Shown one piece after another: positions 1 through 64,000 of a stretch of 64,000 bases of DNA; position 1 is the first letter of the stretch, and each line of letters begins with the position of its first letter. The position numbers were made by a program, and so were the translations under genes. The notes below the pieces were generated by a model, which saw only the letters and a program-made list of their open reading frames with translations, was not told the DNA's origin and ran no database searches. Origin of the DNA: Candidatus Nitrosothermus koennekei (lineage in GTDB: Archaea; Thermoproteota; Nitrososphaeria; Nitrososphaerales; Nitrosocaldaceae); contig JACAFH010000003.1 of the NCBI GenBank assembly GCA_013538715.1, positions 59,478 through 123,477 of the forward strand, in the 5' to 3' direction.

Positions 1-71
1 ATCTTCTCTCCAAACTTAGAACTTATCTTATCAACTATCTCCTTCTCTCTATATAATGATTGGTCGCTCAT
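1..71 (-). CDS. nuoC: NADH dehydrogenase-like complex I subunit C (NuoC), N-terminal fragment
   Basis: The reading frame starts with ATG at 71 and runs off the left edge, so only about 23 residues are visible (MSDQSLYREKEIVDKISSKF). The fragment alone is not diagnostic. The call rests on position: it begins 3 nt after the nuoB stop, the standard A-B-C order of archaeal 11-subunit complex I operons. NuoC is the 30-kDa peripheral-arm subunit lying next to NuoB and NuoD. The remainder of the peripheral arm (D, H, I) would be expected further left. Confidence 0.7.
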   Translation of the reverse strand, partial: MSDQSLYREKEIVDKISSKFGEK

Positions 72-74
72 ATA

Positions 75-584
75 TCATCTAAACTTTGTATATTTGATCT
101 TCTCTTGTAATAAGATGCAACCTTGTATCAGTGTTTCGGGCCTTGGAGGGCATCCTGGCACATATACATCTACTGGCACTATTGAATCTATTCCTGGTAA
201 TACATTATAAGAATCGAAGTATAAGCCACCAGTTATAGCACATGCACCCATTGCTATAACATATTTCGGATCTGGCATCTGATCATAGATCATTCTTACT
301 CTTGGAGCCATCTTTCTTGTAACAGTACCTTGTATAACCATTAGATCACATTGCCTTAAAGAACCAAATGCCTCAATTATACCAAATCTCTCTACGTCAT
401 ATCGAGGACCAGATGCGGCACCAAATTCTAGACTACAACATGCAGTCTCAAGGTGAACTGGCCATAATGACCATATTCTACCCCAATTTATAGCATAACC
501 TATAGGTGGTTCTATAGTCTTTACTATAGCCTCCTTCAACTTTCCTACCCATATATTGAAATTGGTCGGGCTTTGATTCTTCAT
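75..584 (-). CDS. nuoB: Complex I subunit B (NuoB), terminal Fe-S cluster N2 protein
   Basis: This 169-residue protein matches the usual NuoB length. The four ligands of [4Fe-4S] cluster N2 are visible: the tandem Cys49-Cys50 ([11 protein letters not shown]), Cys115 (MGACAITGG) and Cys145 (VPGCPPRPE). N2 passes electrons to quinone at the junction of the peripheral and membrane arms. The gene follows nuoA with a 34-nt gap and is followed 3 nt later by nuoC, so the three are probably co-transcribed. In ammonia-oxidising archaea the complex lacks the NADH-binding module and its electron donor is debated; I see no NuoE/F/G here. Confidence 0.97.
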
Positions 585-618
585 AATATGACTCCCACTA
601 CATATTATTTATACATTA

Positions 619-987
619 TTACCATATATCCTTCTTGCCAGATAGATACATCGCATAGCCCATAGCAGCACCAAGTATAGCAAGGAATACTATTATTGGT
701 ATAGTTACTACTTGTGGCAATGCTAGTAACGAAGTGCCCCATACATACAAGAATATAGTCATAACATCAAATACAACAAACATTATTACATAAGCATAAT
801 ACTGCATCATGAATCTCGCTTTACCCTCTCCTAATGGAACCTGACCACATTCCATGGGTAAGAACTTTACAGGATTAACAAATCTCCTTCGAGGAGCAAC
901 TATCTTTGCTAATATTAATGCTGGAACAGATGCTAATATACCAAATAATATCATAAGCCATAATGTATCAAAACCTGTTTCTGCCAT
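619..987 (-). CDS. nuoA: Complex I subunit A (NuoA)
   Basis: This 122-residue membrane protein has three predicted transmembrane helices (about residues 8-29, 60-82 and 90-112). It carries the NuoA signature around residues 42-52 (FLPMECGQVP; MECG corresponds to the conserved YECG loop next to the quinone channel). It is the first gene of the A-B-C block. A TATA-like TTTTATAA lies about 20-28 nt upstream of the ATG (near 1007-1014), which would give a leaderless or nearly leaderless transcript. The membrane-arm genes J-K-M-L-N lie about 42 kb away in this window. Confidence 0.95.
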   Translation of the reverse strand: MAETGFDTLWLMILFGILASVPALILAKIVAPRRRFVNPVKFLPMECGQVPLGEGKARFMMQYYAYVIMFVVFDVMTIFLYVWGTSLLALPQVVTIPIIVFLAILGAAMGYAMYLSGKKDIW

Positions 988-1104
988 AATCTTGCTAACC
1001 TATATGGTTATAAAAGTTTATCTGAAGAGTGATGTTTCTAAATATATTTTTATTAATATTAATATTCAAAAATTATTAATAATATTTTTGATAAAAGGTG
1101 ATGC

Positions 1105-2274
1105 TTACTTTGTAAACATTATATACAATGTATTATTCTCTAATCTTGCTTTCGATAACTTCATTCCAATTGTTGCAGCAGGTAATGGTATTATATTTAC
1201 AACTTTACCGATCTCACTCTTTACTGTAATAGTTAATTGATCACCTATCCTCTCTATTTCTAGATTATCCTTACTAGTAAATGGAACGTTAACCATCATA
1301 TTTAATTTCCCATCATAGCCCTCGAATCTAAACATACCGCCTTTATAGAATACCTTTGTAGGATCTTCGTTGTTAAATATCTCTAAAGCATATCTTCTAA
1401 GCATATCTATACCTTTTAACTCACTTTCAAATAATCTAATCTTCTTTATAGGGAGAGGATAAAAGTTTACCTCCGCTTCCTTATACTTTAGTTCTTGATA
1501 CTCTGACCATTTAGTAAAGTATTCATCACTACTACTAGGTATATGTTTATTTATTATGGCTAGATCTACGTTTATACCATAAAGGTTTGCTGACATCAGA
1601 GTTCTTTTTGCATTCTCTATACTAAAAGTATCAGGATTTGCTAATAATCTTATACTAGTAATCTCTCCATTCTGGAATATACTTGCTAATCTCTCAAGCC
1701 TCTCTACCAATTGCACCTCCAACTTTATTACACTTGATGATGGTGCTGGTATTCTTGCTATAGGCTCAAATAATCTCGCAACACCGCTTATCAATGTTGT
1801 TAGACCCATGAGTTTTCTACTTAAACTTCCTATGAGTTTTGGGAAGTAGAGATATCTTAATGCTTCACCAGATGGCATCATATCTAGTATAATAACATCA
1901 TAAGAACTCTCCTTTTCTATCTCCTCAACCTTTAGTAGAGCAAATAATTGTGTCATACCAGGAAGCATAGCGATCTCATATGCAAGTGTTTCATCCAATC
2001 CTTTTGATGAGAATATTGATGCAGTATATTCTAACAATTGACTATAATTCTTGCTTAATTCTATAACTGGATCTATCTGCAATACATCAAAGTTATTTAC
2101 TATCCTTGTTAACTCGTTACCAACTCTATACTCTAATGCATCAGAAAGAGTATGTGCTGGATCTACTGATAATAGTAGTGTCTTATAACCTAATTCAGAT
2201 GCTCTTATAGCAGTTGCACATGATGTCACTGTCTTTCCAGTTCCACCTTTACCTGTGTATAAAATTAATCTCAT
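1105..2274 (-). CDS. ArsA/GET3-family ATPase
   Basis: The deviant Walker A loop GKGGTGKT lies right at the N-terminus (about residues 8-15 from the chosen ATG), the hallmark of the ArsA/Get3 branch of SIMIBI NTPases. Switch regions follow (SVDPAHTLSDAL; DMMPSGEALR). I prefer the ATG at 2274 because it gives the family's usual compact N-terminus (MRLILYTGKGG); an in-frame ATG at 2289 would add five residues. The C-terminal about 80 residues (FTSKDNLEIERIGDQLTITV) look like the Hsp20-like beta-sandwich often attached to archaeal ArsA proteins. No ars genes are nearby, so tail-anchored protein targeting or a general chaperone role is as likely as arsenite extrusion. Confidence 0.88.
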   Translation of the reverse strand: MRLILYTGKGGTGKTVTSCATAIRASELGYKTLLLSVDPAHTLSDALEYRVGNELTRIVNNFDVLQIDPVIELSKNYSQLLEYTASIFSSKGLDETLAYEIAMLPGMTQLFALLKVEEIEKESSYDVIILDMMPSGEALRYLYFPKLIGSLSRKLMGLTTLISGVARLFEPIARIPAPSSSVIKLEVQLVERLERLASIFQNGEITSIRLLANPDTFSIENAKRTLMSANLYGINVDLAIINKHIPSSSDEYFTKWSEYQELKYKEAEVNFYPLPIKKIRLFESELKGIDMLRRYALEIFNNEDPTKVFYKGGMFRFEGYDGKLNMMVNVPFTSKDNLEIERIGDQLTITVKSEIGKVVNIIPLPAATIGMKLSKARLENNTLYIMFTK

Positions 2275-2344
2275 ATTACTGCTTCTCACTAGCGATATTA
2301 AAATCTTACTAAAATATTATATTATATTATACTTATTAAGATTT

Positions 2345-2848
2345 ATGAGCAATGTAGAGAGCAATGAAAAGATAATATCTGCCTTATTCTCAGTAGCGAC
2401 TAGCCAAGGAGGTTTCTTCTCAAGAAGTAGGGAATGTATACTATGCTTAACAAATAAGAGATTAGCAGTTATATATAATACAGAGATGAAACCGACAAAA
2501 TGGCAAAGAGCAGTAGAAGAGCAAAAGAATGCTTTTAAGAAAGGTAACATAGATACTATAAGAAGTGTTTATTATACCATAGAAGATCTAAATACAGATT
2601 TAGATTCTGATGCTAACCTTAACATACCATTATCAAATATAATCGACGCGAAGATTGAAGAGAAGAGATGGGCTCCAGAATTAAAAATTATATTTAAAGA
2701 GGTGAAGAAGCATACTCGATCATTAAACTTTGCTCTTGTTAGAAGTTGGATAAGATATCCTCTCCCAGATCCTATAGAGTATGAGAAACCTAATTGGAAA
2801 CCTTTTATTGATGCTATAAATTCTCATAGGAATACTAATTTATTATAG
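2345..2848 (+). CDS. Conserved hypothetical protein, possible PH-like fold
   Basis: The start is placed at ATG 2345 (MSNVESNEKII), giving 167 residues. The frame stays open upstream to 2255, but that extension overlaps the start of the divergent ArsA gene and is low in complexity. The pattern 'LCLTNKRLAVIYN' followed by 'IPLSNIIDAKIEEKR...LKIIFKE' resembles PH/GRAM-type domains in which a strand pair LTxxRL is followed by IPLxxIxxV. That is a pattern impression only. There are no transmembrane segments. It is followed 18 nt later by the rhomboid gene and is probably co-transcribed with it. Confidence 0.7.
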   Translation: MSNVESNEKIISALFSVATSQGGFFSRSRECILCLTNKRLAVIYNTEMKPTKWQRAVEEQKNAFKKGNIDTIRSVYYTIEDLNTDLDSDANLNIPLSNIIDAKIEEKRWAPELKIIFKEVKKHTRSLNFALVRSWIRYPLPDPIEYEKPNWKPFIDAINSHRNTNLL

Positions 2849-2866
2849 AGCCATATTAAATTATTT

Positions 2867-3835
2867 ATGTTCCCATTATATGATGAGAACCCAAGGAGTA
2901 GTAGACCTTACATCAACTATAGTCTAATAGCAGTAAATTTTATAGTATTCATATGGGAAGTTATAGTTACAAGATCTATATTCCTTAATAATATCTCCTC
3001 CATGAGATTAATGCTAGAATATGGGTTCGTTCCAGCAAGGTTCTTAGCAAGTATTCAAGAAGGGAGCTTAGATGGTATATTGCCAATCTTTTCAAGCATG
3101 TTTATGCATGGAGGAATATTCCATATACTTGGAAATATGTTATTCCTATGGGTTTTTGGAGATAATATAGAGGATAGATTTGGGCATCTTAAATATCTAT
3201 TAGCATACTTGATGTTTGGATTTATAGCAGCTGTATCTCACTTTGTTTGGATTATTGCTACTAATGATAATCTTATGATACCTGCAGTAGGAGCTTCTGG
3301 AGCAGTATCTGGAGTATTAGGTGCTTATATGATGATATTCCCAAAAGCAAAGATCGTTACACTTGTATTTTTCTTCTTTGTAACAACCGTAAGGATACCT
3401 GCATTTACTTATCTCTTTATGTGGTTTATATATCAAGTAATATTAGCACCATTTGGAGGTGGCGTTGCTTATTTGGCGCATATTGGAGGCTTTGTTGGCG
3501 GGATCGCTTTAGCAGCATTATATAAGAGTTTGATCAATATAAAGATAAGACAACCTACTAAGATGTATTATAGTGAAGCACAGATTCTTAAACCATTAAG
3601 GTTAGAAGGTATTATAACATCTAATTATGTTGAGATATTAGCCTATATGCCAGGTATAGATTTTAAAAGTATCAAGGTTAATGTTGTTGATGATATTCTA
3701 TATATAGAAGGAGTAACTGAGGACAGAGCGAAAAAGTATGAAGGAAGAGCATTACTAAGAGTTAAAGTGTATGAAATACCTGAAAGTATAGACTACCTTA
3801 ATGGTGTATTAAAGATAAAATTTAAGAGGATATAG
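2867..3835 (+). CDS. Rhomboid intramembrane serine protease fused to an Hsp20-like domain
   Basis: Residues 15-225 form a six-helix rhomboid core. The catalytic serine is Ser144 in GASG (139-148 PAVGASGAVS), the catalytic histidine is His205 in YLAHIGGFVGG, and the N-terminal HGG...HILGN motif (81-90) is present. After a short linker, residues 252-321 read as an alpha-crystallin/Hsp20-type beta-sandwich: YVEILAYMPGID, then IKVNVVDDILYIEG, then IPESIDYLNGVLKIKFKR. Hsp20 domains end in just such a GVL-x-I strand. Rhomboids cleave membrane proteins within the bilayer, and the appended domain could hold substrates or mediate oligomerisation. The coding end overlaps the convergent CitE-like gene by 14 nt. 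Confidence 0.9.
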   Translation: MFPLYDENPRSSRPYINYSLIAVNFIVFIWEVIVTRSIFLNNISSMRLMLEYGFVPARFLASIQEGSLDGILPIFSSMFMHGGIFHILGNMLFLWVFGDNIEDRFGHLKYLLAYLMFGFIAAVSHFVWIIATNDNLMIPAVGASGAVSGVLGAYMMIFPKAKIVTLVFFFFVTTVRIPAFTYLFMWFIYQVILAPFGGGVAYLAHIGGFVGGIALAALYKSLINIKIRQPTKMYYSEAQILKPLRLEGIITSNYVEILAYMPGIDFKSIKVNVVDDILYIEGVTEDRAKKYEGRALLRVKVYEIPESIDYLNGVLKIKFKRI

Positions 3836-4682
3836 AAGAGAGTAAAGCCTTTGCTCTTTTATAATGCACTTCGTCGATCATCTTACCTTCTAATCTAATA
3901 GCACCTTTACCTGCTCTTTTTGCTTCTTCTAATGCATTGACAATTCTCTTTGCCCATTCTATCTCTTCTTTACTAGGTTTGAATATATCATGCACTACAT
4001 CTATCTGGTTTGGATGTATTATACTCTTCCCATTATATCCTAGTTTCATTCCAAATTTAGCATCTCTAATTAAACCCTCTCTATCATCTATCTTCTGCCA
4101 TATAGAATCTATCGCATAGACGTTTGCTGCTTTTGCATCTAATGCGACTTTTGCTCGTGGATATATATATGATATAAAATCATTCTCATCATATTCTACT
4201 CCTAGATCATGTAGCAAATCAAATATACCAAATATTACTGCAGTTACTCTCTCACTTGAAGATGCTATATTATATGCATTTACTACACCTATAGCATTCT
4301 CTATAGATGGTATCAATTCTATACTCCCTTCTCTTAATCCTTCTTTCTCTTCTAACGATTTGATTAGTTCTTCTATCTTTCTGATCTCATTAGCGCTATT
4401 AACTTTTGGTATGACTATACCACTTAATCCTTGTCTTACAATACATTTTATATCATCCTCTATATATTGAGTATTTGGAGCATTAATTCTAACATAAACC
4501 TCATTCATAAATTTGTCACTTAATTCTTCCCTCACTAATTCTCTTGCCTTATCTTTCTCACTAGCTGGGACAGAATCTTCTAAATCCAAACATATTATAT
4601 CTGCGTTCAAGTTCTTTGCCTTATTTATGAATCTAGTATTATTTCCTGGAACGAATATCAAACTTCTAATTAATCTGCTCAT
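3822..4682 (-). CDS. HpcH/HpaI aldolase/citrate lyase beta family protein (CitE-like)
   Basis: The protein is 286 residues, the normal length for CitE-like enzymes. Conserved elements are the LFVPGN N-terminus, CLDLEDSVP (about 31-39), VRINAP with the substrate arginine, IPSIENAIGV with a metal-binding glutamate, and FGIFDLLHDLGV with a metal-binding aspartate. Members cleave or hydrolyse malyl-CoA, citramalyl-CoA or citryl-CoA. Stand-alone archaeal versions without the alpha and gamma lyase subunits are usually malyl/citramalyl-CoA lyases or thioesterases. None of the other citrate lyase subunits is nearby. The exact substrate cannot be read from the sequence. Confidence 0.9.
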   Translation of the reverse strand: MSRLIRSLIFVPGNNTRFINKAKNLNADIICLDLEDSVPASEKDKARELVREELSDKFMNEVYVRINAPNTQYIEDDIKCIVRQGLSGIVIPKVNSANEIRKIEELIKSLEEKEGLREGSIELIPSIENAIGVVNAYNIASSSERVTAVIFGIFDLLHDLGVEYDENDFISYIYPRAKVALDAKAANVYAIDSIWQKIDDREGLIRDAKFGMKLGYNGKSIIHPNQIDVVHDIFKPSKEEIEWAKRIVNALEEAKRAGKGAIRLEGKMIDEVHYKRAKALLSSISS

Positions 4683-4720
4683 TATTATTTAATTGATAAA
4701 GCTAACATAAAATAGTTTAC

Positions 4721-4932
4721 TCGCTCACTCTCGAGAGCATGTGGTTTTCTCCCTTCATACTAGAAGGAGTTAAGTCCCTGTACGAAGAGAGTAACCCTCG
4801 TCTCTTTCTCACATGAACTCATGGATCTCTCCACACTCCTTTGCAAGCAGAGACGACTATCAGATCATATGAGCATTAAGGCTTCCCCTAATGCTAGATC
4901 TATCTGATAGATCACTCCCTCTCTCGGTGAGC
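4721..4932 (-). ncRNA. GC-rich structured non-coding RNA, unidentified (strand uncertain; RNase P RNA considered)
   Basis: This island of roughly 50% G+C sits in very AT-rich intergenic DNA and has no open frame. The ends pair: GCTCAC (4723-4728) with GTGAGC (4927-4932), extended by CGAGAG/CTCTCG. Inside are three further stems: CTCCCTTC/GAAGGAG (about 4751-4771), TCGTCTC/GAGACGA (about 4799-4858), and CTATCAGAT/ATCTGATAG enclosing AGCATTA/TAATGCT (about 4858-4912). The minus strand is preferred because a good TATA (ATTTAAATA at 4958-4966) lies about 30 nt before the 5' end and a short T run follows the 3' end. On the plus strand, GGAGTTAAGTCC resembles RNase P conserved region I and could pair with GGCTT as P4, but the competing hairpin argues against this. 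Confidence 0.6.
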
Positions 4933-4949
4933 GATAATAATATAATAAA

Positions 4950-4970
4950 CAAATTCGTATTTAAATTTTA
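4950..4970 (-). promoter_or_regulatory. TATA box for the structured RNA (minus strand)
   Basis: ATTTAAATA reads on the minus strand at 4958-4966, about 30 nt upstream of the paired 5' end of the GC-rich RNA at 4932. This spacing fits an archaeal TATA/BRE promoter. The opposite strand has only a weaker candidate (TTTAATTG at 4688-4695). Confidence 0.45.
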
Positions 4971-5101
4971 GTAATATATAATACTTAATAATAATACATA
5001 GATATACGATAAATATAGAAATATCATATAATTTTTATAAAGAGAGAAGTTAATTTATGAATATATTATTTGTAGATTTAATACTATAATTAATAAAAAT
5101 T

Positions 5102-6151
5102 TTATAATTTTTGTGGAGTAGTTACTAGCTTTCCTTCAATCTTTCCTTCAATCATCCTTCTATGTCCTTCAACCATTCTACTGAATGGTAATACACCATC
5201 TATTAATGGTTTTATCTTTCCCCTTCCAACCCAATATAAAACCTTATTCAGCTCTGCTTTAGTCCCTTGAGTAGAACCTAATAGATTTAATCCTTTAAAG
5301 AAGAGGTATCTTAGATCTATGCTAGAGTCATAACCAGTTGTTGCTCCTGTAGTTACGAGCGTACCTCCCATCTTTAGTAACGCCACTTCTTGAGCAAATA
5401 CACTCTTACCTATATGCTCAAAAATTACATCTACGCCTTGTTTATTTGTTATCTTTCTAACCTCTTTATACCAGTTTGGATCTCTATGATTTACAACATA
5501 ATCTGCTCCTAACTCTTTACACTTATTCATCTTTGATTCATTGCCAGCAGTTGCTATAACAGTACAATTATACAACTTGGCAATTTGTATACCTATTGAA
5601 CCTACACCACTAGTTCCTCCCATTATAAGTACTGTCTGACCAGGTTCTATCTTTACTCTTCCTACTAACATATGCCATGATGTCATACCAACCATTGAGA
5701 CAGCAGCTGCGTCTTCAAATGATACATTATCTGGTATCTTTGCTACATTAACTTCTGGTAGTTTAGCGTATTGAGCAAATCCACCATCTAATGGTCCTGT
5801 TTGGAATCCCCAAATCACCCTTTGTGGACAATCATATTCTCTCCCTGATGTACAATAATCACATACTCTACATGACATATTAGAGTGACTTACTACTCTA
5901 TCACCCTTCTTTAAAGTTGTAACTTGCTCTCCTACTTCCTCTACTACTCCAGCAGCATCTGAACCAGATATATGAGGCAATGGTACTTGTATAGGTTCGC
6001 CCCATATAGCCCAAAGATCATTATAATTATACGCTGCTGCTTCTACTTTTATAAGAACTTCATTAGGTTTAATCTTAGGTAAATCTATATCTTCTATCTT
6101 AACTACCTTTTCTGGATCTTTATTATATTCTCTATATATTGCAGCCTTCAT
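5102..6151 (-). CDS. Medium-chain dehydrogenase/reductase without catalytic zinc ligands (possible enoyl/acryloyl-CoA reductase)
   Basis: This 349-residue MDR protein has the GroES-like N-domain and a Rossmann motif GGTSGVGSIG (about 179-188). The structural zinc loop is intact (Cys94, 97, 100, 108). The catalytic zinc ligands of true alcohol dehydrogenases are missing: the Cys of CxxD is Asn42 (NYND), and His-Glu of GHE is Ser64-Asp65 (GSDAAG). MDR enzymes with this combination include quinone reductases and acryloyl-CoA or crotonyl-CoA reductases. An acryloyl-CoA reductase is needed in the 3-hydroxypropionate/4-hydroxybutyrate cycle, so that role is possible but is inference. It is a single gene with no operon partner. 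Confidence 0.85.
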   Translation of the reverse strand: MKAAIYREYNKDPEKVVKIEDIDLPKIKPNEVLIKVEAAAYNYNDLWAIWGEPIQVPLPHISGSDAAGVVEEVGEQVTTLKKGDRVVSHSNMSCRVCDYCTSGREYDCPQRVIWGFQTGPLDGGFAQYAKLPEVNVAKIPDNVSFEDAAAVSMVGMTSWHMLVGRVKIEPGQTVLIMGGTSGVGSIGIQIAKLYNCTVIATAGNESKMNKCKELGADYVVNHRDPNWYKEVRKITNKQGVDVIFEHIGKSVFAQEVALLKMGGTLVTTGATTGYDSSIDLRYLFFKGLNLLGSTQGTKAELNKVLYWVGRGKIKPLIDGVLPFSRMVEGHRRMIEGKIEGKLVTTPQKL

Positions 6152-6204
6152 AAGATGGAGTTATTATTGAATAGTTAATATACTTTATGATAGAATGATA
6201 TGTT

Positions 6205-6381
6205 ATGAGAATATCTCTCATCTCTATTATTGCTGGTATTGTTATAATAGCTGTTGGAGTTATTGCTATAGTAATTGATGTGGATCAATTCGCATTTATT
6301 AGAGGCATGATGCTAGTAATAACTGGCATGATAATATTTATACTAGGCTATAGATTAAAGAAGATTAAAGGTCATCTGTAA
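6205..6381 (+). CDS. Small two-helix membrane protein
   Basis: A 58-residue frame starts with ATG at 6205 (MRISLISIIAGIVIIAVGVI). Two hydrophobic helices, about residues 3-25 and 33-49, are followed by a basic tail (YRLKKIKGHL). It begins 53 nt upstream of and divergent from the MDR gene and ends inside the last codons of the convergent PDCD5-like gene (10-nt overlap). I do not recognise a family. The clean helix pattern and positively charged end support a real gene, but it is short. Confidence 0.5.
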   Translation: MRISLISIIAGIVIIAVGVIAIVIDVDQFAFIRGMMLVITGMIIFILGYRLKKIKGHL

Positions 6382-6641
6382 CTTATCCTAAAATCTCTCT
6401 TAGGTTTTTGTAACGCTATTAATATCTTTTTGAGATCTTCATCAGATAATTCTCCCTTGATTCTGCCTTGAGATGCCATAGCTATTATATAATCTTCTAC
6501 AGTTCTTGCAAGTTCTGGTTTTACCATCTTTATATTTGACAATCTCTGTCTAGCTTCTAGCGAGAGTAATGTTCTAAGCATTCTCTCTTTTAGCATTTGT
6601 AATTCAGTTTCTCTTACTTTCTCACTCTCATCTCTTGACAT
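6372..6641 (-). CDS. PDCD5/TFAR19-family DNA-binding protein
   Basis: The 89-residue protein has the family's character: a charged N-terminal helix, the LSLEARQRLSNIKMVKPELA segment, then a short helical bundle ending in a basic tail (KPKRDFRISYR). Archaeal PDCD5 homologues are annotated as DNA-binding proteins; their cellular role is unclear. It lies 8 nt downstream of rps19e and is probably the last gene of a three-gene operon with S19e and the RNase P protein, an arrangement common in archaea. Confidence 0.93.
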   Translation of the reverse strand: MSRDESEKVRETELQMLKERMLRTLLSLEARQRLSNIKMVKPELARTVEDYIIAMASQGRIKGELSDEDLKKILIALQKPKRDFRISYR

Positions 6642-6649
6642 AGAACCAC

Positions 6650-7111
6650 CTAAGCATATTTTGATAATTCTGGTATCTTCTTAACAAGTTCTTGATGAAT
6701 AATCTTTGCAATACCATCTACTAATCTCATTCCTTCAGGTGTTAATATTCTACCTTTTGGTGTCTTTGCTATATAATTAGCATTCTCTAATAGATGAAAA
6801 GCGTTCCTTATTATAGCCCCACCTGCATCTCTATGATGTGCTTTAGAGTATCCTACTTGCTTCCATCCTCCATATTCCCTCTTTAAATCCTTAATACTCA
6901 CAGGCGCATAAAGATAAACCTTCCTCATTATAGATGCCAATCTGGTATACCACCAGTCCTTATTCTGCGGTAATCGTTCTTTATGTGATCCAGTCTTGAC
7001 ATACGCTACCCATTCTGGAGGCTTAAATCTCTCATCCTTCATAAACTCCTCTTTTAACTTAGCTATTATCATATCCGCTGGCACGTCATATACTTTTACC
7101 ATGACTAGCAT
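6650..7111 (-). CDS. rps19e: 30S ribosomal protein S19e
   Basis: The 153-residue protein matches archaeal/eukaryotic eS19: it contains KVYDVPADMIIAKLKEEF, the WWYTRLASIMRKVY segment, YGGWKQVGYSKAHHRDAGG and a winged-helix C-terminal half. eS19 has no bacterial homologue and sits in the head of the small subunit. An in-frame ATG three codons downstream (MVKVYDVP, 7105) could also serve as start. It is co-directional with the RNase P protein gene (22-nt gap) and the PDCD5-like gene (8-nt gap). Confidence 0.96.
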   Translation of the reverse strand: MLVMVKVYDVPADMIIAKLKEEFMKDERFKPPEWVAYVKTGSHKERLPQNKDWWYTRLASIMRKVYLYAPVSIKDLKREYGGWKQVGYSKAHHRDAGGAIIRNAFHLLENANYIAKTPKGRILTPEGMRLVDGIAKIIHQELVKKIPELSKYA

Positions 7112-7133
7112 TTTGTTAAAACCCTTATAAATG

Positions 7134-7427
7134 CTATTTTATGATCTTCCTATATATATGATTACACTCTAAGCATGTAATTCTTATAGCCTTTATATTT
7201 GACCTTCCTATCCTTACTCTTGCATTTATACCTGGTACGATAAATCTTTTACACTTTTTACAAAATAATTGTCTTATCTCATATGGCAATCTAACTCTGT
7301 ATCTCATACTTATCCTCTTTGCTATCATTGCTTGCATCTGTGCAAGCTTTAGATCATATCTTGCACTCTCTAATGAATTCTTTATTATTATCTCTATTCT
7401 ATGAGTTGCAAGATCCTTAACCTTCAT
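7134..7427 (-). CDS. rnp4: RNase P protein component 4 (Rpp21/Rpr2)
   Basis: The 97-residue protein has two N-terminal helices (to about residue 45) that contact Rpp29 in the known complex. They are followed by the zinc ribbon with Cys56, Cys59, Cys85 and Cys88 (CKKC...CLEC). With Rpp29, Rpp21 supports the specificity side of the RNase P RNA in tRNA 5' maturation. It is the first gene of an operon with S19e and PDCD5, with an AT-rich promoter region upstream. Confidence 0.93.
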   Translation of the reverse strand: MKVKDLATHRIEIIIKNSLESARYDLKLAQMQAMIAKRISMRYRVRLPYEIRQLFCKKCKRFIVPGINARVRIGRSNIKAIRITCLECNHIYRKIIK

Positions 7428-7618
7428 AATAATAGATTATATTACAATCTATTTAAAATTCTTATTGAATACATAGTATATGCTAAGTTTCAATCATTTT
7501 CTAATAATAACATACATGCTGTTTATACCATAATACACATGATTATAATTACCTAGTAGAGTTTATGAATGAGAAGCATTTGATAATTTATTAAGCAGTG
7601 CATATAAAATCTATTGAA
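7428..7618. other. Intergenic region upstream of tRNA-Gly and the RNase P protein operon
   Basis: This 191-bp AT-rich spacer lies between divergent transcription units. A TATA-like CATATAAAAT at about 7601-7610 precedes tRNA-Gly by some 10-18 nt. No open frame of interest was seen. Confidence 0.6.
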
Positions 7619-7693
7619 GCGGTCGTCGTCTAGTTTGGTCTAGGACACTGGCCTTCCAAGCCCGTGACCCGGGTTCAAATCCCGGCGACCGCA
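7619..7693 (+). tRNA. tRNA-Gly(TCC)
   Basis: The full cloverleaf is visible: acceptor GCGGTCG pairs with CGACCGC, the D arm is GTCT...AGGAC, the anticodon loop is CTTCCAA (anticodon TCC), and the T arm is CCGGG/CCCGG with loop TTCAAAT. The discriminator is A and CCA is not encoded. No intron is needed. The anticodon stem CTGGC/GCCCG has one T-C mismatch at pair 28:42, which is unusual for this tRNA and worth noting as a possible base change or sequencing error. Confidence 0.96.
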
Positions 7694-7990
7694 TTATAAA
7701 TTTATAGATTCATATTTGTAGATTGGAAGTGATATATAGCTGTTATTGTATGTGCTAAATTACAAATTAGTATAAAAAGAGATATTTATTTAGATAAACC
7801 AAAATATTTATTCTTCATTGTAGTATTTATTTATAATTTGTATTATAAAATTAATATTATTTGATAAAAACTGATTTTGATTCTAAAAACGAAGGAGAGG
7901 AAAGAAGATTATATATACTAATGATATGGTTAATTACAAATATCTAAATATGTTTATAGTATTTGAAAATATGAATGGGAATGGTATTTT
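7694..7990. other. Non-coding AT-rich stretch between tRNA-Gly and hflX
   Basis: About 297 bp with no supported gene or RNA structure. The last 80 bp are the likely hflX promoter region. I see no repeat or strong hairpin. Confidence 0.5.
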
Positions 7991-9088
7991 ATGAGAAGCG
8001 CTATATTAATAACATATCCAAATGAGTATACTATTAAAGAGGCTATTGCGTTAGCAGAGAGCGCAGATTATAATGTATTGAAGATAGTTACACAAAAATA
8101 TTTAACCAGATCTAAATATGGTATAGGTAAAGGTAAAGTAGACGAGATAAAGGTTATGGTAGACGAATTAAATGCAGATGCTATAATATTTGATGAAGTT
8201 ATAGGACCATCTCAAGTATATAATCTTACAAGCGAAGTTAAGAAGGAGATAATAGATAGAGAGAGATTAATACTAGATATATTCAATAAAAGAGCAAAAA
8301 GTGAAGAATCTAGTATACAAGTTAAGCTTGCAGAGTTAAGATATGAGATTACTAGAGCAAGGGAGAAGGTAAGGTTGAGTAAGAAAGGAGAACAACCAGG
8401 TTTTTACGGATTAGGAAGATATGAGGTAGATGATTATTATAGAGACATAAAGAGAAGGATCTCGATACTAGAGAAGAAGTTAGATAAGGTTAAGAAAAGA
8501 AGAGAGTTGTATAGATACCACAGGAAAAAAGAAGGACTACCAAATATATCGCTTGCGGGATATACAAGTGCAGGTAAGACTACACTCTTTAATGCATTAA
8601 CCAATGAGAATAGAGATACAAATGAGAAGATCTTTACTACTCTTGCTACACATACAAGTGCATTACAACTAGAACATGGGAAAGCTCTAATCTCAGATAC
8701 TGTTGGATTTATAAGTAAATTACCAGCATATATGATTGAAGCGTTTAAATCTACACTCGATGAATTGATCTATGCGGATCTTATATTACTTGTAATAGAT
8801 CTAAGTGATGATATTAGAGAGATACTAAAGAAATATGATAGTTGTATTGATATACTCAATGAGTTGAATATAAATCAAAATAAAATATTATATGTGTATA
8901 ACAAGATAGAATTGGTTAATGAAGAAGAGTTATATGATAAGATAAACATGCTAAATATAGATAATTACGTCACTATCTCAGCAAAAAAATATATTAATAT
9001 AGATCTATTATTGAGTAAGATTGATAAGATGATCTTTAAGGATTTAGTAATAAATGGTAAGAATAATTGTACTAAGATTAGGACATAG
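7991..9088 (+). CDS. hflX: GTPase HflX
   Basis: The 365-residue protein has the HflX N-terminal domain ([13 protein letters not shown] and [11 protein letters not shown] near 43-79), a charged coiled-coil linker (about 110-180) and a GTPase domain. G1 is GYTSAGKTT (190-198) and G3 is DTVGF (236-240). The G4 motif reads NKIE (304-307) where NKxD is usual; glutamate replacing aspartate is conservative but could affect guanine specificity. HflX binds ribosomes and helps rescue or split them under stress. Its 3' end overlaps trm56 by 35 nt, suggesting coupled expression. Confidence 0.95.
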
Positions 9089-9599
9089 ATATGTAAGAGA
9101 TTATCGAGTTACTACCCATCTAGCACTCGTAGCGAGAGTATTTGGAGCAGAGAAGATGATAGTTACAAAAATAGAAGAAGATGTTAAGAAGAGTATAGAG
9201 GAGGTAGAAAATAATTGGGGTGGTAAATTTGATATAGAAGAGGTAGAAAATTGGAGGGATGTAATTAAAGAATGGAAAGATAAGAATAATCTTATAATAC
9301 ATCTGACAATGTATGGAATTAATATTAACTCTATAATAGATAAGATAAGAAATGAGGGGAAGGATATTATGATCATCGTAGGTGCAGAAAAAGTTCCAAG
9401 AGAGGTATTTGAGTTGAGTGATTACAATATAGCAATAGGCAATCAACCACATTCAGAGATAGCAGCACTGGCAATCTTTCTAGATAGACTATTTGAAGGA
9501 AAGGAGTTAGAGAAGAATTTTAATGGTAGATTAAGGATAATACCTCATGAGAGAGGTAAAATTGTAAAAAGATCCGATTCGATTGATAATAGCTATTAA
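9054..9599 (+). CDS. tRNA (cytidine-56)-2'-O-methyltransferase, aTrm56
   Basis: The 181-residue protein begins [12 protein letters not shown] and continues [20 protein letters not shown], the characteristic start of archaeal Trm56. This is a SPOUT-fold enzyme that 2'-O-methylates C56 in the T loop. The knotted C-terminal region is visible in [15 protein letters not shown] and [23 protein letters not shown]. Because the conserved N-terminus starts exactly at 9054, the 35-nt overlap with hflX is real and not a start-choice artefact. The two genes are probably translated from one mRNA. Confidence 0.95.
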
Positions 9600-10893
9600 T
9601 TATATTAGTTAATATGTTTTCATCAGAAAATTATATATTGGCTAGTTTAGATTTAATTAAGTAATTAGATTATTTTATATTGTTCTTACAATAAAGAATT
9701 GATCTATCATCAATGAGATTAATGCTCATGATAAATGCACTAAATATTCATAATAGATTTAATGTTTTGAGCGAAATATGTATAAATGTATATAATAATG
9801 TGATGATGTAAGCTTAAGATAATACTTGTCATTACGCCTATTGGTCTGCATCAATTGCATATTTGTTAGAGTAATAAAAAGGAATATTTTAAGAATAATA
9901 GATAGCATAATGATATTAATCTATTATTCTTTATAGTAAGGTATAGGCATTTATAGAATAGCACATATATTAAATCATTAAATGGTGTAGTTACAGATAA
10001 GACAAAGGCTTTGACAATAAGATACTTATTCACTATCAATATAGATGCTTTACTTCCATCTCCAGTTATACTAGTAGAATAAGATGACATCTTGCTTGCA
10101 GACTACATGCTTTATACTTCCAGCAATTATCTAATATATTTTATATACTTGAGCGTATATCGTAGCTCTATTATTATGACCTAGATAAGATGTTGTCATA
10201 TTATATACCATTAGTTATATTGTAAATGTTAGATAGTAACTCTATTGTATTGAGACTATTGTCTAATGTACACTTGCTCCAATAAATGCAATTGTTACCA
10301 GACCTCATATATGCAATATAATCTCATATTATTGCTCTCTAGTTGGTGTATAATTTGTTATGTATCATCTTGTTTATTAGAATTAAAAGCAAGTGATGCA
10401 GCTACTGTTCCTAATGCTACTTTTGTAGATGTTAATATCATTGTTGCTATTGCTAACATTATTGCCTTTATCTTATATATGTCTAAATTTTAAGCAATAT
10501 ATATCAATCATCTACCCCTATCTAAAATATTATTGTAAACTGGATAAATAATATTATGAAATTTATATCAACTATTTGTTGCTTACTCCTAATATCATAT
10601 TTTGATTAAAATTTGATAAATCGTCATTAACCTCTTATTATCATAAATAAATTATCATTAATAAGAATAGAAAGAGACACTACGAGAGAAATAGTTAAGA
10701 TATTCTTCTATTATTGTCTTAATGTTAGCATACTTATTCTCCTATAGAATAATTATGGATAATCTCTGTCCTCTCCGATAATAGAAGCATTTAAACTCAA
10801 TAATCTCTCATAATAAGAAAATCCTTAACTCTCAAATTAGTTCAATTATCTTTCTATAGCTGTGTATTCTAAGCACATCTGAATATATAATCA
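9600..10893. other. 1.3-kb gene-poor region, possibly with gene relics
   Basis: No convincing complete gene lies here. On the minus strand two short frames look more protein-like than the rest. One, near 10356-10464, starts like a hydrophobic signal (MLAIATMILTSTKVALGTVA). The other, 9866-10090, contains SYSTSITGDGSKASILIV and KAFVLSVTTPFND. Stops and frameshifts separate them. They could be the decayed halves of one secreted-protein gene, or chance. No tandem repeat, transposase remnant or strong hairpin was seen; the region is generally AT-rich. Confidence 0.4.
9866..10464 (-). pseudogene. Possible relic of a secreted-protein gene
   Basis: Reading the minus strand, a signal-peptide-like segment (ATG near 10464: MLAIATMILTSTKV...SLAFNS, stop near 10356) is followed some 270 nt later by a segment with YSTSITGDGSKASILIVNKY that loses its open frame into low-complexity sequence. 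I cannot name a parent family. Intervening stops in all frames argue that any gene here is broken. Confidence is low because AT-rich intergenic DNA easily yields hydrophobic chance frames. Confidence 0.2.
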
Positions 10894-10979
10894 CGGGCCT
10901 GGAGGGATTCGGACCCTCGACTTACTGGTTAAGAGCCAGTCGCTTTAGGCATTCTTCTACCTGGCTGAGCTACAGGCCC
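10894..10979 (-). tRNA. tRNA-Lys(CTT) with a 12-nt intron in the D arm
   Basis: Minus-strand acceptor GGGCCTG pairs with CAGGCCC (discriminator G). The anticodon arm is ACTGG-CTCTTAA-CCAGT (anticodon CTT) and the T arm is GAGGG/CCCTC with loop TCCGAAT. The D arm only pairs (GCTC with GAGC) if 12 nt at about 10944-10955 (AGAATGCCTAAA, or one base earlier) are removed. The mature RNA is then a normal 74 nt. AGGT before the insertion can pair with GCCT inside it, leaving a loop and a 3' AAA bulge, compatible with a relaxed bulge-helix-loop splice site. No canonical 37/38 intron is present. Confidence 0.9.
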
Positions 10980-11149
10980 TTACATACTCTCCCCCTACAC
11001 CATATTTTAAGATTTAAACTAAACATCAATTTGGAATTATATTTCTAATATAATAGATTCAAGATATGTTTAACGTTATTTGCCATCATAGATCGTAAGT
11101 ATTTATACAATATTATTAAAGATTCAAGATAAAAAATTTTATAAAAATA

Positions 11150-11707
11150 TTAGATAACTTGCCACGGTCTAGTCGCAAATGTTACTCCATAACCTACAAG
11201 TATCAGTATAGTTTGGTATATTATATTAGCTACTGATGCAGGCTTGCCTATTGGAGGACCATCTACGAATATAGTCTCACCAGGACCAAGACCAGGACCT
11301 ACACCAGCAACATTTAACTGTGTATGGACATGATATGTACCAGCTTCTAATGCTCTCATCCTCATCTCATACTTTATAGTTTGTAATGCTGGAATATCAA
11401 ATACGTTTCCTGGTGGACTTCTATATACAAACTCCCACCTATTACCTGAGTTTGCTGACTCATTGAATAAAGAAGCCCATGCCCTTAAATCTCTATTTAC
11501 TAGACTCCTAAACTCACCAGTTACTGTTAATATCTCTCCAGTCCTTACTGTAGTCTTGTCGAATTTCTCATTTGCAATCTCTACAAACCTACTCTGTAAT
11601 TGTGCCTGCACACCATGCGCCCATGCCTTTTCCATAGCAGATGCCGATATACCTAATACGATCATTGCTACTATGCTTGCCAGTAATAGTGTGCTACCTA
11701 TCTTCAT
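11150..11707 (-). CDS. amoB: Ammonia monooxygenase subunit B (archaeal AmoB)
   Basis: The 185-residue protein has an N-terminal signal/anchor helix (about 5-24), then the strongly conserved AHGVQAQLQSRF, RTGEILTVTGEF, SGNRWEFVYRSPPGNVFDIP, TYHVHTQLNVAGVGPGLGPG and a C-terminal helix ending FATRPWQVI. The histidines matching the copper site of particulate monooxygenases are His31, His126 and His128. AmoB is the extracytoplasmic subunit of the enzyme oxidising ammonia to hydroxylamine. amoA, amoC and amoX are not within this window; the neighbours are tatA upstream and tRNA-Lys(CTT) downstream. A TATA box lies just upstream. Confidence 0.97.
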   Translation of the reverse strand: MKIGSTLLLASIVAMIVLGISASAMEKAWAHGVQAQLQSRFVEIANEKFDKTTVRTGEILTVTGEFRSLVNRDLRAWASLFNESANSGNRWEFVYRSPPGNVFDIPALQTIKYEMRMRALEAGTYHVHTQLNVAGVGPGLGPGETIFVDGPPIGKPASVANIIYQTILILVGYGVTFATRPWQVI

Positions 11708-11727
11708 TGTAAATACAGTAACAATAA

Positions 11728-11744
11728 CAAGATATATATCTTTC
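11728..11744 (-). promoter_or_regulatory. TATA box of amoB
   Basis: The minus-strand sequence AAAGATATATATC (about 11731-11743) sits 24-36 nt upstream of the amoB ATG at 11707, inside the 67-bp gap after tatA. This indicates that amoB can be transcribed from its own strong promoter with a very short leader. It was placed by pattern and spacing only. Confidence 0.5.
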
Positions 11745-11774
11745 TATTCGTATACTATCTATAATTTCATTATA

Positions 11775-12080
11775 CTAAATCTCATCTAGTCTATTTTGTA
11801 TCAATCTTCTTAATTCATCGTCATTCTTGTCAGTAGGGTCTATATTAAACGCTTTTGCAATCCTCTCTAATTTCTCTCTTTCGCTACTAACAGGAGTTAT
11901 ATCAATCTTGTTAAATCTATTAAACTCTTGCTCAAGCCTCTTTCTAGTTCTTTGATACTCGCCTACTGCTTTGCCAATCTTTCTACTAATCTCTGGTAAT
12001 CCCTTACCACCAACTATTAGTATAAGGAATAAGAGTATGATTATAAGCCATTCTATACCTTCTATAAAGAGATAATCCAT
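11775..12080 (-). CDS. tatA: Twin-arginine translocase subunit TatA/TatB-like
   Basis: The 101-residue protein has one N-terminal transmembrane helix (about 9-24, IEWLIIILLFLILIVGGKG), the short hinge with the TatA-type G-LPE sequence, and an amphipathic helix (EISRKIGKAVGEYQRTRKRL) followed by a charged tail. TatA forms the pore or patch for export of folded proteins. No tatC is adjacent. It follows the MFS transporter gene by 15 nt and precedes amoB by 67 nt. Rieske and copper proteins are typical Tat or Sec cargo in these archaea, but the link to amoB is positional only. Confidence 0.88.
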   Translation of the reverse strand: MDYLFIEGIEWLIIILLFLILIVGGKGLPEISRKIGKAVGEYQRTRKRLEQEFNRFNKIDITPVSSEREKLERIAKAFNIDPTDKNDDELRRLIQNRLDEI

Positions 12081-12095
12081 AATAATTTGATCATT

Positions 12096-13211
12096 CTACT
12101 TAGAATTAAATCTTAGCATCATTAATGGCATAAATAAGCCTATAACAAACATGATCAAGTATGGAGTATTACTAGTGAATATATCTGATAATATGCCAGC
12201 AATGAAAGGAGCTATAGCCCAACCTAAACCAAATACAGTCTCATATGCGCCTATATATCTCCCTATCATCTCATTTGGTACATCTTTAGTTATTAGGTTA
12301 AGTGTTAGTGGAAAATATATACTAAAAGAAAATCCTAGCATGGTTACTGCTAACATAAATAAAGTAAATTCTATCATGGAATATAATATTAGCATTGCAA
12401 ATGAGATGGATAATATTGCAATTATTAGTATCTTACTTGAAGAAGAGGCCAGTTTATCTGTAAATAATAATGTTAACAAACGTGCTAAACCAAATATAAA
12501 GAATAGTAGTCCTATCTCCTGTTCGTTTATACCATGCTCTTTCATGTATGCTGGTAATATAGAGAGTGTTATTCCAAATGCTGCACTATAATAGATTATT
12601 AATATATGTACCCTTAAATTGTCATGGAACATTATTAAGATATCTCTTATACTATCTTCTCTACCATTAGTGATATTCTTAACCTTTTTTATAAGTATAC
12701 TAGATAATAACAATGCTATTATCATAAACAGTGAAGTGTATTGAAATAATGCTCTAAACCCAAAACTCTCAAATAATAATGAACCTATAATAGGACCTAT
12801 CATATAGCCCCCAACCCAAAACATAGTAAATCTAGAGATTGATTTCACAGATCTACTGTTTGTTTCACTTACTATCGATGTTGCTGCTGGCCATATAAAA
12901 GCATGTGCCAATCCAGCAAAAGCTCTTATCACCATCATATCTATTACATTTGATGCAAATGAGAGAAGGAAGATGGATAATGTGCTAATTGTTATACCTA
13001 TACTCAATATTGCACTCTTGTTAAATCTATCTAGTAAAAGTCCTACTAAGATAGGTACGAAGAGGTAAGGAAGATAATTAACCATGCCTATCTCTCCAAC
13101 CTCTATATAATTTGCATTGATCTCTTCTCTAGCAAAGACAGGGACTAATGGGGCATGTGAACCGTAAGATATGCCTATAATAAATATAATAAATAAGATT
13201 GATATATTCAT
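12096..13211 (-). CDS. Major facilitator superfamily transporter
   Basis: The 371-residue, strongly hydrophobic protein fits about 11-12 transmembrane helices. The motif-A-like loop after helix 2 (GLLLDRFNKSAILSIG, about 57-72) is typical of MFS carriers. Its substrate cannot be read from the sequence. It starts 4 nt after the methyltransferase stop and ends 15 nt before tatA, so methyltransferase, MFS and tatA look co-transcribed. It is slightly shorter than the usual 400 residues, with compact loops. Confidence 0.9.
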   Translation of the reverse strand: MNISILFIIFIIGISYGSHAPLVPVFAREEINANYIEVGEIGMVNYLPYLFVPILVGLLLDRFNKSAILSIGITISTLSIFLLSFASNVIDMMVIRAFAGLAHAFIWPAATSIVSETNSRSVKSISRFTMFWVGGYMIGPIIGSLLFESFGFRALFQYTSLFMIIALLLSSILIKKVKNITNGREDSIRDILIMFHDNLRVHILIIYYSAAFGITLSILPAYMKEHGINEQEIGLLFFIFGLARLLTLLFTDKLASSSSKILIIAILSISFAMLILYSMIEFTLFMLAVTMLGFSFSIYFPLTLNLITKDVPNEMIGRYIGAYETVFGLGWAIAPFIAGILSDIFTSNTPYLIMFVIGLFMPLMMLRFNSK

Positions 13212-13215
13212 GATA

Positions 13216-13899
13216 TCATTTCTCTGCTATGAATATAACAGCAGCACCAAAGAGCATTGTATGTATCTTAACATATCTAAACCTTCTTGATAATAACCTC
13301 TTCATCTCGCTATTTTTTGGCAACCTCTTGTATGTTCCATATATTTCTCTAAATCTTAATCCAATATTTCCAGCAATAATAAATGCAAATATTGGCATTA
13401 TAAATCTAAGATAGAATGCAGCGCCTAATCTATAGATATTATTATCAGGTTTTCCTAGATCAATTATTACCAATCTACCTTCGTCTTTCAAGACTCTGGC
13501 AAATTCTTCAATTGCTTTAGAGTAATCTATAGAATCTCTAAACGAATAACCACACATTACAAGATCAAAAGTATAATTGCTGAATGGTAAAGCCTCGAAT
13601 ATAGATGATACTTTATCGAGATTTAGATCTGACACTCTTAGCATCTCTCTTATTGGATCAAGCATAATTATCTTTGCATCTCTACTTTCGTTCATAACAA
13701 TCCTACTTAAATTACCATACCCAGAACCTGCATCAAGCAATAAAGGCTTATAATATCCCTCTAATAATAGTTTAATCCCTAACTCTCTTAATCTATTAGC
13801 CTTACCAAGAGATATAATAGAATTAACCTTATCATAAACAGGTATTATCTCTTTAAGTGCGGATATAACTTGTCTCCAATATTCTTTGCCTAACCCCAT
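13216..13899 (-). CDS. SAM-dependent methyltransferase (UbiE/MenG-like)
   Basis: The 227-residue class I methyltransferase has motif I LLDAGSGYGNLSR (about 54-66), an acidic loop IMLDPIREML, motif IV DLVMCGYSFRDSIDYSKAI and VLKDEGRLVIIDLGKPD. The N-terminal 'YDKVNSIISLGKANRLRELGI' and the 'SFRDS.DY..A..E..RVLK..GRL.I.D..KP' pattern match the quinone C-methyltransferase (UbiE) group, so a role in menaquinone-type quinone synthesis is plausible. It is the first gene of the operon with the MFS transporter and tatA. Confidence 0.85.
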   Translation of the reverse strand: MGLGKEYWRQVISALKEIIPVYDKVNSIISLGKANRLRELGIKLLLEGYYKPLLLDAGSGYGNLSRIVMNESRDAKIIMLDPIREMLRVSDLNLDKVSSIFEALPFSNYTFDLVMCGYSFRDSIDYSKAIEEFARVLKDEGRLVIIDLGKPDNNIYRLGAAFYLRFIMPIFAFIIAGNIGLRFREIYGTYKRLPKNSEMKRLLSRRFRYVKIHTMLFGAAVIFIAEK

Positions 13900-13939
13900 G
13901 CATTTTTATTTGCTATGATACTAAATTAAATTAATTGAT

Positions 13940-16378
13940 ATGTATAGATGCCCCAAGTGTAGAAAGAGTATAGATGTAAATAAGGTAGAGAATGATAAAT
14001 GGTTATTTTATTGTAAGTGGTGTAAGATAAGTAAGATAATAAGCATAAAAGATAGAGAGAGTGCTTATATAGAGTTTATTGATGGATATGATGAGAAGGA
14101 TAGTATAGAACTAGAAGATCTACTTGTCAAAGAAGGGCTGATAAGGAGAAGAGAAGAAATAGATAAGATGGTAGAGGATACAGATGAGATACTTTATCCT
14201 ATATTAACGAGTAAAGAAGATTATATAGTATATTACAAAATAATAAGAGATAATGAAATAGAGATTGGAAGTTCAATAGATGAACTTGATATATCAGAAC
14301 AGCTAAAAAAGGTTCTTAAAGATAATAATATAACTATTCTATATAAGTTTCAAGAAGAAGTTATAAAGAGCATATTAAACGGTAAGGATGTTGTGATAGT
14401 AGCTCCAACAGCATCTGGAAAGACAGAATCATTTTCTATACCTATACTAAGCAGTATTAAGAATGGTTTTGAGGCTTTATTTGTATACCCTACAAAAGCA
14501 TTAGCAAGAGATCAACTTACAAAAATAAAGAGATACGCAAATGCTATTAATCTTGATGCAGCAACGCTTGATGGTGATACTACATATACAGAGAAGCAAA
14601 TGATTATGGAGAAGAAACCATCTATAATACTTACAAACTTCGATACATTGCATTACCATCTAATACATAGAACAGAGTTTAGTAGAGTGTTAAATAATGT
14701 TAAATATCTTGTTATAGATGAGGTTCATACATATAATGGTATATTTGGCTCACATATACACTATATAATAAAGCGCCTTGCAAGATTCAGTAAATTTCAG
14801 ATTATAGCAGCATCAGCAACACTCTCAAATGCAAAAGAGTTTTGTGATAAATTATTTGAGAGAGATATGCTTGTGATAAATGGCAAGGGTAAGAGGGGAG
14901 ATATACACCTACTTATGATCTATCCTACATTAAGAAGCCAGAAGAGTTTAATACTATCTATACTAAAGATGTTTAAGGATAATAAAAGCATAGTATTCTC
15001 TGATTCACATATATCTGCAGAATTATTAGCATATTATGGAATGAAACAGGGAATAAAGATCAAGGTTCATAGAGCAGGATTAATGAAGAGTTATAGGGAG
15101 CAGGTAGAAGAAGAGTTTAAGAAAGGTAATATAAGAGCTATCTCAGCGACACCAACACTAGAGCTAGGAATAGATATAGGAGATTTAGATGTTGTAATCT
15201 CTACTAGAACACCACTTAATAGATTCATTCAAAGAATAGGGAGAGCGGCAAGAAAGAGACGAGTAGGGTATACCTTTCTAGTATTTGGTAACGATCCTAT
15301 AAGTCAATATTATAAGAATCATCCAGAAGATTATCTTAATGATACTGATTATGCGTTCATAGATCCCTATAATCCAGTAATTCAAAGATATCAAGTATTA
15401 GCAATGATTTGTGATAAACCATTAAATTCATCTTACTATGATGATTACTCATCTATTATAGATGGATTGATAAAAGAAGGTTTAGTTAAAGAGAGTAATA
15501 ATAGGTTTATAGCAAATTATAAAGATGCTATTAAAGTGTTACATGGATCTAATATACGTGGAAGTGGTGAGAGTGTAGAGATATATCTAAATAACAAAAA
15601 GGTTGGTGAGAGGGCATTACCAATAGCGTTGGAAGAACTTCATACAGATGCTGTATATTTTCTTGCTGGTAAAAGATATAAGGTAGATAAATTGGATCTT
15701 GATCAATATAAAGCACACATATCTCTATTACCAAAAGATCATCCATATTATACTAGAGCGTTAAGTGTAGAGTGGCCATCTGTAATGGAGAATTATGATA
15801 GAAGATATGTATATGGAATGGAGGTATCATACTCTCTCTTACATATAAAGAAGAGTATCTTAGGTTATATGAATATAGAGATAAGCTCTGATGTTGTTAA
15901 AGATCATAAAGTTATGATAGATGAAGTAAGTTATGATTTTGTAACAAAAGGTTTAGTATTTAGGGCGCCTATGATAGAAGAGCAAGATGATAATATTCTA
16001 ATTAGTGCGTATCATGCACTAGAACATGTTATAATAGAAGGGAGTAAGATGATAACTGGAGGAGCGTCACAAGATTTAGGAGGTATATCTTTAGGCTCTT
16101 CAGGTTTGATCTTTATTTACGATGGGAGCGTAGGAGGAAATGGGGCAAGCAGAGTCTTATATGATAGATTAGAAGATGCAATTGTAAGAGGGAAGAGTAT
16201 ACTTGAGGAGTGCAAGTGCAAGAATGAGAGTGGATGTCCTAAATGTACTTATTCATATAGATGCGGTAATAATAATGAGATGTTACATAAATATAAAGCA
16301 TTGGAAGTATTTAGGAAGATACTAAGTAATACTGAAAGTACAATTGGGGAGATAGATGGTAATACATCATTGATCTAG
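13940..16378 (+). CDS. DEAD/DEAH-box helicase with N-terminal zinc ribbon and C-terminal DUF1998 (MrfA/Hrq1-like)
   Basis: The 812-residue superfamily 2 helicase begins with a zinc ribbon (Cys4, 7, 25, 28). Motif I is APTASGKTES, motif II is DEVH and motif VI is RFIQRIGRAARKRR. The C-terminal third contains a DUF1998-type region ending in a four-cysteine cluster (KCKNESGCPKCTYSYRCG), as in MrfA and related Hrq1 helicases. These unwind DNA 3'-5' and take part in repair of mitomycin-type adducts and crosslinks in bacteria. It is divergent from the methyltransferase operon and is followed 35 nt later by the superoxide dismutase frame. Confidence 0.92.
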   Translation: MYRCPKCRKSIDVNKVENDKWLFYCKWCKISKIISIKDRESAYIEFIDGYDEKDSIELEDLLVKEGLIRRREEIDKMVEDTDEILYPILTSKEDYIVYYKIIRDNEIEIGSSIDELDISEQLKKVLKDNNITILYKFQEEVIKSILNGKDVVIVAPTASGKTESFSIPILSSIKNGFEALFVYPTKALARDQLTKIKRYANAINLDAATLDGDTTYTEKQMIMEKKPSIILTNFDTLHYHLIHRTEFSRVLNNVKYLVIDEVHTYNGIFGSHIHYIIKRLARFSKFQIIAASATLSNAKEFCDKLFERDMLVINGKGKRGDIHLLMIYPTLRSQKSLILSILKMFKDNKSIVFSDSHISAELLAYYGMKQGIKIKVHRAGLMKSYREQVEEEFKKGNIRAISATPTLELGIDIGDLDVVISTRTPLNRFIQRIGRAARKRRVGYTFLVFGNDPISQYYKNHPEDYLNDTDYAFIDPYNPVIQRYQVLAMICDKPLNSSYYDDYSSIIDGLIKEGLVKESNNRFIANYKDAIKVLHGSNIRGSGESVEIYLNNKKVGERALPIALEELHTDAVYFLAGKRYKVDKLDLDQYKAHISLLPKDHPYYTRALSVEWPSVMENYDRRYVYGMEVSYSLLHIKKSILGYMNIEISSDVVKDHKVMIDEVSYDFVTKGLVFRAPMIEEQDDNILISAYHALEHVIIEGSKMITGGASQDLGGISLGSSGLIFIYDGSVGGNGASRVLYDRLEDAIVRGKSILEECKCKNESGCPKCTYSYRCGNNNEMLHKYKALEVFRKILSNTESTIGEIDGNTSLI

Positions 16379-16437
16379 AATTAATAACATTAGTAGTAGG
16401 ATAAAAGTTAAAAATGATTATAGCAGTTAGATGTAGT

Positions 16438-17034
16438 ATGGCTAAATATACACTACCGCCATTGCAATATCCATACGATGCACTTGAGCCTCATATATCA
16501 AAGGAGATAATGACATTACACCATGATAAACATCATCTAGCGTATGTAAATGGCGCAAATGCTGCACTTGATAAATTAGAGAATGCAAGAAAGAATAATT
16601 TTACTGGAATAGATATAAGAGGAATAGAAAGGGATCTATCATTTCATGTATCTGGACATATACTTCACTCCATATTCTGGACAAATATGAAACCTAATGG
16701 TGGAGGAAAGGCTGGAGGAAAACTTGCAGACATGATTAATAGAGATTTTGGCTCTTTTGATATGTTTAAGGTTCAATTTAGTGAAACTGCAAAGAACGTT
16801 GAAGGGATAGGATGGGCTATATTAGCATACGATCCATTATCAGACCAATTACTGACATTTAATATAGAGAAGCATAATATGCAAGTAGGACAAAATACCA
16901 TACCTATCTTAGTGTTAGATGTATGGGAACATGCGTATTATCTACAATATAAGAATGATAGGGGAAGTTATATTAATGCATGGTGGAATGTAGTTAACTG
17001 GGATGACGCAGAAAAACGTCTTACAAAAGTATAA
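16438..17034 (+). CDS. sod: Superoxide dismutase (Fe/Mn)
   Basis: From ATG 16438 (MAKYTLPPLQYPYDALEPHI) the protein has 198 residues, typical for the family. The open frame extends 8 codons upstream but the conserved N-terminus fixes the start. Metal ligands are visible in HHDKHHLAYVNGAN, HVSGHILHSIFW and LDVWEHAYYLQY. The gene removes superoxide in the cytoplasm. Metal preference cannot be decided by eye. It is the only gene between the helicase and a convergent secreted-protein gene. Confidence 0.96.
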   Translation: MAKYTLPPLQYPYDALEPHISKEIMTLHHDKHHLAYVNGANAALDKLENARKNNFTGIDIRGIERDLSFHVSGHILHSIFWTNMKPNGGGKAGGKLADMINRDFGSFDMFKVQFSETAKNVEGIGWAILAYDPLSDQLLTFNIEKHNMQVGQNTIPILVLDVWEHAYYLQYKNDRGSYINAWWNVVNWDDAEKRLTKV

Positions 17035-17046
17035 AATAAACTATTT

Positions 17047-18084
17047 TTATTTCTTCTTATTTACCTTCCAGATTACTATACCTGCAATAACAGCAGCTAT
17101 ACCAGCAAATCCTGCAAAGACCATGATGGGTAAATTCTGACTTTGGTATATCTGTTTACCTGTAGCATAATCTGTTACTAATACATATTCATTGCTATCT
17201 CTACTTTCTAAAGAGGCATAACCTGCTATCTTTATGGTTGAATATGCTGGAGGTATCGTAACTTTGAGCTTTGCTTCGCTGTTATCTACTTTTATATCCT
17301 TCTCTATATGTATCTCTTTCAATATGCCCTCTCTAAAACTACTCTCACCCTTTGCATAAGTTGTAAGAACTGCAGGTATATTTCCTGTAAGTCCTAACCT
17401 CTTTGCATCGGCTGAAGCACCAGAAGCCTCGAATGAGGTTGCCCAGTTAGATAGTGGTAGCTTTTTGAAATCGCTCCCATCTAATAACGAATGGCTTAAT
17501 GCATCGTCTACACCAGCGTTCTGTAACATCTGAGCCAATTCTGGTTCTAACTTTTCAATTAAGCCTTTTAGGCTATTTATATCAATTTCTCCATATTCTG
17601 CTGTGTTCACTATCAATGGTTCGTTTAATGATATACCTCTCCAGTTAAGATCAGTTAATGCACCATCACCCATAGTATCGCCACTTACTACTATATCCTT
17701 TATAATAAACTCTACTGACACTTTAGCATCTATTCGTGCTGAACGATCATCACCAGCTATTTTGCCTTCATAAGATATATTTATGGATTCAAATTGTGCT
17801 GGAGAATTTAATTGTTGGATAAGATTTGAATTCATCTTATCCATTATCTCCTTAACACCTGGTGTATCCATATTAGCCTCAAACTTTATTACCTTCTCTT
17901 TATTCTCTAACAGCGATTTGATAGGACCTTCATTATACGCTATATTTGCTACATGCTGTGCCTCTAAATGACCAATACCTTTATCTTCTTGAGCAAATAT
18001 GGTTACATTTAGGTCTATAGCAAATGCTTTTGTTAATGGTAGTAGTAGTATTGATAGTAGTACAACTGTAAATATCTTTGGCAT
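17047..18084 (-). CDS. Secreted, C-terminally membrane-anchored protein of unknown function
   Basis: Starting at ATG 18084 (MPKIFTVVLLSILLLPLTKA) the protein has 345 residues, with a Sec-type signal peptide ending near AFA-ID. A large polar extracellular region follows, then one C-terminal helix (IMVFAGFAGIAAVIAGIVIW) with a KVNKKK cytoplasmic tail. An in-frame ATG at 18105 would add seven residues before the signal. The ectodomain has repeated beta-rich stretches (IKIAGYASLESRDSNEYVLV). I do not recognise a family. The topology suits a surface-anchored protein of the kind abundant in ammonia-oxidising archaea. Confidence 0.75.
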   Translation of the reverse strand: MPKIFTVVLLSILLLPLTKAFAIDLNVTIFAQEDKGIGHLEAQHVANIAYNEGPIKSLLENKEKVIKFEANMDTPGVKEIMDKMNSNLIQQLNSPAQFESINISYEGKIAGDDRSARIDAKVSVEFIIKDIVVSGDTMGDGALTDLNWRGISLNEPLIVNTAEYGEIDINSLKGLIEKLEPELAQMLQNAGVDDALSHSLLDGSDFKKLPLSNWATSFEASGASADAKRLGLTGNIPAVLTTYAKGESSFREGILKEIHIEKDIKVDNSEAKLKVTIPPAYSTIKIAGYASLESRDSNEYVLVTDYATGKQIYQSQNLPIMVFAGFAGIAAVIAGIVIWKVNKKK

Positions 18085-18174
18085 GATTAATACATTCCAT
18101 ATCATATTTATAAACTTTTAGTTATTATTAAATAAGTGCTATTATATTTAAAATTTCTAGATTATATTTGTACA

Positions 18175-19554
18175 CTATACCATTTTTACGAGTTTATATA
18201 ATGGATACTCATTATCGTCTATAATAATTCCATATATTCCATTATAAGGTTTAATTGTTTTAATGAATGATACACCATCTTTTGTAAATAATTTAAGATG
18301 TATATCAGCTATAGATTGTGTTGTTGCAAAATTTTTGTGCTTATCAGTAAGAACAAATACCATATTATCACCATTACTCCTAAATATATTTGCTAATACC
18401 AATAAATTGTTACCTATTGCATCTTTCTCATTAATTCTTGCCTCACACATTCCTATATCCACAGATAATAGGCATGGTTTATTACTCTTTATCTTTAATT
18501 GTGGATATCTATTGGTTATAACTCTCTCAAATGTTCCCATAATATCTTCGTATGACATCTTCTCAAGGTATTGATAAGCTGGGAGATTAATATCAGATGA
18601 TACTAATATTAACCGCTCTAAGTCTTCTTCAGTGCAGTATGGTTTAATATGATTTAATATACTAGCATAAGGTTTATCAGGTGTATTAAATACTATAGCA
18701 GATCCTCCACTTCGCATATAATTAAGTATCATATTAAGCAGTATCAAACCTAAAACTCTTCTATCTCTGTTCTCACTAACCTCAAATAATATTACATTAC
18801 CAGCACCAATCTTATTTATAGCGTTGTCTAGATATTTATTGCCTGTAGATCTTTTACGCTCATACACTATTGGTTCAAATATCCTATTTGGTTTATTAAA
18901 TACTATATTCTGTCTATTAATAGGTGTAAAATGAGAATCTATCAAAGAATAGAATATATATTTATCACTTATTTGCGAACCCCTCATCTTGTCAATTCTC
19001 ATATATCTTATAGTTTTATTCTCAAGTGTAACTACAGCATCTACTAGATATGCTACAGTATTTAGTACTGGTTCTTCACTTATAAATATAATAAAACCGT
19101 TATTAGCATCTGCTAAAGATACCATAGTCTTTTCCGCTTTCAAACGTTCTTTCATATCAGCCTCCTTTGCTAATGCATCCCAACTATCTAATATTATAAA
19201 CGCACGATCCTTCATAACAGCACTCATTACCATCTCTACTATTATGTTTATAGTACCTAACCTAACATCAACTAAAGGTGCAGTACCTTTCATATTACTT
19301 GCAAATGGCCTCATTACATTCTCATCTATTAGAAGATCCTTACACCATGGGATCTGCTGTATTAACTTCTCATATGATACACGAGTAGATATGTAACATC
19401 CTCTATAGTAAGGTTTTACGTAATTCAATAATTCTAATGCTAATGTAGTCTTACCTACTCCTGGATCTCCTCTTATTAGTAATGAAGTAGGATTGGCCTT
19501 AAAGAAGTTAGCGAATATACTTCCTAGACCATTCTCCTCTATTGTAAGTGTCAT
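18175..19554 (-). CDS. KaiC/RadA-like RecA-superfamily ATPase, two domains
   Basis: The 459-residue protein has an N-terminal RecA/KaiC-type domain with Walker A GDPGVGKTT (29-37) and Walker B-like AFIILDSWDAL (about 118-128). The second half (from about 225, GAGNVILFEVSENRDRR) repeats the fold's rhythm but has no recognisable P-loop, so it is probably a degenerate second RecA domain. Such proteins bind ATP and act in DNA repair or regulation. It lies 61 nt downstream of the RPA-like gene on the same strand, which favours a DNA-related role. Confidence 0.75.
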   Translation of the reverse strand: MTLTIEENGLGSIFANFFKANPTSLLIRGDPGVGKTTLALELLNYVKPYYRGCYISTRVSYEKLIQQIPWCKDLLIDENVMRPFASNMKGTAPLVDVRLGTINIIVEMVMSAVMKDRAFIILDSWDALAKEADMKERLKAEKTMVSLADANNGFIIFISEEPVLNTVAYLVDAVVTLENKTIRYMRIDKMRGSQISDKYIFYSLIDSHFTPINRQNIVFNKPNRIFEPIVYERKRSTGNKYLDNAINKIGAGNVILFEVSENRDRRVLGLILLNMILNYMRSGGSAIVFNTPDKPYASILNHIKPYCTEEDLERLILVSSDINLPAYQYLEKMSYEDIMGTFERVITNRYPQLKIKSNKPCLLSVDIGMCEARINEKDAIGNNLLVLANIFRSNGDNMVFVLTDKHKNFATTQSIADIHLKLFTKDGVSFIKTIKPYNGIYGIIIDDNEYPLYKLVKMV

Positions 19555-19615
19555 ACTCTAATTAATTATTTAGAGTAGAGTGATATAACTATGTGTATGT
19601 ATCATAAGATAATAC

Positions 19616-20998
19616 CTATGATACTACCATTATCTTTGAATATGGTTTTAGCCTCAGCTCTGGCTTACCATCTCTTGATACAGATGCTGAAGCACCATAA
19701 ACCTTGATCCTTCTTCCTGTACTTAGATTTTCTATCATTTTTGCTGTTTCTCTCCATGCTACAAGTCTTATCTCTCCGCTATCATCGCCTAACAATGTTT
19801 CAGCATAGTTCACACTCTCATTCTTTATAATTACTTCTTGTATCTTTACTGGCAATAATGTTATCGCTTCTAGAAAGTATAGTGTATCTTCATCAGGTTT
19901 TATCTCATTGATCTTTACCTCTAATGTACTAGGAGAAGGAATATCTGCCTCATCTAATACCCTTACATATGAATCTCTATCTAGAATTATTGTATTGCCA
20001 TATATCCTGCTTGGTACACACTCTACATATCTATCAATCTCTAAACCATCTATGGATAAAGAACTTAATAATAGATACGGATTATCCTTATCCATTACTA
20101 ATGCTAATATCTCATCACCTCTCTCCTCTAAAGAGATTATTCTTATTTGAATTATATCGGGTTCTTCTCTATCCTTCTCCATCATAATCTTACTCCCTTC
20201 ATCACCATGTAGTTCAATATCACCAAATTGGTTTCTCTTTGCTCTAAATCCTATTAAAAATGCTTTATCGCCTCTCTTAATTATCTTTGGTAGACTATTC
20301 TCATCTACATTCCATATTATTACTCTCATTTCATTACTAGAATTTATCTTCATATGAAGAACTCTACTCTTCTCTCCTTTATTGTTTATAAATGATGATA
20401 TCCTTGGAGGTGATAAGATCTCAGCATTTATAACTAGATTATCTCTTTCACTAATCTCTTTTATATCTATTGCTAACTTTTCTATGCTTCTTATATATTG
20501 CACATCATCCTCAATTAACTCTATCTTACTCTTACTGCTTGTGCTTAAACTTACCTTACCATCTGGTGTAGAGCGAGTATATGCTCTATTTATCCTTATA
20601 GCATCTCCATGCTTTAAACCGAGTGTATCTGGAAGTGTAGCCATAGCATCCCAAAGAGTCAATCTAGCAGTAGCATCATTATCATATATAACAAGTGTTC
20701 TTAGCATAGATACTGAACCATCGCTCCTTTCTATCCTCTTTATTGGATATATCTTTAATATTCTAGATACTAGAGTTATCTCCCTAATACCTGCATATAG
20801 ATCTTTTAATGATAGCTCTATATTCTCTCTCTCTACATCTATTCCTAGATCTGCTGCAACTAGAAATAATGCTCCTTGATCTGTCAAATAACCAGCTCCT
20901 ACTTCTTCTTTCTTTTCTGCTACTAATTCTAATAATTTAGATTCTGTAAGATCTCTTCTTTGTTGTAATATGTATTCAATCATCTCTCTTGCATTCAT
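19616..20998 (-). CDS. Replication protein A-like ssDNA-binding protein (multiple OB folds)
   Basis: The 460-residue protein has an N-terminal helical segment (1-60) and at least three OB-fold stretches, seen as 'LVSRILKIYPIKRI...LVIYDNDATARLTLWDA' (about 75-120), 'INAEILSPPRISS...VLHMKINSSNEMRVIIWN' (about 190-235) and 'EVIIKNESVNYAETLLGDDSGEIRLVAW' (near the C-terminus). This arrangement matches archaeal RPA/replication factor A proteins that coat single-stranded DNA. No zinc finger is seen. The gene ends 61 nt before the KaiC-like ATPase. Confidence 0.88.
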   Translation of the reverse strand: MNAREMIEYILQQRRDLTESKLLELVAEKKEEVGAGYLTDQGALFLVAADLGIDVERENIELSLKDLYAGIREITLVSRILKIYPIKRIERSDGSVSMLRTLVIYDNDATARLTLWDAMATLPDTLGLKHGDAIRINRAYTRSTPDGKVSLSTSSKSKIELIEDDVQYIRSIEKLAIDIKEISERDNLVINAEILSPPRISSFINNKGEKSRVLHMKINSSNEMRVIIWNVDENSLPKIIKRGDKAFLIGFRAKRNQFGDIELHGDEGSKIMMEKDREEPDIIQIRIISLEERGDEILALVMDKDNPYLLLSSLSIDGLEIDRYVECVPSRIYGNTIILDRDSYVRVLDEADIPSPSTLEVKINEIKPDEDTLYFLEAITLLPVKIQEVIIKNESVNYAETLLGDDSGEIRLVAWRETAKMIENLSTGRRIKVYGASASVSRDGKPELRLKPYSKIMVVS

Positions 20999-21003
20999 AG
21001 TAT

Positions 21004-21396
21004 CTATACTAAAGTACTCTCTATAATATTATATTTTTGAAGGAAGGGAAGCAATTTATATTTAAGTATACTCTCATATTTTGCATTGTTATCCATTGAT
21101 ACAGCTAATATATAATATTTACCCTCTAATGGTATAGTTACTCTTGTGATCTTTTGATACACAGTAATAGAATAGAGAGGTTTGCCTATATATGGTCTAA
21201 GAAGTATTCTAGCCCTCATCCTCTCCGCTGCAGTCTTTAATGAGAATTCTCTTACATCTTTTGGCAATAATAATTGTATGTTTTTTCTTGTTGCTTGCAT
21301 TATAATCTGTTCAGATCTATCCATTATAGCAGCAAATCTTATAGAATCGTCTAATGCAAGAATCTTCTCACAAAAATCATTTGGTAGATCATTCAT
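21004..21396 (-). CDS. Thaumarchaeal conserved protein (DUF6659-like)
   Basis: The 130-residue soluble protein begins with 'FCEKILALDDSIRFAAIMDRSEQII', a pattern I associate with a family of roughly 130-residue proteins expanded in ammonia-oxidising archaea. In these the conserved 'I..LD..IRFA...' is followed by two strand-rich segments (here RVTIPLEGKYYILAVSMD). The function is unknown; a small sensor (roadblock/PAS-like) role is only a guess. It lies 5 nt upstream of the RPA-like gene and is probably co-transcribed with it. Confidence 0.7.
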   Translation of the reverse strand: MNDLPNDFCEKILALDDSIRFAAIMDRSEQIIMQATRKNIQLLLPKDVREFSLKTAAERMRARILLRPYIGKPLYSITVYQKITRVTIPLEGKYYILAVSMDNNAKYESILKYKLLPFLQKYNIIESTLV

Positions 21397-21562
21397 GTTA
21401 AAGGCTAATATTTACCAATATTTAACAATTACTATCGTTTATTATAAATTAGAAATGACAGTGTATATTTTGGATTTATAATATTATTATATTAAACCAT
21501 CATAACTCAAATATTAGTCGAACAGTTTTAGTTTATATAGATTATGTTATATGTATATGTAC

Positions 21563-22531
21563 TTACAATAATTGTAATATACTCTTAATAGATGCTATAG
21601 ATATTCCATTACTTTCTATCTTTTGTAATGCAGGTGGATTCTCTTTATAATCGCTTATCCTACTCTCTATCCTCTCCTCATATATATATCCATGCTCATT
21701 TTTATAAAATACACCTATGGGTATTCTATTATCCCATTCATTAGATTTTGCTATTGCTTGCGCCATCTTAAGATTTATCTCTTCCTTACTTCCTTCATGC
21801 ACAATTGGATCATAGTTTTCATCCTCGAGTTTATAAACCCTTGATCTCTCTTTCATTGTAGTAGGATCCATATTACCTTCACCTGCAAACCATTCTCTAG
21901 TATAGATATCATTATATGTTGGACATGGTTGTAATACATCTATAAATGCTAACCCTTTATGTTCTATAGCCTTTCTTATTACATCTTTTAAATGCTTTAT
22001 ATCATAAGAGTAAGCTCGTGCAATAAATGTAAAACCTGCAACTAATGCTAATGCTATCGGATTTATATTCTGGTTTATATTTGGATTTGGAAGAGATTTC
22101 GTCTTTATACCTAGCTTTAATGTTGGACTTGCTTGACCTTTAGTTAAACCATAGACACCATTATCAAATATTATATATGTTAGATCTATATTCCTCCTCC
22201 CAATATTCACAAAATGTCCAGCGCCTATACCTAAACCATCACCATCACCTCCTACAGCTATAACCTCTAGATTTGGATTTGCCAACTTTGCACCAATTGC
22301 ATATGGTAATACTCTACCATGAAGTGTATGAATACCGTTAACGTTAATGTAATGAGGAGTCTTTCCAGAACATCCTATACCAGAGAATATCGCTACTTTA
22401 TGATTTGGTAATTGCATCTCAGTAAGAACCATTTGTATAGAATTTAATATACCAAAATCTCCACATCCTGGACACCAATCATTATGAACGCTAGTTTTAT
22501 AATCTGCTATAGTAAACCTCTTAGACACCAT
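21563..22531 (-). CDS. korB: 2-oxoacid:ferredoxin oxidoreductase, beta subunit
   Basis: The 322-residue protein is TPP-binding: CPGCGDFG (20-27) holds a [4Fe-4S] cysteine pair, and GGDGDGLGIGAGHFVNIGRR is the GDG...N TPP/Mg motif. Cys196-type sequence LQPCPTYND follows. With KorA it oxidatively decarboxylates a 2-oxoacid (2-oxoglutarate or pyruvate) to the acyl-CoA and reduces ferredoxin, reversibly. Its start overlaps the end of korA by 11 nt, so translation is coupled. Substrate specificity is not decidable from the visible residues. Confidence 0.95.
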   Translation of the reverse strand: MVSKRFTIADYKTSVHNDWCPGCGDFGILNSIQMVLTEMQLPNHKVAIFSGIGCSGKTPHYINVNGIHTLHGRVLPYAIGAKLANPNLEVIAVGGDGDGLGIGAGHFVNIGRRNIDLTYIIFDNGVYGLTKGQASPTLKLGIKTKSLPNPNINQNINPIALALVAGFTFIARAYSYDIKHLKDVIRKAIEHKGLAFIDVLQPCPTYNDIYTREWFAGEGNMDPTTMKERSRVYKLEDENYDPIVHEGSKEEINLKMAQAIAKSNEWDNRIPIGVFYKNEHGYIYEERIESRISDYKENPPALQKIESNGISIASIKSILQLL

Positions 22532-24416
22532 TCCTTAGAACCACTCTCCTCTCTTTACTCCCATTTATTATGTTACTTAAAGCATAATATAATTCATCAG
22601 CTGATATGGGTCTTCCATTATATTTTACTATCCTATAATCGACCTCTTTATTTGTATATAGTTTAATAAGCTTTGCTAATTGTGCTGAATAATTCATCTC
22701 TACATCTATTACCATTTGTGTATTACTTAATACTTCGCTTATATAAGATGATGGAAATGGCTGTAATAATTTAATTTGAAGCATATTAAAAGTGTTATCT
22801 AGCATAGATATAGCATCTAGTATTGCACCTTTTGGAGAACCCCATGTTATTATCGTCTTATCAGAATTGTTATCATAGAAGATAGCCTTCTCTTCATTAC
22901 TTAAGTCTCTAAGCATAGTATCTAACTTCTTCATTCTCTTCTCCATCATTATATCTCTCATCTCTGGATCCTCTGTTATATGACCATACTCATCATGTTC
23001 ATCACCCGTATTCCAGAATATGCCATTCTCTGTCCCCAGTCTTACTCTTGTAGATATACCATCATCACTCAATCTAAACCTCTTATAGTCTCCATTAACA
23101 CTATCTATTAACAAACCTCTGTCTATCTTAATCTTACTTGTATCATATACTTTACATGTTACTAAGCTATTCGCAAGTGCTTTATCTAGTATATGTATAA
23201 CTGGCATTTGATATCTTTCGGCATAATTAAATGCCCTTATTGTATCATAGTATATCTCCTCAACATCTCCAGATGCTATAACTGCTCTAGGAAATTCGCC
23301 ATGACCAGCATTGATAGCAAATAACAGATCTCCTTGCTCATGTCTAGTAGGCAACCCAGTACTAGGTCCTGCTCTTTGGTATAGTGTTATTACTACTGGC
23401 ACCTCATTCATTCCAGCCCAACTCAAACCTTCAGCCATAAGTGAGAAACCTGGACCAGATGTGCTTGTAGATGATCTTGCACCAGCTATAGCGGCTCCTG
23501 TAGCCATTGTTATAGCAGAGATCTCATCCTCAGTCTGTATTACTACCAAAGAGCCTTTAGTGCCATCTATGTTACTTATTATCTGATTTGACTCAAGAAA
23601 TTCACTCTCGTCAGTTGCTGGTGTTATAGGATAATATGTTTGAAATCTACAACCAGCACTTATCTTACCCAATGCTGCTGCTTGTGTCCCTTGTAATAGT
23701 ATTAAATTATCTAAGCTTTTACTAACAAATCTTTTACTTATATCGTACTTTGCTTTAGTATAGTTATATGCTTTATTAGCAGCGTCTATATTTAGTGCTA
23801 TAACATTAGTTTTAGATTTGAATATAGATTTTATAGCATCATGAATATACTTTACATCTAAATCTAATAAAGCAAGTGATGATGCTACACTCATAATATT
23901 TGTTACTCTAGTTAATCTACTTAACATTGATTCTCCTCTCTCTGCGGCTAATTGAGATAATAGTTCGTTGAATGGTATAGAACAAATACTACATTCATCT
24001 CTAACACTATCAAGCATATCTTTTACACTATTCTTATTCTTAGATTTCAAGAATGTTTCTATTCTTCTTCGTGCAACATCACCAATCGTATTAATATCTT
24101 CTAGACGTTTATCATTAAGAGAGGAATCATATATTATAGAAGCGCCTTTTGATACATATGATAAATGCCTAAAGATAGTCTCAGCATCTAATGCTACAAG
24201 CATATCTATTCTATCAAGATGAGATCTAATTGTTTTATTACTGACTCTAATAGTGAAATAACTATGTTCACCTTTTATATTAGAATGATATTCTCTCTTA
24301 CCATATATATGTAAACCAGCTAGATAACATGCTCTTGCGAATATATTTGCAGATGTATCTACGCCACTCCCTTGTGGACCACCAGTGACCCACGATAGTT
24401 CATTAATTATATTCAT
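22521..24416 (-). CDS. korA: 2-oxoacid:ferredoxin oxidoreductase, fused gamma-alpha subunit
   Basis: At 631 residues it carries the gamma domain first (WVTGGPQGSGVDTSANIFARA, 9-29) and then the alpha domain (from about 240: LLQGTQAAALGKISAGCRFQTYYPITPATDESEF, shown here in part). YPITPATDE and the TSGPGFSLMAEGLSWAGMNEVP region are typical of KorA/PorA. This two-subunit arrangement is the archaeal form (as in Sulfolobus). The ferredoxin and CoA are soluble partners. It is immediately upstream of and overlapping korB. Confidence 0.95.
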   Translation of the reverse strand: MNIINELSWVTGGPQGSGVDTSANIFARACYLAGLHIYGKREYHSNIKGEHSYFTIRVSNKTIRSHLDRIDMLVALDAETIFRHLSYVSKGASIIYDSSLNDKRLEDINTIGDVARRRIETFLKSKNKNSVKDMLDSVRDECSICSIPFNELLSQLAAERGESMLSRLTRVTNIMSVASSLALLDLDVKYIHDAIKSIFKSKTNVIALNIDAANKAYNYTKAKYDISKRFVSKSLDNLILLQGTQAAALGKISAGCRFQTYYPITPATDESEFLESNQIISNIDGTKGSLVVIQTEDEISAITMATGAAIAGARSSTSTSGPGFSLMAEGLSWAGMNEVPVVITLYQRAGPSTGLPTRHEQGDLLFAINAGHGEFPRAVIASGDVEEIYYDTIRAFNYAERYQMPVIHILDKALANSLVTCKVYDTSKIKIDRGLLIDSVNGDYKRFRLSDDGISTRVRLGTENGIFWNTGDEHDEYGHITEDPEMRDIMMEKRMKKLDTMLRDLSNEEKAIFYDNNSDKTIITWGSPKGAILDAISMLDNTFNMLQIKLLQPFPSSYISEVLSNTQMVIDVEMNYSAQLAKLIKLYTNKEVDYRIVKYNGRPISADELYYALSNIINGSKERRVVLRNGV

Positions 24417-24452
24417 ATTCTTTATAGTGATACTGTGTATATTTATTTTCTT

Positions 24453-24590
24453 CTAACCGCCAGTAGTTGCGTCAAATAAACAGCATTCACATTTATCACT
24501 TTCTCCACAGAATGGACATACACAAACACAAAATTCTAGTCTATTACCACAGATCTCGCATCTTACAATATCATTCTCTTCTTCGCTCAT
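24453..24590 (-). CDS. Small cysteine-rich zinc-binding protein
   Basis: A 45-residue frame starts MSEEENDIVRCEICGN and continues with CVCVCPFCGESDKCECCLF. Nine cysteines in about 35 residues, arranged as CxxC-x6-CxC-CPxCG-x4-CxCC, indicate one or two zinc knuckles. It is 36 nt upstream of korA on the same strand. It is too short for homology by eye, but the composition is far from chance in AT-rich DNA. Its function is unknown; it could be a metal-binding adaptor. Confidence 0.65.
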   Translation of the reverse strand: MSEEENDIVRCEICGNRLEFCVCVCPFCGESDKCECCLFDATTGG

Positions 24591-25053
24591 AACTCTTTAT
24601 AACTATCATACTATTAATAATTTTTGTTCTAAAAATAAGTTTAGATTATAGATTTACTCTTTACTAAATTTTAGTAAAACTAATTATGTTATTTATTATA
24701 GTTGAATTCTTTAGCAAGATGTAGTATAAATAATGATTACATTTAAGTTCATAAATATTATTAGTTCTTATCTGATATATAACTTACCATTTTTAGATCG
24801 CCTATATCATTACAAATCTTCATTATATATATCTACATGGAGATCGTTAGTAATATCTATGCTAGATATTTTTAGTAACACTTCTTGAAAATATATCTTC
24901 TCTTAAATATACACATCCAAATTCTTTATGGTTATATAATTATAACTTTACCTATTTTTATTATATACTGCTAAGTGGCATCTATGAAGAATAAAGAGTA
25001 TTCTTAATGAATGCTGAGAATACTATATTAATTCCTTATAATACTTCACACAT
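24591..25053. other. Non-coding AT-rich spacer
   Basis: About 460 bp between divergent units. I see no frame with coding character, no clear RNA fold and no repeat. The right end probably holds the promoter of the hydroxyacid dehydrogenase gene. Confidence 0.5.
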
Positions 25054-25989
25054 ATGGAACGTGTTTATCTAACTAGAAATATACCAAAGGCAGTGAGTAT
25101 GTTAAAAGAATATTTTGAGTTGATTATACATGATAGTACAAAGCCACCAGATCGTTATGAGATAGTAAAGAACGTTAGTAATGTATATGCTATACTCTGC
25201 TCACCGTCAGATAATATAGATAGTATAGTTATAAACGCTGCTAATAAATTAAGAGTAATAAGTACTTATAGTGTTGGTTATGATCATATAGATCTTGCAT
25301 CAGCAAATGCAAGAGGTATAATTGTAGGATATACACCAAATGTTCTTACAAATGCTACTGCAGATCTCACATTTGCTTTATTATTAGCTATAGCAAGGAG
25401 AGTAGTTGAAGGTGATAAATTGATAAGAAGTGCTAAATGGAGTAATATATATGAATATAATTTTATGCTAGGAAGAGATCTAGAGGGTAAGATATTAGGC
25501 ATAATAGGCTTAGGAAGAATAGGTGCTGCAGTAGCTAGAAGAGCAGCAGGGTTTGGGATGAAGATAGTATATAATAGTAGAGAAAAGAAGAATATATATG
25601 AATATCTCTCATTAGATGAACTTCTTAAGGTTAGTGATTTTGTAAGTATTCATACTCCATTAAATGAGCATACATATCACATGATTGGAGAAAAAGAGCT
25701 AAAGAGTATGAAGAGGTGTGCATATCTTATAAACACTGCAAGAGGTAAAATAGTGGATGAAAGAGCATTGATTAGAGCATTAAAAGAAGGGTGGATTGCA
25801 GGTGCAGCACTTGATGTTTATGAACAAGAACCCTTAGTTGCATCAGAGCTTATTGAACTTGATAATGTAGTATTAACTCCTCACATTGGTAGTGCTACTA
25901 TAGAGACGAGAGAGAGGATGGCTGAAATTGCTGCTCTCAATATAATTAACCCATACAAAGGATTAGAACCAATTTATAGAGTTAAATAA
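25054..25989 (+). CDS. D-isomer-specific 2-hydroxyacid dehydrogenase (glyoxylate/hydroxypyruvate reductase type)
   Basis: The 311-residue protein has the nucleotide-binding motif GIIGLGRIGAAVARRA. The segment after strand B reads YNSRE; basic residues there favour NADPH over NADH. The catalytic Arg is in NTARGKIVDERAL, Glu in YEQEP and His in LTPHIGSAT. The 'LTNATADLTFALLLAIARR' segment is typical of archaeal glyoxylate reductases, although a phosphoglycerate dehydrogenase role is not excluded. Single gene. Confidence 0.9.
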   Translation: MERVYLTRNIPKAVSMLKEYFELIIHDSTKPPDRYEIVKNVSNVYAILCSPSDNIDSIVINAANKLRVISTYSVGYDHIDLASANARGIIVGYTPNVLTNATADLTFALLLAIARRVVEGDKLIRSAKWSNIYEYNFMLGRDLEGKILGIIGLGRIGAAVARRAAGFGMKIVYNSREKKNIYEYLSLDELLKVSDFVSIHTPLNEHTYHMIGEKELKSMKRCAYLINTARGKIVDERALIRALKEGWIAGAALDVYEQEPLVASELIELDNVVLTPHIGSATIETRERMAEIAALNIINPYKGLEPIYRVK

Positions 25990-26113
25990 CTAAATTACTA
26001 TATTTGATCATTTATCAAGATGAACCTACATAACATATAATTATATTCACAATAAAAGATCGATGCAAAAGCTTATTAATGCCATTAGAATAGTAATGAT
26101 GTAAGGTGAAGTT

Positions 26114-26746
26114 TTGTCAAACTATGTAGATGCACATAAATTACATGGAACTACAACTGTAGGATTGCAGTGTAAAGATGGGGTAGTTCTAGCAACTGAT
26201 AACAGAGCTACTGCAGGATTTCTATATATAGCACATAGAAATGTTAAGAAGATAGCAAAGATAGATAATCATGTTGCGTTAACAATGGCTGGAACTGTTG
26301 CAGATGCACAAAATATGGTTGATATATTAAGGTATTATGCAAATACATATAGATTACAGAATAAAAGACCCATACCTGTCAAGTCATGTGCTAGACTAGC
26401 ATCAAATGTATTCTTTGCTAACAGGTTCTATCCGTATATAATTGAGATATTGGTTGGAGGATACGATGAGAAGCCAGATCTGTACAAGATAGACTTGTTT
26501 GGTTCAATCAATAAAGAGAGTTTCGTATCTACTGGTAGCGGATCATTCGTTGCGTATGGTATACTAGAGAATGAGTTTAAAGAGGATATGAGAGTAGATG
26601 AAGGTGCAAAGGTTGCTGCAAGAGCAATAAATGCTGCTATACTTCGTAATGCTGGTACTGGTGATGGTATAGATGTTACTATAATAGATGCTAATGGATA
26701 TAGAGAGTTAAGTAGAGAAGAAAAGTTATCTATGATAATAAAGTGA
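26114..26746 (+). CDS. psmB: 20S proteasome beta subunit
   Basis: The 210-residue protein has a 12-residue propeptide ending KLHG, after which Thr13 (TTTVGLQCKDGVVLATDNRATAG) becomes the N-terminal nucleophile by self-cleavage. Further hallmarks are Lys33-type 'VKKIAKIDNHVALTMAGTVADAQ', GSGSFVAYG and RNAGTGDGIDVTII. The start codon is TTG at 26114 because no ATG precedes the propeptide. It is followed by fttA with a 4-nt stop/start overlap, so the proteolysis and transcription-termination genes are co-expressed. Confidence 0.96.
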   Translation: MSNYVDAHKLHGTTTVGLQCKDGVVLATDNRATAGFLYIAHRNVKKIAKIDNHVALTMAGTVADAQNMVDILRYYANTYRLQNKRPIPVKSCARLASNVFFANRFYPYIIEILVGGYDEKPDLYKIDLFGSINKESFVSTGSGSFVAYGILENEFKEDMRVDEGAKVAARAINAAILRNAGTGDGIDVTIIDANGYRELSREEKLSMIIK

Positions 26747-28680
26747 GAGTAATGGAACGTGTCAAAGAAGAGCAAAACGTAATGAGTGTTATACTCCAGA
26801 ATATGCCAAACGAGGCTGCTATAACGAAGATAGAATATGAAGGACCAAGGATAGCAATTTATACAAGGAATCCAAGGTATCTAATGGAGAATAATACTAT
26901 AATCTCTAATATAGTTGAGACTATAAAGAAGAGAATAGTTATTAGGACAGATGAGTCTATAAGGAAAAATGAGGAAGAGGCTAGGAAGATCATATTAGAG
27001 ATGATACCAAAAGAGGCTGAAATCTCAAGTACATTTTTTGATACTTCTATAGGTGAGGTTACAATTGAAGTAAAGAGACCATGGATACTTAATCCACAAA
27101 CTGAAGGTTCAGAATATACATTTAATATAACAGAGTTAGTAGATGCTACAGGTTGGAAGATCAAGATAAGAAAGTCTCCACATATACTATCACAGAATAT
27201 ACAACAAGTTAATTATACATTAAAGACTTCTGCACAAGAAAGGAGTAGATTCTATAAGGATGTAGGAGAGAAGATCTTTAGAGAGAGACTTGCTGAGAAT
27301 ACAGAAGCGAGCCTACTTACTTTGGGAGGTTTTAGTGAAGTAGGAAGATCATGTATGCTTTTAACAACAAGAGAGAGTAAAATATTACTTGATTGTGGTA
27401 TAAATCCAGGTGCACGGGATACATTTAGTGCATATCCTCGTTTTGATTGGCTTAATATGGATCTAGATGAGATAGACGCGGTAGTTATTAGTCATGCACA
27501 TCTAGATCATACAGGCTTCTTGCCAGTATTATTTAAATATGGCTATAGGGGGCCAGTATATTGTACAGAACCTACATTACCATTAATGACTTTGATACAA
27601 ATAGATATGATTAAAGTAGCAATGAGCGAGGGCTCTTTGCCATTATATACAGAGAAGGATATAAGAGAAGTTATTAAACATACAATTTCTCTTCCATATG
27701 GTGTTGTAACAGATATAGCACCTGATATAAAATTAGTATTTGCTAATGCTGGTCACATACTTGGATCAGCATCTGTACATCTTCATATAGGTGAAGGAGA
27801 TCATAATGTAGTCTATACAGGAGATCTAAAATATGGTAAGAGTCAGCTATTTGAGAGTGCTTCATGGAATTTTCCTAGAGCTGAGACATTAATAATAGAG
27901 AGCACGTATGGTGCAAAAGAAGATATAATGCCAACTAGAGAAGAAGTCGAGAATACATTTGTAAATACTATTAATAAGACTTTATCAGAAGGAGGAAAAG
28001 TGCTTATACCAATACCAGCTGTTGGTAGGGCACAAGAGATACTGATGGTAATAGACTCGTATATGAAGGCTGGTAAGTTAATAGAATCTCCTGTATTCAT
28101 AGAGGGTATGATATCTGAGGCAAGTGCATTACATGTAGCATATCCAGAATATCTGTCAAGGGATCTAAAGCAGAAGATACTTTATAGCTATGATAACCCT
28201 TTTACATCAGAATACTTTACTACTATAGAGCATGTAAATGATAGAGATGAAGTATTGAGAGATGAACCAGCGATTATAATGGCTACATCTGGCATGCTTG
28301 AAGGTGGACCAGTAATAGAGTATTTTAGAGCTTTAGCTCCTAACCCAAAGAATAAGATATTATTTGTATCATATCAAGTTAATGGCACATTAGGTAGAAG
28401 AATATTGGATGGATCTAGACAAGTATCTATAACTAGTAAAGAAGGTAAGATAGAAGTAATAGACATAAATAGTAGTATAGAGAGAATAGAAGGTTTTAGT
28501 GGACATAGTGATTATAATCAGATAATAAATTACATAAATAAATTAAGACCTAAACTAAAGAAAGTTATAATCAACCACGGAGAGAGAAAGAAGGTTGAGA
28601 ATGTAGCGAGTTATGTAAGCAAGGTATTTAAGATACCCGCTTATAAACCATATGTAGAGGAAGCTATCAAACTATATTAA
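26743..28680 (+). CDS. fttA: KH-domain beta-CASP ribonuclease aCPSF1/FttA (transcription termination factor)
   Basis: The 645-residue protein has two N-terminal KH-type domains (to about residue 150), a metallo-beta-lactamase domain with HAHLDHTGFLP and the downstream GHILGSASVHL, then a beta-CASP insert (ESTYGAKE, VGRAQEIL, MATSGMLEGGP) and a C-terminal HSDY motif. aCPSF1/FttA cleaves nascent RNA after U-rich sites and terminates archaeal transcription. The start is GTG 26743, or ATG 26752 three codons later. It is co-transcribed with psmB. Confidence 0.96.
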   Translation: MRVMERVKEEQNVMSVILQNMPNEAAITKIEYEGPRIAIYTRNPRYLMENNTIISNIVETIKKRIVIRTDESIRKNEEEARKIILEMIPKEAEISSTFFDTSIGEVTIEVKRPWILNPQTEGSEYTFNITELVDATGWKIKIRKSPHILSQNIQQVNYTLKTSAQERSRFYKDVGEKIFRERLAENTEASLLTLGGFSEVGRSCMLLTTRESKILLDCGINPGARDTFSAYPRFDWLNMDLDEIDAVVISHAHLDHTGFLPVLFKYGYRGPVYCTEPTLPLMTLIQIDMIKVAMSEGSLPLYTEKDIREVIKHTISLPYGVVTDIAPDIKLVFANAGHILGSASVHLHIGEGDHNVVYTGDLKYGKSQLFESASWNFPRAETLIIESTYGAKEDIMPTREEVENTFVNTINKTLSEGGKVLIPIPAVGRAQEILMVIDSYMKAGKLIESPVFIEGMISEASALHVAYPEYLSRDLKQKILYSYDNPFTSEYFTTIEHVNDRDEVLRDEPAIIMATSGMLEGGPVIEYFRALAPNPKNKILFVSYQVNGTLGRRILDGSRQVSITSKEGKIEVIDINSSIERIEGFSGHSDYNQIINYINKLRPKLKKVIINHGERKKVENVASYVSKVFKIPAYKPYVEEAIKLY

Positions 28681-28853
28681 TTCTGTTTATGTTTTATTCT
28701 ATATCTAAGTAATGCGTTTATAATTATATTTTGTATATCATCTACAGATGCATTGTCAGATATACTTATGTTTCTTGATGTATTCCTTCTATATTTACCC
28801 TTATCTAGTTCTTGAATCACTATTCTGATCTTTCTCTGACTATTTTCACTCAT
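28677..28853 (-). CDS. Small basic protein of unknown function
   Basis: A 58-residue frame starts at ATG 28853 (MSENSQRKIRIVIQELDKGK) and ends in LLRYRIKHKQN, overlapping the stop of the convergent fttA by 3 nt. It is highly charged and basic, with one predicted helix in the C-terminal half (VDDIQNIIINALLRYRI). The tight tail-to-tail packing and amphipathic C-terminal helix support a real gene. I do not recognise a family; a nucleic-acid-binding role is suggested only by composition. Confidence 0.5.
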   Translation of the reverse strand: MSENSQRKIRIVIQELDKGKYRRNTSRNISISDNASVDDIQNIIINALLRYRIKHKQN

Positions 28854-28976
28854 ATTTCTATAGATTATTACTATAATTGTAGATATATGTCTTATGTTAA
28901 TGTATCAATTAGTTTATCATTTTGTAAATATATATTGCTTAATCAATTTTTGAGATTAATATCTGAAGCAGTTAAT

Positions 28977-29879
28977 ATGCAAATAGAGAGCGAGGTTCTT
29001 ATGCCTATGACTCTTATTACTAAAGAAGACTACCTCGAATTCATGAGTAATAAAAAATATGTAACAATAGGCAATCTGACTATACCATTAGAGAAAAAAC
29101 ATATTCAAAAATTAGAACCAGATAATTACAAGATAGAATCTACTACTATATGGTCATTTCCAGATAGAGGATATTGGTCTACTCATAAAGGAGATTATAG
29201 GGGTAACTGGAGCCCTTATATACCTAGAAACTTGATAATGAGATATACAAAAGCAGGAGATATAGTATTGGATCAGATGATGGGGAGTGGAACTACACTA
29301 GTAGAATGTAAACTGCTAGGAAGAAATGGTATTGGTGTTGATATAAATTACGATGCTGTAATGTTAGCACAAAACAGATTAGATTTTGAGTATAAAGATA
29401 GTAATGTAAATACATACCATGGAGATGCAAGGAACCTTGATAAAATAGAAGATGAAAGTATAGATTTAATAGCTACTCATCCACCTTATGCTGGTATAAT
29501 ACAATATTCAAATAGAAAGAATAGAGCGGATCTTTCATCACTATCAATAAAAGAGTATTTACAAGAGATGTATAAAGTGTCACAGGAGTCATTTAGAGTG
29601 TTAAAGAAAGGGAAGTATTGTGCTATATTGATCGGAGATACTAGAAGACATAAGCATTATATTCCTATTACACATAATATTATGCATATATTTTTAGAAG
29701 CTGGTTTCATATTAAAGGAGTATATAATTAAGGTTCAACATAATATGAAGACTACAAGGGAAATATGGAAAGGCAATTATGATTTTTATAAAATAGCACA
29801 TGAACATCTATTAGTATTTAGAAAACCAGAGAGTGGCGAGAAGGTAAGAAGATTAGCCTATAGCTCTGATTTATTGTAG
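28977..29879 (+). CDS. SAM-dependent DNA-methylase-like protein (N4/N6 family)
   Basis: From ATG 28977 (MQIESEVLMPM) the protein has 300 residues; the frame stays open to 28812 but that part overlaps the divergent small gene. The N4/N6-type order shows DQMMGSGTTLVECKLLGRN followed by GIGVDIN (motif I, with the family's GSGTT), and THPPYAGIIQYS as motif IV. The catalytic tetrapeptide is HPPY, not the usual D/N/S-PPY, which could indicate altered chemistry or an RNA substrate. No restriction endonuclease is next to it, so it is at best an orphan methylase. Confidence 0.75.
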   Translation: MQIESEVLMPMTLITKEDYLEFMSNKKYVTIGNLTIPLEKKHIQKLEPDNYKIESTTIWSFPDRGYWSTHKGDYRGNWSPYIPRNLIMRYTKAGDIVLDQMMGSGTTLVECKLLGRNGIGVDINYDAVMLAQNRLDFEYKDSNVNTYHGDARNLDKIEDESIDLIATHPPYAGIIQYSNRKNRADLSSLSIKEYLQEMYKVSQESFRVLKKGKYCAILIGDTRRHKHYIPITHNIMHIFLEAGFILKEYIIKVQHNMKTTREIWKGNYDFYKIAHEHLLVFRKPESGEKVRRLAYSSDLL

Positions 29880-30146
29880 TCTATTACCATTCTTCCATAT
29901 CTTTACACTTGGAGGAGTTACTACTATCCTCTCCTCACCTAAACGAGCTATATCTCCTTCTATTGACGAGATAAAATCATATAATTGATCTACAACACTT
30001 CTTAGCTCATCTATATTCTTCTGTGCTAATGGAGTGATTCTTATTATTAATATCATACCTTTATTAATATCATCTTTTATTAAATCTACATCTTTTGAAT
30101 CCTTTAAAGAGAATGCTTTTACATAAATTAAGTTATTATTAGCCAT
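29871..30146 (-). CDS. sepF: SepF-like cell-division protein
   Basis: The 91-residue protein is a compact SepF/DUF552 domain: IYVKAFSLKDSKDVDLIKDD, then MILIIRITPLAQKNIDELRSVVDQLYDFI, then GGDIARLGEERIVVTP-type text (here EGDIARLGEERIVVTPPSVKIW). SepF anchors FtsZ to the membrane in many archaea and bacteria. The usual N-terminal membrane-targeting amphipathic helix is very short here. Its 3' end overlaps the methylase gene tail by 9 nt. Ammonia-oxidising archaea divide mainly with Cdv proteins, so its partner is uncertain. Confidence 0.88.
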   Translation of the reverse strand: MANNNLIYVKAFSLKDSKDVDLIKDDINKGMILIIRITPLAQKNIDELRSVVDQLYDFISSIEGDIARLGEERIVVTPPSVKIWKNGNRLQ

Positions 30147-30233
30147 TAATTAATAATACTGATAATATATAAATATTATTATCTATAAAATATATTTAAG
30201 TAATTAGTTAATAAACATTAAGTTACATTCACG

Positions 30234-31211
30234 TTATATCCTATATTTATCTAATATTTTATCATCTATTGGAATTACATTTATATTATTACCTATATTT
30301 GATATAATTGTACTTTCTTTATTCTTAGGTGCATCAGAATATCTAAGTACTATCATTGATGCTTGCATAATGTCATTAGGGTCTTTACGTAATAGACCTA
30401 CAGGACCCTTATAATCCCTTGTTTCTAATAGTATATCATCATCTAATGCTAATGCTTTGATCTTCTCGTTCTCCTCTTTATTCCTACCTACTATGAGTTT
30501 AGAGTTATCTAGTCTGAAATGTCTACCAATCTTTAATAATTCTATATCATTCAGAGTTGGTTTATTAACATACTTAAGAAGATCCTTTACACGTTTTGAG
30601 AACTGAGGATCAGTTAAAAGGCATCCTCCAGCTGCGTTTGGATATTCTACTATTCCAAGTTCTTTTGCAAGCCTGAATTGGGTTTTTCTAGATCTTCCTC
30701 TTATTGATAATAGTTTATTTCTATCAATTATACCTTTCTTTTCTGCTTCTATAGGTTCTAGATTCTTTCCAGATAACGGTCTTAAAACCTTACCTTCTAA
30801 ATCTCCTTCTAGTTCTATTATTTTTAATGCCCTTTTATTTTGACTCATTGGTCGTTGTCCTAACACTTCTCCAGTTATAATAAATTCTGCACCGATCTCT
30901 TCCATATACTTCTTTGCTTCTTTGTACATCATTATTCTACAATCTATACACGGATTCATACCAGAACCATAGCCGTGTTTTGGATTCTTTAGCATCTCTA
31001 TGTATTCATCCCCAATGTAAACTGTCTTAAGATCCACTCCTAATCTATCTGCAACTTCCATTACCTTAAAACCACATCCATGCCCACAATCAAAATCACA
31101 AAATGGCGTCTTTATTGCTAATGCTTTTACATCAAATCCTTGATCTTTCATAATCTTTACACTTAATGTGCTATCTAGACCTCCTGATAATAATGCGACT
31201 ACTTTATGCAT
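30234..31211 (-). CDS. PP-loop ATP pyrophosphatase, tRNA-thiolation type (ThiI/MnmA-like)
   Basis: The 325-residue protein has the PP-loop SGGLDS (8-13) for adenylating tRNA or a base. Cysteine-rich segments CDFDCGHGCGF and GMNPCIDCRIMMYKEA follow, with GEVLGQRPMSQNKRAL and a C-terminal region of about 100 residues. The layout fits archaeal/thermophile tRNA-thiouridine-forming enzymes of the ThiI/TrmU superfamily (members with a C-terminal NFACT-R-like domain). The exact modified base is not clear. Single gene. Confidence 0.82.
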   Translation of the reverse strand: MHKVVALLSGGLDSTLSVKIMKDQGFDVKALAIKTPFCDFDCGHGCGFKVMEVADRLGVDLKTVYIGDEYIEMLKNPKHGYGSGMNPCIDCRIMMYKEAKKYMEEIGAEFIITGEVLGQRPMSQNKRALKIIELEGDLEGKVLRPLSGKNLEPIEAEKKGIIDRNKLLSIRGRSRKTQFRLAKELGIVEYPNAAGGCLLTDPQFSKRVKDLLKYVNKPTLNDIELLKIGRHFRLDNSKLIVGRNKEENEKIKALALDDDILLETRDYKGPVGLLRKDPNDIMQASMIVLRYSDAPKNKESTIISNIGNNINVIPIDDKILDKYRI

Positions 31212-31267
31212 AAGAGGTTGTAAAATGTACTATAATATTATTATTTAGGTTTTGTTGATCTAGATAT

Positions 31268-32311
31268 ATGGAAAGAATTAGTAGATTAAAAGCGGAGATG
31301 GAAGAGTTAGGATATGATAATGCTCTTATCTTTGAACCAACTAACATATTTTATCTAACAGGATTCTGGGGTGAGGGAATATCTTTATTGGATAAGAATG
31401 GATTATCATTAATAATTCCTAAATTGGAGACAGAAAGAGCTAAGAAGAGTGCTAATTGCACTATAATAGAGAGTGAGAGAAGTAACATGCTTAATTCATT
31501 ACCTAACATAGAAGGAAGAGTTTGCACTGATTGTAATGATTATAATATAATGAAGAATTTAGAAAATAAATTTAATCTTGTATATGATAAGAGTATATTT
31601 GATAAAGTTAGGATGATCAAGGATGATGACGAAATTAAAGAGATTAGTAAAGCAGCTTCCCTTCTAGACAAACTCTTTGCTTTTGTTGAGAATAAAGTTG
31701 TGATAGGTATGAGTGAATTAGAGATTCAAGCATTGATAATGTATGAGGGATTAAGATTAGGATTACAACCAGCGTCGTATAAATTTACACTTTATCCATT
31801 GATAATAGCAAGTGGTAAGAACTCTGCTCTACCACATGCTCAGCCTACATCTAGAAGAATAAAGAAAGGTGATCTCTTAACTATCGACCTAACTTTACGC
31901 TATAATGGATATGTAGCAGATGCTACACGAACGTTTGCTATTGGTAATATATCAAATGAAAAGAGATTAATCTACAATATAGTTAAGGAAGCACAAGAAA
32001 AAGCTATAGAAAGTATTAGAGAAGGTATGTTGACAGCTGATCTAGATAAGATAAGTAGAGATATAATAGATAAGTATGGTTATTCAAAATATTTCATACA
32101 CTCTACTGGACATGGAATAGGACTGGATGTTCATGAACCGCCATGGATAAAATCAAATGATAAGACTCAACTTGAGCGAAATATGGCTATAACTATCGAG
32201 CCAGGCATATATATAGATAATAAATATGGTGTAAGAATAGAAGATAGTATAATAGTTAGTAAGAAAGCAAAAGTACTTAATAAATATACAAAAGAATTGG
32301 TGATAATATAG
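31268..32311 (+). CDS. pepQ: Xaa-Pro aminopeptidase/dipeptidase (M24B)
   Basis: The 347-residue protein has a creatinase-type N-domain (to about 125) and a pita-bread C-domain. Two-metal ligands are in LLTIDLTLRYNGYVADATRTF (two Asp), HSTGHGIGLDVHE (His), ITIEPGIYI (Glu) and VRIEDSIIV (Glu). It removes or splits residues next to proline in short peptides, probably downstream of the proteasome. The gene is divergent from the PP-loop gene with a 56-bp promoter region between them. Confidence 0.93.
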   Translation: MERISRLKAEMEELGYDNALIFEPTNIFYLTGFWGEGISLLDKNGLSLIIPKLETERAKKSANCTIIESERSNMLNSLPNIEGRVCTDCNDYNIMKNLENKFNLVYDKSIFDKVRMIKDDDEIKEISKAASLLDKLFAFVENKVVIGMSELEIQALIMYEGLRLGLQPASYKFTLYPLIIASGKNSALPHAQPTSRRIKKGDLLTIDLTLRYNGYVADATRTFAIGNISNEKRLIYNIVKEAQEKAIESIREGMLTADLDKISRDIIDKYGYSKYFIHSTGHGIGLDVHEPPWIKSNDKTQLERNMAITIEPGIYIDNKYGVRIEDSIIVSKKAKVLNKYTKELVII

Positions 32312-32483
32312 CCGATTACTATAATTAATGTATGATTGTATATCTTCTCATTATAATTATTATTGACATGTCTATCAGATTTACAATAGATAGTTTATAT
32401 AACATATTAATAAATGTATATTCGTTATAATTCAATAAAAAGATTTAAGAAGTTTTTTATATATGCTTATCAAAACATATTGT

Positions 32484-33638
32484 ATGAAGAAGGTATGTGT
32501 TATAGGTGCTGGGAGCACAAATTATGGAAAAGCTAAAGAGAGTATAACAGAGCTTGCAGTTAATGCAGCTAGAGATGCTATAAAGAGTTCCAATATAGAG
32601 CCAAAAGAGATAGAATATGGTTTGATATCAAATGTATTCGGAGTAGCAGACAAACAAGTCCATCTTGCACCAGTTATCATGACTAATCTTGGAATACCAC
32701 ATGTTCCAGGATTAACCATTGAATCTGCGTGTGGTAGTGGTTCTATAGCATTTAGAGAAGCATATGCAAATGTTGCTGCTGGATTTTATGATGTTGTGTT
32801 GGCAGTTGGTGTAGAAAAGGTTACGCATACAGGAACTACTAGATCTACTACATTATTCTCATACTGCTCAGATTTCTTCTATGAAGGTGGCTGCGGTGTA
32901 TCGTTCCCTGGCTTATTTGCATCAATGGCAAGAGCATATATTACAAGATATAAAGCAAGTGAAGAGGATCTAGCAATGGTAGCTGTAAAGAACCATGAGA
33001 ACGGTATGTTAAACCCAAAAGCACATGTTAGAAAGAGGATAAGTGTAGATGATGTATTAAACTCACCAATAGTTGCGAGTCCATTAAAACTCTTAGATTG
33101 TTGTCCATTCTCTGATGGTGCTAGTGCTGTAATAATCGCTAGTGAAGAGTTTGCAAAGAAGCATGGAGGAGAGTATATAGAAGTTATAGGATCCGGTAGG
33201 GGTGCATCTCCGGCTGCTTTACAGAATAGGGAAGATCTGACAACTATACCAAGTACTAGAGCAGCAGCAATGCAAGCGTATAAGCAAGCAAACTTAACAC
33301 CAAAAGATATAGATTTTGCTGAAGTTCACGATTGTTTCACTATAGCAGAGATTGTAGATATTGAAGATTTAGGATTTTTTGAAAAGGGTAGAGGTGCAGC
33401 CGCTGTTAGGGAAGGTTTAACACAATTAAACTCAGAGATAAGTATAAATCCATCTGGAGGATTGAAATCAAAGGGTCATCCTATAGGTGCAACAGGTATA
33501 GGACAAATAGTTGAAATTTATGAACAATTGCTTAACAAGGCAGGAGAAAGGCAAGTAAAAGATGCTAATATTGGGTTATCTCACAACTTTGGTGCTACTG
33601 GGGCAAGTTGTGCAGTCCATATATTTAGAAGTGTCTAA
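32484..33638 (+). CDS. Thiolase (acetyl-CoA acetyltransferase/SCP2-type)
   Basis: From ATG 32484 (MKKVCVIGAGST) it has 384 residues; an earlier ATG (32463) adds seven. The nucleophile is in TIESACGSGSIAF, and catalytic His in GHPIGATG. The C-terminal segment reads LSHNFGATGASCAVHIF, the SCP2-type ending without the second canonical cysteine motif. It starts a pair with a DUF35 zinc-ribbon/OB protein 1 nt downstream. Archaeal thiolase-DUF35 pairs channel acetoacetyl-CoA towards HMG-CoA and mevalonate. In ammonia oxidisers thiolase also closes the hydroxypropionate/hydroxybutyrate cycle; which applies here is open. Confidence 0.92.
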   Translation: MKKVCVIGAGSTNYGKAKESITELAVNAARDAIKSSNIEPKEIEYGLISNVFGVADKQVHLAPVIMTNLGIPHVPGLTIESACGSGSIAFREAYANVAAGFYDVVLAVGVEKVTHTGTTRSTTLFSYCSDFFYEGGCGVSFPGLFASMARAYITRYKASEEDLAMVAVKNHENGMLNPKAHVRKRISVDDVLNSPIVASPLKLLDCCPFSDGASAVIIASEEFAKKHGGEYIEVIGSGRGASPAALQNREDLTTIPSTRAAAMQAYKQANLTPKDIDFAEVHDCFTIAEIVDIEDLGFFEKGRGAAAVREGLTQLNSEISINPSGGLKSKGHPIGATGIGQIVEIYEQLLNKAGERQVKDANIGLSHNFGATGASCAVHIFRSV

Positions 33639-33639
33639 C

Positions 33640-33996
33640 ATGATCGAAGATAAGTTTATAGAATGTGCAAAGAGAGGGAAGATCTTAGCAGCAAAATGTA
33701 AAAAATGTAACAATACACAATTAGCAACCATATTATTCTGCTTAAAATGTAATTCTAATGAACTAGAGCATGTAGAATTAGATGGAGAGGGAAGAGTAGT
33801 TACATACACAATACTACATGTTGCTCCAGAAGGGTATGAGAAGTATTCACCATATGCATGGGTCATACTAGAGAGTAATGGATTAAACATATCCGGCTTC
33901 TTAGAAGGGGTGAAGAGTCCTTCAGAACTACCATTAAATAGCAAAGTAAAGATTATAGGTTATGATGAAAGGGGTATCATACTCTCAAAAGCATAA
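33640..33996 (+). CDS. DUF35 zinc-ribbon/OB-fold acyl-CoA-associated protein
   Basis: The start is ATG 33640, right after the thiolase stop (1-nt gap), giving 118 residues. The N-terminal zinc ribbon has CKKCNNTQL...CLKCNSNEL. The OB fold follows with 'GEGRVVTYTILHVAPEGYEKYSPYAWVILE'. Members bind CoA and bridge thiolase to HMG-CoA synthase in methanogens. The in-frame extension to 33562 lies within the thiolase and is not used. Tight coupling supports joint function with the thiolase. Confidence 0.93.
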   Translation: MIEDKFIECAKRGKILAAKCKKCNNTQLATILFCLKCNSNELEHVELDGEGRVVTYTILHVAPEGYEKYSPYAWVILESNGLNISGFLEGVKSPSELPLNSKVKIIGYDERGIILSKA

Positions 33997-34065
33997 TATT
34001 TTTATTTTATAGTTAATTTTTATTAGTGTTTAGTTCTTTTATATGACTTGTTATACCATATCATC

Positions 34066-34221
34066 ATGAGTATCGAGATAGTTTGTAGTAAGTGTAATAA
34101 TACTTTATATAGAATAAAACAGCTCAGACCTGTTAAAGATATAATTAAGAAGAATAATAGATGCCCTAATTGTGACGCTGCACTAACTACTGACTTCGTC
34201 CTCTCTATCGAGCGATTTTAA
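34066..34221 (+). CDS. Small zinc-ribbon protein
   Basis: A 51-residue frame begins MSIEIVCSKCNNTLYRIK and has a second pair, RCPNCDAALTTDF. CxxC...CxxC spaced by about 29 residues is a compact zinc ribbon. It lies 69 nt downstream of the DUF35 gene on the same strand and runs 39 nt into the tail of the convergent Rieske gene. It is too short for family assignment, but the paired CxxC motifs make it credible; similar mini-ribbons are common in archaea. Confidence 0.65.
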   Translation: MSIEIVCSKCNNTLYRIKQLRPVKDIIKKNNRCPNCDAALTTDFVLSIERF

Positions 34222-34548
34222 ATCTACATACACACAATTATCTTTTATTGTAGTCTTATATAGTATTAGATCTCCACTCTTCTTCCATTCTTCTCTCTGT
34301 TCATTATAAAATGCGGGTATGGATACTAACTTACCAGTATCTAGATTAAACTCAAACTCATGTAAAGGACATACGATATTACAGTCCTTGAATGAACCTC
34401 TATGAAGATAAGCATGTCTATGAGGACAAAATGGATCAAATGCAACTATTCTACCATCCTTTTTACCTATTATAATCTCTCTCTTCTCTATGCATACAAG
34501 TATCATGCTATTATCTTTTATATCATTTATGTTACAAACTTTGATCAT
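34183..34548 (-). CDS. Rieske-type [2Fe-2S] ferredoxin
   Basis: The 121-residue protein is a stand-alone Rieske domain. The cluster ligands are Cys41-His43 (CPHRHAYLHRG) and Cys60-His63 (CPLHEFEFN). Without a membrane anchor or signal peptide it is a cytoplasmic electron carrier, like ferredoxin components of oxygenases. It lies 21 nt downstream of the DPS-like ferritin gene on the same strand, so iron storage and a small redox protein may be co-expressed. Redox potential and partner are unknown. Confidence 0.93.
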   Translation of the reverse strand: MIKVCNINDIKDNSMILVCIEKREIIIGKKDGRIVAFDPFCPHRHAYLHRGSFKDCNIVCPLHEFEFNLDTGKLVSIPAFYNEQREEWKKSGDLILYKTTIKDNCVYVDLKSLDREDEVSS

Positions 34549-34569
34549 ATTTATAAAAATTTATGGGGG

Positions 34570-35157
34570 TTAACCATGTGTAGTCCTCAGATGTGCACCA
34601 GCGTGTGGAGATTCACCTATAAACCTTCTTCTAAAGTGCGCTGACGGTCTTCCATATAGAAGCTCTAAGAACCATGCTTCATGCTCTATCTCTTCTTGCA
34701 TTATCCGTTGTGCTATATCATATGTCCTAGGATCTTTGCCATAAGTCATCTCGCATACAGCAGCCCATGATCTTATAGCACACTGTTCAGCAGCAAGTAA
34801 CACTTTGATTATCTCTTTTACATCTTTCCAATTTTCTGGTAGATAAGCATCTGGACATCCTGCTTTATCTGCAAACTCCCTTATATCTCTTGGTAATCTA
34901 CCACCCAACTCGTATATCCTTGGTGTCATCGCCTCGAAATGGTTTCTATCCTCTATTCTAGCATCTTCTACTATCTCCTTTATCCCTTCTCCTTCTAAAC
35001 CAGTGCAATGCATTCTTAGTATAGTATAGTAATAATATGTTGTAAACTCTGCGCCTACACCAGCTATAAGAAGCTCTAGCAGCTTCTTAACATCTATCCC
35101 AGCTTTCTCTATAACCTGTACTGCTACTACATCCTTCTCACTTATCTCTTTACTCAT
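34570..35157 (-). CDS. DPS-like ferritin (DpsL/thioferritin type)
   Basis: The 195-residue four-helix ferritin-like protein carries di-iron ligands in [40 protein letters not shown] and [15 protein letters not shown]. Cysteines near the active site (Cys in [13 protein letters not shown]) match the DpsL pattern of archaeal thioferritins, which use a thiol pair to couple peroxide reduction to iron oxidation. It protects DNA from hydrogen peroxide and stores iron. The His-rich, basic C-terminus ([11 protein letters not shown]) is extra. It lies upstream of and probably shares an operon with the Rieske protein gene. Confidence 0.88.
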
Positions 35158-35345
35158 CTTATATTCTTCTCCTACAATTATGTATTATAAACTTTTTATC
35201 ACTAGTGAGAGTATTTTATGTAGGAGAACTATTAACAAGCTTGATGTATTGCATATCTATAGAACATTGTTATAAGAGAGATATTATAAAACTGATTAAC
35301 TATTAATTATAAACAATATATCTAATAAAAATAATATAAAGAATT

Positions 35346-35591
35346 TTAATATAATATATGTTTCATTACTACAAATACTATACTAGATACAACGATACTA
35401 GTAATGTAAGGAAGTATTATATTGGTATAATCTATACTCTCAACCCTTACACTCTCAGCCTTAAGTGCCATTCTATTATTATCTTCTATCTCAGTATGGA
35501 TATAGCTTATGTTAAACTGATTTAGTAGTATTATAGTTGCAATAGCTAATACAATTGAAGAACCAAACATTATATATCTATTCACAAACAT
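35346..35591 (-). CDS. Small membrane protein
   Basis: The 81-residue protein has helices at about 6-25 and 57-78, with a polar loop between them (NISYIHTEIEDNNRMALKAE). No family is recognised. It follows the membrane-anchored wHTH regulator gene by 31 nt on the same strand, so the two may act together, for instance with the small protein modulating the regulator. Confidence 0.6.
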   Translation of the reverse strand: MFVNRYIMFGSSIVLAIATIILLNQFNISYIHTEIEDNNRMALKAESVRVESIDYTNIILPYITSIVVSSIVFVVMKHILY

Positions 35592-35622
35592 ACTTCATAT
35601 CTCATGTATATAATACTAATAA

Positions 35623-36042
35623 TTAGAACGGCCTCTTAAGCCATAGCCTAATGCTCTCAAACCAAAATATCGTACTTGCTATAATAGCAAATACAAGCGC
35701 GTGTATATTAATAGCCTCATAATTTGTTATTATATATGTTATTAATAAAGTTGTAAAAAAGATAGCAAAGAATATCAAACGAGGAACGGTATATCCTAGT
35801 ATATTTATATATGATTCTAACATAGTTAAATCTGCTTTCTTGGAGACATAGTATTGTCCATACTCATCTTTAGCAACTAGTCCCATCTCAATCAGCTTTT
35901 CTAGATGATAACTAGCAACACTAGGGCTAGAGAATTCGAGATCCCTTTGGACTTCTCGCACACCTACTTTATCATGTTTAAGCATATAGAGATAAACTTG
36001 TAAAGTTTTGCCTTTGAGCTTTGATTCAATCTCATTTGGCAT
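35623..36042 (-). CDS. Winged-helix transcriptional regulator with two C-terminal transmembrane helices
   Basis: The 139-residue protein begins with a winged helix (about 8-70): KTLQVYLYMLKHDKVGVREVQ, then SPSVASYHLEKLIEMGLVAKDEYGQYYVS, the recognition-helix/wing pattern of ArsR-like or PadR-like regulators. Two transmembrane helices follow (about 87-106 and 112-130) with a basic tail. It is divergent from the SIMPL-domain gene; the intergenic region holds perfect palindromes that are likely its operators. It looks like a one-component membrane sensor-regulator. Confidence 0.78.
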   Translation of the reverse strand: MPNEIESKLKGKTLQVYLYMLKHDKVGVREVQRDLEFSSPSVASYHLEKLIEMGLVAKDEYGQYYVSKKADLTMLESYINILGYTVPRLIFFAIFFTTLLITYIITNYEAINIHALVFAIIASTIFWFESIRLWLKRPF

Positions 36043-36073
36043 TAATTATACTTTAATAAGGTAAGATAAATAC

Positions 36074-36145
36074 TGTTCTAAACTTTAGAACAATGTCTAG
36101 GAGAATAGAGCCCATTGTTCAAGTATTATAATATAATGTTCTAAA
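36074..36145. promoter_or_regulatory. Operator palindromes between wHTH and SIMPL genes
   Basis: TGTTCTAAACTTTAGAACA at 36074-36092 is a perfect palindrome (9-bp arms, one central base). A second half-site TGTTCTAAA lies at 36137-36145. In addition GAACAATG (36088-36095) pairs with CATTGTTC (36113-36120). These sites lie between the divergent starts at 36042 and 36159, so occupancy could control both genes. Binding by the adjacent wHTH protein is inference. Confidence 0.65.
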
Positions 36146-36158
36146 CCAAAGGTTAACT

Positions 36159-36971
36159 TTGGGTATTAACCATAGTATTGATGGGATGAAAAAGTATGTA
36201 TATCCAATAATCGTAAGTGCAGTAGTAATAGTCTATATCTTAGCAGTAATGAATCAAACACCAAATACCGCAATAGCAGAGAAGAACAATCAGACTAATA
36301 CAGCGCCAGCAGAACTCTTTATAACAGGTAGTGCTACCAAGTCTCTTAAGCCTGATAAAGCAAGTATAATTCTAACTGTAGAAATTGATGGTAAGACAGC
36401 ATCAGAAGCTACAGATAAAAATGCAGAGATAATGGTTAGAGTAGTAGATGTATTACATAGGTTAGGTATAAAAGATGATGAGATATCAACGAATTACTAC
36501 AATCTTTCTCCTATCTATGTCTCTAAAAGAAGCGATAATATGTGCATAACAATATATCCCCCACCGCCAGAATGTATGGAACAGATCTTAATAGGATATA
36601 AAGTTATAAACTCTATAAATGTTATAGTAGACGCAAATTCGAATCTTGGAAAGATAATAGATGAGAGTGTTAGCGCTGGAGTAAATAGAGTAGATTATGT
36701 AAGTTTCTTCGTATCTCAAGAATTACAAGACAAGATAACTAATGAGCTAATAGAACAAGCAGTGAATGATGCAAAGAGTAAGGCTGAGAGGGCATTACAA
36801 CCGTTGAATATGAGTATAATAGGTGTAAAGAGTATATCTGTAGGTTATTACCCAATTCCAATATTTCAAGAGAGCTATAGAGCTTCAGGTGCAGTAGAAA
36901 CATCTACCCCAATATTCCCATCACAACAGCAGATCTCAGTATCAGTAAATGTAACCTTCTTAGTACAATAA
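36159..36971 (+). CDS. SIMPL-domain (DUF541) extracytoplasmic protein
   Basis: The 270-residue protein has an N-terminal anchor/signal helix (about 12-29: YVYPIIVSAVVIVYILAVM). The SIMPL fold starts at AELFITGSATKSLKPDKASI. Conserved elements are VEIDGKTASEATDKNAEIM, 'STNYYNLSPIY', GYKVINSINVIV and 'AVNDAKSKAERAL'. SIMPL/BP26-type proteins form oligomeric rings at cell surfaces and are linked to oxidative stress defence in some bacteria. The start is TTG 36159; ATG 36186 (MKKYVYP) is also plausible. It is probably under the palindromic operators upstream. Confidence 0.85.
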   Translation: MGINHSIDGMKKYVYPIIVSAVVIVYILAVMNQTPNTAIAEKNNQTNTAPAELFITGSATKSLKPDKASIILTVEIDGKTASEATDKNAEIMVRVVDVLHRLGIKDDEISTNYYNLSPIYVSKRSDNMCITIYPPPPECMEQILIGYKVINSINVIVDANSNLGKIIDESVSAGVNRVDYVSFFVSQELQDKITNELIEQAVNDAKSKAERALQPLNMSIIGVKSISVGYYPIPIFQESYRASGAVETSTPIFPSQQQISVSVNVTFLVQ

Positions 36972-37043
36972 ATCCCTTCTTTTTATTTTGTAATTTATGA
37001 TTATGCCATAAGTATATATCTCTAATTTGCGTATAAATGCCAT

Positions 37044-37553
37044 ATGCATATAGAATACGAAGATTCGTTTGTTAAACTAGCTAGTCTTATTGGTGGTGAA
37101 GAATATCTAAAAGTTGCGAGGGCATTATTGAATTCAGAAGATGTTACAGATGAGGAAATTGCAAGTGCCACTGGTTTGAGGATAAATATAGTCAGAAAGG
37201 TTTTATACGATATGTTTGGAAAGGCATTAATTAGTGGTATTAGGGTAAAAGATGACAAGAAAGGATGGTTCGTCTATAGATGGAGAGCTAGAAGAGATTA
37301 CGCTGATAGTTTCATAGAGAACCAAAAAAAGAAGATACTCGAGCGATTAAAGAAAAGGTTAGAGTATGAAGAATCTGCAGAGTTTTATCACTGTGGCAAC
37401 AAATCATGTGATAGATTATCGTTTGAAGAAGCTGTTGAGGTGTTATTTAAATGCCCAAATTGTAAAAACCTTCTAAACAAAGTAGATAATACAAATATAA
37501 AAAAGGCCTTAAGATATAAGATAGATGAGATTGCAAGAGATCTAAAGAAATAA
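37044..37553 (+). CDS. tfe: Transcription factor E (TFE alpha)
   Basis: The 169-residue protein has an extended winged helix (to about 85; 'DEEIASATGLRINIVRKVLYDMFGKAL'), a charged linker with coiled-coil character (95-120) and a zinc ribbon (YHCGNKSC...FKCPNCKNLL). TFE binds the RNA polymerase clamp and helps promoter opening. It is the homologue of the TFIIE alpha subunit. An earlier start is not needed; ATG 37044 gives the usual N-terminus. Single gene. Confidence 0.94.
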   Translation: MHIEYEDSFVKLASLIGGEEYLKVARALLNSEDVTDEEIASATGLRINIVRKVLYDMFGKALISGIRVKDDKKGWFVYRWRARRDYADSFIENQKKKILERLKKRLEYEESAEFYHCGNKSCDRLSFEEAVEVLFKCPNCKNLLNKVDNTNIKKALRYKIDEIARDLKK

Positions 37554-37936
37554 TTAGCTATTAATAGATCTATTTTTATTATAAAAACTTCGTTATGAAT
37601 ATACGTCATTATTTAGATATACAAAATCTAAAAAATATATCTTTAGATAGAACATCTAGTAACTTTAGATTAAGACAAAATAATATGTTTTGTTCATATT
37701 TATATAATATATTATCTTCAACGATCTATGATATTTAATATGAACTTCAGAACATTACATTATTGGAGATTACATATTTAAGATGCAAGAATAGTATTTA
37801 TTAATAGTGAGAATACGAAAAAGAACATAGTTGTAATACGACAATTCCTACAATTTAGATAAGCGATAATATAATTAGGTGCTTATTCATGATATATCTA
37901 CTTGATTTTTATATTATAAAGGATGAAAATATAGAT
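37554..37936. other. Non-coding AT-rich stretch upstream of carbamate kinase
   Basis: About 380 bp without a credible gene, RNA fold or repeat. Several short direct AT-rich repeats are within chance expectation for this composition. Confidence 0.45.
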
Positions 37937-38851
37937 ATGAAGATAGTAATAGGCCTTGGAGGGAATGCATTAATAAGCAAAGATAGAAGTTTTGAAGGTC
38001 AATACAGTTCTATCAATGAAATATCTTACAAACTTGCATTATTAATAAAGAAAGGTTATAGATTAGTTATAACTCATGGAAATGGCCCTCAAGTTGGAGA
38101 AACTCTTCTTAGACATGAGCATACAAAAGATTTGATACCACCATTACCACTATTTGCATGTGTAGCAGAAACACAAGGATTACTAGGTTTCATGTTAGAA
38201 TCATCTATAAATAAGCATCTATCATTACTTAATACTAAGAGTCAAATCGTTACATTATTGTCAAGAGTAATGATATCTATAGATGATCCATCTCTTAGTA
38301 ATCCTACTAAACCTATAGGACCCTTTTATTATGAGGAGAATATTAAAGATTTGTTAAAGATCAATCCAAATATTAGATTTAAAAAGATAGATGGTATGTA
38401 TAGAAGGGTAGTTCCATCACCCGAACCTATTAAGATATTAAATATTGATGCTGTAAAGAGATTACTTGATGATGGATTTAATGTAATAACTGGTGGTGGA
38501 GGAGGAATACCTATAGCAAATGATCATTTCATTGATGCTGTTATTGATAAAGATCTTACCAGTGAAAGATTAGCAACGGAACTCAATGTATCAAAACTCA
38601 TATTGTTAACAAATGAGAAAGGTGTATACCTTAATTATAAAAGTGAGAATGAGAGGTTACTAAAGAACGTAACAACGAGTGAATTAAAGTATTATTTAGC
38701 GTGTAATAAATTTGAAGAGGGTAGCATGAAACCAAAAGTTAAAGCAGCATTGAGATTTGTAGAGAATACTAAGAGAGAGGCTGTAATTGCAGATCTCGAT
38801 GATCTATTAGACGCTGTAGATGGAAAGGCTGGGACCGTTATTAGTCTTTAG
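37937..38851 (+). CDS. arcC: Carbamate kinase-like amino acid kinase
   Basis: From ATG 37937 (MKIVIGLGGNALISK) it has 304 residues, the carbamate kinase length. Motifs are GGNAL, VITHGNGPQVG, the proline-rich PLFACVAETQG, VVPSPEP, VITGGGGGIPI and the C-terminal FEEGSMKPKVKAAL. The enzyme interconverts carbamoyl phosphate plus ADP and carbamate plus ATP. No arginine deiminase or ornithine transcarbamylase lies nearby. In an ammonia-handling organism it could make carbamoyl phosphate or recover ATP from it; neither is proven. The frame is open to 37889 but the family start fixes the ATG. Confidence 0.9.
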   Translation: MKIVIGLGGNALISKDRSFEGQYSSINEISYKLALLIKKGYRLVITHGNGPQVGETLLRHEHTKDLIPPLPLFACVAETQGLLGFMLESSINKHLSLLNTKSQIVTLLSRVMISIDDPSLSNPTKPIGPFYYEENIKDLLKINPNIRFKKIDGMYRRVVPSPEPIKILNIDAVKRLLDDGFNVITGGGGGIPIANDHFIDAVIDKDLTSERLATELNVSKLILLTNEKGVYLNYKSENERLLKNVTTSELKYYLACNKFEEGSMKPKVKAALRFVENTKREAVIADLDDLLDAVDGKAGTVISL

Positions 38852-38887
38852 CAAAGAATAAATCTTTAATTATATTTAGAAGATAAA

Positions 38888-39988
38888 ATGAGAGTTACAC
38901 CATGGAGTGTTGAAGGAGAGATAGATTATAATAAATTAGTACGAGAGTTTGGTACAATGATGATAAATGATGAATTACTTGCTAGAATAAAGAAACATGC
39001 AAGATATTTACACCCTTTACTGAGAACAGGATATTTCTTTAGTCATAGAGATCTAGATTGGATAATTGATAAATATGAAGAAGGCGAGAGGTTTTATCTA
39101 TACACTGGAAGAGGGCCGTCTGGGAATATACATCTTGGTCACATACTCCCATGGATCTTTACAAAATATTTGCAAGATACGTTTAATGTTAATCTATTAT
39201 TTCAAGTTACAGATGATGAAAAGTTTCTATATAACGACGATAAAGATATGGACGAAATCTCAAAATATACTTACGAGAATATACTTGACATAATAGCAAT
39301 AGGTTTTAGAAAGGAGAAGACAAAGATAATAGTAGATACAAAACATATAGATCGTCTATATCCTATTGCAATTGAGATAGCAAAGAGAATAACATTCTCA
39401 ACAATAAAAGCAACGTTTGGCTTTAACAATGCAACTAATATAGGCATGATCCTTTTTCCAGCAATACAGGCAGCACCATGCTTTTTACCATCAAAGTTTG
39501 AAGGAAGACTTGTACCATGTTTAATACCAGCAGCTATTGATCAAGATCCATATTGGAGAATAACTAGAGATATTGCTACTAAACTAGGATACTATAAGCC
39601 TGCACAAATACACTCAAGATTTGTTCCAGGTTTAGGTATGCATGGAAAGATGTCAAGCTCTATACCTGAGACAGCAATATTTACTACCGATGAAGAAGAT
39701 AAGATAAAGGATAAGATCTCTAACTCATTTACAGGTGGGCAAGCAACTATGAAGTTACAAAAAATGCTTGGTGGCAACCCAGAGAATTGTCCAGTGTTTT
39801 GGTATCTAAAGTATATGTTTGAGGACGAGAAGAGTTCTGATGATAGATACATAAAGTGTAGAAGTGGCTCTTTACCATGCTATGAATGTAAACATGCTCT
39901 AATTGATAAGACTATAATATTTATAAAAGATTTTAAGAGGAGAAGAGAAGAAGCAAAGAATTTAATAGATGAATATATGTTAGAATAA
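38888..39988 (+). CDS. trpS: Tryptophanyl-tRNA synthetase (archaeal type)
   Basis: The 366-residue class Ic synthetase has GPSGNIHLGHILPW (the HIGH region, here HLGH) and KMSSSIPET (KMSKS loop). The N-terminus (MRVTPWSVEGEIDYNKLVREFG) is the archaeal/eukaryotic form, with the YPxAFSxxE-like region further on (PAAIDQDPYWRITRDIA). It charges tRNA-Trp. It overlaps the convergent PPAT gene by 9 nt and lies 36 nt downstream of carbamate kinase. Confidence 0.96.
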   Translation: MRVTPWSVEGEIDYNKLVREFGTMMINDELLARIKKHARYLHPLLRTGYFFSHRDLDWIIDKYEEGERFYLYTGRGPSGNIHLGHILPWIFTKYLQDTFNVNLLFQVTDDEKFLYNDDKDMDEISKYTYENILDIIAIGFRKEKTKIIVDTKHIDRLYPIAIEIAKRITFSTIKATFGFNNATNIGMILFPAIQAAPCFLPSKFEGRLVPCLIPAAIDQDPYWRITRDIATKLGYYKPAQIHSRFVPGLGMHGKMSSSIPETAIFTTDEEDKIKDKISNSFTGGQATMKLQKMLGGNPENCPVFWYLKYMFEDEKSSDDRYIKCRSGSLPCYECKHALIDKTIIFIKDFKRRREEAKNLIDEYMLE

Positions 39989-40444
39989 AAGTATATTACC
40001 ATTAGTATCTATCTCACCTCTTCTTATTCTACTAGTCGAGATAGGCTTTCCGTCATCTGCAAGGATCATATCAATAGAGATTATTGAGAGCTCTTTGAGA
40101 CCATTTTTTCTTCTTAACATATTGAGCTGATGAGCCTTATATTCAGTCTCTTTACTTACAAATAATACTTCTATCTCTTCTCTATCCAATGTTGGACCAA
40201 AATCATCATCTAATCTGATTATAGTATATCTTCCTGTATAACGTCTTTCAAGGATATTCTTTAACTTATTTAACCTTTCTTCATATGTATGAATTAGAGT
40301 CTTACCACGCCTAAATGCAAACTCATCGCTACTTATTCCAATTATTATATATTCGCTTTCACTAAATGCTCTTTCTAACAATTTTATATGCCCTTTATGT
40401 ATTATATCAAAAGTTCCTCCTACTGCACCTAATTTAAATCTCAT
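39980..40444 (-). CDS. Phosphopantetheine adenylyltransferase (archaeal PPAT)
   Basis: The 154-residue nucleotidyl transferase has the GGTFDIIHKGHIKLL motif (10-24; T/HxGH signature), the 'SSDEFAFRRGK' loop and 'ISTSRIRRGEID' at the C-terminus (the ISSTxIR-like ATP motif). Archaeal PPATs make dephospho-CoA from phosphopantetheine and ATP in CoA synthesis. It is convergent with trpS and divergent from the prenyl synthase gene. Confidence 0.93.
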   Translation of the reverse strand: MRFKLGAVGGTFDIIHKGHIKLLERAFSESEYIIIGISSDEFAFRRGKTLIHTYEERLNKLKNILERRYTGRYTIIRLDDDFGPTLDREEIEVLFVSKETEYKAHQLNMLRRKNGLKELSIISIDMILADDGKPISTSRIRRGEIDTNGNILLF

Positions 40445-40496
40445 AATACTCTCTCTATAAACGAATATTTATATTATATACAATTAAATACTATAA

Positions 40497-41345
40497 TTGG
40501 ATAATATACTTATGTGCAAAGTTGATGCGCTAAGATATTTTGACAATTATATAACTAGATTCGATAATGAACTAGAGAAAGAGTTAGAGTTATACTCTTG
40601 GTCTCAATTTTACGAACCGTTAAAATATGCACTTGCTAATGGGAAGAGACTTAGACCGTTATTACTTATCTTATCTGCTGAGAGTGTAGGAGGAAAGAGC
40701 GAGGATCTTTATAATGCAGCAGTAGCAGTAGAACTTTTACATACTGAATCTATAATACATGACGATATAATAGATAAAGAGAGTAAGAGAAGAGGTAATA
40801 TACCATTTTATAAAAAGTACGGTTATGATTTTTCTATACTTACAGCAGATTTTGTATTAGGTATGATCTTGCATGTTGTAGCAAAAATAGATAATGCGAG
40901 AGCAGCAAGAGAACTAGCCAATGCTGCACTATTAATGAGTGAAGGTGAAGCATTAGATATAATGGAGGGTCGTATAATAACATTTGATGATTATATAAAT
41001 ATGATAGAGTTAAAAACTTCTTCTCTATTTGAGGTATCTGCTAAAGTAGGAGCTATACTTGGAGGAGGAGACGAGAATGCAATAGAAAAACTAGCTATGT
41101 TTGGTAAGTATATAGGTTTAGCATACCAAATACATGACGATATGAATGATTGGCATAAAGAATATAAACTATTTAATATATTATTAGATTCAAGTAAACA
41201 AAAAGAAGAATTCTTTGTTACAATGAATAAATATTATGAGAATTATATTATAAAGGCATACGATGCATTAAAGTATATAAATGATAATAGTAGATTAGAG
41301 AGATTGATTGAGTTAACAAGGAGTGATTATAAGAAGATGAGATGA
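40497..41345 (+). CDS. idsA: Short-chain prenyl diphosphate synthase (GGPP/FPP synthase)
   Basis: The 282-residue protein has the first aspartate-rich motif DDIID (IIHDDIIDKESKRR) and the second DDMND (YQIHDDMNDWHK), plus GKRLRPLL for IPP binding. It condenses isoprenyl diphosphates; the product is probably geranylgeranyl diphosphate, feeding the GGGP synthase found at 53.4 kb and ether-lipid synthesis. The start is TTG 40497 or the ATG five codons in. The C-terminal part is somewhat shorter than in typical homologues. The next gene begins 1 nt after its stop. Confidence 0.93.
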   Translation: MDNILMCKVDALRYFDNYITRFDNELEKELELYSWSQFYEPLKYALANGKRLRPLLLILSAESVGGKSEDLYNAAVAVELLHTESIIHDDIIDKESKRRGNIPFYKKYGYDFSILTADFVLGMILHVVAKIDNARAARELANAALLMSEGEALDIMEGRIITFDDYINMIELKTSSLFEVSAKVGAILGGGDENAIEKLAMFGKYIGLAYQIHDDMNDWHKEYKLFNILLDSSKQKEEFFVTMNKYYENYIIKAYDALKYINDNSRLERLIELTRSDYKKMR

Positions 41346-41346
41346 G

Positions 41347-42741
41347 ATGAAAAGGGAGGGTAATGAAGAATTAGATGAAAGATCGACTTCATTACTCTGG
41401 AAAAAAGTGGTTAATGCTCCATGGTGGGTAAGCTATAAGCTTGGTATTATACCTGCGGCAGAATTACATAACAGGATAGAAACTCTTGCTGCTACTATAG
41501 GGATAAATAAAAATTGGCTTCATAAGTTTTTGGAGTATATTATCACACAATATACATTAAAGTTTAAGGATAAGGAGTATTATGGTTATCATACATTAGA
41601 ACATGAATTAGAAGCAGCATATATATCATTACTTGCTGCAAAGAATGATCCTAATATGAATTATAAAGATATCTTCTACCTATTAATAGCTGCATTATTG
41701 CACGATATGGATCCTTATAAAGAATCTGATAAACCACACGAATTCTCTATAGAAAAATATATAAGAAACGATAATATGATTAAAAAATTTATAGAAGATG
41801 GTGGATTAGATATAAATATAATAATAGCAATGATATATAGAACTACATACCCGTTTACTGGAAATAATGCTGAAGAGGCAATGAAGAGGATTAATGAACT
41901 ACTTGTTAATGTAGAGAATAAAGAACATTACATTAACCTTGGATGGTTTCTATCAGTATGTGAGAGGATAGCTGGTTATACTATAGGTGATTTCAGAAGA
42001 TCTATAGAACTTGCTATCAGGAATGCTCATGCTTTGAATTGGCATCCTTCTGTAATAAATAGAGAATCTGTAAAGTATTTTGATAGATTATTTATAGATG
42101 ATAAGATTATGTTTGATAAAATCATAAATAATCTACCAAAAGAGGTAAGTAATAACTTCTTCTCTAATGTATCAAAATTCAAAGAGTCATGGGAAAGAGA
42201 ATGCTCTATAAGAGATGCTATACTGTCAAAGAAGATAAATATGTTTTATAAAGTTGAGGATATATCTTTGTTAGATAATTCATTAAAGCAAAATATTATA
42301 GAGCTTTATAACTTTTTACCATTGCAATTGAGATTAAGAGCAAGTAGTCCAAAAAACATAACAAGTGATACACTATTAGTAACATTACGAACAGATAGCA
42401 CTGGTGCATCAATAGTAGGATATGCTAAAGGAGGACCATTAGAACATTATAGATTAAGAGAGAAGACTGTAGATACTAACATGGGACTTAATAATACTAT
42501 TTATCTTGAACCAATGATAGTAAAACCAGGATATTGGGATGCTGGAGGAGGACGAATACTAAGGCGAGTATTTATAAACGAAGCTAAAAAACGAGGTTAT
42601 GATTATCTAACATCGTATAATCATAGAAAGGTATTAGAACGTAGAATTGAGAGAGGAGAACCGTTAGAAATAGTATGTAGGTTTGATCCAGATATGCTTG
42701 ACTATTATAGATTAGAATTAAAGAGATTCCTTATGGAATAG
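41347..42741 (+). CDS. HD-domain/GNAT-like fusion protein
   Basis: The 464-residue protein has an N-terminal HD-type metal-dependent phosphohydrolase domain: H82/H86 (YHTLEHELEAAY), H119-D120 (ALLHDMDPY) and H131. The C-terminal part (about 345-440) reads as an acyltransferase fold: TLRTDSTGASIVGYAKGGPLEHYRL, YLEPMIVKPGYWDAGGGRILRRVF, GYDYLTSYNHRKVLERR. I know this type from ammonia-oxidising archaea as uncharacterised. Coupling with the prenyl synthase (1-nt gap) hints at a lipid-linked role. The 3' end overlaps nuoN by 11 nt. Confidence 0.75.
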   Translation: MKREGNEELDERSTSLLWKKVVNAPWWVSYKLGIIPAAELHNRIETLAATIGINKNWLHKFLEYIITQYTLKFKDKEYYGYHTLEHELEAAYISLLAAKNDPNMNYKDIFYLLIAALLHDMDPYKESDKPHEFSIEKYIRNDNMIKKFIEDGGLDINIIIAMIYRTTYPFTGNNAEEAMKRINELLVNVENKEHYINLGWFLSVCERIAGYTIGDFRRSIELAIRNAHALNWHPSVINRESVKYFDRLFIDDKIMFDKIINNLPKEVSNNFFSNVSKFKESWERECSIRDAILSKKINMFYKVEDISLLDNSLKQNIIELYNFLPLQLRLRASSPKNITSDTLLVTLRTDSTGASIVGYAKGGPLEHYRLREKTVDTNMGLNNTIYLEPMIVKPGYWDAGGGRILRRVFINEAKKRGYDYLTSYNHRKVLERRIERGEPLEIVCRFDPDMLDYYRLELKRFLME

Positions 42742-44188
42742 GAGAAGCGAGGGACGAGAATTCTATTAATGGTGTAGGATATATACCAAATCCAACCATG
42801 AATATCAGAGTAAATATTAAAACACCAAGTATAATCCTTGGTTCTTTAACTTTTTCACTAGTTGATGGCTCAAAATACATCTTCCTTATAACCCAGCCAT
42901 AATAGCCTAGTGATAATGCACTGTTTAATACACCTGCTAATGCAAGATAAGAGCCCCATGTAACCGTCGATGAGGCATCAATTGCTGCTGTGAATAGATA
43001 TAACTTACTCCAAAAACCATTTAAAGGAGGCACACCTGCTAATGCAAGTAATGATATTGTTAAAACAATAGCAGTTACTGGCATTCTTCTACCTAAGCCT
43101 TTAAATGAATCTATATTTACAGTTGAGATTGATACTATAGCTGCAGCTGCAGCAATGAATGCTGAGGATTTCATTATAGCATGATTCATGACATGGAACA
43201 TAGCACTGGATATGCCTAAGTCTGAATATGGAGCAACACTTAGCCCTATCAATATATATCCTGCTTGCGCAACACTAGAATATGCTAACATTCTTGTTAA
43301 ACTCTTTTGAGTTAATGCTGCTAAATTACCTATAGTCATAGTTAATACTGCAACTACAGCAAACATTAGACCCCATTCTACACTAAATGCACTCATACCT
43401 ATTACTATCACTCTTATAGCAGCAGCAAATCCAGCCTTCTTTGTAGCTGCTGCTAGTAATGAACTTACAGTTGTTGGTGAACCCTCATATGTATCAGGAA
43501 GCCACATATGGAATGGAAACAATGCCATCTTGAAACCAAACCCAGCTGCGAATGTAACTATGGCTAATAATGCTATAAAAGATAGACTCTCATCTATATG
43601 TGCTAATGATTGTATAACAACTGTTATATTTGTAGAACCACTTATACCATAAACTAACGATATACCATATATAAGTAAACCAGAAGATAATGCACCAAAT
43701 ATGAAATATTTTATTGCTGCCTCATTTGACGAAGGGTCTCTCTTTTTAAACGCTGCTAATACATATGTTGGAATACTCATGAGTTCCCATGCAGCTATAA
43801 GCATAACTAGATCTGTAGAATATGCTATGAGAACCATTCCTATTGATGATAAAAGCATCAACGAATAATATACTGCTGGATTGGGAGTTTTACGCATATA
43901 ATCTATACTAGATATAGTTGATATTATAGAGACTAGAAGCATTGCTATACTAAAAAATGCACCAAAAAGATCGTTTGATAATACACTGTTTGTTAATATT
44001 ATGTTTGACGTGTTGTTTGTTAATATATTAAAGATTATCACTCCTATTACTATTGCTAGAGTAACTGATGCTGCTATCCCATATGCTTTATTTGATATAC
44101 GCTCTCTCCTTAAAGCATCTATAACTGGCATTAATAGACCAACAACTGCAAGTATTATAGTTACTAAAATAGGTGTATTAAAGTCCAT
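42731..44188 (-). CDS. nuoN: Complex I subunit N (NuoN)
   Basis: The 485-residue antiporter-like subunit has about 14 transmembrane helices. The conserved glutamate/lysine elements include AAWELMSIPTYVLAAF, GFGFKMALFPFHMWLPDTYEGSPT and KKAGFAAAIRV. It forms part of the proton-pumping membrane arm. It is the last gene of the J-K-M-L-N block, 6 nt after nuoL. The end overlaps the convergent HD-GNAT gene. Confidence 0.95.
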   Translation of the reverse strand: MDFNTPILVTIILAVVGLLMPVIDALRRERISNKAYGIAASVTLAIVIGVIIFNILTNNTSNIILTNSVLSNDLFGAFFSIAMLLVSIISTISSIDYMRKTPNPAVYYSLMLLSSIGMVLIAYSTDLVMLIAAWELMSIPTYVLAAFKKRDPSSNEAAIKYFIFGALSSGLLIYGISLVYGISGSTNITVVIQSLAHIDESLSFIALLAIVTFAAGFGFKMALFPFHMWLPDTYEGSPTTVSSLLAAATKKAGFAAAIRVIVIGMSAFSVEWGLMFAVVAVLTMTIGNLAALTQKSLTRMLAYSSVAQAGYILIGLSVAPYSDLGISSAMFHVMNHAIMKSSAFIAAAAAIVSISTVNIDSFKGLGRRMPVTAIVLTISLLALAGVPPLNGFWSKLYLFTAAIDASSTVTWGSYLALAGVLNSALSLGYYGWVIRKMYFEPSTSEKVKEPRIILGVLIFTLIFMVGFGIYPTPLIEFSSLASPIP

Positions 44189-44194
44189 GATTCA

Positions 44195-46273
44195 TCACAC
44201 TGATAGCAATATAATTAGGATGAATATAATTCCTATGCCAAACGCATAAACATAGGTTTGCACTACACCGCTCTGTATATATCTTACTATCTTTGACCAC
44301 CATGCCATACTAAACTCTAATGCTGGATTTATACCATCAACTACTACATTCTCAAAATACTTCCAGAATATCCTTGCTATGAACAATGGACCTATAACAA
44401 ATAGCCAGTAATAGATACTATTAACATACCATCTATTTTCCAAGAATTTGTATACACCTCGAGTAAAAGCATTCTTTGATATTACTTCTGGATTTGCTGC
44501 TCGTTTTATATAGTATATATAGCCTAAACCTGCTCCTATACCAAATGAGACTAGTGATGAGATAACTGCAATCCAATTAAGTTTTATCTCTTCATGTTCA
44601 ACCTCTATTCCATATGAATTGGTCAAGAATATACCTAATCTCTCATGTATAAAACCTTCTACAAATGGTCCAGAGATACCAACTATTATAGTTCCTGCTG
44701 CTAATATACTAAATGGTATAAACATCAATGCAGATACTTCATGAATATGGTGACTATGCTCCTCTAACTCCTCTATATGCTTGCTCTTCTTACCAAACAT
44801 TGCCATCCCTATCATTCTCATTGTATAGAATGATGTCATAACAGCAGTAAGTACTGCCATAACATAAAGAACAGGTGCAAACACATAACTAGACTCGAGT
44901 AGTGCTGCAAATATCGCATCTTTACTCCAGAATCCACTTGTTATTATAGGAGCTCCCGCTAAAGATAAACCCGCTGCCATGATAGCAATATATGATTTTT
45001 TCATATTTTTCTTCAATCCACCCATGTCATCCATAAATCTACTCTCTGCTACATGAAGTAAACCTCCCGCTATCATGAATAATGACGCCTTGAACATTGC
45101 ATGACTAGCAAGATGAAATATACCAGCAGAATAACCCTCTACAAATGATGTTGATAATCCTGCTATGCCTAATGCAAGCATCATATACCCTATCTGTGAA
45201 CCGGTTGAGTATGCTAATACCTTTTTTATCTCCTTATTCACTATTGCTTGAGATGCAAGCATAAATGCTGTTATTGCTCCAACCCATGCTACTACTTCAA
45301 AGAATTGTGCTGATGCTATATCTGCAGCAATGAAGAAGATAGGGCCGATTCTTGCTACTAGATATACACCTGCTTTTACCATTGTAGCTGCATGTATAAG
45401 GGCTGATACAGCAGTAGGACCGGTCATAGCCTCTAATAACCATTCATGTAATGGAAATTGGGCAGATTTTCCTATTGCTCCGCCAAATATTAGCACAGCT
45501 GCTGGAATCAACAAACCAGCTGTATGCATATTTTCTGCCCATGTGTGGTCCTCTATTAATGGCTTATACTCAAATGTTCCAGTATGCATAAAGATGAGAA
45601 ATATCCCTGTGATCATGAAGATATCTCCAGCCTTTGTCATAAGAAATGCTTTCATTCCAGCATGTGTTGGTGAGGTAAACTGAGGAATTGCTAAGGCATA
45701 ATGATCTATTCTACCAACATAATCTTTACTTCTGTCTCTATACCAGAATCCTATAAGGGCATACGAGGCTAAACCTACTCCTTCCCAACCAAAGAATAGC
45801 ATAAGGAAATTATCTGATAATACTATTAACTGCATGCTACCTATGAAGAATAGCATGAAGAACCAATAGCGTGCAAGATCCCTGTCGCCTTTCATATAGC
45901 CTATACTATATACTATAATGAGGAATGATATCCATGCTACCAGATTTGAGATTATTATACTTAAAGTATCTGCTAATAACCCCGCCTTTATTCCTATACT
46001 ATTAATCCATGAAATCTGTGTATGAATCTCATCGCCTTCAAGCATTACAGGAATTAAAGTAGATGATAATGTTGCACTTACGAAAGCAAAGATTGCAGGA
46101 GATATATCCCTTCCCCTCTTACTAACTTTATTAAGAAGCGGAGATATCATTGCACCAATCATAGGTAATATCCATATTAGCCATACATTAATTGCGAGAG
46201 CATCAAATGCTGAGTTATGTATAAATTCTCCACCACCTTCAACCATTCTAAATATAAATTCTATAGGTATCAT
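44195..46273 (-). CDS. nuoL: Complex I subunit L (NuoL)
   Basis: The 692-residue protein has the antiporter core (FFGWEGVGLASYALIGFWYR, SAQFPLHEWLLEAMTGPT, ALIHAATMVKAGVYLVAR) plus the long C-terminal lateral helix region after residue 560 that clamps the membrane arm. The length is standard. Its start overlaps nuoM by 4 nt. Two short cytoplasmic loops are His-rich (EELEEHSHHIHEVS, about 520), a variable region in the family. Confidence 0.96.
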   Translation of the reverse strand: MIPIEFIFRMVEGGGEFIHNSAFDALAINVWLIWILPMIGAMISPLLNKVSKRGRDISPAIFAFVSATLSSTLIPVMLEGDEIHTQISWINSIGIKAGLLADTLSIIISNLVAWISFLIIVYSIGYMKGDRDLARYWFFMLFFIGSMQLIVLSDNFLMLFFGWEGVGLASYALIGFWYRDRSKDYVGRIDHYALAIPQFTSPTHAGMKAFLMTKAGDIFMITGIFLIFMHTGTFEYKPLIEDHTWAENMHTAGLLIPAAVLIFGGAIGKSAQFPLHEWLLEAMTGPTAVSALIHAATMVKAGVYLVARIGPIFFIAADIASAQFFEVVAWVGAITAFMLASQAIVNKEIKKVLAYSTGSQIGYMMLALGIAGLSTSFVEGYSAGIFHLASHAMFKASLFMIAGGLLHVAESRFMDDMGGLKKNMKKSYIAIMAAGLSLAGAPIITSGFWSKDAIFAALLESSYVFAPVLYVMAVLTAVMTSFYTMRMIGMAMFGKKSKHIEELEEHSHHIHEVSALMFIPFSILAAGTIIVGISGPFVEGFIHERLGIFLTNSYGIEVEHEEIKLNWIAVISSLVSFGIGAGLGYIYYIKRAANPEVISKNAFTRGVYKFLENRWYVNSIYYWLFVIGPLFIARIFWKYFENVVVDGINPALEFSMAWWSKIVRYIQSGVVQTYVYAFGIGIIFILIILLSV

Positions 46274-47835
46274 TTATTTAACACCTCAATCACACCTTCA
46301 CCAAGCACATTTTGCATGTATGGTATGATTATCTGCGTAAGCATCTCAGGATATATTCCTATGATTATTGTAAGTATTGCTAAAAAGAACATAGGTGCAA
46401 GCATGTAATAAGAGCCATCTTTAGCATGTTCTAATCCTTCATTAACTCTACCATAAAATATTCGTTTAATGCTCCATAAGAGATAAGATGCAGTTATAGC
46501 AGTTGCTATCATTGCCAAAGCAAATATTACTATCTTTGCAGTAGATCCTTCATCAATAGCTGTATTTAGTGCCCCCACGAAAAGCATCCATTCTGACATG
46601 AAACCATTAGTAGGTGGTATGCCCATTATTGCTAATGCGCCTATAACAGAGCATACTGCTGTCATTGGAAGCTTCCCAGCAAGTCCTCCCAACTTAGGGA
46701 AACTCCTTGTATGTGCTTGCATTATTAGCATACCAGCCATCATGAATAATAAAGCCTTCCCCGTTCCATGACTTACATACAATAGTACAGAACCTGTCAA
46801 ACCTATTACGCTTATTGAAGCGAAACCAAACAACATGTAACCCATTTGGCTGATACTTGAGTATGCAAGCATCCTCTTAACATCGCTCTGCATAAGAGCC
46901 ATTGCTCCGCCATATATCATAGTAACCATAGCACCAATAGATAACCAGAGTGATGTGGATTCATATGTTGATGGTAACAATGTTAATAATAATCTCATTA
47001 AAGCGTATCCGCCTATGCCTATCATTGCTGGAGATAATAGTGCACTTATTGGAGTAGGCGCTTCTGCATGTGCATAAGGAAGCCATATATGAAATGGTAC
47101 TATTGCTAATTTTACTAACAAACCTACTATAATTGCAACAGCTATAAATGGTAAGAGTTCTACGGATATATTGCTCTCTTTTATATTTTGCATATCAAAA
47201 CTTCCGGCCGATAAACCCATTGTTATTAATCCTAGTAAAAGTATAACAGCACCTACATGAGTCCAAAAGAGATACATTAATGATATCCTTCTTCTAGCAC
47301 CATAACCATAAAATGCTACTAAAAAGAATGATGGAATTAACATAACTTCAAAGAACACATAAAACTCAATAAGATTAGTTGCTAGCACAGTTGTGAGCAT
47401 GCCCATCGCAAATACCATATATAGTGCATAATAGATGCCCATTTGATGATTCATGACATGTGTAGGAATATTAGATACTATCTTTAGAGGAGTTGCTTGT
47501 ATTGATTTCTGTTCTTCATGATACTCCTCTTCTATCTTATGTATCATATATGGTTTTGAATATAATACTAGCACTGTAGATAAGAGATAGATGATAATTG
47601 CAAATGGTATACTTAAACCATCTAGCAATAAACCAAACTCACCAAGCTGACTCCAATTATATTTTTCATAATAATACCCATTAAGCGAAGGTAATAATAT
47701 CATTATAGTAGAGTATAACATTATGCCAAATGTAAACCATGTTCCAGCTGTGACTCCACCTTTCTTAGTTATGTAATATGCTAAAGGTGATAAGAGTAAT
47801 GGTATGAAGACTGCTTGTAAAAGATAATACACCAT
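46270..47835 (-). CDS. nuoM: Complex I subunit M (NuoM)
   Basis: The 521-residue antiporter-like subunit shows EVMLIPSFFLVAFYGYGARRR, KLAIVPFHIWLPYAHAEAPT, SPAMIGIGGYALMRL and QSDVKRMLAYSSISQMGYMLFG. It has about 14 transmembrane helices. It is part of the K-M-L-N membrane-arm block; 3-nt gap after nuoK, 4-nt overlap with nuoL. Confidence 0.96.
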   Translation of the reverse strand: MVYYLLQAVFIPLLLSPLAYYITKKGGVTAGTWFTFGIMLYSTIMILLPSLNGYYYEKYNWSQLGEFGLLLDGLSIPFAIIIYLLSTVLVLYSKPYMIHKIEEEYHEEQKSIQATPLKIVSNIPTHVMNHQMGIYYALYMVFAMGMLTTVLATNLIEFYVFFEVMLIPSFFLVAFYGYGARRRISLMYLFWTHVGAVILLLGLITMGLSAGSFDMQNIKESNISVELLPFIAVAIIVGLLVKLAIVPFHIWLPYAHAEAPTPISALLSPAMIGIGGYALMRLLLTLLPSTYESTSLWLSIGAMVTMIYGGAMALMQSDVKRMLAYSSISQMGYMLFGFASISVIGLTGSVLLYVSHGTGKALLFMMAGMLIMQAHTRSFPKLGGLAGKLPMTAVCSVIGALAIMGIPPTNGFMSEWMLFVGALNTAIDEGSTAKIVIFALAMIATAITASYLLWSIKRIFYGRVNEGLEHAKDGSYYMLAPMFFLAILTIIIGIYPEMLTQIIIPYMQNVLGEGVIEVLNK

Positions 47836-47838
47836 ATA

Positions 47839-48144
47839 TCAACCTCTCAATCTTCTAAACTCTTTAACATCCACATCGTTGTATAATCTATACGCAAGTA
47901 TTATCAATGCTAAACCTACAGCAACCTCTGCGGCTGCTATCGCTATAGAGAATAATGCAGTTATTTGACCGGCAGAGCTTGTTATAGGATTAAATTTAGA
48001 AAATGCTATTAAATTGAGATTAGCAGCATTAACTATAATCTCTATAGAGAAGAGTGTCTTTATGAAGTTACGCTTAACGACTAGACCATATATACCTATT
48101 CCAACTAATATTGCAGATATTATAACAAATTCTGTTATATTCAC
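47839..48144 (-). CDS. nuoK: Complex I subunit K (NuoK)
   Basis: The 101-residue protein has three transmembrane helices. It has the buried-glutamate sequence FIKTLFSIEIIVNAANLNLIAF and the second AIAAAEVAVGLALIILAYRL, both diagnostic of NuoK. It starts within the last codons of nuoJ (4-nt overlap). Confidence 0.96.
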   Translation of the reverse strand: MNITEFVIISAILVGIGIYGLVVKRNFIKTLFSIEIIVNAANLNLIAFSKFNPITSSAGQITALFSIAIAAAEVAVGLALIILAYRLYNDVDVKEFRRLRG

Positions 48145-48638
48145 TCTTCTTCACCTTTTTCGCGTTTTGATAATATTAATGCACCAATGACAGAACCTGC
48201 AAGTGTCAAACCTACTACTATCAATGCTGGGGAATAATATGTAAGCATCTCTTCACTTAGTTGCTTTATACTTATACTATTCTCTTTTGTTTGTAATGTT
48301 GATAACCCGCTTTGTAAGTATAATGCACCAAGGGCTAGTATTATACTTAATCCAAGTATTGCACCTAAAACTTTTCTACTGCCATCTTTTACTTGTAACC
48401 ATGCTTCTCTTCTGACAAGCATGATTGTAAATATAACTAACACTACGACGGCGCCAACATAAACTGTAACCTGAAACATAGCAACAAATGAAGCATCTAG
48501 CATAACAAAGAACATAGCTACGCCAAGAAGTGATGCAGCAAGTGCTATAGCTCCATAAATGAGCTCTTTAAATTCTAGTGCAAGTATAGCAGACCCAACT
48601 GTTAATACAGATACTGCTATAAATATGGCATCTGTCAT
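48141..48638 (-). CDS. nuoJ: Complex I subunit J (NuoJ)
   Basis: The 165-residue membrane protein has five helices and the NuoJ signature LDASFVAMFQVTVYVGAVVVLVIFTIMLV (about 48-76, partly quoted). It is the first gene of the block in this window. nuoH and nuoI, which normally precede J in archaeal operons, are absent upstream: the next features are tRNA-Lys and 5S rRNA. The complex I genes are therefore split into at least two loci. Confidence 0.94.
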   Translation of the reverse strand: MTDAIFIAVSVLTVGSAILALEFKELIYGAIALAASLLGVAMFFVMLDASFVAMFQVTVYVGAVVVLVIFTIMLVRREAWLQVKDGSRKVLGAILGLSIILALGALYLQSGLSTLQTKENSISIKQLSEEMLTYYSPALIVVGLTLAGSVIGALILSKREKGEEE

Positions 48639-48810
48639 GTGTTAAAGCGGGTATAATTCATTATTTCAATGTTTCTATATTATAAGCTAATTCTAAAGGT
48701 TGAGATATTTGAATTATTTATCATGCCTAGTTTCCAACTAACGTTGTAGAAAGATATAGCCAATATTAAAATACCAAGACTAAAATTATACTATAAAAGA
48801 AGATATTAGA

Positions 48811-48912
48811 GGGCCCGTAGCTCAGTCAGGCAGAGCACCGGAATTAAGGTGGTGAGACTTTTAAATGACTGAGGAGATCCGGGGGTCTCGGGATCAAAGC
48901 CCGACGGGCCCG
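48811..48912 (+). tRNA. tRNA-Lys(TTT) with two short introns
   Basis: The acceptor GGGCCCG pairs with CGGGCCC (discriminator G). The D arm is GCTC...GAGC. The anticodon stem is CCGGA/TCCGG, but 35 nt lie between its strands. Removing about 48843-48857 (15 nt) and 48865-48877 (13 nt) restores the Lys anticodon loop CTTTTAA at 48858-48864 and a 74-nt tRNA. The second intron is at the canonical 37/38 site if read one base earlier; the first lies at about 30/31, which is non-canonical. Short helices ACCG:TGGT and CTTT:GGAG are compatible with relaxed splice motifs. T-loop position 54 is A, not T. Confidence 0.88.
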
Positions 48913-48996
48913 TAATAATATGCTACATATACTATATAGTATTATTTATTAGAACTAAATATATTATCAAGTAGATAATATCAATTCAAATTTAAG

Positions 48997-49113
48997 GCAC
49001 CGGCACTATTGCTTCGCAAGTGCTGCCGCACCTTACTAACACAATAGCGATGATAGGTTTGACTTCTGGGTTCGGAATGGGACCAGGTCGCACCCTATCT
49101 CTATGGCCGGCTA
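48997..49113 (-). rRNA. rrf: 5S ribosomal RNA
   Basis: Reading the minus strand, GCCGGC near the 5' end pairs with GCCGGT near the 3' end (helix I). Internal 5S hallmarks are GGTGCGACCTGGTCCCATTCC, shown in part, CGAACCCAGAAGT (loop B/helix III) and GATAGGTTTGA-type loop sequence on the opposite arm. The length is about 117 nt. No 16S or 23S rRNA is adjacent, which is common in archaea of this group. The end positions are accurate to a few bases. Confidence 0.95.
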
Positions 49114-49123
49114 CTTCTTCTTC

Positions 49124-49141
49124 TCTTTTTATATAAATAAA
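49124..49141 (-). promoter_or_regulatory. TATA box of the 5S rRNA gene
   Basis: The minus-strand TTTATTTATATAAAAAG (about 49127-49141) lies 15-28 nt upstream of the 5S 5' end, the expected place for a TATA/BRE promoter. Confidence 0.55.
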
Positions 49142-49310
49142 CTTTACGTATTATTCTGATGCCAGCTTTACTATTAGTATTATTCTAATCATTATATACT
49201 TGTAGATACAGCAAAAGATCTTCAATTTAATAAGAACCAATATATCTAGTATTAATCTATCATTCTTATAGAAAGGTTAGACATATGTATTAGATAATAG
49301 CCAATCATAT

Positions 49311-49450
49311 ATGAGTAAATCACTAGAGAAGATAAAATCTATGGTTGATGGTATAGATAAGGCAGAAAATTTGATAATCAGTTGTTTATATCTGCTAGAA
49401 TGTTAAAAATATTAGCAAAAAAGATGTTCGTTTAGTAGCATAGATGTTTA
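49311..49450 (+). pseudogene. Possible relic of a short helical protein
   Basis: The frame starts MSKSLEKIKSMVDGIDKAENLIIS and stops after 31 codons. In another frame the sequence goes on as FISARMLKILAKK and, after a further shift, KDVRLVA. The three pieces join into a plausible helical protein end, suggesting frameshift decay. The parent family is not recognised; it could be chance. Confidence 0.25.
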
Positions 49451-49981
49451 TAATATTAGAATATTGTAAAATAAACCATTAATACTTGTAATAATGGATA
49501 AACATGCATTCGATAATCTATATCATATTAACATTAAAGATTTGATTATAGTATTAAGAGATAGTTAGACATTCTTAGTAGATTAAGACAATTTTAATTG
49601 AATACATAACGCTAACATCAACCGCGATAAAGAAGCATTCATACTATATAATAGTGAAGCAGTTATGTTTAAATCATCTCTAGTTACATCTATTGTTCCA
49701 AATAATAAATAATTTAATTAATACATAACAACTCATACATTTATACATCCATATTTAAATAAATTCATGTTTGATCTTTAAATTATACAATATATAAAAT
49801 AATATTTATATAATTTTTAATATAATAAATTATGCTAAAAGGTATATCTGATTATAATTTAAGAATTTATATATGATAAATTAAAATATTAATAGTATAA
49901 ATTATAAATGGTTACTAATAATAATTCTTATAAATATTTTATTTATATGATCAAGTTTTAAATAATAGTATGCTGTAGTAT

Positions 49982-52570
49982 ATGGGCATGGCAGATGCTG
50001 AACTAAATAAAACCTTAGTTATAACTACAATTAGAAAAAGAGATGGAAGATTAGTAAAGTTTGAAAAAGAGAAGATAACTAATGCTATATACAAAGCATT
50101 ACTAGCTACTAATAGAGCAGATTATAGATTAGCTGAAGAATTAGCAGAAAAGACTGTCTCAAAGTTAGTTGAGCATGGATATGATGCAAATAAAATACCA
50201 AGCGTAGAAGATGTGCAAGATATAGTTGAAAGCATCTTAATAGAAGAAGGATTAGCAGAAACAGCAAAAGCTTACATTCTCTATAGACATGAGAGAAGAA
50301 AGATTAGAGAAGAGAAGATGAAGATATTAGAGAAAAATACTTTAGATGAATTAGATAAGAGATTAGATCTAGATCCATTAAAGATATTAGCAGCAAGATA
50401 TTTAATTAGAGATGAGAATGGTAAGATAATAGAAAGCCCAAAACAATTGTTTGAAAGAGTAGCTATACTAGTAACTTTACCAGATATATTAAGAGATACA
50501 AGAGTATATTCAAATGGAAATGAGAGAATTGATGTAAAGATAGAGGATTATATAGATAAATTTGATGAGAAATTTAGTATAGGAGTTTATAAACTTAATA
50601 AATGGCATTTTGAAGCCTTTCTAAGACTGTATAAAGAATTGTCGAAATTAGGTTATGCTAAAGTTAAATTAGATGAGTTATTGTATATGCTACAGAATAA
50701 TGAGTTTGCTATGTATGAAGATAAGATAAGAGAATATTATGAATTAATGACAAGTATGGATTTTCTACCAAATTCTCCAACACTAATGAATGCGGGTGCT
50801 AGATTAGGACAATTAAGTGCTTGTTTTGTATTAGATATGCAAGATGATATGTATGATATAATGAAGGCTAGTACAGATGCTGCTTTAATCTTCAAATCTG
50901 GTGGAGGAGTAGGAATAAACTATTCTAATCTAAGACCAGAAGGAGATATAGTTGCTTCTACTAGTGGAGTAGCATCAGGTCCAACATCATTTATGCGAAT
51001 AATAGATACTGTTACTGATGTTGTAAAGCAAGGAGGAAAGAGGAGAGGAGCAAATATGGGAATACTAGAAGTATGGCACCCAGATATAGAAAAATTCATA
51101 ACAATAAAAACAAAACCAGGTGTATTAGAGAATTTTAATATAAGTGTAGGTCTATGGGAAGATTTCTGGCAAGTATGGGAAAATAATGAGAGATATCCTT
51201 TAAGAAATCCTAGGAATGGTAAGATAGTAAAGTACGTAGATGCAAGACAACTATTAGATATAATAGCAGTAAGTGCATGGAATAGTGCAGAGCCAGGAGT
51301 TATATTTCTAGATAATATGAATAAGCACAATGTAATGAAGAGAGCACAAGGTTTATTAAGAGCAACAAATCCATGTGGCGAGCAAAGTCTATATCCATAC
51401 GAATCGTGTAACCTTGGTAGCATAAATTTATCAAACATGGTAAAAAGACGAATAGATGGAGAGTATGAATTTGACTGGCAAAAGTATGAACAAACTATAA
51501 GATTGGCAACAAGATTCTTAGATAATATAATAGATGTTAACAAATATCCAATAGAAGAGATAGACGTAGCAAGTAAGCTAAGTAGGCGAATAGGATTAGG
51601 TGTCATGGGTTTAGCAGATTTGCTATTTAAATTAAAGATAGCATATAATAGCAAAGAAGGTTATGAGTTTATGAATAGATTAGCAGAGGCATTAACATAT
51701 TATAGCATGGATGAGAGTGTAGAAATAGCAAAGAGTAGAAATGCATTTCCATTATATAATGAATCAGCATATATTAATGGAGAATTACCAATTGATTACT
51801 CTGGAGGTTTATTAGATTGGCAAGCATTAATAGAGAAGATAAAGAAGTATGGTATAAGAAATTCTCAGACTACAACTGTTGCTCCTACTGGAACTATTTC
51901 TATGATAGCAGATTGTTCTAGTGGTATAGAACCTATCTTTGCTTTAGTCTTTGAGAAGATTGTAACAGTTGGAAGATTTATGTATATTAATAAACGATTT
52001 GAAGAAGTTTTAAAGAAACACGGATTATATAATGAGGAACTACTAGTAAGGATAGCTAATAATTATGGGAGTATAAAGGGTCTAGGTTTACCTTTTGAAG
52101 AAATATTTGTAACTGCTATGGATATGCACTGGGCTGATCATATAATGGCTCAAGCTATATGGCAAAAATGGATAAGCAATGCTATTGCTAAGACTATAAA
52201 CATGCCTAATGATGCTACTGTTGAGGATGTTAAATCGTCATATCTGCTCGCATATGCATTAGGTTTGAAAGGTATTACTGTTTATAGGGATGGATCTAGG
52301 AATCAACAAGTATTACATGTAACTAGCGAGAGGAAAGAGAAGACATATGAAATAAATCCAAGTAGTTACGTGCTAGAATATATAATAAATCATATAGATG
52401 AAGAGGTATACAAAGAGATAAGTAGGTCTTTAAAGGGTAGAGAACCAACTTATAGTAATATACCGAAAGATAAAGAATTTGTATGCCCTATATGTAAAGG
52501 CAAAGTAGTATTTAGTGAAGGCTGCAACCTTTGCATAGATTGTGGTTGGAGTAGTTGTATGTCTAGTTAA
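49982..52570 (+). CDS. nrdJ: Adenosylcobalamin-dependent ribonucleoside-diphosphate reductase (class II)
   Basis: The 862-residue protein has an N-terminal ATP-cone (about 12-105, TTIRKRDGRLVKFEKEKI), then the catalytic barrel: NAGARLGQLSACFVLDMQDD, FKSGGGVGINYSNLR, NPCGEQSLYPYESCNLGSI and APTGTISMIADCSSGIEP. The C-terminal CPIC...CNLCIDCGWSSC supplies the reducing cysteines and a zinc ribbon. No small beta subunit is nearby, consistent with radical generation by adenosylcobalamin. It makes deoxyribonucleotides. ATG at 49982 or 49988 (MAD...). It fits with cbiE in the window. Confidence 0.95.
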   Translation: MGMADAELNKTLVITTIRKRDGRLVKFEKEKITNAIYKALLATNRADYRLAEELAEKTVSKLVEHGYDANKIPSVEDVQDIVESILIEEGLAETAKAYILYRHERRKIREEKMKILEKNTLDELDKRLDLDPLKILAARYLIRDENGKIIESPKQLFERVAILVTLPDILRDTRVYSNGNERIDVKIEDYIDKFDEKFSIGVYKLNKWHFEAFLRLYKELSKLGYAKVKLDELLYMLQNNEFAMYEDKIREYYELMTSMDFLPNSPTLMNAGARLGQLSACFVLDMQDDMYDIMKASTDAALIFKSGGGVGINYSNLRPEGDIVASTSGVASGPTSFMRIIDTVTDVVKQGGKRRGANMGILEVWHPDIEKFITIKTKPGVLENFNISVGLWEDFWQVWENNERYPLRNPRNGKIVKYVDARQLLDIIAVSAWNSAEPGVIFLDNMNKHNVMKRAQGLLRATNPCGEQSLYPYESCNLGSINLSNMVKRRIDGEYEFDWQKYEQTIRLATRFLDNIIDVNKYPIEEIDVASKLSRRIGLGVMGLADLLFKLKIAYNSKEGYEFMNRLAEALTYYSMDESVEIAKSRNAFPLYNESAYINGELPIDYSGGLLDWQALIEKIKKYGIRNSQTTTVAPTGTISMIADCSSGIEPIFALVFEKIVTVGRFMYINKRFEEVLKKHGLYNEELLVRIANNYGSIKGLGLPFEEIFVTAMDMHWADHIMAQAIWQKWISNAIAKTINMPNDATVEDVKSSYLLAYALGLKGITVYRDGSRNQQVLHVTSERKEKTYEINPSSYVLEYIINHIDEEVYKEISRSLKGREPTYSNIPKDKEFVCPICKGKVVFSEGCNLCIDCGWSSCMSS

Positions 52571-52576
52571 AAAAAA

Positions 52577-52795
52577 TTATTCTTTTTCAAATTTTTCTTT
52601 GTGTATCCAATAATACGTTATTCTATCTGTATTTATCCAATATGTATCTGTTCCAGCATCTACCTTTATCTCTTTTGTAGAATCTTCAAACGTTACATTA
52701 TGTTTATGTAATTCTATCTTCTCACCTGTGTCTACACGTATCATAACTTCGCCGTATTCTTCTAATCTCATTTTTAATGTATTATAATCTACCAT
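52577..52795 (-). CDS. Conserved hypothetical small protein
   Basis: The 72-residue soluble protein alternates strands: EVMIRVDTGEKIELHKHNVTFED, then KEIKVDAGTDTYWINTDRITYYWIHKEKF. It is a compact all-beta fold by appearance. No family is named. It lies 24 nt downstream of the four-helix membrane protein gene on the same strand and 6 nt from the convergent nrdJ stop. Confidence 0.7.
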   Translation of the reverse strand: MVDYNTLKMRLEEYGEVMIRVDTGEKIELHKHNVTFEDSTKEIKVDAGTDTYWINTDRITYYWIHKEKFEKE

Positions 52796-52819
52796 GAAGA
52801 AATTTAATGGTTTAATTAT

Positions 52820-53401
52820 TTAAATATTATGTCTGTTTCTCTCATTATATGCTTTAGCACTTAAATACCATGCATGTGCACTTATTATTAAAGACGCAAG
52901 AAACATCTTAGTAGCAAACACTAGACTCCATGGTGTATTAGCACTAGGATATGGCATATTTAACTTATCTATCTCTAATTCTCCCTTCATTAAACCAGCT
53001 GTAATTAGCGCATTCCACACCATAAAATTATACATAAGTTCATATAATGAGATGACAGTTACAGCTATAGAAATTAACTCTATTATTGCTATCGATGCCT
53101 TTGAATTCTTCTTAGTAACTCTAACACCAAGACGTGTAACACAATACCAACCAATTACTGATGCAAGCATTAGATATGATACTGGTTTTGCAAAACCTTT
53201 AATAGGAAACTCTGTTGTTACAAGAATCTCACCAACTGTAACTTTACCAGTAGAGAGATACTCTCCTATACTTTGAAATAAAGCATAGAATGTTATTGAA
53301 GCCATTATAGCGCCACAGATATACAATATGATCTTATAAAGCAACGCTGTTTTCTTATCATCCCATTCTATGTTCGCTATATGCATATAAGCATCTAGCA
53401 T
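52820..53401 (-). CDS. Four-helix membrane protein of unknown function
   Basis: The 193-residue protein has predicted transmembrane helices at about 23-45, 73-90, 103-128 and 160-180. Soluble N-terminus HIANIEWDDKKTALLYK. Conserved-looking tryptophans lie in VIGWYC, FMVWNALI and NTPWSLVF. I do not recognise it. It sits 18 nt downstream of the GGGP synthase gene, so it may belong with lipid metabolism, or simply be co-transcribed. Confidence 0.7.
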   Translation of the reverse strand: MLDAYMHIANIEWDDKKTALLYKIILYICGAIMASITFYALFQSIGEYLSTGKVTVGEILVTTEFPIKGFAKPVSYLMLASVIGWYCVTRLGVRVTKKNSKASIAIIELISIAVTVISLYELMYNFMVWNALITAGLMKGELEIDKLNMPYPSANTPWSLVFATKMFLASLIISAHAWYLSAKAYNERNRHNI

Positions 53402-53419
53402 AATATTTCTATAAAGATT

Positions 53420-54151
53420 TTACTTTAATGCTGATAATATATCTCTTAATACTTTAGAACCGTTCTCTTCAAATGCTGTACCTATAACTATAGCATTTGC
53501 ACCTGCTTTGCTAAGCTCTCTTGCTATATTACCATTCTTTATTCCTCCGCCTACTATCAAAAGCCCTTCAAAACTATTTCTAACATAAGATACCATCTTA
53601 GGGTCAACACTTCTTGATGCACCAGAACCAGCTTCTAAATATAAAGCCCTCATACCCATATATTTTGCTGCTAATGCATACATAACTGCTATCTTTGGTT
53701 TATCAAACGGTATACCTCTTGCTTGTCCAACAAACCATGCTGTACTACCATCACCTATTATTAAATAAGCCATTGGTATACTCTCCAATTTATATTTCTC
53801 TATTGCTAATGCTCCTAACGCTTGTGCTTGTGATATGTAATAAGGATTTTCTGAATTTAGCAATGAACTAAATAATATTGCATCAGCATAAGGTGATATA
53901 CCTGTAACATTCCCAGGAAACAATATTACTGGTATGCTTATTTTACTCTTGATAGCTTGTATTATATTACTTAATTCTATCTGATCTATTGCTGAAGAGC
54001 CGCCTACTAATATTGCATCAACCCCAAGCTCTTCAGCGTCTTTTGCCATCTCTACTGCCTTTACTAGTTCTAGCATCTCAGAATCTAATAATATAAAACA
54101 TAGCGTATGCTCTTTACACTTCATTCTAAGAATATCCTCAATTCTTCCCAT
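53420..54151 (-). CDS. Geranylgeranylglyceryl phosphate synthase
   Basis: The 243-residue TIM-barrel prenyltransferase has FILLDSEML at the first strand, 'DAILVGGSSAID', FPGNVTGISPYADAILFSSLLN and 'YLEAGSGASRSVDPKMV' followed by 'LIVGGGIKNGNIARELSKAGANAIVIG'. It joins geranylgeranyl diphosphate to sn-glycerol-1-phosphate, the first ether-bond step of archaeal lipids. It pairs functionally with the prenyl synthase at 40.5 kb. The gene is divergent from the small protein gene at 54222. Confidence 0.94.
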   Translation of the reverse strand: MGRIEDILRMKCKEHTLCFILLDSEMLELVKAVEMAKDAEELGVDAILVGGSSAIDQIELSNIIQAIKSKISIPVILFPGNVTGISPYADAILFSSLLNSENPYYISQAQALGALAIEKYKLESIPMAYLIIGDGSTAWFVGQARGIPFDKPKIAVMYALAAKYMGMRALYLEAGSGASRSVDPKMVSYVRNSFEGLLIVGGGIKNGNIARELSKAGANAIVIGTAFEENGSKVLRDILSALK

Positions 54152-54221
54152 ACCATTTTCTAATACAGAAGGGTGTTATAACTTTATTAGATACTAACAG
54201 CTATACAGATCTGGTATAATA

Positions 54222-54572
54222 ATGAGTATTATAGATATTAACAAAAATGATATTATTAAATACTTAATTAGAAAATCAGTATTAACTGAGAAACAAATAT
54301 CAATTATTTATAATAGGAAAAAAGGTATTAAAGTTAGTAACCAAAGCAAAGGTGCATACTATAGAGTATTACAACAAGGCAAGCAAAACATAGAAAGAGT
54401 ATTTTATAGTATTATATTACTAGAGATATTAAATATAATAGATGATAGAAAAATAAACACATTAAAGGCATTATCAAACAACCTTGAAAAGGCATGTGAT
54501 ATAAATAATATCAATATACGTGATGTGATAAATATAGTTGATAACATTTTAGATAACCTTGTTAACGAATAA
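54222..54572 (+). CDS. Origin-proximal helical protein of unknown function
   Basis: The 116-residue, helix-rich, AT-coded protein starts MSIIDINKNDIIKYLIRKSV. Its first half resembles a helix-turn-helix (LTEKQISIIYNRKKGIKVSNQSKGAYYRVL, in part), and the C-terminal half forms a helical pair. It could be a small DNA-binding regulator. It is first in a run of small regulators leading to the replication origin. I cannot name the family. Confidence 0.6.
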   Translation: MSIIDINKNDIIKYLIRKSVLTEKQISIIYNRKKGIKVSNQSKGAYYRVLQQGKQNIERVFYSIILLEILNIIDDRKINTLKALSNNLEKACDINNINIRDVINIVDNILDNLVNE

Positions 54573-54606
54573 ACTTTATATGTAATGTGATGTTATTATA
54601 TCACAT
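54571..54606 (+). promoter_or_regulatory. Promoter and inverted-repeat operator of the membrane wHTH gene
   Basis: TTTATAT (54574-54580) is followed by the inverted repeat ATGTGAT (54585-54591) and ATCACAT (54600-54606) with an 8-nt spacer. ATG 54604 lies at the end of the repeat, about 27 nt after the TATA box, so transcription is probably leaderless and a bound regulator would block the start. Further TCACAT copies occur inside the gene (about 54836-54870). Confidence 0.6.
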
Positions 54607-55108
54607 GACTTATGAAGAAATTGTAGAGTTTGTTACATTAGTTCTAATTGTATTAATAGGTTATGTAATAGGATTAATAACTACATTGTTCATACAAAAG
54701 GTATTAAAGGATAAGAGATGGAAAGAGATGGAAAGAGATAGAGATAGGAAAGAGATAGAGGAGTATAAAAAGGCTTTAGATAACATTATGATAAAATTAA
54801 GTGAGATAGAAACAAGATTAAAAGATAATGTCACATCAGATCAAAATATAAATCACATCACATATCACAATACTAACAGAAAAGAAAAGCATAATGATGT
54901 AGAACTACAGATACTAAGTTTATTAGAAAATGGAGAGAAGAGTTCGAGAGAAATAGAGGTCAGTATAGGAAAGACAAGAGAACATACTGCAAGATTAATG
55001 AAAAAATTGTTTGAAGAAGGATATGTTAGAAGGGATGAGAAAAAGAAACCGTATATCTACACTCTAACAGAAGAAGGAAGAAAGATTATTAAGAGAGATG
55101 CTGTCTAA
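54604..55108 (+). CDS. Membrane-anchored coiled-coil wHTH regulator
   Basis: Start at ATG 54604 (MTYEEIVEFVTL) gives 167 residues; a GTG at 54587 would lie inside the operator. One N-terminal transmembrane helix (about 10-30) is followed by a charged coiled coil (DKRWKEMERDRDRKEIEEYK..., to about 90) and a winged-helix domain (about 105-160: EKSSREIEVSIGKTREHTAR, VRRDEKKKPYIYTLTEEGRK). It would place a DNA-binding head on a stalk from the membrane, beside the origin. A role in tethering or regulating origin DNA is speculative. Confidence 0.72.
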
Positions 55109-55481
55109 TTCTTTCCTTACGATACAACCATTCATTTTTCCCTTTTATTCTTGAAAGTAGATTTCTATTAGTAAATCTACTAAGATATGTAGATATTACA
55201 CTAAGTTTTATAGGTTCATTATACCTATCTTCATATAATTCAAGTATATCACTAGAAGTAAACTCATTTGATGGATATGTATCTATAATATTCCAAATCT
55301 TCTCTCCAACTGAACTTAGTTCATGTGGTGTATTTAAATTAGTGTCAGAACCATTAATAAATTCTGCAACCTCAATCATTCTCAATAACTTATTCTTATC
55401 AAAATTACCATCAAATACTACAGAGTGTCTACTACCATCATCATACTCAATTTGTACTTTAATTCTTCTAACTCGCACCAT
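55089..55481 (-). CDS. Origin-proximal winged-helix-like protein
   Basis: The 130-residue protein starts MVRVRRIKVQIEYDDGSRHS. A beta-rich N-terminus of about 45 residues is followed by a helical part with 'FTSSDILELYEDRYNEPIKLS' and 'VISTYLSRFTNRNLLSRIKG', a winged-helix-like pattern. It is convergent with the membrane wHTH gene (20-nt overlap), and its promoter lies in the origin. It may bind the TTAAC-type repeats there. No family name is given. Confidence 0.65.
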   Translation of the reverse strand: MVRVRRIKVQIEYDDGSRHSVVFDGNFDKNKLLRMIEVAEFINGSDTNLNTPHELSSVGEKIWNIIDTYPSNEFTSSDILELYEDRYNEPIKLSVISTYLSRFTNRNLLSRIKGKNEWLYRKERIRQHLS

Positions 55482-55624
55482 TAATTATTATTATATTAAC
55501 AAATTAACAGATAAGTGTTAATGGATACTTTTTGTTAACTTGTTAAACAATAATTATAAAGCGCTTAAAAAGTATTAACAGATTAACAGGAGTGGAAATT
55601 GTGATAGTTAAAACAAGGTTGAAA

Positions 55625-55670
55625 AACACTCCAGTGGAAATTGTGGTGTCAAAAAATACTTGTTAACTTT
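55625..55670 (+). repeat. 46-bp direct repeat containing ORB, copy 1
   Basis: A perfect copy of the segment at 55685-55730. It starts AACACTCCAGTGGAAA, contains GTGGTGTC and ends TTGTTAACTTT. The period is 60 bp. Confidence 0.92.
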
Positions 55671-55684
55671 GTTAACAAAGGATT

Positions 55685-55730
55685 AACACTCCAGTGGAAA
55701 TTGTGGTGTCAAAAAATACTTGTTAACTTT
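55685..55730 (+). repeat. 46-bp direct repeat containing ORB, copy 2
   Basis: Identical to 55625-55670. Spacing of 60 bp (about six helical turns) would place two Orc1/Cdc6 molecules on the same DNA face. Confidence 0.92.
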
Positions 55731-55751
55731 AAAATTAACAAAATATTAACA

Positions 55752-55774
55752 AGAGGGACACCGGTTATTCTACT
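55752..55774 (-). repeat. Inverted degenerate ORB element
   Basis: On the minus strand, CAGTAGAATAACCGGTGTC matches the direct ORB copies at CAGT-GAA and GGTGTC (about 13 of 20 bases), in opposite orientation. Inverted ORBs flanking an AT-rich unwinding region are typical of archaeal origins. It lies about 22 bp after repeat copy 2. Confidence 0.6.
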
Positions 55775-55894
55775 GTATAGGTTTCTACATAATATATTTA
55801 AAGAATTTTTACTTAGTAACTCTAAGAATTTTTACTTCTCACTTTATAACTCTACTTCTACTATCTTATCAATAATAATAGAGAAGAAATACTG

Positions 55895-57082
55895 GTGTGT
55901 CTCTTGAGTATAGATGAGATATTCAATAAAATAGTATCTTCAAGATCATTAATTAAAGATAGAGCAGTACTTAGAGCTGATTACGTACCAGACAAACTTC
56001 TTTTTAGAAATAATGAGATAACAGCAGTTGCAGAAGTGTTATCACCATTACTAAAAGGATATAGAGCATCAAATCTATTACTTTATGGTAAGCCTGGTAC
56101 TGGTAAGACAGCAGTTGCAAGGTATGTTCTTAAACATTTACAAAGGAAAGCTAATGAATTAAATATTAAAATTGCTTTAGCTTACTCAAATACAAAGACG
56201 GCAAATAGAGAATATACAATGCTTGTTGAATTAGGTAATTCAATAGGTCTCAAGTTTCCATTTACTGGGTTAGCATCTAGTGAGCTTTTTACAAGAATAC
56301 TTAATTATATAAATAATTATAATTTAAATACTGTATTTGTTCTTGATGAAATTGACTTTCTTGTTAAGAGGTATGGTGATGAGATATTATATCAAATGAC
56401 ACGTTCAAATGAGAGACTTGAGAATGGTTCATTAGGTTTAGTTGGTATATCAAATGATCTTAATTTTAAAGAATTTCTCGATCCAAGAGTTTTAAGTAGT
56501 TTAAGTGAAGAAGAGGTAGTGTTTGCTCCATATAGTGTTAATGAGTTAAAAGAGATATTATTAGAGAGAGTTGAACTTGGTTTTTATAAAGATACAGTAA
56601 ATACTTCAGCAATAAATCTTTGTGCAGCTATAGCTGGTTCTGAGCATGGTGATGCAAGAAGAGCAGTAGATCTTTTAAGAGTTGCTGGGGAAGTTGCTGA
56701 AAGGGAGGGAGCAGTTAAAGTAGAGGAAAGACATATTAGAATTGCTGAAAAGAAGATAGAGCAAGATAAAGTTACAGAAACTTTAAGAAGGTTACCACTA
56801 CATGAGAAACTTGTAATGTATAGTATATTACTTGCAGATAATGGTATTACTGGTGACGTATACTCTAAATATCTTGAATTAACTAAAAAATTATCAATAG
56901 AACCAGTTACTCAACGAAGGATAGGTATGATGATAAGCGAACTTGATATGCAGGGTTTAATATACGCTCCTATAATAAATAAAGGTAGACATGGAAGAAC
57001 TAAAAAGATAACTTTGGCTATTCAACACTCATTATTAAAGCAGGCAATTGAAGAGGATCCTTTAACGAATGGTATATTATAA
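55895..57082 (+). CDS. cdc6: Orc1/Cdc6 replication initiator
   Basis: The 395-residue AAA+ protein has Walker A GKPGTGKT (65-72), Walker B VFVLDEIDFL, sensor 1 GISNDLNF, the box VII-like SSLSEEEVVFAPY, and sensor 2 GDARRAVDLLR. A C-terminal winged helix (about 310-395) reads the ORB boxes. The start is GTG 55895 or TTG 55904. It is adjacent to an ORB-containing origin and recruits MCM. The GC content is as low as in the surrounding genes. The next gene is a SpoIIM-like membrane protein 22 nt downstream. Confidence 0.95.
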   Translation: MCLLSIDEIFNKIVSSRSLIKDRAVLRADYVPDKLLFRNNEITAVAEVLSPLLKGYRASNLLLYGKPGTGKTAVARYVLKHLQRKANELNIKIALAYSNTKTANREYTMLVELGNSIGLKFPFTGLASSELFTRILNYINNYNLNTVFVLDEIDFLVKRYGDEILYQMTRSNERLENGSLGLVGISNDLNFKEFLDPRVLSSLSEEEVVFAPYSVNELKEILLERVELGFYKDTVNTSAINLCAAIAGSEHGDARRAVDLLRVAGEVAEREGAVKVEERHIRIAEKKIEQDKVTETLRRLPLHEKLVMYSILLADNGITGDVYSKYLELTKKLSIEPVTQRRIGMMISELDMQGLIYAPIINKGRHGRTKKITLAIQHSLLKQAIEEDPLTNGIL

Positions 57083-57104
57083 AGTCATTAAATAGAATTC
57101 TATA

Positions 57105-57644
57105 TTGAACATATTGTATATCACGTTAAAGAAAAGGTTTTTATACACATTAATAGCCTCGCTTATATTTGTTTTAACATATTATATTGGTAGTATTGCT
57201 CCATTAAGTGAAGAGTACTCTTCAATACTTAGGAAAGAATTTAAAAATATAATACAAAACATTGATTACCTATCAATATTTCTTAATAACTTTAGAATAA
57301 CACTTGGTATGTTTATTCCTGGAGTTGGTGCTGCTATTGGACTATATGCAGCATATAATACTGGTTTGGTATACCAATCATTTGCTCAAACATCTTCTCA
57401 ACTAGCAAGTATACCGTCATTATTAATATTATTAACACCATTTGGAATATTAGAGATATTTTCATATGGGTTAGCAATATCACAAAGTATTATTTTATTA
57501 AAGGCAATTATAAATAAAAAGTTAGATAAAACTTTGCTTTATTCTACACTCATACAAGTAGGGATGGTTACATTGATACTCTTTATTGCAGCCATTATTG
57601 AATATTATATGATAAAAGAATTAGGAGGAATAAGTATCACCTAG
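57105..57644 (+). CDS. SpoIIM/DUF95-family membrane protein
   Basis: The 179-residue protein has an N-terminal helix (about 11-32), a loop (YSSILRKEF), and four further helices. The conserved stretch 'NNFRITLGMFIPGVGAAIGLYAAYNTGLVYQ' and 'LLTPFGILEIFSYGLAISQS' are the stage II sporulation M-like signature. In archaea the role is unknown; the bacterial protein takes part in membrane/peptidoglycan remodelling. TTG start at 57105. It overlaps the convergent cbiE by 8 nt. Confidence 0.88.
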   Translation: MNILYITLKKRFLYTLIASLIFVLTYYIGSIAPLSEEYSSILRKEFKNIIQNIDYLSIFLNNFRITLGMFIPGVGAAIGLYAAYNTGLVYQSFAQTSSQLASIPSLLILLTPFGILEIFSYGLAISQSIILLKAIINKKLDKTLLYSTLIQVGMVTLILFIAAIIEYYMIKELGGISIT

Positions 57645-58299
57645 GTTTAATTACTATAACAATTAGGTCACTATATTCTTTTTCTGGTATCTCATCAAGT
57701 CTAGCATATGTTAGCTCTTCATTATGTGTTAAACGCTCATATATTTCTGCATCAAATTCTTTAAGCTCTATTTTATTATCCTTTAAGAACTCTACTATAT
57801 GTTTAGGCATGAAATCCCATGGTCGTGGAAGTATGATTACAGTCTTCCTCTTTTTTAATGCATATATCAATTCCTCCTTCTCTTTATCTATATTACCTGT
57901 AATATGAAATGTTATTATTTTACATTTATCTAGTGCCACTTTAGCTCTTGCTGCAGCGACCTGAATAGAACTTATTCCAGGTTCAATAATTATATTTTTA
58001 TCACCAAATATCTCTCTTAATCTATCAACTATCTCAGATTCTGAGAAACATGAATCACCTGTAAATGGTATTACACATATTTTCTCGCTATCTTTTATCT
58101 CCTTTAATACATTACTATAAATCTCTTCTTGCGTCTTTAATGTAACATATCTAACATCTTTATTAATAATCAAATCTTTAATTGTATTTATTGTATATCT
58201 ATAACCTACTACTATATCTGCACTCTTTATTATCTTTCTCGCTCTCTCTGTTATATAATCTGGATCTCCTGGTCCTACACCTATCAAGTATATCTTCAT
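57637..58299 (-). CDS. cbiE: Cobalt-precorrin-7 (C5)-methyltransferase
   Basis: The 220-residue tetrapyrrole methylase has GVGPGDPDYITERARKII (about 7-24), 'DIVVGYRYTINTI', 'FTGDSCFSESEIVDRL' and 'IIEPGISSIQVAAARAKVALD', the CbiE arrangement. It adds the C5 methyl group in cobalamin synthesis (anaerobic route). The other cbi genes are not in this window. With nrdJ here, the cell both makes and uses B12-type cofactors, as reported for ammonia-oxidising archaea. Confidence 0.88.
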   Translation of the reverse strand: MKIYLIGVGPGDPDYITERARKIIKSADIVVGYRYTINTIKDLIINKDVRYVTLKTQEEIYSNVLKEIKDSEKICVIPFTGDSCFSESEIVDRLREIFGDKNIIIEPGISSIQVAAARAKVALDKCKIITFHITGNIDKEKEELIYALKKRKTVIILPRPWDFMPKHIVEFLKDNKIELKEFDAEIYERLTHNEELTYARLDEIPEKEYSDLIVIVIKPR

Positions 58300-58341
58300 C
58301 CTGAAATATTTCTATTAAACCTAATTTATTTATATGATTAG

Positions 58342-58470
58342 ATGATAGAGATATGCATGGTATTAGATAAAAAGAAGACACCAAAAGAAGTATATGATTG
58401 GCTTATAGATGAAGTTACGGAATATCATGAAGGTAATAGAGAAGTTACAGGCAAACTCTTCAGAGAATAG
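58342..58470 (+). CDS. Small hypothetical protein
   Basis: A 42-residue frame begins MIEICMVLDKKKTPKEVYDW and ends EGNREVTGKLFRE. A second ATG at 58357 (MVLDKKK) is as likely. It is hydrophilic, partly helical, with no cysteine motif. Family unknown; moderate coding character (K/E-rich with a well-formed helix). Confidence 0.4.
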   Translation: MIEICMVLDKKKTPKEVYDWLIDEVTEYHEGNREVTGKLFRE

Positions 58471-58566
58471 TTATTATTTTATCTAATATATTATTTATAA
58501 TATTTAAATTATATCTAATAACTGAATTATTTTCTCTCGATTGTGAGTTTAAAGCAATAGAAGAGG

Positions 58567-58594
58567 TTATATATATAACTAATTTATTAGTTAT
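58567..58594 (+). promoter_or_regulatory. Promoter and perfect inverted repeat upstream of the RAM protein
   Basis: TTATATATATAA (58567-58578) is followed by ATAACTAA (58575-58582), TTTA, TTAGTTAT (58587-58594), a perfect inverted repeat with 8-bp arms. The ATG is at 58595, directly after it. It overlaps the TATA element, a strong operator position for repression. Confidence 0.6.
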
Positions 58595-58840
58595 ATGCCT
58601 ACAGCATATGTATTAATAAACTGTGATCTGGGTTCTGAAGAAGAGATAATTAAAGAGATAAAGAATGTTAGGGAAGTAATAGAGGTATATGGTGTATATG
58701 GTGTATATGATATTATAACAAAGATACAAGCAGAGAATATGGAGAAGTTAAGAGAGATAATAACATGGAAGATAAGAAGAATAGAAAAGGTTAGATCTAC
58801 GCTAACAATGATAGTTATAGAAGAACAGTCTAAGCATTGA
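58595..58840 (+). CDS. Stand-alone Lrp/AsnC ligand-binding (RAM) domain protein
   Basis: The 81-residue protein has the RAM-domain rhythm: MPTAYVLINCDLGSEEEII, then REVIEVYGVYGVYDIITKIQA, then LREIITWKIRRIEKVRSTLTMIVIE. There is no helix-turn-helix, so it binds a small effector or acts as an oligomer without DNA binding. The GVYGVYD repeat reflects a duplicated nine-base unit. It has its own promoter with a perfect inverted repeat just before the start. Its tail overlaps the convergent aminotransferase gene by 11 nt. Confidence 0.88.
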   Translation: MPTAYVLINCDLGSEEEIIKEIKNVREVIEVYGVYGVYDIITKIQAENMEKLREIITWKIRRIEKVRSTLTMIVIEEQSKH

Positions 58841-59930
58841 TTATTGATAGAGCTCTATTTATCTCTTGTTCATCATTGAAGAAGTGCGGCGATGCTCTGA
58901 TAATATTTTTTCCCATTATATCTCTTTTTGCGAATATTATACCTGCTCTCTCTAATTTAGTAAGTAAATCATCTATATTATTATCATTAAATGATACTAT
59001 ACTACTCCTCTTTTCTGCCTCGTGTGGTCCATAAATCTCTCTATCTTTTAAACCCTCTCTAAGGATCCCTGCTAACTTCATATTTCTCTCCCTTATATTA
59101 CTAATACCTATACTCAGTATATATTTTAGAGATGAATTAAATGCTGCTAATGCAGCATAATTTCTAAATCCTGCTTCAAATCTAGCTGGTATATCACTTA
59201 ATACAATCTTATCATCTATTATGTATGAATTTCCATCTATTAATGGCTCAAGAAGATCCTGCTTCTCCTTCTTGCAATAAAATACACCTATGCCACTAGG
59301 ACCACAAAGCCATTTCGATGCTGGGAATGATAAGAAGTCACACTCTATCTTTTTTAGATCAACATCAATAGCTCCTACGCTTTGGGCAGCGTCTATAAAA
59401 AATGGTACATTATATTCGCTTGTAATTTTACTAACCTCTTCAACTGGTAATATAGCTCCTGTATTGAATAAAACATGACTTAATACTACTAATTTACTCT
59501 CAACGATCTTTTCTTTAACTTCATCTAGAGATATAAAACCATGCTCATCTATCTTTAATCTTACTACCTCGTTTCTTATCCATGGTATATAATTTGCAGG
59601 ATGTTCATGTATACCATCTCTAATTAATATCTTTCCTTTTGATTTTAACCCTTTACTAACTATGTTTATGCCTTCTGTTGTACTATGAGTAAATATAATC
59701 TCTTGCTCATTACAATTTAGCATTTTAGAAATAACCTTTCTAGTATCTAACATTAACTCTTCTATTCTAGAGATTGATGATGTAGAGTCTGGACCATATT
59801 CAGCAAGAGTTAACATAAAATCAGTTGCCGCTTTTATACTCGTTATAGGCATTGGCGAACTAGATGCATTGTTCATATATATTAGCCGTTTTGTGATCGG
59901 GAAATCTCTACGTATAATTCCGATATCCAT
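58830..59930 (-). CDS. Class V aminotransferase (cysteine desulfurase-like)
   Basis: The 366-residue PLP enzyme begins MDIGIIRRDFPITKRLIYMN. It has 'IFTHSTTEGINIVSKGL', VLSHVLFNTGAILPVEE, FFIDAAQSVGAIDVD (PLP Asp) and SFPASKWLCGPSGIGVF with the Schiff-base lysine. The catalytic cysteine loop of IscS/SufS cannot be placed by eye. It could be a selenocysteine lyase/cysteine desulfurase-type enzyme. Divergent from the gene at 59958. Confidence 0.88.
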   Translation of the reverse strand: MDIGIIRRDFPITKRLIYMNNASSSPMPITSIKAATDFMLTLAEYGPDSTSSISRIEELMLDTRKVISKMLNCNEQEIIFTHSTTEGINIVSKGLKSKGKILIRDGIHEHPANYIPWIRNEVVRLKIDEHGFISLDEVKEKIVESKLVVLSHVLFNTGAILPVEEVSKITSEYNVPFFIDAAQSVGAIDVDLKKIECDFLSFPASKWLCGPSGIGVFYCKKEKQDLLEPLIDGNSYIIDDKIVLSDIPARFEAGFRNYAALAAFNSSLKYILSIGISNIRERNMKLAGILREGLKDREIYGPHEAEKRSSIVSFNDNNIDDLLTKLERAGIIFAKRDIMGKNIIRASPHFFNDEQEINRALSIINA

Positions 59931-59957
59931 TATTACCCATCATTAGATAAGATATGC

Positions 59958-60431
59958 ATGCAATTTAAACTATCAGAGATACTAAGGAAGACTAATCTAA
60001 TACTCTTTGAAAATGAGATTACCAAGTTTGATTTTCTAAATAAATTTCTAAACTCTAAAACTAAGTTAGTATACATTGATATAGATCTATTCATAAGTGG
60101 CTATATAAAAAGTGGATTTATAAAAACAACTAATATAGATCTATTCATAATGGATGATATAGAAAAGAGTTTAACAGAAGCGATATTAAATGTAGATAAC
60201 AGTATAGTTATATTTGATTCAATAGATACATTTTCTTTACTTTATGGTGAGCACCTATTAAGCATTTATTTCTCAATATTATATGTACATACTAATAAGA
60301 TTGTTGCTATTAGTAAGAAAATTATAATGGATAAGGTATTTGATGTTATAATTGATATAGATAAAAGGAATATAGTAAAACATCCTACGCTTTCTGGTTT
60401 AGAGTTTGATTATCATCAAAGCATAGAGTGA
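59958..60431 (+). CDS. RecA-like degenerate protein without P-loop
   Basis: The 157-residue protein reads as alternate strands and helices: KLVYIDIDLFISGYIKSG, 'IDLFIMDDIEKSLTEAI', 'SIVIFDSIDTFSLLYG' (Walker-B-like) and 'IYFSILYVHTNKIVAIS'. This is the pattern of a RecA/KaiC core, but no Walker A is present. It could be a regulatory partner of a P-loop ATPase. It overlaps the tail of the convergent membrane-protein gene by 33 nt. Confidence 0.55.
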   Translation: MQFKLSEILRKTNLILFENEITKFDFLNKFLNSKTKLVYIDIDLFISGYIKSGFIKTTNIDLFIMDDIEKSLTEAILNVDNSIVIFDSIDTFSLLYGEHLLSIYFSILYVHTNKIVAISKKIIMDKVFDVIIDIDKRNIVKHPTLSGLEFDYHQSIE

Positions 60432-60710
60432 TATAAGTGTTAATGTTAGGATAGAGAATCCCACAACCATTAACTTGTTCACACCTATCTTCCTATCTAC
60501 CGATTTATGAATTAGATAGAAAGCAGTAGCACCAGCACTCATTATAAATATTCCAAGTACTACCTCCCCTAATGTTTGTACATTCCTATTTCTAGTTATG
60601 AATAATGCATTCTCTCCCTCTAATATCCCATTAAAGATACCAGATGCTAAAGTAAAGATTGCTACTATATATACTGAACTTACAATAGGCAGTATAGTAT
60701 GCCATCTCAT
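60399..60710 (-). CDS. Small three-helix membrane protein
   Basis: The 103-residue protein has helices at about 8-26, 46-66 and 78-98. The loop between helices 1 and 2 is EGENALFITRNRNVQT. No family is recognised. It lies 5 nt downstream of the Cys/His small protein gene on the same strand and overlaps the convergent gene's end. Confidence 0.65.
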   Translation of the reverse strand: MRWHTILPIVSSVYIVAIFTLASGIFNGILEGENALFITRNRNVQTLGEVVLGIFIMSAGATAFYLIHKSVDRKIGVNKLMVVGFSILTLTLISLYALMIIKL

Positions 60711-60715
60711 ATCTA

Positions 60716-60940
60716 TTATCGTTTCTCATCCTTAAATAAACTTAATTGCCATTTAACAACATCTCTAATGAATTCTCCACTCTCATCTAACTCTAATAAT
60801 CTTGTAAGATACTCATCATATTTAAGATTGTCATACGCTTTTTTCCATGTATCATAATTCTTCTTAACTTTATCATATGCAAGTTCATGATATTTACATA
60901 ATTTATTATCTGCATCTCTGTTACATATCATACACTTCAT
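60716..60940 (-). CDS. Small Cys/His zinc-knuckle protein
   Basis: The 74-residue protein starts MKCMICNRDADNKLCKYHEL: CxxC...CxxxH forms a zinc knuckle. The rest is helical (YDKVKKNYDTWKKAYDNLKY). Function unknown. It is co-directional with the small membrane protein gene (5-nt gap) and 46 nt upstream of and divergent from glyA. Confidence 0.7.
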   Translation of the reverse strand: MKCMICNRDADNKLCKYHELAYDKVKKNYDTWKKAYDNLKYDEYLTRLLELDESGEFIRDVVKWQLSLFKDEKR

Positions 60941-60986
60941 ATCAATATTAGAAATACTAATAAGTTATGTTCTTTATGATTAATGT

Positions 60987-62315
60987 ATGAAAGGAGAAGA
61001 ATATTGTAGAGATATACTAACATTAATGAGAGAACATCATGAATGGTTTGATAGTTCTATACCATTAATCGCTAGTGAGAACATTCCAAGCCCTGCAGTA
61101 AGAGAAGCAATGGTCTCTGATTTTGCTAATAGATATGCTGAAGGATGGCCTGGAGAGCGTGTATATGCCGGTTGTAGATATATAGATCAAGTAGAGATAA
61201 AATGTATAGAGTTAGCAAAGAGAGTATTTGATGCAGAGTTTGCAGATGTTAGACCAATATCTGGTGTATCAGCAAATCTTGCCGTATATGCAGCATTTAC
61301 CAAACCTAATGATACAATGCTAGCATTAGCTATTCCTAGTGGAGGACATATATCACATGGAAAAAGAGAACATGCTGGAACTGCCGGTTTGGTCAGAGGT
61401 TTGAATATAGAAACATATGTATTTGACAAAGATGAGATGAATATAGATATTGATGAGAGTATTAAGAAGATAGAAGGACTTATAAGAGAAGACAGAAAAC
61501 CTGCACTTGCTATGTTTGGTGGAAGTTTATTCTTGTTTCCTCATCCAGTCAAAGAGATGAAAGATTTTCTACATGAAAATGATATAAAGATATGCTATGA
61601 TGCTGCTCATGTAGCCGGACTAATAGCTGGAAAAGAGTTTCAAGATCCATTGAGAGAGGGTGCAGATTTTATGACTATGAGCACGCATAAGACACTCTTT
61701 GGTCCTCCTGGAGGATTAATACTCTCATTTGAAAAGTACAGTGAAGATATAAAGAAAGCGGTATTCCCTGGTAATACTAGTAGTCATCATTTACATAATG
61801 TTGCTGGGAAGGCTATAGCATTATCAGAGATGTTGGAGTTTGGGAAGGAGTATGCTAGGCAAGTAATAGAAAATGCAAAGACTCTAGCAGAAGCATTATA
61901 CAATTTAGGATTTGATGTACTAGCAGAGAAGAAAGGGTTTACCAGTTCACATCAGGTTGCAGTTGATGTTAGTAAATATGGTGATGGATGGAGTGTTGAG
62001 AAAAGATTAGAGGAGGTTAATATAATATGTAATAGACAATTATTGCCAGGAGATATAAAGGCAGGTAGGAATTATCTACATCCAGGTGGTATAAGGCTAG
62101 GGACTGCAGAGATAACTAGATTAGGTATGAAAGTAGACGATATGAAGAGTATTGCTATATTTATGAAGAGAGCTATTATAGATAAAGAGGAAGCGTCAAT
62201 TATTAGGAGAGATGTTAAGAATTTCAAGGAACTATTTAAACATGTAAAGTATACATTTGACAATAGCACTAACGCATATGAATATATTCGATTAACAAAC
62301 ATCAAAAAAGGTTAA
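60987..62315 (+). CDS. glyA: Serine hydroxymethyltransferase
   Basis: The 442-residue PLP enzyme is of the archaeal type. It has PLIASENIPSPAVREAM, 'ANRYAEGWPGERVYAGC', 'CYDAAHVAGLIAG' and 'TMSTHKTLFGPPGG' with the Schiff-base lysine. It interconverts serine and glycine with transfer of a one-carbon unit to a pterin cofactor. ATG 60987 (MKGEEYCRD). Single gene. Confidence 0.95.
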   Translation: MKGEEYCRDILTLMREHHEWFDSSIPLIASENIPSPAVREAMVSDFANRYAEGWPGERVYAGCRYIDQVEIKCIELAKRVFDAEFADVRPISGVSANLAVYAAFTKPNDTMLALAIPSGGHISHGKREHAGTAGLVRGLNIETYVFDKDEMNIDIDESIKKIEGLIREDRKPALAMFGGSLFLFPHPVKEMKDFLHENDIKICYDAAHVAGLIAGKEFQDPLREGADFMTMSTHKTLFGPPGGLILSFEKYSEDIKKAVFPGNTSSHHLHNVAGKAIALSEMLEFGKEYARQVIENAKTLAEALYNLGFDVLAEKKGFTSSHQVAVDVSKYGDGWSVEKRLEEVNIICNRQLLPGDIKAGRNYLHPGGIRLGTAEITRLGMKVDDMKSIAIFMKRAIIDKEEASIIRRDVKNFKELFKHVKYTFDNSTNAYEYIRLTNIKKG

Positions 62316-62491
62316 GAGAAGAACTGGAGTTGCATCTCTTGTTTTAGATAACGCTTTATACGTTCTTTATTCTTATCTAAGCATATGAACATCATATTCA
62401 TTATACACTCATCACATATAGGTTTGCCTCTGTAGTTTACACCACGATCATTCCCGAAGTCGAATTGTGAATTGCATAAGACACATCTCAT
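62312..62491 (-). CDS. Small zinc-finger protein
   Basis: A 59-residue frame starts MRCVLCNSQFDFGNDRGVNY and has CxxC (3-6) and a second pair CDECIMNM (about 27-30). The C-terminal half is helical and basic (KNKERIKRYLKQEMQLQ). It overlaps the glyA tail by 4 nt. Paired CxxC motifs 20 residues apart make a zinc-binding protein likely. No family name. Confidence 0.68.
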   Translation of the reverse strand: MRCVLCNSQFDFGNDRGVNYRGKPICDECIMNMMFICLDKNKERIKRYLKQEMQLQFFS

Positions 62492-62642
62492 GCTTTTATC
62501 ATATACTTTATAGAAGTATAAAACGTTTATGATATTAAAATAGTTAATTTAATACTCTTACGTAGTATGTTCATTTAGTATGTAGATAATAATATTATAA
62601 TTCAAGTTAAGTTTAATAGAAATTAGCATCATATAGTTAATA

Positions 62643-63731
62643 ATGATACCAATCTCAAGACCATTGATAGAGAAGGAAGAGATAGAACTTGTTAATAAAG
62701 TTCTTACTAGCAATGAGTTAACAAATGCTTCATACGAGGGAGGAAAATATGTTCGTGAATTTGAGAGACTATTAAGTGAGTATACAAATGCCAAATATGC
62801 TATTGCTATTAATTCTGGAACGTCAGCACTATATGCAGCATTATTATCATTATCATTAAAAAGTAGTGATGAGGTTATAATACCATCACTAACATTTGTA
62901 GCAACTGCTAATGCAGTAGTTGCTGCAGGTGCAAAACCAGTTTTTGCAGATATAAGAGAAGATGATTATACAATAGATGCTAATGATATAGAGAAAAAGA
63001 TAACTAAGAATACTAAAGCGATAATACCAGTTCATATATATGGACATACAGCAGAGATGACCCTAATAAGAGAGTTAGCATCTAAGCACTCGCTTTATGT
63101 AATAGAAGATGCATGTCAATCACTTGGTTCTATTTATAAAGGGAAACACACAGGAACTTTATCCGATCTAGGATGTTATAGTTTCTATCCTAGTAAAGTA
63201 TTAACATCTGGAGAAGGAGGTGCGATAGTTACTAACAATAAAGAGCTTGCAGATAAGATAAAGATGATAAGGAATCATGGTATGCTTGAAGGTTACGATA
63301 CTAGAATATTAGGTATGAATTTGAGAATGGGAGAGATAAATGCTGCGATAGCAATTGCGCAAATGCACAAGTTAGAGATGATGCTTGAAGTAAGAAGGAG
63401 TAATGCTTACGTATTAAACACTATGCTAGATGGAAGAGTAAAGATACCAAAAGAAAATAGTGATAGAAGATATAATTGGTATCTATATAGCATATTAGTT
63501 AACGATAGAGACTATATACAGAAGAGATTAAACGAATTAGGAATTGGAGCATCTGTATACTATAGAATTCCAGTTCATAAAACACCGTTCTATGGTAATA
63601 AAATAAGACTTCCTATTACTGAGTATGTATCAGAACATATATTATCACTGCCAATTCATCCACTTGTAAAGAGAGAAGAGATAGAGTACATAGGCAGTTC
63701 TTTGATCAAATTGTTAGATAAAATATTATAA
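62643..63731 (+). CDS. DegT/DnrJ/EryC1/StrS sugar aminotransferase
   Basis: The 362-residue PLP enzyme has 'NSGTSALYAALLSLSLKSSDEV', 'FVATANAVVAAGAKPVFAD', 'VIEDACQSLGS' and 'CYSFYPSKVLTSGEGGAIVT' with the Schiff-base lysine. It aminates nucleotide-linked keto sugars for surface polysaccharides or S-layer glycans. It is a single gene with no sugar pathway partners next to it, so the substrate is unknown. Confidence 0.93.
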   Translation: MIPISRPLIEKEEIELVNKVLTSNELTNASYEGGKYVREFERLLSEYTNAKYAIAINSGTSALYAALLSLSLKSSDEVIIPSLTFVATANAVVAAGAKPVFADIREDDYTIDANDIEKKITKNTKAIIPVHIYGHTAEMTLIRELASKHSLYVIEDACQSLGSIYKGKHTGTLSDLGCYSFYPSKVLTSGEGGAIVTNNKELADKIKMIRNHGMLEGYDTRILGMNLRMGEINAAIAIAQMHKLEMMLEVRRSNAYVLNTMLDGRVKIPKENSDRRYNWYLYSILVNDRDYIQKRLNELGIGASVYYRIPVHKTPFYGNKIRLPITEYVSEHILSLPIHPLVKREEIEYIGSSLIKLLDKIL

Positions 63732-63774
63732 TATTTATAGAAGAGAATTATAGCATGAATTAGAAATATTGTGA

Positions 63775-64000
63775 TTATAATGCTTTGAACTGTTCTGTCC
63801 ATCGTTGATATGCTTTAAGCATATCTTGGCTAACACTTGGTTTCCTATTTTTTAACATCTCTATAAAGTCTTTATTTGTTACAGATCTCGTAGTCGCTTC
63901 ATTCTCTTTATGGCTAGCAAATAATTCATTAACTACTTTTAACTGCACAGATTGACATATATCCCTTATATCACTTGCTGAATACCCTTCACTCTCTTTT
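63775..64000 (-). CDS. cdvC: CdvC/Vps4-like AAA+ ATPase, C-terminal fragment
   Basis: The frame enters from the right edge and ends at 63775; 74 residues are visible. EGYSASDIRDICQSVQLKVV is the AAA+ sensor-2/lid region, 'RKPSVSQDMLKAYQRW' and the C-terminal 'TEQFKAL' match the Vps4/CdvC ending (terminal helix). CdvC disassembles ESCRT-III-like CdvB filaments during division. Only the C-terminus is available, so another Vps4-like AAA+ protein is possible. Confidence 0.75.
   Translation of the reverse strand, partial: KESEGYSASDIRDICQSVQLKVVNELFASHKENEATTRSVTNKDFIEMLKNRKPSVSQDMLKAYQRWTEQFKAL

Follow-up and report, generated by a model that had tools for sequence, protein, structure and literature searches.

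A likely Orc1/ORB replication origin with a TTAAC box array and a linked winged-helix gene in a Nitrosocaldaceae-like archaeon

The usual description of an archaeal origin is Orc1 together with ORB repeats. The stretch of DNA analyzed here (64,000 nucleotides, hereafter the window) holds a compact set of repeats beside an orc1/cdc6 gene, which raises two questions: is this the chromosomal replication origin, and is Orc1 the only protein that would read it? As judged from sequence comparison, 55490-55910 is likely the chromosomal replication origin, of the oriC1 type (Orc1-1/ORB), of a heat-loving, Nitrosocaldaceae-like ammonia-oxidizing archaeon. The genome comprises 1.46 Mb in 34 contigs, is 96% complete and contains one orc1, and its nearest relatives belong to one genus of that family, with genomes of 1.2-1.6 Mb. 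The window is low in GC (~28-38% per 2 kb), which fits Ca. Nitrosothermus (Nitrosocaldaceae), reported at 31.9-33.1% (PMC7819960). An AmoB-like ammonia monooxygenase subunit, recognized by reading its translation (11150-11707, minus strand), supports an ammonia-oxidizing archaeon. Translation reading also gave a carbamate kinase-like protein (arcC; 37889-38851, plus strand); within Nitrosocaldaceae, a carbamate kinase gene has been reported for Ca. Nitrosothermus alone (PMC7819960).

We examined the repeats by direct comparison, pattern search and an ORB profile. An initial sequence-only reading had described two perfect 46-bp repeats, and these were confirmed at 55625-55670 and 55685-55730, with 100% identity and a period of 60 bp. 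Each contains one ORB on the plus strand, ORB2 (55627-55652) in the first and ORB3 (55687-55712) in the second, both recovered by repeat comparison, genome search and profile. The same reading had pointed to a weaker upstream copy, an inverted degenerate copy downstream and AT-rich DNA among the repeats, all of which proved to be real. The upstream copy, ORB1, is a profile site 42 bp upstream (55585-55610, plus strand) whose core, AGTGGAAATTGTG at 55591-55603, has TTAACAGATTAAC just before it; its G-string is gone and it is degenerate, where six sister-genus genomes carry a full-strength copy at the same position. The inverted, degenerate ORB4 (55755-55780, minus strand; ACAGTAGAATAACCGGTGT), found by pattern search, profile and comparison with relatives, starts 25 bp past the second repeat. 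By direct reading, only 5 G/C occur over 40 bp (55713-55752), and the interval from ORB3 to ORB4 (55713-55754), given this composition and its conserved layout, is a candidate DNA unwinding element. A fifth ORB missing from the earlier account, ORB5 (55876-55901, plus strand), is degenerate, lies at the orc1 start and has a counterpart in relatives, ATTGGAAATGGTGGTGTG, just upstream of orc1; it was identified by profile and in relatives. Taken singly, ORB5 is weak, as are ORB1 and ORB4 (tail 6e-4 and 1e-3 per site, respectively, under the relatives' profile). We take ORB1 and the inverted ORB4 as real because they are identically placed in six relatives: the ORB order, the spacing (41-42, then ~60 bp) and the inverted ORB all recur in these six sister-genus genomes.

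Full-strength ORBs were confined to this locus, and the possibility that ORB-like motifs are equally common elsewhere did not hold for them. With up to 3 mismatches, the 21-mer CTCCAGTGGAAATTGTGGTGT occurred only at the two repeat sites in the 1.46-Mb genome (control, 0), and it was found 0 times in 100 shuffles of the window. A profile trained solely on the ORBs of relatives scored both repeat copies at 30.1 bits, with the next-best site in 183 kb at 9.8 bits. Weak ORB-like matches elsewhere, obtained with CCAGTGGAAANNNNGGNGT at 3 mismatches, numbered 44 versus 34 for the reversed control and were set aside as mostly chance. The adjoining orc1/cdc6 gene (55895-57082, plus strand; start GTG 55895 or TTG 55904) is the sole copy in the genome and encodes an initiator of the Orc1-1 type, which matched S. 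solfataricus Orc1-1 at E 1e-98 and 2v1u, the solved structure of a second archaeal Cdc6 homolog (A. pernix Orc1), at E 1e-96. The locus thus combines the features of oriC1: several ORBs with the TCCAGTGGAAA dyad and a G-string (in the variant GGTGT) within one intergenic region, an adjoining orc1/cdc6 gene of the Orc1-1 type, and ORB3 (plus) and the weak ORB4 (minus) enclosing an AT-rich 40 bp with 5 G/C. Sequence match, uniqueness in the genome, the single orc1, a geometry conserved in relatives and an Orc1 type with solved structures together support the proposal that this is an ORB/orc1 origin, and an origin of this kind is already known.

GC and AT skew, dominated by gene orientation, showed no inflection or usable signal over 183 kb of the contig around the locus (C24) or in samples covering ~44% of a complete relative (G001), including at the origin of that relative. 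This lack of a skew signal is consistent with the repeats being a relic or a regulatory site bound by Orc1, with replication starting elsewhere or by recombination, and some archaea are known to replicate origin-independently (PMC11005403). We consider such an explanation very improbable, since the genome has one orc1 and one ORB cluster, the cluster is strictly conserved over long divergence, and a single origin has been mapped in the relative Nitrosopumilus maritimus (PMC4010727, PMC5333045), whose ORB repeats adjoin cdc (PMC5797428).

The ORBs lie amid a second motif, an array of TTAAC/GTTAA boxes extending over 55496-55750. It comprises 18 occurrences at ~14 distinct sites, GTTAAC palindromes being scored on both strands, and pairs are often 8-9 or 11-12 bp apart. 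With 18 occurrences against 1.07 expected, 55490-55790 has a higher count than any other 300-bp segment of the 183 kb examined. By themselves, TTAAC pairs are frequent genome-wide (77 versus 38 in the control), and it is density alone that singles out the origin. A TTAAC-N3-TTAAC pair directly precedes ORB1, another pair lies between ORB2 and ORB3, and the candidate unwinding element (55713-55754) holds three boxes spaced 11-12 bp apart; in the ORB3-ORB4 interval, boxes lie ~11 bp apart, and box positions are fixed relative to the ORBs. The sequence-only reading had suggested that a second factor may bind an extension of the repeats beyond the ORB core. The second factor is supported by comparative evidence; the extension is not, as the repeat tail TTGTTAACTTT is a member of the TTAAC array rather than part of an ORB, which makes the TTAAC box the unit to consider. 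Across the class, the array is conserved at origins, either as TTAAC or, in other families, as TTCAC. TTAAC is enriched at the origins of families f1, f2, f7, f9, f18, f20, and f22, and TTCAC replaces it in f5, f10, f12, and f16 (weakly in f11), with further TTCAC enrichment at origins of f24, f29, f39, f50, and others. Clear enrichment of either motif was not found in families f6 and f13 or in HK01M-like genomes. In three loci from HK01M-like genomes and f13 (L102, L103, and L052), the winged-helix gene described below adjoins orc1 with no ORBs and no TTAAC/TTCAC enrichment between them; there, the origin may have moved elsewhere.

Divergent from orc1 across the origin is a gene (55089-55481, minus strand) for a 130-aa protein with an N-terminal beta-beta-alpha part and a C-terminal winged helix, the recognition helix of which spans residues 93-105. 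AlphaFold2 predicted the winged helix confidently (pLDDT ~90, residues 61-120) and the N-terminal part with uncertainty, and a second model built from a deeper alignment was no better for the N-terminal part. Searched against Pfam, the window protein gave no family match above threshold and none to Penicillinase_R (BlaI/MecI) at E 0.1; Penicillinase_R did weakly match relatives (17 of 19 alignment members at E up to 0.1, best 1.1e-7). Foldseek hits included Fur, BlaI, and MecI among a range of winged helices, and no hit fell below E 0.001.

Of 200 genomes from the class, 184 carried the winged-helix gene, as did 131 of 200 from the phylum. Among the matches listed, 127 genomes of the class had both this gene and orc1 placed, and in 123 of these the two diverge across the origin, at a distance of 0.42-3.1 kb in 114 genomes and across contig ends (contigs taken as circular) in 9. 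The four exceptions comprise three genomes with the two genes on different contigs and one with both on the same strand. This divergent layout is repeated in other classes (f24, f29, f32, f39, f44, f50, f53, and f57); in f30, f49, f35, f26, and f47, the gene is present and not adjacent to orc1. In f13, it lies on the same strand as orc1. Several f30 genomes (G222 and others) have a second weak match at E ~1e-4, possibly a distant paralog. In a number of Thermoproteota families, f31 among them, the winged-helix profile found no match. Based on these comparisons, we infer that the 130-aa protein is a second origin-binding factor and propose it as the TTAAC-box binder from its gene linkage, its model, and the residue-motif association that follows.

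Position 95 of the window protein lies in the recognition helix. This residue is V, I, M, A, or L at TTAAC origins and T at TTCAC origins. Threonine origins lean toward TTCAC in 42 of 44 cases and non-threonine (hydrophobic) origins toward TTAAC in 31 of 33, counts that omit one locus with neither motif (L178) and in which some leanings rest on small counts. The idea was formed on the class, and families added later served as a held-out check: threonine occurs with TTCAC in f24, f29, f39, f44, f50, f53, and f34, isoleucine occurs with TTAAC in f22, and f32 agrees partially, with alanine in one genome with TTAAC and one that is mixed. Exceptions were L134 and L060, with threonine and TTAAC, and L156 and L165, with alanine and TTCAC or both motifs. 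On the Orc1 tree, motif and residue change about six times each, and its well-supported branches offer 2-4 independent motif-residue pairs, none of them opposite, too few for a test. The association is therefore descriptively strong and statistically not independent of ancestry. Overall, the comparisons lean toward this origin-linked family being a dedicated second origin-binding factor that would read TTAAC/TTCAC arrays amid the ORBs, with one recognition-helix residue switching the motif, in most Nitrososphaeria and several other Thermoproteota classes.

Combining the observed motifs, their conservation, the gene linkage, and the residue-motif association, we assign a probability of roughly 0.7 to an oriC1-type origin at 55490-55910 at which a second protein, most likely the linked winged-helix protein, acts on the TTAAC boxes. 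By homology to solved complexes, Orc1-1 from the adjoining gene would bind ORB1-3 and the inverted ORB4, its winged helix reading the TCCAGTGGAA dyad and its AAA+ insertion reading the G-string (GGTGT). Melting would take place in the AT-rich DNA that separates ORB3 from ORB4, and MCM would be loaded there. The second protein, most likely that encoded at 55089-55481, would bind the boxes before ORB1, after ORB2, and in the unwinding region, where it probably aids origin remodelling or opening, or else controls Orc1 occupancy. ORB5, a possible autoregulatory site, is probably where Orc1 represses its own gene.

Two other accounts of the boxes deserve weighing. The boxes could be bound by some other factor at an ordinary ORB origin, such as a UBP-like nucleoid protein, MCM, or Orc1 itself, with the winged-helix gene merely a linked regulator. 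There is precedent for this, as origins in Sulfolobus depend on ucm, a second element bound by the unlinked, nucleoid-associated UBP (PMC12141716); moreover, the pairing of the winged-helix protein with TTAAC rests on sequence comparison, and the residue-motif association involves few independent changes. We nevertheless consider another factor doubtful. If a different protein read the boxes, one would expect neither that the winged-helix gene stays linked to the origin in many families nor that the residue-motif association persists in held-out families. The dense array is also found at the origin only, unlike the sites of a general nucleoid protein, and the published ucm oligonucleotide, compared by eye only, lacks the TTAAC array.

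Alternatively, the boxes could have no part in replication and serve as transcription operators of the divergent pair formed by orc1 and the winged-helix gene. They do lie in a divergent intergenic region, with a TTAAC pair just upstream of the winged-helix start, and the 130-aa protein resembles repressors of the BlaI/MecI/Fur type. The sister genus makes this improbable. There, two genes, one DHH-type and one HEAT-repeat-like (both identified by reading), are inserted between the winged-helix gene and the ORBs, placing the winged-helix gene ~2.5-3 kb off, and 12-17 TTAAC boxes remain interleaved with the ORBs, whereas the 250-bp region upstream of the winged-helix gene itself has only 1-3. 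Because the array stays with the ORBs, we assign the boxes to the origin and not to the winged-helix gene promoter, and the notion that they are merely the operator of that gene is weakened. In addition, ~14 boxes fixed relative to the ORBs exceed what a single operator would need.

We then compared the favored arrangement, an Orc1/ORB origin with a winged-helix protein on the boxes, with known systems. Sulfolobus oriC1 likewise has the Orc1-1 gene beside ORBs, and its inverted ORBs enclose an AT-rich unwinding stretch holding a second, non-ORB element. The window origin differs in having ORB1-3 as direct repeats with one inverted ORB, GGTGT instead of GGGGT as the G-string, a multi-copy TTAAC array instead of the single 11-bp ucm, and a linked winged-helix gene as the source of the proposed partner. 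In Sulfolobus, ucm is a second element essential to the origin, and the small protein that binds it, UBP, has hundreds of genomic binding sites (PMC12141716). The ucm element provides a precedent for a second element, yet its sequence differs from the TTAAC array (compared by eye only). Like the window origin, those of N. maritimus and Nitrosocaldus cavascurensis are single, cdc6-linked origins with ORB repeats (PMC4010727, PMC5797428). Relatives within this class also have the TTAAC array together with the divergent winged-helix gene; the window genome differs in its degenerate ORB1. The BlaI/MecI (Penicillinase_R) and CopY repressors share the winged-helix fold and, in relatives, weak profile similarity, whereas the 130-aa protein has its own N-terminal beta-beta-alpha part and sits at an origin. 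WhiP of Sulfolobus oriC3 is also a winged-helix protein encoded next to an origin, but it is the initiator of its own origin, whereas the 130-aa protein would be accessory, with Orc1 and ORBs present.

The literature we searched, which did not include the N. maritimus mapping paper (Pelve et al. 2013), contained nothing relevant on TTAAC boxes or a winged-helix neighbor at origins. The box array with its linked winged-helix partner is not described there and makes this a new variant within a known kind of origin. If the proposal is true, initiation in a large part of the archaea, the abundant ammonia oxidizers among them, would gain a further component, a conserved DNA-binding protein linked to the origin and possessing its own boxes, and the route from ORB-bound Orc1 to melting and helicase loading would become open to a direct test. 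The combination of winged-helix gene, TTAAC/TTCAC array, ORBs, and orc1 also offers a simple signature for annotating origins, useful in unfinished genomes where GC skew fails.

Finally, we note some features of the surrounding genes and of Orc1 itself. Neighborhood comparison identified as conserved origin neighbors a 173-aa protein that has a winged helix and, at its N terminus, a hydrophobic segment (54587-55108, plus strand) and a 116-aa small HTH-like protein (54222-54572, plus strand), with a geranylgeranylglyceryl phosphate synthase of the PcrB family (53420-54151, minus strand) as an outer conserved neighbor. The conserved order is PcrB-type synthase, small HTH protein, membrane-anchored winged-helix protein, 130-aa winged-helix protein, origin, orc1, SpoIIM-family protein, and tetrapyrrole methylase, and the block around the origin (54222-55108, 57105-58299) is largely retained across the order. 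The G-string is GGTGT in the family of the window genome and its sister family (f1 and f2); most of the order's remaining families have GGGGT. Orc1 (55895-57082) carries R105 and T108 in f1 and f2, whereas elsewhere position 105 is T or S and position 108 is mostly R; these are two of five f1/f2-specific substitutions, and both are close to the initiator-specific motif, the part that touches the G-tract (PMC9738581). As a lead only, R105/T108 and the GGTGT G-string of f1 and f2 form a possible second co-evolving pair.
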